Shown piece by piece: positions 1-26,401 of a DNA stretch of 26,401 nucleotides. The DNA comes from a virus. Under the pieces are notes generated by a model. The model ran no database searches. It was not told the DNA's origin and worked only from the letters and a program-made list of their open reading frames with translations. Where the stretch lies: positions 1-26,401 of IMG/VR virus record IMGVR_UViG_3300017969_000116; one strand, written 5' to 3'. A program made the translations under genes and the position numbers. Each line of letters begins with the position of its first letter. Position 1 is the stretch's first letter.

Positions 1-2
1 AC

Positions 3-290
3 TATTTCGCTGATTTCCCGAAACTAAGTGCCACATACCCTGCATTCACAGGGTTAAGTGTAGAAGGATTTCAAATTTTAAGTGATAATGCGTTCACATT
101 CACCCTACCTGAACCTCAAACGATAGGTAATGTGACCGTTATCGGAGTTAATGAAGCTGGATATGGTAATTTGGTTGTGGATTCGGTTATTCCGACTTTC
201 AATCCATATCTTTCGACGATGCCAGAGTACAATACGTATGTACAACCACAATTTGAATGGGTTGACGGCATTGAAGTCAAAGAACCGTAG
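3..290 (+). CDS. C-terminal fragment of an unknown, probably virion structural protein
   Basis: An open frame enters from the left edge and ends at TAG 288-290, giving 95 residues with no start in the window. The fragment is rich in aromatic residues, Pro, Thr and Val, alternates short beta-like stretches, and ends in an acidic tail (DGIEVKEP). I do not recognise a family. It lies directly upstream of the portal gene on the same strand and is followed by a late promoter rather than being overlapped by gp20. A structural or tail role is inferred from position only. In T4 the tube gene 19 precedes gene 20, but I see no specific resemblance to gp19. Confidence 0.6.
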   Translation, partial: YFADFPKLSATYPAFTGLSVEGFQILSDNAFTFTLPEPQTIGNVTVIGVNEAGYGNLVVDSVIPTFNPYLSTMPEYNTYVQPQFEWVDGIEVKEP

Positions 291-308
291 TAAATTTGTT
301 GAAATTTG

Positions 309-315
309 ATAAATA
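309..315 (+). promoter_or_regulatory. T4-type late promoter of gp20
   Basis: ATAAATA followed by GTTAA lies about 28 bases before the portal ATG and matches the T4 late promoter core TATAAATA in 7 of 8 positions. A good ribosome binding site (AAGGAG, about 332-337) follows it. The same motif recurs ahead of many genes in the window. Confidence 0.7.
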
Positions 316-343
316 GTTAATATAATAGATATAAGGAGACATA

Positions 344-2149
344 ATGCCACAAGGAATTTCAGGTATACCATCATCGAGGACAACGACATCATCGGCAGGT
401 AAAAGTTTTATCGGTACCGTTGTCGCTAGATTACCCTTTTCATACCAATTAATCGATAGAATCAACGAACTCAACCCCAAATTCGAAACTTTTAGTGATT
501 TGTCGGTTGATCGTGAGTCGAGAGTTGTTCAACAGTCCGTTTTCAAGCAACCACAAACGGATGATACCGCATTCGGGACTATTTTCTCGAATAAGGGTTA
601 TCATGAGTTGATGTACGCCAATGTTGAGATGGATAAGGTTAGACGCCTTCAAGATTACAGAAGAATGTCTACTTATGCGGAGTTAAACGACTGTATTGAC
701 GAAATATGTGATGAAGTTATCGTCGAAGATGAGAATGATAAGATCGTCAATCTTGAAATTAAGAATGAAGATTTTAGCACTATCATAAAAGATGAAATTC
801 AAAAAGAATTCGATAAATTCATTGACATTTATGATCTTAGAGAGCGAGGATGGGAGTATTTCAGAAGTTTCGTTGTCGATGGGGAATATTTCTTTGAGAA
901 CATTATTTCGGAATCTCATCCTGAATACGGTATCATTGGCGTCACCCCACTCCCAACCGAATTAATCAACCCTGTTTATGATAACGTAAGTAATGATGAA
1001 ATAAAAGCCTTTTTACTTAGAAAACCTGTCATCAACCCTAAGACCCAGATGATTGAGAAGGACAGTTTCATCGTTTTAAGTAAGAATCAGGTCACATATA
1101 TCCATTCTGGTCGTTGGAATGAAGATAAGTCGATAAGATTACCTTATATCGAGAACGCTAGACGAGCATATAAGCAACTTTCACTCGTCGAAGACAGTAT
1201 TATCATTTATAGGCTTGTAAGAGCCCCTGAAAAGCTTGTTTTCAATGTTGACACGGGTAATATGAACCCTCCGAAGGCTGAAGCTTACCTAAAGAGACTC
1301 ATGCAGCAATATTGGAGTAAAAAGACTTACGATGTATCGTCAAGTCGTGTTACTAACGTATATGAACCTCAGTCATACCTTGATTCTTATTGGTTTGCTA
1401 AGAGACAAGGCACAGAGGGAACAAATGTACAACCTCTAACTACTAATGCCACCTTTGGTCAGATTGAAGACCTTCTTTACTTTGTTAAGAAGCTTTATCA
1501 GGCTATGAAAGTGCCAGTTTCACGATTAAACCCTGAAGATTCGTATAAAGACGGTACAGATATCACTAGAGAAGAGTTGAAGTTCGCTAAATTCTTAATT
1601 CGTATGCAGAATCAGTTTGCATCGGGAATTCAGAGATCGTTCATCACCCATTTAAAGCTTAGAAACCTTTATAGTCAATATAAAATAACAGAACGTGATA
1701 TTGTATTGAAATTCAATACACCCACCCTCTTCATGATGCTCAAACAGCAACAGGTGTTTGATGTTAAGTATAATAACTTCAATAACATGTCTCAGAATGA
1801 AGGTATTGCCAATTCTTTTGCACAAGAGAAGTATCTCGACCTTTCTCCTGACGAAATGGCGAGAAACAGAGAATGGAGAAGAAGAGACGCAGCATTCCAG
1901 TGGGAGACAGAGCAGATTCTGGCTAATGGTCCTGCTTGGAAGACGCAAGCCGCAGCGGTTGAGAACGTTGCGTCAGAATTAGCAGGTGGTGGTGGAGCTT
2001 TAGGTGGTGACAGCGAAATACCAGAATTTGGCCCTTCACCAGAAGGCGCAGAAGGAGGCGAAGCAGCGGCAGCACCAGCACCAGAAGCAGCGGCAGCACC
2101 AGCAGCGGCAGCACCAGCAGCACCAGCGCCACAGGCTCCACCTCAGTAA
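344..2149 (+). CDS. 20: Portal vertex protein (T4 gp20-like)
   Basis: A 601-residue portal protein. In the T4 family it forms the dodecameric ring at one head vertex, nucleates prohead assembly and is the channel through which terminase packages DNA. The core is recognisable as gp20 family, for example YAELNDCIDEICDEVIVED near residue 108, the stretch beginning RLVRAPEKLVFNVDTGN near 288, and VPVSRLNPEDSYKDGTDITR near 391. T4 gp20 is 524 residues. The excess here is mostly a C-terminal Gly/Ala/Pro tail (about residues 545-601) built on a coding repeat. The start is supported by AAGGAG eight bases upstream and by the late promoter at 309. The stop TAA abuts the ATG of gp4, so the two genes are probably cotranslated. 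Confidence 0.95.
   Translation: MPQGISGIPSSRTTTSSAGKSFIGTVVARLPFSYQLIDRINELNPKFETFSDLSVDRESRVVQQSVFKQPQTDDTAFGTIFSNKGYHELMYANVEMDKVRRLQDYRRMSTYAELNDCIDEICDEVIVEDENDKIVNLEIKNEDFSTIIKDEIQKEFDKFIDIYDLRERGWEYFRSFVVDGEYFFENIISESHPEYGIIGVTPLPTELINPVYDNVSNDEIKAFLLRKPVINPKTQMIEKDSFIVLSKNQVTYIHSGRWNEDKSIRLPYIENARRAYKQLSLVEDSIIIYRLVRAPEKLVFNVDTGNMNPPKAEAYLKRLMQQYWSKKTYDVSSSRVTNVYEPQSYLDSYWFAKRQGTEGTNVQPLTTNATFGQIEDLLYFVKKLYQAMKVPVSRLNPEDSYKDGTDITREELKFAKFLIRMQNQFASGIQRSFITHLKLRNLYSQYKITERDIVLKFNTPTLFMMLKQQQVFDVKYNNFNNMSQNEGIANSFAQEKYLDLSPDEMARNREWRRRDAAFQWETEQILANGPAWKTQAAAVENVASELAGGGGALGGDSEIPEFGPSPEGAEGGEAAAAPAPEAAAAPAAAAPAAPAPQAPPQ
2062..2130 (+). repeat. 15-base coding tandem repeat in the portal C-terminal tail
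   Basis: Three exact copies of AGCAGCGGCAGCACC (2062-2076, 2086-2100, 2101-2115) plus a diverged copy (2116-2130), with a 9-base partial unit at 2077-2085. The unit is a multiple of three, so copy-number change would keep frame and vary the Ala/Pro tail length. It is strikingly GC-rich compared with the surrounding DNA. Confidence 0.85.
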
Positions 2150-2599
2150 ATGGGACACAAAAACTACACCCAAGGGATTTACGAACCATTAAACAAGAAA
2201 AAATATACTGGTTCATATCCTATTGTATATAGATCTTCATTGGAGAAGAAAGTTTTTTATCTGTTAGATAAAAGTCCGAAAGTCTCGAAATGGGGCAGTG
2301 AAAGTGTTGTGATACCCTATAAAAGTCCTGCTGACAATAAAGTACATCGTTATTTCGTTGATGTTAACTTCACATTCACAGATTCTAATGGGAAAGCTAT
2401 TAAATATCTCATTGAGATCAAACCCTTTAGACAAACTTTAAAACCTGAAAAGACACCAAGGAAAAGGGAGAAAACCTTCCTCAAAGAGTCTTACACTTGG
2501 GCAATAAACCAAGCAAAATGGCAAGCGGCTGATGCGTGGGCTCGAAAGAATGGGTATATGTTCAAGATTATAACTGAAAAAGATATGATGTTAGGTTAG
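2150..2599 (+). CDS. 4: Head completion nuclease (T4 gp4-like)
   Basis: A 149-residue protein of the T4 gp4 (gp50) head-completion family, which has a TnsA-like endonuclease fold. It acts on filled heads before tail joining. Visible features are RSSLEKKVFYLLD (about residues 27-39, with the conserved Glu), KWGSE, FVDVNF (about 66-71, Asp) and LIEIKP (about 85-90, the Glu-x-Lys of the nuclease site). Its length is close to T4 gp4. The ATG directly follows the portal TAA with no visible ribosome binding site in the GC-rich repeat, so it probably depends on re-initiation after gp20. Its 3' end overlaps the convergent gp14 gene by four bases. Confidence 0.88.
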   Translation: MGHKNYTQGIYEPLNKKKYTGSYPIVYRSSLEKKVFYLLDKSPKVSKWGSESVVIPYKSPADNKVHRYFVDVNFTFTDSNGKAIKYLIEIKPFRQTLKPEKTPRKREKTFLKESYTWAINQAKWQAADAWARKNGYMFKIITEKDMMLG

Positions 2600-3447
2600 T
2601 ATGAGCCATATACACTGTCTAAATCCCCATTTTCGTTATAATTGAAGTTTTCATCAGCGTCTGTTTGACCATCTTGATCATATTTCTTATCAGGACTTTG
2701 TGGATTCTCTCCACCGGACAACCTCCCGAAGAATGTTTCGTCTGACACTTGTTCGCGACCACCTTCAAATGGCGCTTCAGGCTCATAAGAATGGTCGTAA
2801 CGCTTCGCTTTGATGTGCCATGCATAAACACCCTGAAGTCTATTTATATTCAACTGTGGAGCCAAATCTCGACGTTCTGTGATTTCGAAAACGGGGGCTG
2901 TTCTCAACCAATCTTGCATTTCAGTTTCATATGCGGACATATAATCTGTAAAAGCATCATTAAACTCATCGGGACTCTTACATTTCTTAATTCCTGAGAG
3001 TTCCTGTATAATTTCTTCAGCAGAATAGAAGAAATTCCATCCACCCCCCGGTCTCATCATACCTAATTCATCTAATCTTATTAAATCACCCGATTTCGGT
3101 TCGGGGAACGTTTGTGTAGCTGAAAATTGTTCATTAAAGGAGCGGATTGGTATGATAACCGTCAAATCAGCATCATTCATGATTCCAAACTTACTTAAAA
3201 GTAAGGAATCTTGGTTCATTTCCGCTAATACAACCATTTCTTGTGGAGTTTGGAATCGGGCCGTTACATCTTCGCTATACAACCAGTCATGAGCGGTTAA
3301 ACTGTAACCGTGAACGTAATATGACACTTTGGTGCCGTATAAATCAACAGCTTCAACGAGTAAATCCTCTTGAAGCTTAATATCGCTATTGAGATCTTCT
3401 ACATCGGCAAACCTTGAACTACCGCAATTCTTTTTAAATTTCTTCAT
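2596..3447 (-). CDS. 14: Neck protein (T4 gp14-like)
   Basis: A 283-residue homologue of T4 gp14, which with gp13 seals the portal of the filled head and makes the tail attachment site. Family resemblance is best in the N-terminal half: LLVEAVDLYGTKVSYYVHGY (about 29-48), a DWLYSEDV segment, LLSKFGIMNDADLTVIIP, and SGDLIRLDELG. In T4 the corresponding pattern is GTDIHYIPR, then a KFGM segment, then EGDLIYFP. The C-terminus (from about 225) is acidic, Asn/Gly-rich and probably disordered. The start is the ATG at 3447, which lies only eight bases from a perfect TATAAATA and has no ribosome binding site. gp13 is on the same strand upstream but is separated by two endonuclease genes and one small gene. 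Confidence 0.8.
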   Translation of the reverse strand: MKKFKKNCGSSRFADVEDLNSDIKLQEDLLVEAVDLYGTKVSYYVHGYSLTAHDWLYSEDVTARFQTPQEMVVLAEMNQDSLLLSKFGIMNDADLTVIIPIRSFNEQFSATQTFPEPKSGDLIRLDELGMMRPGGGWNFFYSAEEIIQELSGIKKCKSPDEFNDAFTDYMSAYETEMQDWLRTAPVFEITERRDLAPQLNINRLQGVYAWHIKAKRYDHSYEPEAPFEGGREQVSDETFFGRLSGGENPQSPDKKYDQDGQTDADENFNYNENGDLDSVYGSY

Positions 3448-3455
3448 GCTTTAAA

Positions 3456-3463
3456 TATTTATA
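3456..3463 (-). promoter_or_regulatory. Perfect T4 late promoter TATAAATA of gp14
   Basis: Minus-strand TATAAATA ends eight bases before the gp14 ATG. The stop codon TAA of the upstream LAGLIDADG gene (3459-3461) is part of this octamer. Transcripts starting the usual six or so bases downstream would begin almost at the AUG. Confidence 0.75.
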
Positions 3464-4277
3464 TATTTGAGTAATAGTCTCTTATTATTTTGTATTTTAA
3501 ATATTTCCTTTCAAGGTATAATTCAGTTTCAATGTTCTTATACATAGGACTAAATGTTTTTTCGATGTTACTGCAATTTATATTGAGGTTGTAATTGTTT
3601 TTATATTTATTAATTTTTGTATTTAATTTTAAAAAATCATGAATCATCTTAGCGAAAGGTTCAGAACCAGATGTGAAGTTTGCTCTCCCTTCAAATCTTC
3701 CGAAAGAATTAAAAAAATGAGTAAAACAACCATCCCCGTCGAAACATCCTCTTATGAAAGCCCATTTATTTTCTTCACATAACCCCGAAAACCATTTTGT
3801 CACATCAAGACTTAAAGATTTTTTAGGCGATAATCCTATACTAAGACAATATTCATAAAAGTTGTGATTTGTTAAATGTATGTAATTTGATTTATTAGAT
3901 CCACTATGTATTCTCCCTCCATATAACGACTGTAACTCTTTTAATAGCTTTAACTCATCTGGATATTTAGATCCAAAACCTAGTACTACGGTTTCACCCC
4001 TCTTTTTTCGATTAACATAACCATCGGATGCTATTAACCCTAAAAGATAGTTGAAATTGGGGGTGTCTTTATGGTCCATGATTTTTGCTGTTAATGGATT
4101 ATTATAGTTTTGTTTACAAACTTGATTGCAGAAATTTTTTCTTTTATATACAGATTTATTTTTAGCTCTATATACCTTCTCATTGCAATATTCACAATTG
4201 ACTTCTGCCAATTCTCTATTGTTTCTAAAAGCTTTCCCCTCTTTAAAGATTATTTCATATTTTGATTTATCTCTCAT
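3459..4277 (-). CDS. Free-standing LAGLIDADG homing endonuclease
   Basis: A 272-residue protein with two LAGLIDADG helices: YLLGLIASDG (about 77-86) and FIRGCFDGDG (about 174-183). The acidic residues at or near the ends of these motifs are the metal-binding catalytic residues of the family. An N-terminal zinc-ribbon-like region has two Cys pairs (C28/C31 and C50/C54) and may add DNA binding. Two motifs in one chain imply a monomeric enzyme with two pseudo-symmetric halves cutting a long asymmetric site. It stands free between the neck genes rather than inside an intron. Expression appears controlled by a hairpin that hides its ribosome binding site (4281-4322). It is more AT-rich than the virion genes, which fits recent transfer. 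Confidence 0.9.
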   Translation of the reverse strand: MRDKSKYEIIFKEGKAFRNNRELAEVNCEYCNEKVYRAKNKSVYKRKNFCNQVCKQNYNNPLTAKIMDHKDTPNFNYLLGLIASDGYVNRKKRGETVVLGFGSKYPDELKLLKELQSLYGGRIHSGSNKSNYIHLTNHNFYEYCLSIGLSPKKSLSLDVTKWFSGLCEENKWAFIRGCFDGDGCFTHFFNSFGRFEGRANFTSGSEPFAKMIHDFLKLNTKINKYKNNYNLNINCSNIEKTFSPMYKNIETELYLERKYLKYKIIRDYYSNI

Positions 4278-4280
4278 GTT

Positions 4281-4322
4281 ACATTATCACCTTATGAAAA
4301 TATTTACTTATTGTGATAATGT
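4281..4322 (-). promoter_or_regulatory. Hairpin sequestering the LAGLIDADG gene RBS, with a late promoter in its loop
   Basis: Perfect 10-base inverted arms: ACATTATCAC at 4322-4313 and GTGATAATGT at 4290-4281 (minus strand), separated by 22 bases. The 3' arm covers most of AAGGTGAT, a good match to the anti-Shine-Dalgarno sequence, and ends three bases before the ATG at 4277. The loop contains TAAATA (4306-4301) in late-promoter context. Long transcripts from upstream would fold and hide the ribosome binding site. Late transcripts starting in the loop would lack the 5' arm and be translated. The same logic is known for T4 I-TevI. Confidence 0.7.
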
Positions 4323-4359
4323 TTTTGTAGGGAAATCTCTATTTTCTTTTATAAAAAAG

Positions 4360-4365
4360 TAAATA
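4360..4365 (+). promoter_or_regulatory. Late promoter of the 63-residue gene
   Basis: TAAATA followed by GTTAAAAGGA lies 20 bases before the ATG at 4385. The context matches the late promoters of gp20 and gp23 (AAATAGTTAA), although the first two bases of the octamer are not TA. Confidence 0.55.
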
Positions 4366-4384
4366 GTTAAAAGGAAAATTTATT

Positions 4385-4576
4385 ATGCCAACCAACGACG
4401 ACCACAAACTAAGTGATTTATACGAAAGCGTACAACCGATCAAAGAACACCACGATGAATACCCTGAAGAGATTCAAAATATGACCGTTGGCCAACTCTT
4501 AATTCAGTTAGAACGTGGTAACCCTGAACTTTACCATAAGGTTGAAGAGTACTTAGACTTCCTTTTAAGCAATTAA
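4385..4576 (+). CDS. Small acidic hypothetical protein
   Basis: A 63-residue protein, acidic and mostly helical in character, without Cys. The segment MTVGQLLIQLERGNPELYHK looks like two short helices and the chain ends in a hydrophobic EYLDFLLSN. I do not recognise a family. It has its own late-type promoter (4360) and a ribosome binding site AAGGA nine bases before the ATG, which supports it as a real gene. It sits alone between the LAGLIDADG and EDxHD endonuclease genes, on the opposite strand to gp13/gp14. It may be an older resident of this spot or a passenger of the endonuclease insertions. Confidence 0.75.
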   Translation: MPTNDDHKLSDLYESVQPIKEHHDEYPEEIQNMTVGQLLIQLERGNPELYHKVEEYLDFLLSN

Positions 4577-4610
4577 GCTTATTTTTTCTTGCAAATAATT
4601 TCTATGTGTG

Positions 4611-4617
4611 ATAAATA
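4611..4617 (+). promoter_or_regulatory. Late promoter of the EDxHD endonuclease gene
   Basis: ATAAATA followed by CTTATGAAGG lies about 45 bases before the endonuclease ATG. It has the same ATAAATACTT form as the promoter of the HNH gene at 7700. Confidence 0.6.
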
Positions 4618-4661
4618 CTTATGAAGGAAACGGGTTTCGTTTTTGAAAGGTGTATGATCAT

Positions 4662-6299
4662 ATGAAATGTGAAATATGTGGGAAAAGTTACGAGAGATTA
4701 GCTCATTTATCGGGACACGTAAAACGAGTTCACAATATAGATTTTAAAACTTACTATGATAGGTATTTGAAAGTTGAGGGTGAGGGGGAATGTGAAACGT
4801 GTGGTGCCCCCACTACATTCTCTAAAGGGAAATACGCATCTTTTTGTTCGAATAAATGTATTAATGCTCATGAGGGTGTGAAGCAGAAGATGTCAGCGAG
4901 CATTAAAAAGACTTTATCCGAAAAGACGGATAGCGAATGGGAGGATATAAACAAAAAGAGAGTTGAGACGGTCTTAAAGAGACACGGGGTTGAAAACATC
5001 AGTCAGAAAGAAGAGATACGCCAATCGAGAAGTGAAAACACCTTTCTTGCTACTGAAGAAAATAGGGAAATATTAAAATCTTTGGATTGGGAATCTATTC
5101 AAGAGAAAAGAACTAAAACAAACCTAAAAAGGTATGGACATATAACACCCGCTAAATCGAAACCTGTAAGAGATAAAATATCGTCAACAAAAAGAAAAGA
5201 TTTCTTTAAGAAGATGGACCTTTTCGAAAAGGTTGCCACCCCCTTATTCAATATAGAGGAATATGAGGGGGGTAAAAGTAAACCATATCCTTGGAAGTGT
5301 AGTGTCTGTGGTGATGTTTTTGAAGCGTATATAGATTCAGGGAAACTCCCTAGATGTTTAAGTTGTTATCCGAAGATAAAATCCAATTTGGAAAGTGATG
5401 TCGTAACATTCTTAGAACAACATGGTGTTAAAGTTAAGAAGAATGATAGAACATTAATCAACCCACTGGAAATTGATATATTATTAGAGGATTTTAATAT
5501 AGGCATCGAGATAAATGGACTTTATTGGCATTCAGAAAGTAGTGGTGGTAAAGATAGCAAATATCACTTGAATAAATTGAAATGTTGTGAAGAAAAGGGT
5601 ATTAAATTAATTCATATATTCGAGGATGAATTGATAACTCATCGTGATATCGTTTTTAGTAAGTTGCTCAATTTTATTTCGAAGAGTGAAAAGAAGATAT
5701 ATGCGAGGAAATGTGAAGTCAGAGAGATCGACAAAAAACAAAAGAAAAGCTTTTTAGAATGTAACCATTTACAAGGCGACGACAGATCTTCGGTATGTCT
5801 TGGTGCTTTTTTTAACGGAGAATTGGTTTCTGTAATGACCTTTTCTAAGGGGAGAGTCTGTTTAAACACTAAAGGTGAAGATAAATGGGAACTTTCAAGG
5901 TTTTGTTCGTCCATAAATCATAGTGTTGTCGGTATAGCAAGTAAACTTTTAAAATATTTTGAGAAGCAGTATTCACCGAATAGTTTAACCACTTATGCGG
6001 ATAGAAGGTGGTCGAGTGGGGGCCTTTATTATAATTTAGGGTTCAATATGTCACATGAATCAAGACCTAGTTATTGGTATTTTAAATATGGGTATTATGA
6101 ACGACACCACAGATTCAATTTTCGTAAAAATATCTTACATAAGAAGTTAGAGTCGTTTGACGAGCAATTGACCGAGTGGGAAAATATGCAACTTAACGGG
6201 TATGATAGAATATGGGACTGCGGCACCTTCGTTTTTAAGAAGCATTACCCGACGAAGAACATAGGCGGCGGCGTTTCCGCAAATCCGTATCCGGTGTAG
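4662..6299 (+). CDS. EDxHD (Vsr-like) homing endonuclease with zinc fingers
   Basis: A 545-residue mobile endonuclease of the phage EDxHD/Vsr-like group (I-Bth0305I type). The N-terminus has a C2H2-like finger (CEICGKSYERLAHLSGHVKRVH) and a Cys-rich zinc ribbon (CETCGAP and CSNKC). Helical DNA-binding stretches follow, then another Cys cluster (CSVCGDVF and CLSC). The nuclease core is near residues 269-325: LEIDILLEDFNIGIEINGLY, WHSE, and LIHIFEDEL. The C-terminal region (YARKCEVREIDKKQ, FLECNHLQGDDRSS) is typical of these proteins. ATG 4662 is preferred because AAAGG lies about 11 bases upstream; GTG 4650 in the same frame is an alternative. The last 55 bases run antisense into the end of gp13, so the final residues are probably acquired readthrough sequence. 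Confidence 0.85.
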   Translation: MKCEICGKSYERLAHLSGHVKRVHNIDFKTYYDRYLKVEGEGECETCGAPTTFSKGKYASFCSNKCINAHEGVKQKMSASIKKTLSEKTDSEWEDINKKRVETVLKRHGVENISQKEEIRQSRSENTFLATEENREILKSLDWESIQEKRTKTNLKRYGHITPAKSKPVRDKISSTKRKDFFKKMDLFEKVATPLFNIEEYEGGKSKPYPWKCSVCGDVFEAYIDSGKLPRCLSCYPKIKSNLESDVVTFLEQHGVKVKKNDRTLINPLEIDILLEDFNIGIEINGLYWHSESSGGKDSKYHLNKLKCCEEKGIKLIHIFEDELITHRDIVFSKLLNFISKSEKKIYARKCEVREIDKKQKKSFLECNHLQGDDRSSVCLGAFFNGELVSVMTFSKGRVCLNTKGEDKWELSRFCSSINHSVVGIASKLLKYFEKQYSPNSLTTYADRRWSSGGLYYNLGFNMSHESRPSYWYFKYGYYERHHRFNFRKNILHKKLESFDEQLTEWENMQLNGYDRIWDCGTFVFKKHYPTKNIGGGVSANPYPV

Positions 6300-7591
6300 A
6301 GTTCTCTTTCTAGTTCTTCTTTTCTCTTTAGACCATATTGCTGTAGATCACTGTAATTGATAGTCCCCCCACCAATAGGTAATGCCATATTTGTAAATTT
6401 ACCGTAAATACGACCAAGGGCGACACATGTCAATGCAATAGTATACTCATTCACCCACGGTTCCGCAATTAGATCTCTCACACGCCTCTCAACGTAACAT
6501 CCCACCACACCTGTGTACCGCTGATTAACGTACGGTTCAGGGAGAATCCTCATTATCTGAGTTTTGTTGTCGAATCTAATGAGAGGAACTTGAGCTAGAA
6601 CTTTCTTTCTCGTATCTAACCAACCTTTTAGAACCTCCCACGTAACAAGGTCAAAGCCCGTGCTACCAAGCATGTATCCGAAGTAAGTTTGTTGTACCAT
6701 AGCCTGTTCAAGTGTGAAGAGGGTGTTGATACCGACACCTTCACCTTGCTCGAATCCGAAAACGTCAATAACTTTTCTATGATCCCCTAAATCATAGTCA
6801 AAGGATGGGGTGTCTTGGCGACTATCCATATTTTGTTTCATTTCAGGTGTTATGGAGAAAAGATCGTCCATTTTTATACCATAACCCGTTTTGTAAAGGC
6901 TTGTGTTAAATACCAAGTACTCTTCAGTGTAGCCTGCGTATTTAGTGTAGTACTCAAGAGCCTGATCAATGAAATCTACAATAGTTTCATCGCAAATGTT
7001 AACTTTGATGTTAGGGTAACCTAAGTTGCGCTTAACTCTTTCAATTAACTTCGAATAGGTTTTTATTTTCGAGTTGAGGTGGGTTGCGCCTTCATCTTCC
7101 GTCACATCTTCAACCAAATTGTGTATTAGAGTGGTTGTGACATCTATAGCACTTGCTGGTGAGGTTTGATCTCCCATAAATTCGCCTGAGAAGCTATAAA
7201 GCGGCATACCATAAAAATCATCGTTAGCGTTTATCGAGACAAAGCTTGAAAGGGTATCCACAGTGGAGACTACTGTTGGGTCGATGAACTTTAAATCGAT
7301 GAAATTATCATCATCTTGATCGACTTTGTAGATTGGAACTGCGAACTCTTCCCCATTAACTCTCAGGGACACCCCCACATCATATGCAGTAGCAGTATTG
7401 TAGAAGGTAGGGTTCTTTAGAATGAATTCGGAACCTTGTAATTCAAAAAGACTTATATCTGGTGTGGAAGAACTGAACTTATAAACTGGAATTGCGATCT
7501 GTTTTCCGTGGAGTTCTGCAACCATGTAATGTTCCGTTGAAGTGACGCCCGTAAAAATTGTGCTATTTTCGAATTTTATGATATCAGCCAT
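6245..7591 (-). CDS. 13: Neck protein (T4 gp13-like) with a repeated N-terminal extension
   Basis: A 448-residue gp13 homologue; T4 gp13 is 309. The gp13-like part starts near residue 175 (LIERVKRNLGYPNIKVNICD, then FIDQALEYYTKYAGYTEEYL) and runs to the C-terminus. There LGRIYGKFTNMALPIGGGTI and a Glu/Lys-rich helix match the family end. gp13 with gp14 closes the filled head and makes the tail docking platform. Residues about 11-140 are an additional beta-rich region with three related units centred on IPVYKF (34), VPIYKV (85) and MPLYSF (129), not expected in gp13. A late-type promoter lies upstream, but no clear ribosome binding site sits near the ATG. The 3' end is overlapped on the other strand by the EDxHD gene. 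Confidence 0.8.
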   Translation of the reverse strand: MADIIKFENSTIFTGVTSTEHYMVAELHGKQIAIPVYKFSSSTPDISLFELQGSEFILKNPTFYNTATAYDVGVSLRVNGEEFAVPIYKVDQDDDNFIDLKFIDPTVVSTVDTLSSFVSINANDDFYGMPLYSFSGEFMGDQTSPASAIDVTTTLIHNLVEDVTEDEGATHLNSKIKTYSKLIERVKRNLGYPNIKVNICDETIVDFIDQALEYYTKYAGYTEEYLVFNTSLYKTGYGIKMDDLFSITPEMKQNMDSRQDTPSFDYDLGDHRKVIDVFGFEQGEGVGINTLFTLEQAMVQQTYFGYMLGSTGFDLVTWEVLKGWLDTRKKVLAQVPLIRFDNKTQIMRILPEPYVNQRYTGVVGCYVERRVRDLIAEPWVNEYTIALTCVALGRIYGKFTNMALPIGGGTINYSDLQQYGLKRKEELERELYTGYGFAETPPPMFFVG

Positions 7592-7609
7592 AATATATAA
7601 GTTTTTTAA

Positions 7610-7625
7610 CCTTTTAAATACTTAT
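7610..7625 (-). promoter_or_regulatory. Probable late promoter of gp13
   Basis: Minus-strand ATAAGTATTTAAAAGG has the extended form seen at 11093 (ATAAATATTTAAAAG) with one change in the core, A to G. It ends about 18 bases before the gp13 ATG. Confidence 0.5.
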
Positions 7626-7699
7626 GTTTTTGAGGATTTTTTTAAATTAAATTTTTTACTATAAATTGTTAATAAAAGTCTTTTTTTGTTTAATGATTC

Positions 7700-7707
7700 T
7701 ATAAATA
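7700..7707 (+). promoter_or_regulatory. Perfect late promoter TATAAATA of the HNH gene
   Basis: A consensus octamer lies 16 bases before the ATG at 7724, with GAGG at 7714-7717 as ribosome binding site. A 7-base inverted repeat (TAAAAGT 7673-7679, ACTTTTA 7707-7713) encloses the promoter. Confidence 0.75.
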
Positions 7708-7723
7708 CTTTTAGAGGTAGATT

Positions 7724-8434
7724 ATGAGATTTAAAGATTTAAGTGGTATGACTTTTGGTAAATTACTTGTTTTAGAGCGGGTGACCCCCCAAATAGGTCG
7801 AACGGTGAAATATAAATGTAAATGTGAATGTGGGGAGGAAGTTGTCGTACAGAGAAGCAATTTACAATCTGGGTGTACGAAATCTTGTGGGAAACATAAT
7901 TATAAAGATTTGTCTGGTGAAAAGTTTGGGAAGTTGCTATGCCTTGAGAAGGGTGAGGGTAGAAAGCACACCAATGGTGTCAGTGTAACGTGGAAATGTG
8001 TATGTGATTGTGGGCATGAGGTTGAGGTTTTAGCGGGACAACTTTCCTCTGGTAGAACCAGATCTTGCGGTTGCCTCAGAAGGGAAAAGACAAAAGAAAG
8101 ATTCTCCAAAGGGTACGAGGATATAAGCGGAAAATATTGGTCGTCTGTGAAGGGTGGCGCGAGGAAGAGGGGTTTGGAATTTGAAATAACCAAAGAGCAG
8201 ATATGGGAAATGTTTCTAAATCAAAATAAAAAATGTAAATTATCAGGTGATGATATTATTTTTTCACTTGACAACGAAAAGAAAACCGCTTCCATAGATA
8301 GGATTGATAACTCTAAAGGATATACTATCGATAACGTACAAATTTTACATAAAGACATCAATAAGATGAAGAACAATTTACCACAAAAAAGGTTCATAGA
8401 AATATGTAAAAACATAGCGAGAAAAAACAATTAA
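7724..8434 (+). CDS. HNH homing endonuclease with tandem Cys-rich DNA-binding repeats
   Basis: A 236-residue free-standing HNH endonuclease. The N-terminus is two copies of one module: DLSGMTFGKLLVLER through CECGEEV to CTKSCG (about 5-57), and DLSGEKFGKLLCLEK through CDCGHEV to TRSCGC (about 62-118). Each has four Cys in a CxCxCG plus SCG pattern, likely a zinc-bound DNA-reading unit of the kind fused to phage HNH proteins. The C-terminal HNH core has CKLSGDD, then ASIDRIDNSKGYTIDNVQIL and NKMKN (about 165-218). Here the metal site uses Asp/Asn in place of the usual first His pair, as in many phage SIDRIDN proteins. It lies divergent to gp13 and just upstream of the ribonucleotide reductase gene, a class of gene often neighboured by homing endonucleases. 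Confidence 0.88.
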   Translation: MRFKDLSGMTFGKLLVLERVTPQIGRTVKYKCKCECGEEVVVQRSNLQSGCTKSCGKHNYKDLSGEKFGKLLCLEKGEGRKHTNGVSVTWKCVCDCGHEVEVLAGQLSSGRTRSCGCLRREKTKERFSKGYEDISGKYWSSVKGGARKRGLEFEITKEQIWEMFLNQNKKCKLSGDDIIFSLDNEKKTASIDRIDNSKGYTIDNVQILHKDINKMKNNLPQKRFIEICKNIARKNN

Positions 8435-8444
8435 TTTTTTACTA

Positions 8445-8453
8445 TGCTATAAT
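8445..8453 (+). promoter_or_regulatory. Extended -10 promoter of the ribonucleotide reductase gene
   Basis: TGCTATAAT is a perfect extended -10 (TGnTATAAT) 79 bases before the RNR start, without a clear -35. It is a host sigma70 (early/middle) type rather than the late TATAAATA type. GGAG at 8522-8525 serves translation. Confidence 0.6.
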
Positions 8454-8532
8454 AGATGGTTTGCGACTAAAGAAAATTTTATCTATAGAAATCAGTTCGA
8501 TTTAGGGTAAATTATTTGTACGGAGAAATTAC

Positions 8533-11001
8533 ATGACAGAGACAAATTGCGGGTTTACATATGATGAAGCATACGAGAAAAGTTTAGAATATTTTGAGGG
8601 TGACGAGTTGGCCGCTAAGGTCTTTTTAGATAAATATGCCCTAAGAGACAACGAAAACAACATTTTAGAAGACACACCAGAAAAGTTACACAGAAGATTA
8701 GCAAGAGAATTCGCAAGAATCGAAAAGTCGAAGTTTAAAGACCCTTTAACAGAAGAAGGGATCTTTAATATGTTCGATAGATTCAATTATATAGTCCCAC
8801 AAGGGAGCCCAATGTACGGGATTGGTAATATTTTCCAGATTATCTCCCTTTCCAATTGCTACGTTCTTGAATCACCGGAAGATTCCTACTCTTCGATTCT
8901 TAGAATTGACGAACAACTGGTCAACATTTCCAAACGTCGAGGTGGCGTTGGTATTAACTTGTCCAATTTGAGACCATCCGGCACACCAACCCAGAATGCA
9001 GCTAGAACTTCAACTGGAATTACGACATGGATGCAAAGATATAGTAATAGTATTAGAGAAGTTGGTCAATCTGGTCGTCGTGGTGCCCTAATGATGGTGC
9101 TTGATGTGAGGCATCCCGATATTGAACAGTTTATCACTATTAAAAATGATGAAACTAAGGTTACGGGGGCTAATGTATCCGTTCTTATTAATAAAGATTT
9201 CATGAAAGCCGTTGATAATAACGAAGATTACACTTTGCAGTTCCCTATTGAATCCGATAACCCGATAATTACTAAGACCATTAAGGCTAAGAAGCTTTGG
9301 AAGCTTTTAATTGAGTCAGCACACAATAGAGCCGAGCCGGGAATCCTTATGTGGGACAATTTCATGGATCAAGGTCCCGCTAATAGGTATGATATTTATA
9401 GATCAGTAGCGACAAACCCATGTGCCGAGATTGATATTTGCCCTCTTGACTCATGTCGTTTAATTGCAATGAATCTGTTCAATTTCGTCGAAAACCCATT
9501 CACTGATGAAGCTTATTTCAATTACGAAAAGTTTGCAGAGTATTCAAAAGTGGGTGAAAGATTAATGGATGACTTAGTTGACCTCGAATCCGAAAAGATT
9601 AAGGCCATTATAGCTAAAATTGAGTCTGACCCTGAAGATGATGAAATTAAAAGAAACGAAAAAGAACTTTGGGAGAAGATTCTTTGGTTTAACGATAATG
9701 GTCGTCGAACAGGTCTTGGGATTACTGCACTAGGAGACACTTTAGCCGCACTAGGTATTAAATATGCGTCAAAGGAAGGTATTGCTGAAACAGAAAAGAT
9801 CTATCAAACCTTAAAATTAAGTGCATATAGAAGTTCTGTAGAAATGGCGAAAGAGCTAGGCGCATTTACAGGTTATGATGCGAAACTTGAAGAAGAATGT
9901 CCCTTCATTCAAAGGATCAGAGAAGAAGATCCTGAATTATATGCAGATATGGTGGAATATGGTCGTAGAAATGTGGCATTATTAACCACTGCCCCTACGG
10001 GTTCTGTTAGTATTGAGACACAAACCACTTCAGGTGTAGAACCTTTATATCTGTTTGGTTTTAAGAGACGTAAAAAGGTTAATCCGAACGATGACAACGT
10101 TAGAGTTGATTTTGTTGACCAGAATGGCGATTCATGGCAAGAGTTTATGGTGTATCACCCCAAGGTTAAAATGTGGATGGATATAACTGGTGAAACTGAT
10201 GTAGAGAAATCACCTTGGTTTGGTTGTACAGCCAATGATATAAATTGGATTAAAAGAGTTGAAACACAAGCTGCTGCACAAAAGCACGTTTGTCATTCTA
10301 TTTCATCTACAATCAATCTTCCAAGTGATGTTTCAGTTAGGGAAGTTGGTAAGATTTATAGAAAAGCTTTTGAATCAGGCTGCAAAGGGATCACCATCTA
10401 CAGGGACGGTTGCAGAACTGGTGTCTTAGTAGCTGAAGATTCGAAGAAAGAAGATAAACCCGAATCGGTTCAGAAAACCTCTGCACCTAAGAGACCGAAA
10501 ATACTCCCTTGTGACGTATTTCACTTGACGAAAGATGGAGATCGTTACTATGTGTGTGTTGGTCTCATGGACAATTGCCCATATGAAGTGTTTTGTTCGA
10601 TTAATGATGATGGTGAAGGTGACGTCATTATTCCGAAATCAATTAAACACGGAGAACTCCACAAAGAAGCGAGAAGTAAGTATGTTCTTAAGCATGTCGA
10701 GAAAGAATATAGCTGCGTTTTAAATAATGGCCATTCAGACGATACTGTTGAGGCGTTAACAAGATTAATTTCCACAGCTTTACGACATGGTAGTGATATT
10801 TCTTTTGTTGTTCATCAATTGGAGAAAACTAAGGGTGATCTTACATCTCTTAGTAAGGTATTAGCTAGAACTTTGAAGAAATACATACAAGACGGTGTTA
10901 AAGTCCACGGTGCAGAGTGTACTGCGTGTGGTTCGCACAATTTAGTGAGACAAGAAGGTTGTATTACATGCCTTGATTGCGGAAACTCTAAATGCGGCTA
11001 A
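8533..11001 (+). CDS. nrdJ: Class II (adenosylcobalamin-dependent) ribonucleotide reductase
   Basis: An 822-residue single-chain enzyme that reduces ribonucleotides to deoxyribonucleotides for phage DNA synthesis, using coenzyme B12 to make the cysteine radical. The active site is visible: the NPCAE motif (N295, radical C297, E299), the redox pair C109 (LSNCYVLE) and C308 (DSCRLIAMNL), and the phosphate-binding loop TAPTGSVSIETQTTSGVEP (about 487-504). The C-terminus has a TSCPD-like domain (about 655-760) and a six-Cys tail (C796, C799, C810, C813, C816, C821) that probably shuttles reducing equivalents. There is no ATP-cone before the catalytic core and no intein. No NrdB radical subunit is nearby, consistent with class II. 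It sits among late genes but has its own promoter and terminator. Confidence 0.93.
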   Translation: MTETNCGFTYDEAYEKSLEYFEGDELAAKVFLDKYALRDNENNILEDTPEKLHRRLAREFARIEKSKFKDPLTEEGIFNMFDRFNYIVPQGSPMYGIGNIFQIISLSNCYVLESPEDSYSSILRIDEQLVNISKRRGGVGINLSNLRPSGTPTQNAARTSTGITTWMQRYSNSIREVGQSGRRGALMMVLDVRHPDIEQFITIKNDETKVTGANVSVLINKDFMKAVDNNEDYTLQFPIESDNPIITKTIKAKKLWKLLIESAHNRAEPGILMWDNFMDQGPANRYDIYRSVATNPCAEIDICPLDSCRLIAMNLFNFVENPFTDEAYFNYEKFAEYSKVGERLMDDLVDLESEKIKAIIAKIESDPEDDEIKRNEKELWEKILWFNDNGRRTGLGITALGDTLAALGIKYASKEGIAETEKIYQTLKLSAYRSSVEMAKELGAFTGYDAKLEEECPFIQRIREEDPELYADMVEYGRRNVALLTTAPTGSVSIETQTTSGVEPLYLFGFKRRKKVNPNDDNVRVDFVDQNGDSWQEFMVYHPKVKMWMDITGETDVEKSPWFGCTANDINWIKRVETQAAAQKHVCHSISSTINLPSDVSVREVGKIYRKAFESGCKGITIYRDGCRTGVLVAEDSKKEDKPESVQKTSAPKRPKILPCDVFHLTKDGDRYYVCVGLMDNCPYEVFCSINDDGEGDVIIPKSIKHGELHKEARSKYVLKHVEKEYSCVLNNGHSDDTVEALTRLISTALRHGSDISFVVHQLEKTKGDLTSLSKVLARTLKKYIQDGVKVHGAECTACGSHNLVRQEGCITCLDCGNSKCG

Positions 11002-11028
11002 TATAACTACATAATATAGATTATGGGA

Positions 11029-11061
11029 GACTCAGACCTTACATGGTTTGAGTCTTTTTTT
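11029..11061 (+). terminator. Intrinsic terminator after nrdJ
   Basis: GACTCAGACC (11029-11038) pairs with GGTTTGAGTC (11045-11054) over ten bases with one G-T pair and a six-base loop, followed by seven T. It ends the RNR transcript before the gp21 late promoter. Confidence 0.88.
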
Positions 11062-11091
11062 ATAAAAAAACACATATTTACGTTTGTTTCC

Positions 11092-11099
11092 AATAAATA
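11092..11099 (+). promoter_or_regulatory. Late promoter of gp21
   Basis: AATAAATA followed by TTTAAAAG lies 30 bases before the gp21 ATG, one mismatch from the T4 consensus. GGAGA near 11117 is the ribosome binding site. Confidence 0.68.
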
Positions 11100-11129
11100 T
11101 TTAAAAGTAAAATTTATGGAGAATATATT

Positions 11130-11807
11130 ATGAACGAACCGCTGAAATTAATAATGGAAAAACCCGATTACTCGAACGAGTTAGACGTTTTAGTTGAGGA
11201 AGAGAATTCCAAGAAAGAAAGAAACGTTTACATATCAGGTATTTACATGATGGCCGAAGGTGTGAATAAGAACGGACGTAAATATAAGCTTGACGAAATG
11301 ATCACCGAAGCCAACCGTTACACAAAAGAATTCATTGAAACTGGTCGTTCATTAGGCGAATTAAACCACCCACCCTCTTCTGCTGAAGTCGATTTAAAGA
11401 ATGCATGTCACATGATTCTTTCACTTGAACAAAAAGGCAATTATTTTTATGGTAAATCAAAGATCCTTTCCACACCTAGTGGAGTTATCGCCAAGTCTCT
11501 TTTAAATGACGGCGTTAAGTTAGGTATTTCTTCAAGAGCATTAGGAAAGTTAGTTCCTGATGGTGATGTTAATGTTGTCGAAGGGTTTAGACTCATTACT
11601 CATGACTTAGTACATGAGCCAAGTGTCTCTTCAGCGATGTTAGAGTCTGTTTTAGAGAATAAACAGTATATCATTGAAGAAGGCGGTAAAATTGTCGAGG
11701 TTGCTTGTGATGGTTTAGAGTGTTCCATCAAGAATCTCCCTAAAAAGGACGTTCAAGAGCACATTATGGAATCATTCACTCAATTTATTAACTCTTTAAG
11801 AGTGTAA
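11130..11807 (+). CDS. 21: Prohead core protease (T4 gp21-like)
   Basis: A 225-residue serine protease of the T4 prohead protease family (herpesvirus-assemblin-like fold). In the prohead it cleaves scaffold, capsid and itself after hydrophobic-x-Glu, triggering head maturation. The family signature is clear: ISGIYMMAEGVNKNGRKY (about 35-52), GELNHP with catalytic His80, LGISSRALGK with the catalytic Ser at 134 or 135, and THDLVHEPS with a probable third residue Asp159. It heads the cluster that continues with a hypothetical, a 51-residue protein, scaffold and major capsid protein, as in T4 (21-22-23) but with two extra genes between 21 and 22. Confidence 0.93.
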   Translation: MNEPLKLIMEKPDYSNELDVLVEEENSKKERNVYISGIYMMAEGVNKNGRKYKLDEMITEANRYTKEFIETGRSLGELNHPPSSAEVDLKNACHMILSLEQKGNYFYGKSKILSTPSGVIAKSLLNDGVKLGISSRALGKLVPDGDVNVVEGFRLITHDLVHEPSVSSAMLESVLENKQYIIEEGGKIVEVACDGLECSIKNLPKKDVQEHIMESFTQFINSLRV

Positions 11808-11808
11808 A

Positions 11809-12273
11809 ATGAGCAAGGGCAAGAAGAACCGCTTTGAAGATGTGTTCGTCTCTTTAGTTTTAGAGGCAATCGATCTTGAAAAGACGGGTCCTAAGAAGAT
11901 TTCCATTCAAGATGCGGAAACGGGTGATGTTGCTGATGTCGATATCTCCAATTTCATCTTTCAAAACACAAATGGCGGCACTGAACCAGTAACATTAGTT
12001 GGTGTTAGAGCCAGAGATTCCAAATCCGATCCCTCTAAAAAAGCTGGTGACGAAATGAAGATAAACGGTAGACTCAAATACCGTTATAGTCCCACAGGTG
12101 GCCCTTCCCCTATTGGTGACGCCCAACAGAGGTATAAGAATTACGATATTATAACTCTTATGGTTAATTCTGTTGACGGAAAAGCGTACCCAAGAGGGCA
12201 GATAAGAAATATTAAGGCGAATACGATTAATAAAATTTCAATGGGAGGAAAAGTTTATAACATTTTGACATAA
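11809..12273 (+). CDS. Hypothetical protein between gp21 and gp22
   Basis: A 154-residue basic protein with no family I recognise. The N-terminus KGKKNRFEDVFVSLVLEAID looks helical. The rest is beta-rich with a Gly/Pro segment (YSPTGGPSPIGDAQQRY) and an ending NTINKISMGGKVYNILT. Its ATG lies one base after the gp21 stop, so it is very likely cotranslated with the protease. The position suggests a prohead core or assembly role, perhaps in the place of T4 gp67/gp68, but there is no sequence evidence for that equivalence. Confidence 0.8.
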   Translation: MSKGKKNRFEDVFVSLVLEAIDLEKTGPKKISIQDAETGDVADVDISNFIFQNTNGGTEPVTLVGVRARDSKSDPSKKAGDEMKINGRLKYRYSPTGGPSPIGDAQQRYKNYDIITLMVNSVDGKAYPRGQIRNIKANTINKISMGGKVYNILT

Positions 12274-12298
12274 AATAATCATTTTTTGTCTTAAAAAC

Positions 12299-12306
12299 TA
12301 TAAATA
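12299..12306 (+). promoter_or_regulatory. Perfect late promoter TATAAATA of the 51-residue gene and gp22
   Basis: A consensus T4 late octamer lies 20 bases before the ATG at 12327. TGAGGA near 12313-12318 is the ribosome binding site. Confidence 0.8.
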
Positions 12307-12326
12307 ATTAAAATGAGGAATTTTTT

Positions 12327-12482
12327 ATGAAAGAACAAGAACTTATACATGAGTTTATTCACAATGTCTACACTGATAATTTTGCAGACGCAGAGAAATC
12401 TCTTCGATTAGTCGTAGAAGAAAAGATAAAGAATAAGATGAAAGAAGAGATGGAAAATCTTGAACAAGGGAGAAATCAATAA
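12327..12482 (+). CDS. 51-residue charged protein upstream of scaffold
   Basis: ATG 12327 to TAA 12480-12482 encodes a short, highly charged, helical protein (MKEQELIHEFIHNVYTDNF, then a Lys/Glu-rich helix). Its stop overlaps the gp22 ATG (TAATG), and it follows a perfect late promoter and a good ribosome binding site, so it is very likely expressed and coupled to the scaffold gene. Its size, charge and place recall the small prohead core proteins of T4 (gp67, gp68), but I see no specific sequence match. The C-terminal NLEQ might be near a protease site but does not fit the gp21 rule. Confidence 0.75.
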   Translation: MKEQELIHEFIHNVYTDNFADAEKSLRLVVEEKIKNKMKEEMENLEQGRNQ

Positions 12483-13402
12483 TGAAAGATATGGAGAAAA
12501 TTTTAGAATCTATTAGTAGCGACCTTTTAACAGATGATATTAAGTCTGCAATTACAGAGTCCTTCCAGATTGCGGTAACAGAAGCCGTCGAAAAACAAGT
12601 GAATGAGCGTGTAGAGTTAGCTTGTAAGAATTTAGCCGAAAAGATCGACGCCGATCACACTGAAAAGGTAGAAAAGCTAGTTGAAGCCATCGACGAAACA
12701 CATACTAAGATGTTTAAAGAGTCAATTGCAAAGGTAGACGCTTCACATACTAAGAAGTTACAGAATGTCGTCGAGAAGTTTAGAAAAGAACTTAACGAGA
12801 ACGCTACTGAGTTCAAAGATGGCCTTGTTCAGAAGGTTTCCAAGTTCTTAGACCTTAAGATTGAAGAAATGGTTCCTCAAGATCAGCTTCATGAAGCTGT
12901 TGAGAACATTCAGTCACGTAAACTCGTCAATGAAATTAAGAAGCTTCTTTCCTACGATCCAGAATCTATCAATGATGATGTCAAAGTAGCTCTTAAAGAA
13001 GGTTACGATGCAATCGAGAATTTAAAGAAGGAACTTAATGAGAAGTCGAAAGAAAATCTTTCCCTGTTAGAGGAAACTAACAAGATCAAGGGTCAGATTA
13101 TCCTTGAAAGTAAGATTAAAGATCTTCCAGAACCTAAGAGAAAATTTATCCAGAAGTTTATGACAGGAAAAACGCCGGATTATATCGAAGGTAATATTGA
13201 TTATGTACTTGAAATGTATGAACAGAATGAGAAAGAGTCGAAGCAAGTATTAGTCGAAAACGCTAAGAAAAAGACTGTTTCCAAGGGCGTTGAAGTTCCC
13301 CCCTCTCAAATTAAAGATGAAGTGATTAACGAGTCATCAACGGGTGATGATGTCGCAGATTACTTAAAGGAAATGCATGAAATGGATAACGCTTTTAAAT
13401 AA
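12482..13402 (+). CDS. 22: Prohead core scaffold protein (T4 gp22-like)
   Basis: A 306-residue Lys/Glu-rich, almost wholly helical protein with long coiled-coil stretches (about residues 35-130 and 160-215), as expected for the T4 gp22 scaffold. It forms the prohead core around which gp23 assembles and is then degraded by gp21. Family-like segments are KFLDLKIEEMVPQDQL (about 121-136) and PEPKRKFIQKFMTGKTPDYI (about 218-237), followed by a charged C-terminus ending in DYLKEMHEMDNAFK. Several possible gp21 cut sites (I/L-N-E) are visible, including VINESSTG near 282. Its start overlaps the preceding stop. Place and length fit (T4 gp22 is about 270). Confidence 0.88.
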   Translation: MKDMEKILESISSDLLTDDIKSAITESFQIAVTEAVEKQVNERVELACKNLAEKIDADHTEKVEKLVEAIDETHTKMFKESIAKVDASHTKKLQNVVEKFRKELNENATEFKDGLVQKVSKFLDLKIEEMVPQDQLHEAVENIQSRKLVNEIKKLLSYDPESINDDVKVALKEGYDAIENLKKELNEKSKENLSLLEETNKIKGQIILESKIKDLPEPKRKFIQKFMTGKTPDYIEGNIDYVLEMYEQNEKESKQVLVENAKKKTVSKGVEVPPSQIKDEVINESSTGDDVADYLKEMHEMDNAFK

Positions 13403-13415
13403 AATTGTTAAAAAT

Positions 13416-13429
13416 TGAATTGCAATTCA
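13416..13429 (+). repeat. 14-base perfect palindrome upstream of the gp23 promoter
   Basis: TGAATTGCAATTCA reads identically on both strands and directly abuts the gp23 late promoter core CTAAATA. It could be an operator-like site or chance in AT-rich DNA. Confidence 0.5.
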
Positions 13430-13436
13430 CTAAATA
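13429..13436 (+). promoter_or_regulatory. Late promoter of gp23
   Basis: ACTAAATA followed by GTTAAAATAG, 62 bases before the gp23 ATG, gives the capsid gene a longer leader than its neighbours. AAAGAGA at about 13485-13491 serves as ribosome binding site. Confidence 0.62.
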
Positions 13437-13497
13437 GTTAAAATAGAAGATGTTGAGCACTTAGTTGCTTTTAAAATAGAAAGAAAGAGAAATTATT

Positions 13498-14955
13498 ATG
13501 AGTAATGGATACATAAACCAGAATGAAGCGAAGACTCTCATTGAAAAATGGAAGCCGATGCTAGATTATTCCTCAGATCGTGTTAAGCCGATTGAAGACG
13601 ACCACACTCGTTTATCAACAGCTATGGTACTTGAAAACCAGCAAAAGTATCTCACAGAAGATAACACCGCTGGCTCCGGTGGCGCATTTGGCACTACACA
13701 GGGTACCTTTGGTGGCGGTTTCAGTGGTGATAACTACGCTGCTGGCGATGCCCGTCTGCCTAAAGTATTAATTCCGATGATTCGTCGTACATTCCCTGAA
13801 CTGATTACGAACGAGATCGTTGGTGTGCAACCTATGAGCGGCCCTGTTGGTCTCGCTTTCGCCCTTCGTTATAAGCAAGGTGCTACTGCCCTCGGTAACG
13901 ACACAGCTAACACTGGTTCCGATTCGTGGAACACCAATGTAAGCCCTGAGTCCACATGGCCTGCTACCACAGGTACAACTCCGAATCAGAGTACTAACGC
14001 CGAAGTCGGTTGGAACTATCTCAATAACGCCTTCACAGGTCAGAGATCCACTCAGTTTACCGATATTTCGAGTACTATTAGCGATTTTGGTCTTCACCCT
14101 GATGACCTTGGTGTCGCTAAAGCCCTCGCAGACTTCGAACTCACAAGCCAGATTCCTACAATGGAAATCAGCTTTGAGAAAACTGCCGTTGAAGCTGGTA
14201 CACGTAGACTAGCTGCTAAGTGGTCAGTCGAACTCGAACAGGACGTTAAGAATATGAACGGTATCGATCTGGATTCCGAACTCACCAATACAATGAGTTA
14301 TGAGATTCAGGCTGAAATCGACCGTGAAATGATCATGCGTATGCTTCGTACTTGCATCAATGCAGGTTCAGGTCGTGGTTACTCCTACTGGTATGCAGCT
14401 TCGGCTGATGCTCGTTGGTTAGGTGAACGTGGTCGTGATTTCTACGCTAGAGTTATCGTAGAAGCCAACCGTATCGCAATCCGCAACCGTCGTGGTCCTG
14501 CGAACTTCATCATCGCCACTCCTAGAGTATGTGCAATGCTTGAAATGCTTCCTGAGTTCAAGTGGATGCCTGTAAACGGCAACGTCAACACCCAACCTAC
14601 TGGCATCGCCAAGGTCGGTTCAGTTGGTGGTCGTTTCAACATCTTCCGTGACACTCGCACAGAAGCGCAGTGGAATGCAATCACACCGAATGCATATCGC
14701 TCAAGTGCTCTTGAGTACGCTCTTCTAGGGTATAAAGGTCCAGAATTCTACGATACAGGTATCGTTTACTGCCCTTACATCCCTGTTATGATCCAGCGTA
14801 CAATTGGTCCGAATGACTTCGCTCCAAGAGTCGGTCTCATGACCCGTTATGGTGTCGTAGACAACCTCTTCGGTGCCGATCTCTACTATCACTTAATCAT
14901 AGTGAAGAACCTCGGTGAGACCTTCTCCCCCGGTGTCGGAACCATCTATCTCTAA
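13498..14955 (+). CDS. 23: Major capsid protein (T4 gp23-like)
   Basis: A 485-residue HK97-fold capsid precursor of the gp23 family. The N-terminal propeptide (NEAKTLIEKWKPMLDY) is the helical scaffold-binding peptide removed by gp21. A good cut site is LTE at residues 52-54 (KYLTE then DNTAGSGG), which would leave 431 residues. Conserved landmarks are LPKVLIPMIRRTFPELITNE and GVQPMSGPVGLAFALRYKQG (about 87-127), the MEISFEKTAVEAGTRRLAAK region (about 222-241), and YYHLIIVKNLGETFSPGVGT at the end. T4 gp23 is 521. It is richer in C-ending codons than the endonuclease genes, as expected for the most highly expressed gene. It is followed by a strong terminator. Confidence 0.97.
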   Translation: MSNGYINQNEAKTLIEKWKPMLDYSSDRVKPIEDDHTRLSTAMVLENQQKYLTEDNTAGSGGAFGTTQGTFGGGFSGDNYAAGDARLPKVLIPMIRRTFPELITNEIVGVQPMSGPVGLAFALRYKQGATALGNDTANTGSDSWNTNVSPESTWPATTGTTPNQSTNAEVGWNYLNNAFTGQRSTQFTDISSTISDFGLHPDDLGVAKALADFELTSQIPTMEISFEKTAVEAGTRRLAAKWSVELEQDVKNMNGIDLDSELTNTMSYEIQAEIDREMIMRMLRTCINAGSGRGYSYWYAASADARWLGERGRDFYARVIVEANRIAIRNRRGPANFIIATPRVCAMLEMLPEFKWMPVNGNVNTQPTGIAKVGSVGGRFNIFRDTRTEAQWNAITPNAYRSSALEYALLGYKGPEFYDTGIVYCPYIPVMIQRTIGPNDFAPRVGLMTRYGVVDNLFGADLYYHLIIVKNLGETFSPGVGTIYL

Positions 14956-14970
14956 GATAGAGAATACTTC

Positions 14971-15003
14971 AAAAGAAAGGGATTTTCGAATCCCTTTCTT
15001 TTT
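14971..15003 (+). terminator. Strong intrinsic terminator after gp23
   Basis: A perfect 14-base stem, AAAAGAAAGGGATT (14971-14984) with AATCCCTTTCTTTT (14989-15002), closes on a TTCG tetraloop with a T-rich 3' arm. It separates the capsid transcript from the accessory cassette. Being symmetric, it may also act on the other strand. Confidence 0.9.
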
Positions 15004-15097
15004 ACCTAAAAGGACTTTAAAAAAAATAATGATGTGGAATCTGAGAGGGACTTTAGAAAAATATATTGATAATGAGTGATGGGAGGTAAATAGTATT

Positions 15098-15811
15098 ATG
15101 GGAGAAGAGAAAAAATGTAGTAAGTGTGGGGCGGTGAAACCCACAACAGAGTTCCATAAATGTAAATCTAATAAAGACGGACACCAAAAGGTTTGCAAAA
15201 CTTGTAGGGTAGAATATGCAACTAAAAAACGGTTGTTCATAAACGAAAAATCGAAACAGCATTATCTTAAAAATAGAGACTCTAAATTATCATACGCTAA
15301 GGAATATAGAGATACTCATAGAGAGGATATAAACTTCAAAAAACGGGAATATAGAGAAAAGAATTTAGAAAAAATTAAAAAAGCGGAAAAACAATATAGG
15401 GAAAATAATAAAGAAAAGTTGAAAAAGAGGAAGAGGATTTATAGGGAGGAAAATTCAGAAAAGGTGAATCAATATTTCAGGGAAAAATATGAAAGAGACG
15501 TAAATTATAAAATAGCACACATTTCAAGGAATAGGATGAATAAAGTTTTAAAGGGTAATTTAAAATGTTCAAAAACTGTTTCCCTATTAGGATGCACCAT
15601 AGACGATTTAAGGGCTCACCTAGAAGAGCAATTCAAAGAAGGCATGACATGGGACAATTACGGTAGGTATGGCTGGCACATCGACCACATAATCCCGTGC
15701 GATGCATTTGATTTGAGTGACCCAGAGCAACAGAAAAAATGCTTCCACTACACAAATTTACAACCATTATGGGCAAAAGAAAACTTGTCAAAGAGCAATA
15801 AATTGGTATAA
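15098..15811 (+). CDS. HNH endonuclease with charged coiled repeats
   Basis: A 237-residue protein. It has an N-terminal zinc ribbon (C7/C10 and C33/C36) and a middle region (about 50-132) of degenerate charged repeats around the theme Y-R-E-x-N-x-E-K. The C-terminal HNH nuclease spans about 185-235: HIDHIIPCDAFD at 194-205 with the catalytic His pair, and then YTNLQPLWAKENLSKSNK. This is the layout of phage free-standing HNH homing enzymes. It lies after the gp23 terminator, with GGGAGG (15081-15086) as ribosome binding site. A similar charged repeat opens the next gene, a DNA methyltransferase 23 bases downstream, so the two may be related by recombination or act together. Confidence 0.88.
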   Translation: MGEEKKCSKCGAVKPTTEFHKCKSNKDGHQKVCKTCRVEYATKKRLFINEKSKQHYLKNRDSKLSYAKEYRDTHREDINFKKREYREKNLEKIKKAEKQYRENNKEKLKKRKRIYREENSEKVNQYFREKYERDVNYKIAHISRNRMNKVLKGNLKCSKTVSLLGCTIDDLRAHLEEQFKEGMTWDNYGRYGWHIDHIIPCDAFDLSDPEQQKKCFHYTNLQPLWAKENLSKSNKLV

Positions 15812-15834
15812 TACAGGTTTACAGGAGTTAAAGA

Positions 15835-16962
15835 ATGCCATACGCTGATCCAGAGAAGAAGAAACAGAAAGATAAGGAATATCGCGAAGCCAATCGTGAG
15901 TATTACAGAAAAAAGGCTTTAGAACACTACGAGAAGAACAAAGCCGAGAAACTGGAATACGGAAAAGAATATTACGAGAAGAACAAAGAGGCTAGGTTGG
16001 AGTATGCTAAAAAGAGGAACGAATTTAAGAAGAAAAAAGTGAAAGAGTACAATTACAAAGAGAGTGAAGCGAGGAAGAAGGAAAGTATGAAGAATTTTCC
16101 TCGTAACGCTGAGAGCATACGTTTCAAAGATCATTTAGATTACAGTTATTCACAGGAGTTATGTCGTAAGGAGTATGAGAAGATTGGTAGGACATCTGGG
16201 ACTTATCACACTAAAGATATGACAATGAACAAGATTATTTTGACGTATCAGCCTCATTTTTACAAGGTTGAGAAGGAACGTTGGTTGAATGATGTTGATG
16301 GTATACGTGATTTTCTATTGAAGAATAGGTTAAAGTACATTTACAAGGATGAGTACCAGATAAATGACAAGGAAGTTTTACGTGGTTTTAAGATTTCTGG
16401 TAAATATATAGGATTTACACACTTTAACCCCTTATGGATAAAGGGGTTTATAGAGAAACATGGTATTAATAGTCTATATGATCCATGTGCGGGGTGGGGT
16501 CATAGGTTACTAGGTGCGTGTAGTACTGGTATTGATTACATTTGCAACGATTTCGACGAGGAAACCACACAAGGTCTGCTAGATATAATCGAAGACTTCA
16601 ATATCGATAACGCTACGGTGTATAATGAAGACTGTAAGAGTTTCATACCAGAAGAAGATTACGAAGCGGTTTTTACTTGCCCACCGTATTATAATGTTGA
16701 AAGGTATAATGGAAAGACCTTTAAAGATATAGAGGATTTTGACAATTTTCTATATTTGATGGTGAAGAACTCTCTGAAACCATCAGTTAAGATTGTTGGA
16801 ATAGTTATGAACGTGACTTATATGGACAATGTTGAAAAAGCTTGTAAAGACAACGGTTTAACTTTGGAATATATGGTGGAATTTGGATCGAAAAAGAACC
16901 ATTTTCAAAGGGACGAAAGGAATATCGTTAAAAACGAGATATTAATGGTATTTAAGAGGTGA
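15835..16962 (+). CDS. DNA methyltransferase with charged repeat N-terminus
   Basis: A 375-residue protein. Residues about 5-75 are Lys/Glu/Tyr-rich repeats (YREANREYY, YEKNKAEKLEY, YEKNKEARLEY) like those of the preceding HNH protein. A connecting domain follows (about 95-205). The C-terminal Rossmann methyltransferase has the S-adenosylmethionine motif YDPCAGWGHRLLGA (215-228) and the catalytic motif TCPPYYNVERY (281-291). It most resembles amino-methyltransferases (N6-adenine or N4-cytosine) of phages, in which motif IV is usually D/N/S-PP-Y; a Cys in that place here is unusual. ACAGGAG precedes the ATG. It is followed after one base by the next gene, so it opens a coupled operon. It may protect phage DNA from the host or from the neighbouring nuclease. 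Target unknown. Confidence 0.8.
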   Translation: MPYADPEKKKQKDKEYREANREYYRKKALEHYEKNKAEKLEYGKEYYEKNKEARLEYAKKRNEFKKKKVKEYNYKESEARKKESMKNFPRNAESIRFKDHLDYSYSQELCRKEYEKIGRTSGTYHTKDMTMNKIILTYQPHFYKVEKERWLNDVDGIRDFLLKNRLKYIYKDEYQINDKEVLRGFKISGKYIGFTHFNPLWIKGFIEKHGINSLYDPCAGWGHRLLGACSTGIDYICNDFDEETTQGLLDIIEDFNIDNATVYNEDCKSFIPEEDYEAVFTCPPYYNVERYNGKTFKDIEDFDNFLYLMVKNSLKPSVKIVGIVMNVTYMDNVEKACKDNGLTLEYMVEFGSKKNHFQRDERNIVKNEILMVFKR

Positions 16963-16963
16963 T

Positions 16964-17155
16964 ATGCGCGAATGTTGTTCATGGGACGATGAAATTTGTC
17001 GAGAATGGGCGAGGTTTGAGTGTAAGAAGTTATGGTTATTCGGACCCAACCCTAAAGAGGACGAGGTAATTCCACAGATGGAAGAGTTTTGGGAGGAAAA
17101 TAAAGAACATTTACAGAAGGTAGGTAAATATTCATATAAAGGAAATTATAAATGA
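16964..17155 (+). CDS. Small Trp/Cys-containing hypothetical protein
   Basis: A 63-residue acidic protein with three Cys and five Trp (CCSWDDEICREWARFECKKL, then FWEENKEHLQK). I do not recognise a family. The ATG starts one base after the methyltransferase stop, with AGAGGTGAT as a strong ribosome binding site inside the previous gene. Its TGA overlaps the next ATG (ATGA). These junctions make it very likely a translated member of the operon. It has no signal peptide or membrane segment. Confidence 0.75.
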   Translation: MRECCSWDDEICREWARFECKKLWLFGPNPKEDEVIPQMEEFWEENKEHLQKVGKYSYKGNYK

Positions 17156-17673
17156 AAAGAACAATTATATTAGTGGTGATGGCGGTGATGGTGGGTTTAT
17201 CCACTACAGGGTGTTTTCGAACAATTAAGAAGGTTATTGGTATTGATGAAGGTTCAAAACCTGAAGGTGTTGAATGGGTAATGCCAGATTACGCATTTAA
17301 CAAGTTTAAGGAATATATGGCCGTTACTATGAGAAATGATGGTGACCCACGTTGGGAAGCTATCTTATCAATGCCAAAGCCGAAATTTGTGTTAATGAAA
17401 CCTACACAGATTCATAATGGTCGTCCATTTTTTTACATCAAAGATGTAGGTTCTGTGTCGGGGTATTATAACCATAAAATAGACACTGCGTATATTGCAG
17501 CGGATGAAGTAGACCCCTCAAAGATACATCCTTGGATTGATGGGGATTGGATTTTAATTTTCCATGAACTTCAACATGCTGTATTAGATTTAGCGTGGGG
17601 ACAGAAGTACGAGGGACATCCTATGCATCCCATATTCAAGTTTCGAGTGAGTAAAGGTAAATTAGGCTTATAG
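17152..17673 (+). CDS. Lipoprotein with an HExxH zinc-metalloprotease motif
   Basis: A 173-residue exported protein. The N-terminus is a lipoprotein signal: basic MKR, a hydrophobic core (IILVVMAVMVGL) and lipobox TTGC with Cys21 as the lipidated residue. Residue +2 is Phe, not Asp, which in Gram-negative bacteria favours the outer membrane. HELQH at 138-142 is an HExxH zincin site (His138, Glu139, His142). GHPMHP (155-160) could give the third zinc ligand. This makes it a candidate envelope protease or peptidase, though activity is inferred from motif only. The start overlaps the preceding stop (ATGA) and the glycosyltransferase begins four bases after its TAG. A role in lysis, envelope change or superinfection exclusion is possible. 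Confidence 0.78.
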   Translation: MKRTIILVVMAVMVGLSTTGCFRTIKKVIGIDEGSKPEGVEWVMPDYAFNKFKEYMAVTMRNDGDPRWEAILSMPKPKFVLMKPTQIHNGRPFFYIKDVGSVSGYYNHKIDTAYIAADEVDPSKIHPWIDGDWILIFHELQHAVLDLAWGQKYEGHPMHPIFKFRVSKGKLGL

Positions 17674-17677
17674 GGCG

Positions 17678-18421
17678 ATGCATATTGGTTTAACATTTCC
17701 CACAAAAGGGAGAGTTGAAAAGGTAGAGAGGCTGATTGCTTCTCTACGAGGGTTCGATCCCGATAAGCATAAGGTCACCCTTTACTTAGGATTGAGTGAG
17801 GACGATCCTCAATATGACTTATATTTAGATCTTGAAACACGTTATAAGGGCGATATTTCAGTTAAATGCGTGACTCTTTCAAAATGGGAAGGGCTTGGTG
17901 AGGCGTTTAATGAGATAATAGAGAAATCGGGCGATGAGATAGAGACATATTCTATGTTTGGAGACGACATGGTGTTTAAATCAAGTCCCCAAATAGTCTT
18001 CGATGAGATAGAACACTTCTTCAATTCAGAGTGCGATGCGTCCAAATTAGGGGTCATAAGTTTCAATGATGGGTTTCACAACAAGAATCGACCAGACCCT
18101 ATAGCAATTAATGGGTTTGTACATAGTAATTGGGTGGATTGCTTAGGAATGTTTATACCTTCGTCGTTTTATGCAGATTATAGTGATAATTGGCTTGCGG
18201 ATATAGGTAAAATGATAGGAAGATGGAAATATTGTCCAGATATAACCATCGAACATCTCCATTTTGTTTATAATAAATCGGAGATGGATGATAGGTGTCT
18301 CGAAAAGCTTAAATTTGATCAAAGTAGGAGTCAGAGGTCTTCGGTTATTTATGATCGGGAAAGGTTAAAGTACAAAGATATTCTAAATATAATGACTAGG
18401 TATGGTGTGACTGTAAAATGA
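17678..18421 (+). CDS. Glycosyltransferase (GT-A, family 2-like)
   Basis: A 247-residue protein with the start of a GT-A nucleotide-sugar transferase (IGLTFPTKGRVEKVERLIAS) and an acidic metal/sugar-nucleotide motif MFGDDMVF (Asp96/Asp97). Later residues DNWLADIG (170-177) and EHLHF (192-196) occupy the places where phage GT-A enzymes carry acceptor-side acidic and metal-binding His residues. No membrane segment is seen, so it is probably cytoplasmic. The acceptor is unknown: phage DNA bases, virion proteins or host surface sugar are all possible. It is the last gene of the methyltransferase operon and is followed by a structured element at 18421-18482. Confidence 0.8.
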   Translation: MHIGLTFPTKGRVEKVERLIASLRGFDPDKHKVTLYLGLSEDDPQYDLYLDLETRYKGDISVKCVTLSKWEGLGEAFNEIIEKSGDEIETYSMFGDDMVFKSSPQIVFDEIEHFFNSECDASKLGVISFNDGFHNKNRPDPIAINGFVHSNWVDCLGMFIPSSFYADYSDNWLADIGKMIGRWKYCPDITIEHLHFVYNKSEMDDRCLEKLKFDQSRSQRSSVIYDRERLKYKDILNIMTRYGVTVK

Positions 18422-18482
18422 AAGCCAAGAGGGGAAGAAGATTGAAAAAGTCTAATTCCCCTCATATTGGTAATTGGCTTTT
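18421..18482. terminator. Nested hairpin between the converging glycosyltransferase and tRNA transcripts
   Basis: Outer arms AAAGCCAA (18421-18428) and TTGGCTTT (18474-18481) enclose an inner hairpin GAGGGGAA (18429-18436) with TTCCCCTC (18456-18463). A T-rich end follows on the plus strand, and the structure is symmetric enough to serve both converging transcripts. It lacks the compact stem plus U-run of a textbook terminator. Confidence 0.5.
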
Positions 18483-18530
18483 ATGGTATACGAGGAAAAA
18501 GACCTGTAGAAAGTGGAAAAGGGGGTAAAG

Positions 18531-18604
18531 TGGTACGCCCAAGGGGAATCGAACCCCTGCCCTCAGAGCGAAAATCTGATGTTCTACCACTAAACTATGG
18601 GCGC
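18531..18604 (-). tRNA. tRNA-Glu (anticodon TTC)
   Basis: A 74-base cloverleaf: acceptor GCGCCCA with TGGGCGT (G1-T72 wobble), anticodon stem TCAGA/TCTGA with loop TTTTCGC giving anticodon TTC, T-arm AGGGG-TTCGATT-CCCCT, discriminator A and encoded CCA. It is the last of three tRNA genes, two bases after tRNA-Ile. Confidence 0.93.
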
Positions 18605-18606
18605 AA

Positions 18607-18683
18607 TGGTGGGGGTGGATGGAGTCGAACCATCGACCTTCGGTTTATCAGACCGACACTCTAACCGACTGAGCTACACCCCC
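18607..18683 (-). tRNA. tRNA-Ile (anticodon GAT)
   Basis: A 77-base cloverleaf: acceptor GGGGGTG/CACCCCC, anticodon stem TCGGT/ACCGA with loop CTGATAA giving anticodon GAT, T-arm GATGG-TTCGACT-CCATC, discriminator A and encoded CCA. It reads ATC and ATT codons. Confidence 0.95.
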
Positions 18684-18684
18684 G

Positions 18685-18758
18685 TAAGGAGAGCGAGATT
18701 CGAACTCGCGACCTCATGAACCCAAATCATGCGTTCTTCCCGACTGAACTATCCCCTT
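18685..18758 (-). tRNA. tRNA-Pro (anticodon TGG)
   Basis: A 74-base cloverleaf: acceptor AAGGGGA/TCTCCTT with one G-T pair, anticodon stem CATGA/TCATG with loop TTTGGGT giving anticodon TGG and G37, T-arm GCGAG-TTCGAAT-CTCGC, discriminator A. CCA is not encoded; one base separates it from tRNA-Ile. The first pair is A1-T72 rather than the C1-G72 usual for bacterial tRNA-Pro. Confidence 0.85.
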
Positions 18759-18774
18759 ATTAAATTGTCTTACA

Positions 18775-18803
18775 ACTGTATCAGGTTGTTTTCGTAATTA
18801 CAA
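18775..18803 (-). promoter_or_regulatory. Sigma70-like promoter of the tRNA cluster
   Basis: On the minus strand TTGTAA (18803-18798), a 17-base spacer, and TGA-TACAGT with an extended -10 TG. The -10 ends 17 bases before tRNA-Pro. It is host-type and thus probably early. Confidence 0.6.
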
Positions 18804-18827
18804 CTCCTTTCGATTGTTTTTTATACG

Positions 18828-18863
18828 AAAAAACCCTCCCGATCATTTCTGATGGGAGGGTTT
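18828..18863 (-). terminator. Intrinsic terminator of the minus-strand virion genes
   Basis: Minus-strand AAACCCTCCC and GGGAGGGTTT form a ten-base stem extended inside by ATCA/TGAT, followed by six T. It ends transcription from the Ig-like gene before the tRNA promoter. Confidence 0.85.
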
Positions 18864-18905
18864 CGAAAATCTGAACTACTTTTTTAACAAGCAGAACGGT
18901 ATCGT

Positions 18906-18930
18906 AACCATCCCATCAGAATGGGTGGTT
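18906..18930. repeat. Inverted repeat in the 3' untranslated region
   Basis: AACCATCCCAT (18906-18916) pairs with ATGGGTGGTT (18921-18930), a ten-pair stem with one G-T pair when one unpaired base is left in the loop. There is no T-run on either side. The minus strand shares CCCATCAGAA with, or nearly with, the terminator at 18828-18863. The function is not evident. Confidence 0.5.
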
Positions 18931-18966
18931 CCTCTCGTTCAATGCTGTTAATGGTGTAATTCATGT

Positions 18967-19452
18967 TTATACGCTTGTTAATGTAAATGTGTCTGTAGCA
19001 ACTATTGTACCAGTATAACCACTTGTTCTCAATTGTAAAGTAAAATCTACATCTGTAGAAACGGCAGTTGCTAATGAGGTTAATTCAAGTGTGGTGGTTT
19101 GGAGTCCTACATTTTCTACTAGAGAAACCGTACCACTTAAACTTGCTATTTCAAAGTCTGTACCATCAATAGCACCATCTGCACCGCTTAATGTGAAGTA
19201 TAGATCTGCTGCTGGTGAAATGTTTGTAGCGGAAATGTCGAATGAAATATTATCACCTTCTTCGTAGGTGTCAGCGCCAACTAATACTGCGTAAGTTGGG
19301 GAGAACACTCCCTCATCGCTAATCCAATTTTCTTCGAAACGATTGTCACGAATTGCTCTTGGTGAAACGTTATATCCTTTTGAGCGGACGCTTTGATAAA
19401 TTCTTAGTTCATCTGCTGTTAAATCATTTTGTGTGATATCTGATGCTCCCAT
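18967..19452 (-). CDS. Ig/Calx-beta-like virion protein, possible head or tail decoration
   Basis: A 161-residue protein. The N-terminal 55 residues are helical (NDLTADELRIYQSVRSKGYN, then SPRAIRDNRFEENW). From about 58 to the end it is a single beta-sandwich-like domain rich in Thr, Ser, Val, Leu and Gly, including YEEGDNISFDISATNI and GADGAIDGTDFEI as in Calx-beta/Ig-like modules. Such modules are common on phage capsids and tails (T4 Hoc is an Ig-like head decoration). A Hoc-like role is an inference from fold and size, not sequence identity. It has a late promoter, ribosome binding site AAAAGGAA and its own terminator, so it is expressed as a late gene, downstream of the probable small terminase. 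Confidence 0.7.
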   Translation of the reverse strand: MGASDITQNDLTADELRIYQSVRSKGYNVSPRAIRDNRFEENWISDEGVFSPTYAVLVGADTYEEGDNISFDISATNISPAADLYFTLSGADGAIDGTDFEIASLSGTVSLVENVGLQTTTLELTSLATAVSTDVDFTLQLRTSGYTGTIVATDTFTLTSV

Positions 19453-19470
19453 AATAAAATTCCTTTTAAA

Positions 19471-19478
19471 TATTTATC
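19471..19478 (-). promoter_or_regulatory. Late promoter of the Ig-like gene
   Basis: Minus-strand GATAAATA followed by TTTAAAAGGA, 18 bases before the ATG at 19452. It lies just beyond the 3' end of the gp16-like gene. Confidence 0.7.
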
Positions 19479-19494
19479 CATTTCAATTGCAAAA

Positions 19495-20022
19495 TTATTC
19501 TTCTATGTCAATTATTTTATCGTTGTTTACAGCTTTGTCGAGTAATTTATCCATCATTTCCTCTCTAGAAGCTATTAATATATTCGTTTGGTTCTTCACT
19601 TTCCCCTCACTTAGCTGTTTTTTCGCTTCAATATCCATTTTCTTAATATCTCTTGCATTTTGCAACTTTTTGTTGTCCATAGCCACTTTATTTAAGATTT
19701 CAATTGAAGAAGTGGTAGCTTTTATCAATTCTGCTAAAGAAGTCAGTTCTTTATGATCCATAACGTTAGTCACGGATTGTTTTATCTTATTTAGAGTGTA
19801 TAAACTGCTATCGATGAGGTCAGTGGCGCTATCGAAGACATATTGCTGTATATTATCTTCGGTAACCTTCTCTTTTGGAGATTCATTAGTGGTTTCTTCG
19901 GTTTCTTCGTCGTCTTCGATTTCAACCGACTCAAGTTCTTCTATACAAGTCCCAATTTTAGAGACTTCATCAAGTAACTCCTTAAAATTTTCCTCGTTTT
20001 CTGGTTTTTGCTCGTTTTCCAT
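19495..20022 (-). CDS. 16: Probable small terminase subunit (T4 gp16-like)
   Basis: A 175-residue acidic helical protein. The N-terminal third is Glu/Asp-rich and probably disordered (VEIEDDEETEETTNE). The middle (about 60-125) aligns by eye with the helical core of T4 gp16: DSATDLIDSSLYTLNKIKQ, then MDHKELTSLAELIKATTSSI and EILNKVAMDNKK, against T4 DAAKIFLETAKNA and [20 protein letters not shown]. Near the end, QTNILIASREEMMDKL corresponds to T4 QNATVFMGSPTDLMDEI. gp16 forms a ring that regulates the large terminase gp17 and recognises DNA for packaging. gp17 is not in the window. The annotation rests on remembered similarity and is less sure than gp20-23. The start has no ribosome binding site; TAAATA lies five bases upstream. 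Confidence 0.6.
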   Translation of the reverse strand: MENEQKPENEENFKELLDEVSKIGTCIEELESVEIEDDEETEETTNESPKEKVTEDNIQQYVFDSATDLIDSSLYTLNKIKQSVTNVMDHKELTSLAELIKATTSSIEILNKVAMDNKKLQNARDIKKMDIEAKKQLSEGKVKNQTNILIASREEMMDKLLDKAVNNDKIIDIEE

Positions 20023-20033
20023 ATAAATATTTA
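20022..20033. promoter_or_regulatory. Back-to-back late promoter motif at the gp16-like start
   Basis: Plus-strand TATAAATA (20022-20029) and minus-strand TAAATA (20033-20028) overlap in one near-palindrome. The plus copy is a perfect consensus facing the small-gene operon at 20090. The minus copy is only five bases from the gp16-like ATG. Either or both may be used. Confidence 0.45.
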
Positions 20034-20042
20034 CCCAAAATG

Positions 20043-20071
20043 TTGAAATTCCAGTTATTTTTTGGTAAAAT
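20043..20071 (+). promoter_or_regulatory. Sigma70-like promoter of the small-gene/gp44 operon
   Basis: TTGAAA (20043-20048), a 17-base spacer and TAAAAT (20066-20071), with a TG extension one base before the -10. It is followed by AAGGAG and the ATG at 20090, and is expected to be early or middle. Confidence 0.65.
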
Positions 20072-20089
20072 CATAGCAAGGAGTAAGAC

Positions 20090-20323
20090 ATGGAAAAGAG
20101 GACAGTTAAATTTGTGGAGTTAAAATATGAGGAACTAGGTTTAGATGATGAAGTTGTAGACCAGTTATATGAAATGGGTTTAGGTCTTATAAAGGACGAT
20201 AAACCACATGTAGTTGAGTACGCTTTAAATCAGATGTTTACCGAATTTGTCAGTGATGAAGAGCCTTCGAGGGAAAAAATAGTTGACATCATCAAAGATA
20301 ATGTTAAAATTTACGTTGAGTAG
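20090..20323 (+). CDS. Small acidic hypothetical protein
   Basis: A 77-residue acidic, predominantly helical protein (KYEELGLDDEVVDQLYEMGL, then DDKPHVVEYALNQMFTEFV and EKIVDIIKDNVKIYVE). It has no Cys, signal or membrane segment. I do not recognise a family. It is the first gene of the operon that ends in gp44 and has a good ribosome binding site (AAGGAG). As an early-type small acidic protein it could be a host-takeover factor, but nothing in the sequence says so directly. Confidence 0.78.
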   Translation: MEKRTVKFVELKYEELGLDDEVVDQLYEMGLGLIKDDKPHVVEYALNQMFTEFVSDEEPSREKIVDIIKDNVKIYVE

Positions 20324-20347
20324 GAGATTATAGGAAAGGAGAAAATT

Positions 20348-20512
20348 ATGAACGAGATAGTAATTAATGTAGATGGACAGTCATTTTCTGTTAATAAGCA
20401 GGCCCTATTAGCCTTTTTACAGCAGAATGCGAAGACTTTCACAGGTAGTAATGTGAATGTCAATGAAATCACAAAGGTCGATGACAAAGGTCGATCAGTT
20501 CTGAACGGATAG
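20348..20512 (+). CDS. 54-residue hypothetical protein
   Basis: ATG 20348 to TAG 20510-20512 encodes MNEIVINVDGQSFSVNKQAL, a short helix (LAFLQQNAK) and a polar end (VNEITKVDDKGRSVLNG). AAAGGAG lies eight bases upstream. It starts 25 bases after the previous gene and three bases separate it from the next. The beta-strand plus helix pattern suggests a small compact fold. I do not recognise a family. Confidence 0.65.
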   Translation: MNEIVINVDGQSFSVNKQALLAFLQQNAKTFTGSNVNVNEITKVDDKGRSVLNG

Positions 20513-20515
20513 ATT

Positions 20516-20680
20516 ATGTTATTAAGTTGTATAGCATGTGGTGGAGTGATAGAGTTATCGTTACTCGCTTGGTTAACTGGTACAGGTTGTTTAGCTGGTG
20601 TCGGTTGTTGGGTGAAGAAACTATTTAATAGACATAAAGCTAAATGTGATTGTGCGTGTCATTCTGAAAAGAAAGGATAA
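20516..20680 (+). CDS. 54-residue Cys-rich membrane-like protein
   Basis: ATG 20516 to TAA 20678-20680. The N-terminal two thirds are hydrophobic (VIELSLLAWLTGTGCLAGVG), enough for one membrane segment. A CIAC pair precedes it, and a basic tail with CDCAC and HSEKKG follows. The seven Cys could bind metal. It is tightly packed between neighbours (three bases, then two). The ribosome binding site is weak, so translation may depend on coupling. Function unknown. Confidence 0.6.
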   Translation: MLLSCIACGGVIELSLLAWLTGTGCLAGVGCWVKKLFNRHKAKCDCACHSEKKG

Positions 20681-20682
20681 AA

Positions 20683-20883
20683 ATGTTTATAAATAAGACG
20701 AAATGTAAGAAATATCTTCTTGAGAAGTCACAAGAGTTTCGTAATGGCTATTTCACAAGAGTGGGCGCAGATGTCTATGAGGAATTGGACCTTTACATGA
20801 GGAACAAGATGGATGAGATCGTAAGAAGACATCCGGCTTGTGGTAAGACTATTAAGTTGAGAACTTCTACAAGGTCGAAGTAA
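20683..20883 (+). CDS. Small basic hypothetical protein
   Basis: A 66-residue basic protein (FINKTKCKKYLLEKSQEFR, then RVGADVYEELDLYMRNKMDE and IVRRHPACGKTIK). The F-T-R-V then VYEELDLYMRNKM pattern resembles small helical DNA-binding or histone-fold-like proteins of phages, but I cannot name a family. AAAGGATAA before the ATG provides a ribosome binding site that overlaps the preceding stop. The next ATG directly follows its stop. It could be a transcription factor or nucleoid protein; this is weak inference. Confidence 0.7.
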   Translation: MFINKTKCKKYLLEKSQEFRNGYFTRVGADVYEELDLYMRNKMDEIVRRHPACGKTIKLRTSTRSK

Positions 20884-21048
20884 ATGCCGTATAGATGTAG
20901 TAAATGTGGCGGTGCATTATTAGGTGACGGTTACACTCAGGTTCTTCACTGTGAATTTGCAGATGAAGAAGAATACTTATACGTTGAACCTGATGCTGCC
21001 CCCGTACTTTGTAAATTCGAAGAGGAAGAAGAAAAGGAAGAGAAATGA
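20884..21048 (+). CDS. 54-residue zinc-ribbon-like acidic protein
   Basis: ATG 20884 to TGA 21046-21048. It begins with PYRCSKCGGALL, a CxxC zinc knuckle, with further Cys at about 23 and 43. It ends in an acidic run (FEEEEEKEEK). The ATG follows the previous stop directly, and its own TGA overlaps the next ATG (ATGA). These junctions support real translation. A small metal-binding protein of unknown role. Confidence 0.65.
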   Translation: MPYRCSKCGGALLGDGYTQVLHCEFADEEEYLYVEPDAAPVLCKFEEEEEKEEK

Positions 21049-21287
21049 CCCCTATATACGTCGCTTTTTATTTGATATTTGCTTTATTGTGGGCGGGTTT
21101 CGCTCTTTTGACGTTTCTTGAGGATGAGCCACACTTATATCCTTTAGAATATTCCATATGGGGGCTTTTACACTTCCTTTTTGCGCCATTTTTCATTTTT
21201 GTAGTATTCATTTTCTGCATAACAGACAGATACTTGTGGAAAATCGCCATTCGCAACGTTAAACGCCTTTTAAGAGGGGAATTGTAA
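21045..21287 (+). CDS. Small two-span membrane protein
   Basis: An 80-residue protein with two hydrophobic segments (about 3-25, IYVAFYLIFALLWAGFALLT; and about 37-61, WGLLHFLFAPFFIFVVFIFC) joined by an acidic/Pro loop (EDEPHLYPLEYS). A basic C-terminus (RNVKRLLRGEL) is probably cytoplasmic by the positive-inside rule. It is coupled to the preceding gene by ATGA, and its stop is one base from the gp44 start. I do not recognise a family. Holin-like size is noted, but its place in an early-type operon argues against a lysis role; immunity or membrane anchoring is equally possible. Confidence 0.72.
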   Translation: MTPIYVAFYLIFALLWAGFALLTFLEDEPHLYPLEYSIWGLLHFLFAPFFIFVVFIFCITDRYLWKIAIRNVKRLLRGEL

Positions 21288-21288
21288 G

Positions 21289-22266
21289 GTGGATTGGAAA
21301 GACATTTGGGTTGAGAAGTATAGACCGAAAACGTTAGACGATATCATTTTACCTAATGGTTTAAGGGATTTTCTAACTGGGATAAAAGAAGATTCGAAGG
21401 AAACTGGTGGTCTTCCGAATTTAATGTTTTCAGGACCCGCAGGGTGTGGCAAGTCTTCATTAGCCCATATCATTGCCAAGGATGTGTTGGATTGCCAGTA
21501 TCTTTATATCAACGGTTCCGAAGAGACCTCAATTGAGGTTGTTAGGACTAAGATAATCGGTTTTGCACAGACCAAAAGTATTGATGGGAAGATTAAGCTA
21601 ATCATATTGGATGAAGCAGAAGGTCTTTCAGGGTCAACCACAGCAGGGAGAAGTTCAGCACAACAGGCATTGAGAAATGTGATTGAAGAGTATTCTGATA
21701 ATACACGCTTCATTTTCACAACAAATTACCCTGATAAGATAATTGAACCCATTCACTCAAGGGTGTTGGAGTATAAGTTCAATATAACCGCAAAAGAGTG
21801 CTTAAAGCAGGGTCTAAAGGTCTTAAAAGCCGAAGGTGTCAAAGTACCCAAGGATCAAGTTGAACCCCTTCAGAAGCTTGTGAATAGGTTAGCGCCGGAT
21901 CTTCGTAACATCCTCATTCAGTTGCAGAAATCATCTGTTGATGGTGTTTTGAACATTGAGGAAGATGGCAGTGCAGACTCCAAAAAGCTTTGCAACGTGA
22001 TCTTGAATGCAGTTGTTAAGGGTGGGGATCTGTTAAAGCTTCGTGAAAACCTAATAAAGATGGAAGACACCCATAATATTGATTATCATGACCTTCTTAA
22101 GGGGTTATATAACTGTATTCTAACTGATTTTGATGGGTTGAATACAAAGCAGAAGATACAAATGAGTTTAATAGTGTCGGACTCTATTGTTGATCATTTT
22201 GTTGTTTCTGATAAAGAAATCAACTTTTCAGCGTGTGTTTTTAAGATGAGTCAGGCTGTTACTTAA
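21289..22266 (+). CDS. 44: Sliding clamp loader ATPase (T4 gp44-like)
   Basis: A 325-residue AAA+ ATPase. In T4 four gp44 and one gp62 subunits load the gp45 clamp on DNA for replication and for late transcription. Walker A is GPAGCGKSS (49-57), Walker B LIILDEAE (104-111), sensor 1 FIFTTNYPDKII (141-152), and HSRVLEYKF (156-164) carries the Ser-Arg arginine-finger motif. The N-terminal WVEKYRPKTLDDIILP is typical of clamp loaders. Translation starts at GTG 21289, one base after the previous stop, with AAGAGGGG in the previous gene as ribosome binding site. Length equals T4 gp44 (319). No gp62 or gp45 gene is in the window. Its end overlaps the convergent gene by eight bases. Confidence 0.93.
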   Translation: MDWKDIWVEKYRPKTLDDIILPNGLRDFLTGIKEDSKETGGLPNLMFSGPAGCGKSSLAHIIAKDVLDCQYLYINGSEETSIEVVRTKIIGFAQTKSIDGKIKLIILDEAEGLSGSTTAGRSSAQQALRNVIEEYSDNTRFIFTTNYPDKIIEPIHSRVLEYKFNITAKECLKQGLKVLKAEGVKVPKDQVEPLQKLVNRLAPDLRNILIQLQKSSVDGVLNIEEDGSADSKKLCNVILNAVVKGGDLLKLRENLIKMEDTHNIDYHDLLKGLYNCILTDFDGLNTKQKIQMSLIVSDSIVDHFVVSDKEINFSACVFKMSQAVT

Positions 22267-22843
22267 CTATCGACTCATATACGGATTCGAGGGATTCTTT
22301 AACCTTTGTCTGGTCACGACCATCTTTAGTCTTACCGGAAGGCATTTTACCTTTGGAATCGTAATTACGCTGATCACCTTGAGTTTGCTGGACATTCAAG
22401 TCATTTGAGTTGTCTTTTAACTCTTCCGGTTTAATGGTGGAGTTATCTTTTCTCTTGACTTCATCAGGCCATTCAGGGAGGTTTTGATTTTCAGGATTAG
22501 CGATATCCAATACTTCTAGAGGGAGAGTCATAGGGTCTTTCCATAGGCCGGGAGCATATTCAATGCAAACGTCCACCCAAAAGGAGGTAGCTGCTTGATT
22601 GGCACCACCAACTAGATCGTTGGCAGATTCTGGTCTTTCGGATTTCACTGCTGATACTCTTAATGGAAGATTAGTATCGACTACTTGCTTCAGCATTTCT
22701 TTAAAGTTGGAAGGACGATCCTTTAGTTTAGGGTTGTTTAAAGCGTCTTTTCTTACGACTACAAAATCACCTGTTACTAAGCCCCCTTGCTGATAGCGAC
22801 TAATAACTTCTTCCGTTAAAATATCAAATTTGGTTTCGTTCAT
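22259..22843 (-). CDS. Conserved-looking hypothetical protein (late)
   Basis: A 194-residue protein in two parts. Residues 1-110 look folded (FDILTEEVISRYQQGGLVTG, then DFVVVRKDALNNPKLKDRP and LPLRVSAVKSERP). The remainder is polar, Asn/Gln/Lys-rich and probably disordered, with a final helix (KVKESLESVYESIVK). The first part recalls an uncharacterised protein of T4-like cyanophages with the pattern RFQRGGFLVGD, but this is from memory and uncertain. A late promoter (22867) and ribosome binding site AGAGGA support expression late with virion genes. Its 3' end overlaps gp44 by eight bases. Function unknown. Confidence 0.75.
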   Translation of the reverse strand: MNETKFDILTEEVISRYQQGGLVTGDFVVVRKDALNNPKLKDRPSNFKEMLKQVVDTNLPLRVSAVKSERPESANDLVGGANQAATSFWVDVCIEYAPGLWKDPMTLPLEVLDIANPENQNLPEWPDEVKRKDNSTIKPEELKDNSNDLNVQQTQGDQRNYDSKGKMPSGKTKDGRDQTKVKESLESVYESIVK

Positions 22844-22866
22844 ATTAAATCCTCTTTATCCTTAAA

Positions 22867-22874
22867 TATTTATT
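22867..22874 (-). promoter_or_regulatory. Late promoter of the 194-residue gene
   Basis: Minus-strand AATAAATA followed by TTTAAGG, 23 bases before the ATG at 22843. It is back to back with the gp25 promoter 28 bases away. Confidence 0.68.
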
Positions 22875-22902
22875 CTTTTAAAGTGAAAAAATAGCCTTTC
22901 GA

Positions 22903-22909
22903 ATAAATA
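22903..22909 (+). promoter_or_regulatory. Late promoter of gp25, nine bases from the start codon
   Basis: ATAAATA, then TTTTAAGAT, then the gp25 ATG. With T4-type start-site spacing the mRNA leader would be about three bases or less. No ribosome binding site fits in the gap. Confidence 0.68.
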
Positions 22910-22918
22910 TTTTAAGAT

Positions 22919-23404
22919 ATGGGATCGATAGTATTAACAGAATTTTCTAAGAAAACGAATAGATTAAGCTCTAAACCTTATACATACGTTGATATGAGTT
23001 TGGATCTTAAGCCTAATTTTATTAACAATGAGAAAATAGGTTCTAGTGATACTTATAGGGATGTTGAGGTGTCATACGACGAATTTGCGATTGTGAACTC
23101 TTTGGTGAACATTTTTAACACTATACCGGGGCAGAGATTTTTAATTCCGAATTTTGGTGCTAATTTGCTTGGCTATTTATTCCAACCTATCACAGATAGC
23201 AGAGGGCTACAGATAGGGCGAGAGATCGAGAGAGCTATTGAGTTATGGGAACCGAGAGTAACTATTGAAAAGATTTTAGTCACAGGGTTTCCCGATGAAC
23301 AAGAGTATAAAGTGGAGATTTCCATCATAATCGATGAATTGAAGATTAAGACCTCAGTGACAGGGGTTTTAAGTAGAGAAGGGTTTAGAGAAACTGTTGC
23401 GTAA
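22919..23404 (+). CDS. 25: Baseplate wedge protein (T4 gp25-like)
   Basis: A 161-residue member of the GPW/gp25 family; T4 gp25 is 132. In the baseplate wedge it forms part of the sheath-initiating structure with gp6 and gp53, and is related to the lysozyme-like W proteins by fold rather than activity. Diagnostic segments are AIVNSLVNIFNTIPGQRFLI and PNFGANLLGYLFQP (about 57-91), and ELWEPRVTIEKILVTGF (about 107-123) with the conserved EPR. The N-terminal YTYVDMSLDL also looks family-like, which supports ATG 22919 even though there is no ribosome binding site. gp6 follows after 11 bases, the same 25-6 arrangement seen in other T4-like phages. Confidence 0.92.
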   Translation: MGSIVLTEFSKKTNRLSSKPYTYVDMSLDLKPNFINNEKIGSSDTYRDVEVSYDEFAIVNSLVNIFNTIPGQRFLIPNFGANLLGYLFQPITDSRGLQIGREIERAIELWEPRVTIEKILVTGFPDEQEYKVEISIIIDELKIKTSVTGVLSREGFRETVA

Positions 23405-23415
23405 CGGAGATTGTA

Positions 23416-25242
23416 ATGAGTGATAATTTTAACATTCCAAAAGATCAGTATGTGTCCTTTGATGCATATAGTTTAAAAGAGCATATAAAGAACAGGCTCA
23501 ATGAAGATGGCGTCTTCACTGATCAGAACTACGAAGGCAGTAATATTTCGAGCATTATCGACATTATTGCATACACTTTCAACACTTTAATGTTCTATCT
23601 TAACAAGACCAGTACAGAATCTATGTTCACAGATGCCCAAATCTATGAAAATATGAATCGTATTGTGAAAAGTCTTGATTATAAGCCAATCGGTAATCAA
23701 ACGTCAACACTTTCTTTCAATGCTATAGCTTCACAATCTCTTGGTACAGGACTTTACTTGATCCCACGCTATTCCTTCATGAATGTCAACGGGAACTACT
23801 TCTCAACAAATCAGGATATAGTCGTTTCGAAGACTGAGACCGGAGATGAGGATTTAGTTGACTTCGCAAATCAAAATCTCCTTTTCCAAGGGCGTTATTA
23901 CGAATATCCGCTATTCACCGCAGAAGGTAATGAGAATGAGCTTCTATTCATCGCATTGGGCGATGAGATCGTTATAGACCATGCCAATATCGATGTTTAT
24001 GTGAAGTCTTCAGATGGCATTTGGGAACAATGGGAGAGAACCACTTCACTTTATCTTGAAAATGCTTCTGCTAAGAAGTATGAAGTCCGTTATAACGAGA
24101 ATAAGAACTACGAGATCAAGTTCGGCAACGACATCAACGGCAAAAAGCTTTCAGAGAACGATCAGGTTGCCGTGTACTTCCTCCAATCGAACGGTTCGGA
24201 TGGTGAGATAGGGGCATCTGCTATTAACGGTAAATCGCTAAATCTGTACACTACAACACAGTTCAATGGAACTGGTGGAATCATTAGTGATGTTGTATAT
24301 GATTATACTAATTCAGTTATCAGTTCAACCAACCTTTCATATATTGTCTTTTCGAATACCGAGAACTCAACATACTTCAACGATGAAGAGACTGCCGATG
24401 AGATTCGTCAGAATGCACCGGGAATATTCCGTTCACAATATAGAATCGTAACATCTGACGATTATGAAAACTACATCAAAACAAACTTCTCACAAATAGT
24501 TCATGATGTTAAAACCGTGAACAATTGGGAATACACTTCAGAGTATTTGAAATATTTATATGATCTTGGTTTAACCAATCCTAATAAAGATTCAAGGGTT
24601 CTGTATAATCAGGTTTACTTTGGTGATTCTTGTAATTTCAATAATGTGTACTCATTTGTGGTTCCTAAGACGATTCAAGACACATTTACGTATTTCAATT
24701 TCTTAAAGCCAGCGCAGAAAGAGTTCATGCTTTACAATATGAGAAATCAGAAGATTCTTTCCAGTGAGTTGGTTTTAATGGACCCTGTATATACGGCAGT
24801 TGGGCTATTTGTTCCGAGAGAGGGGACGACTGTTGATGCATCTACAATTAGTAACAACAGATTGAGAATTGTTAAGAGTGATGATTCAAGAAGAAATGAT
24901 TCCTCTATTGCTTCAGATGTAGCTAACGTATTTCAAACTTATTTTTCAAGTCAGAACATAAAGTTAGGGCAGACCATTGATGTTAATGAGTTAACAAAAG
25001 ATATACTTGACATTGATGGTGTTAAGACATTTTATACGGTCAGAACGGATGATTCTACCGTTTCATATGAAGGTTTATCATTAGCAGTTTGGAATCCGAT
25101 TTATACAAATGATATTTCATTAGTAACTAAGAATATAACGTTACCGTTTTTCAAGATTCCATTCCTGAATGAATATAATGACTTCTCGAATTTTATTGAC
25201 GTTGAAGCGAATCAGAGAATTTACGAATCTATAGAATATTAA
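23416..25242 (+). CDS. 6: Baseplate wedge protein (T4 gp6-like)
   Basis: A 608-residue gp6 homologue; T4 gp6 is 660. gp6 dimers form the inner ring of the baseplate and carry a gpJ-like fold shared by contractile systems. Recognisable segments are SSIIDIIAYTFNTLMFYLNK (about 46-65), MNRIVKSLDYKPIGNQTST (about 80-98), EVRYNENKNYEIKFGNDING (about 222-241), and RSQYRIVTSDDYENYIKTNF (about 340-359). The last matches the conserved 'R-t-x-x-DY-e' region of J-like proteins. GGAG precedes the ATG. Its TAA is followed at five bases by the next gene. Confidence 0.92.
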   Translation: MSDNFNIPKDQYVSFDAYSLKEHIKNRLNEDGVFTDQNYEGSNISSIIDIIAYTFNTLMFYLNKTSTESMFTDAQIYENMNRIVKSLDYKPIGNQTSTLSFNAIASQSLGTGLYLIPRYSFMNVNGNYFSTNQDIVVSKTETGDEDLVDFANQNLLFQGRYYEYPLFTAEGNENELLFIALGDEIVIDHANIDVYVKSSDGIWEQWERTTSLYLENASAKKYEVRYNENKNYEIKFGNDINGKKLSENDQVAVYFLQSNGSDGEIGASAINGKSLNLYTTTQFNGTGGIISDVVYDYTNSVISSTNLSYIVFSNTENSTYFNDEETADEIRQNAPGIFRSQYRIVTSDDYENYIKTNFSQIVHDVKTVNNWEYTSEYLKYLYDLGLTNPNKDSRVLYNQVYFGDSCNFNNVYSFVVPKTIQDTFTYFNFLKPAQKEFMLYNMRNQKILSSELVLMDPVYTAVGLFVPREGTTVDASTISNNRLRIVKSDDSRRNDSSIASDVANVFQTYFSSQNIKLGQTIDVNELTKDILDIDGVKTFYTVRTDDSTVSYEGLSLAVWNPIYTNDISLVTKNITLPFFKIPFLNEYNDFSNFIDVEANQRIYESIEY

Positions 25243-25246
25243 TGAA

Positions 25247-26401
25247 ATGTATACATATAATTTACAATTTTCCTCGACACCACCTGACTCATTTGCAGGG
25301 TTTTACAATAAAACTCCGTTCTTTGCGGGGTTAACGACTAATAACCCTAATTACGATGAGTTAAGGATCAATTTCTTCGCACAGGATTCTGAATCGGCAC
25401 CTTATCAAGTTCCTCAGAATAAGTGGTCACATTTAGTTCCTCAATGGAGGTTTTTAAATTATAAGGGTGAAGTTATAGAATACGACACACCTGATCTTGT
25501 AAGTTTCACCACCAACAAGCCTGCTGACCCTGAAGTGGGGACTATTATCATCGCTTTCGGTAGACCCCAAAGCCTTTTCATTTGGACTGTTGAAAATGCT
25601 GTTAATGGTTTCTATTATGATCTAAGCGTTTCTGATTCATTACAATTCACTGAATCATATTATGTTACAACTGTTTTAGCTTCAGCGGATGGCGTCATAC
25701 CGTTTTTCAATTCTAATGTAGAGCAGCAGAATCTTCTTGAGGATATGGGCCTTGATCCTTTCATGCCATTTGCTAGTTCGGGTATTAGTGATCTTTCAAA
25801 GCCGTTTAATGAATTGTATGTTCTTCAAGCGTCAGCATACTATATAGACGATCTTCCGGCTGATGTCGATATCATATTCACCTTAGAGACGAGTGGACTA
25901 GCGTTGTCGTCCGATAATGCTAATGTAGATTTAGCAAGTTATAGTAATAGTTTAATTTTCGATGAGGTCGAGTACACAGTTAAAACGGCTGAATCGGGTC
26001 TCGTTAAAGTGACACAAGACGGTAAAAACGATATTGATAAATTCAAATGGGCAAATACTCTAATTCCTTTTGTAGCATCTGTCCAAGCGGATGAGGACCA
26101 TAATTATAATAGTAAAAAAGACGCGAATATATACGGATTATCAGCGTTTCCCATTAAATTCGATCAACTTAGCGGTACGTTCAATTTCACGGTATCGGGA
26201 ATAGATGATGGCGACATTACTTGGGATCAAGCTTCTTCGGTTGAATTATCTGCTGTTGATGAATATGGCTTTCCGTATGGTGGTTTTTATAAAGGGTATT
26301 TCTCAACAACTGTATCGTCAGTCCCCACAAGAATGGATGCGTTTTTCTCGGTTGGTTCTGTTAGTGGGAATAGCGTCGATTTCAATATTAAAAATCTTGA
26401 G
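25247..26401 (+). CDS. N-terminal part of a large baseplate or tail protein
   Basis: ATG 25247 opens a frame that remains open to the window end (385 residues). The ATG is four bases after the gp6 stop, so it is coupled to gp6. The protein is beta-rich, with many Asn, Ser, Phe and Tyr, no Cys and no signal peptide (NKWSHLVPQWRFLNYKGEVI near 63-82; SAFPIKFDQLSGTFNFTVSG near 302-321). In T4 genes 7 and 8 follow 6, so a gp7-like wedge protein is possible, but I see no specific gp7 or gp8 signature. A tail fibre or baseplate component is the safe reading. Confidence 0.7.
   Translation, partial: MYTYNLQFSSTPPDSFAGFYNKTPFFAGLTTNNPNYDELRINFFAQDSESAPYQVPQNKWSHLVPQWRFLNYKGEVIEYDTPDLVSFTTNKPADPEVGTIIIAFGRPQSLFIWTVENAVNGFYYDLSVSDSLQFTESYYVTTVLASADGVIPFFNSNVEQQNLLEDMGLDPFMPFASSGISDLSKPFNELYVLQASAYYIDDLPADVDIIFTLETSGLALSSDNANVDLASYSNSLIFDEVEYTVKTAESGLVKVTQDGKNDIDKFKWANTLIPFVASVQADEDHNYNSKKDANIYGLSAFPIKFDQLSGTFNFTVSGIDDGDITWDQASSVELSAVDEYGFPYGGFYKGYFSTTVSSVPTRMDAFFSVGSVSGNSVDFNIKNLE

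Follow-up and report, generated by a model that had tools for sequence, protein, structure and literature searches.

The DNA analysed here (the window, the whole 26,401-nucleotide stretch of IMG/VR record IMGVR_UViG_3300017969_000116) encodes a neck protein of the T4 gp13 type in which the core is preceded by a long N-terminal extension. This raises the question of what the extension is, where else it is found, and what it might do at the neck of the virion.

The gp13 gene and its surroundings

The gene is a minus-strand ORF at 6,245–7,591, with its ATG at 7,591, and codes for 448 amino acids. Judged by sequence, the product is a gp13/Ad2 neck protein, in agreement with an earlier reading made from the sequence alone (the sequence-only reading). 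Residues 159–447 match PHROG 211 (head-tail adaptor Ad2; E = 1.1e-20), a profile built from 25 relatives of the protein matches T4 gp13 chains (E = 2.5e-18), and a Foldseek search with the predicted structure returns only T4 gp13 chains at E ≤ 0.001 (6 of 6; best 9mkb, E = 3.5e-9), with modest TM-scores of 0.25–0.35 by query and 0.44–0.52 by target. Pfam PF11649 (T4_neck-protein) has no match in the window, and the control genomes likewise gave none. Many blocks of the predicted core reach pLDDT 74–89, while loops and approximately residues 281–320 are at 40–61. The core begins at residue 159 by the PHROG match and at about 175 by the profile; taken from residue 175 to 448 it occupies 6,248–7,069 (minus strand; PHROG 211, profile and comparison with T4 gp13), and it is joined to the repeated part of the extension by a linker (residues 136–174; 7,070–7,186, minus strand; profile and AlphaFold model). 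T4 gp13 (PDB 9mkb, 9lu4–9lu7) is similar in core sequence, predicted fold and the presence of a gp14-type neighbour, but differs in having a full domain III, most of which is missing in the window protein, and in lacking an N-terminal extension: as the sequence-only reading had stated, the T4 chain begins directly with the core.

The start codon, with the residues MAK, is homologous in the window gene and in those of two related loci, L159 and L164. The starts of these two relatives are preceded by TATAAATA / GATAAATA, which we take to be the T4 late-promoter motif, and by an AAAAGG-like stretch close to the start. In the window the upstream region carries TATTTAAAAGG, and AGG about 20 bases before the ATG. 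The start is credible because of this homology and of the promoter-like and ribosome-site-like stretches in the relatives. In the window as a whole, TATAAATA occurs eight times (2841, 3456, 7700, 9393, 12299, 20022, 20688 and 24553) versus 2.6 expected, a count reached in none of 100 shuffles.

Around the gene is a T4-like cluster of structural genes that also encodes a portal, a major capsid protein and a gp14-type protein. The gp14-type neck protein (head closure Hc2; 2,596–3,447, minus strand; PHROG 679, E = 4.4e-11), likely the partner of gp13, is encoded by the next structural gene after it, beyond endonuclease-like ORFs; in L164 the two genes adjoin directly. One of these ORFs (4,650–6,299, plus strand; 5296–6975, minus strand, in L159) runs convergently to gp13 in both the window and L159, and about 50 bases of it overlap the 3' end of gp13. 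Its zinc-finger, MTES_1575- and Mom-like stretches score below the cut-offs; L164 lacks the ORF. A LAGLIDADG homing-endonuclease-like ORF (3,459–4,277, minus strand) lies between gp13 and gp14, with a similar one near the portal cluster of L120. A TnsA-endonuclease-like protein (2,150–2,599, plus strand; E = 1.1e-19) adjoins the portal gene, as similar ORFs lie close to the portal genes of L120, L159 and L164. A host search of genome contigs found none.

A threefold module ahead of the core

Residues 1–180, encoded at 7,050–7,591, contain three copies of a module of about 34 residues, delimited by self-alignment and by alignment of the units: residues 7–40 (FENSTIF...IPVYKFS; 7,472–7,573), 58–91 (LKNPTFY...VPIYKVD; 7,319–7,420) and 102–135 (FIDPTVV...MPLYSFS; 7,187–7,288), all on the minus strand. 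The consensus is approximately PT[LF]V..VTA.G.FVVLN[VI]NG...AI[PQ]L[YW].[FY]. The internal repeat is real. The best off-diagonal self-alignment of the protein scores 77 versus 26.7 ± 5.2 for shuffled sequences, none of 200 shuffles reaching that value, and in a second test the shuffles gave 27.1 ± 5.2 with a maximum of 48 (n = 100). The sequence-only reading had described three related beta-rich units centred on IPVYKF (34), VPIYKV (85) and MPLYSF (129). The relatedness is confirmed, a beta-rich character is probable, and the motif positions are exact; of the spacing of 45–51 residues given there, the 51 holds for the first pair, while the second pair is 44 apart.

Known families offer no match to the extension. 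Against residues 1–180 Pfam gives no Ig-like or display domain, the one match being Birna_VP4 (E = 0.01, 16.1 bits versus a cut-off of 24). No PHROG matches it (best E = 0.087), nor does any solved structure, and with the module as query the matches to solved structures are at chance level. Searches of cultured phages with the extension alone gave weak matches, the best at E = 0.4. In AlphaFold2 predictions the three extension sequences have a mean pLDDT of 38.6, and in full gp13 the extension blocks are at 26–59. At this very low confidence, both predictions hint at one two-stranded hairpin per unit (16–27/30–39 or 21–27/30–38; 69–78/81–91; 117–122/125–130).

The extension is rare. It is present in 3 of 92 distinct gp13 ORFs (window, L159 and L164/L121) gathered by scanning IMG/VR for likeness to gp13, capsid and portal and for the extension itself, frequencies that are not those of nature because the ORFs were collected by gp13, capsid and portal likeness. 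Nor are the 92 independent, since 69 are left below 95% identity with the partial row L146 dropped, and most of the viral records are fragments. Its absence from the other 89 shows that the extension is not general to gp13 proteins, in agreement with the sequence-only reading. In IMG/VR the extension profile finds seven contigs: the identical twin contig of the window (L001/L119), the contig of L159, and five contigs of the L164 type, the L164 protein being found also in L121–L124 and L158. A quick tree of the cores (69 rows) places the three extended proteins near the base of their clade, a position compatible with one origin of the extension or with several, and relatives without the extension include cores 46–52% identical to that of the window.

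Between the three extended proteins the units pair one to one, each scoring best against the same-numbered unit of the other two. Within L159 and L164 the repeat is at the limit of detection (40 versus shuffles of 24.9 ± 4.5, maximum 40; and 43 versus 27.9 ± 5.4, maximum 45). Because the internal likeness has nearly gone in these two, the triplication probably predates the split of the window, L159 and L164 lineages. L159 and L164 are 27–30% identical to the window in the extension and 58–61% in the core. Between L159 and L164, dN is 0.36 and dS 1.02 in the extension, against 0.15 and 2.64 in the core; by these substitution rates gp13 is under purifying selection that is looser in the extension than in the core.

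Other gp13 proteins carry quite different additions. More than 100 residues, counted from the preceding stop codon, lie ahead of the core in 8 of the 92 ORFs, with one long N-terminal domain in L094/L096 and another in L043/L061, and 40 of the 92 have 26 or more residues inserted at one fixed core site (profile position 80). In L081 (6182–7561) and L095 (5852–7243) the core-loop insert is about 175 residues long and internally duplicated (self-alignment 139 and 161 versus about 32), and in L128 (5993–8533) and L130 (11884–14427) about 565 residues with many YY...LY.SG repeats lie inside the core loop. The cultured Stenotrophomonas phage RAS14 (L003, 323–3253) encodes an unannotated 976-aa gp13-like protein in which, as in that of the window, a long N-terminal stretch of repeats precedes the core; it differs in the length of this region (about 720 residues) and in its repeats, and the module is unmatched in its record (W01). 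With many relatives bearing such N-terminal or core-loop extras, gp13 is a repeated site of additions. When 16 gp13 extras were compared with all collected ORFs, they had no match outside gp13; by this sequence search the window type is alone among the tested extras in having kin on other proteins.

Likeness to fibre C-termini

The search for the same repeats on other virion proteins, which the sequence-only reading had suggested, finds them on long fibre-like proteins. A profile built from the nine gp13 units was run against 7174 distinct ORFs of the collected loci. Outside gp13, the best match is to the last residues of an ORF in L129 (11872–13329; E = 4.5e-5) and the next to the end of an ORF common to L138 and L147 (E = 0.006). 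The gp13-unit model reaches the C-termini of fibres with E-values of 1.2e-4 to 6e-3, while no reversed or shuffled ORF does better than 0.37. In 25 whole records the gp13-unit profile recovers the six units on the gp13 proteins of G001 and G002 and ten fibre C-terminal ends (E = 4.8e-7 to 0.005), followed by two weaker matches (0.036 and 0.08), the first of which is also a C-terminus. Five of the 25 records had been selected by the tail motif itself (those behind L204, L209, L212, L213 and L215); six of the ten ends are from records not so selected (G001, G005, G006, G007 twice, G010) and four from those that were (G019–G022). Thirteen of the 25 records, four cultured phages included, have no module match at E ≤ 1, and one fibre-end query against cultured phages found no match.

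Over all loci a tail profile finds 13 distinct fibre proteins with 14 distinct ends, two of them from one protein. The module finishes 0–2 residues before the stop in 12 of the 13 and is internal in one (L215/L234). Fibre-like proteins of L129, L138, L204, L209–L214, L216 and G001, which are repetitive and 400–1245 residues long, are among those that share the approximately 34-residue module with the window gp13, in a single C-terminal copy. The module-bearing proteins have about 400–1500 residues with repeats such as GNYS.V.GG..N.ASG and GNVGIGT..P, and Pfam beta-roll and UspA1-repeat models match them below cut-offs. Behind the portal gene of L129 are two fibres with different bodies and nearly identical ends. 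Adjoining this pair is a 1051-aa fibre-like protein (16030–19185) that combines beta-roll-like repeats with a lectin domain of the laminin-G/concanavalin kind (E = 9.9e-10).

The virus of L164 (G001) has both forms, a three-unit gp13 and an 801-aa fibre with the module at its end. This fibre ends in TINGSAFAMPLYKYN, and unit 2 of its own gp13 has FTVNGSAVAVPLYQIE; the fibre end scores 58 against unit 2 of the window and 56 against unit 2 of its own virus. Its N-terminus resembles that of the G005/G017 fibre (MSSR.HNKFHR), indicating that related fibres keep the module. Most pairs of fibre end and gp13 unit outscore all 200 shuffles, with patchy likeness for the G012 fibre ends. The reciprocal search, from fibre ends to gp13 units, is weak: a profile of fibre ends finds gp13 units at E = 0.005 with chance matches of equal size beside them, and another such search finds them at 0.07–0.24 with one reversed decoy at 1.9e-4. 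Taken together, the sequence comparisons make homology of the gp13 units and the fibre ends well supported, and it is more apt to regard the units as putative copies of a module from fibre C-termini than as small beta domains of a generic kind. Fibre proteins of this kind are generally anchored by their N-terminus and trimeric, so the module would probably occupy the distal tip of the fibre.

A rather unlikely alternative is that the extension is a generic surface decoration: copies of a small beta domain, multiplied on gp13, would make weak contact with host or particles, and the likeness to fibre ends would be a chance product of short hairpin-like sequence. For the Ig-like domains of other virions such a weak-contact role has been proposed. 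The extension does evolve more quickly than the core, and the variety of extras on other gp13s indicates that the protein tolerates many kinds of additions. Against this, the fibre matches clearly beat the decoys and are nearly all C-terminal, and Pfam finds neither an Ig-like nor any other domain in the extension.

Possible roles at the neck

The reading somewhat favoured here is that the extension is a fibre-tip module, apparently borrowed by the neck and present three times in one chain, which decorates the neck as a single-chain counterpart of the fibre cap and possibly holds fibres. Each gp13 unit would be a beta-hairpin. At a fibre end three chains would join three hairpins into a cap, and in gp13 the three hairpins would be supplied by a single chain. 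If gp13 is a dodecamer as in T4, twelve caps with 36 modules would surround the neck; facing outward, they would decorate it in place of fibritin whiskers and may also hold folded-back fibres. Several points stand against this reading: structure prediction of the extension is very poor; the reciprocal search from fibre ends is weak, and the G012 ends resemble the gp13 units only in patches; the module is N-terminal and triplicated on gp13 and C-terminal and single on fibres; plain cyanophage gp13s lack domain III, yet have no such extension; and no solved structure or known family contains the module.

The comparison with fibritin rests on the T4 neck, where dodecameric gp13 forms a ring between portal and gp14, its domain III (residues 190–239) binds fibritin, and the bound fibritin makes up six whiskers along with six collar fibres, which contact the long tail fibres (PMC12270204). 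At the domain III site the window protein is about 44 residues shorter than T4 gp13 between flanking aligned points, and for lack of these residues it probably cannot bind fibritin in the T4 manner, which is the ground for placing the modules in the role of whiskers. In six related records fibritin was not found above cut-off (0 of 6), with one weak match in G010. T4 fibritin (wac) offers an analogy, as a neck appendage whose foldon caps the C-terminal end of a fibre with a short hairpin; it is a separate protein in T4, whereas the window modules are part of the gp13 chain. Homology of the module with the foldon was dropped, 161 of 500 shuffles scoring as high. Beta-rich proteins also decorate the necks of Anabaena phage A-1(L), as neck fibres, and of phage Milano, as a collar, but they are separate proteins and not parts of an adaptor chain (PMC10966104, PMC10491603).

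A more specific form of the proposal, a built-in latch, is at present improbable: the modules at distal fibre ends would pair with the three-hairpin copy on gp13 and so hold folded-back fibres, without fibritin, until a host is met. Its geometry and chemistry have precedents in A-1(L), where the distal ends of folded-back tail fibres point to the capsid and parts of the neck fibre are thought to be joined by beta-hairpins of trimers (PMC10966104).

Distal fibre ends commonly bind hosts, and a receptor- or glycan-binding appendage taking part in attachment is conceivable, if doubtful. Lactococcal phages provide an example in neck passage proteins that are reported to carry carbohydrate-binding modules (PMC6669499). 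On the other side, lectin-like families do not match the module, a single conserved end shared by fibres whose bodies differ is more in keeping with a structural cap than with a host-specific tip, and the A-1(L) neck-fibre end did not bind the host (PMC10966104). That the extension merely aids gp13 folding, ring formation or docking to portal or gp14, without display, is very unlikely: it does immediately precede the first core helix, which in T4 is part of the ring-forming helix bundle (PMC12270204), but 89 of the 92 gp13 ORFs manage without it, including the relatives with 46–52% identical cores.

In general terms, domain shuffling is reported to link neck proteins with tail fibres (PMC10684548). 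The literature searched, mostly outside subscription journals, contains no account of the gp13 extension or the module, and as far as this search goes we found no account of a threefold fibre-end module inside a gp13 chain, which would be a new arrangement. The extension may, we infer, serve as neck decoration or fibre latch. The case shows a core protein of the head-tail joint with a module whose other occurrences are at probable fibre tips, and it points to gp13 as a platform to which this phage group adds various extras, always at one of two fixed sites. If the latch were true, fibres would be held without whiskers, which bears on how the neck controls fibre retraction.
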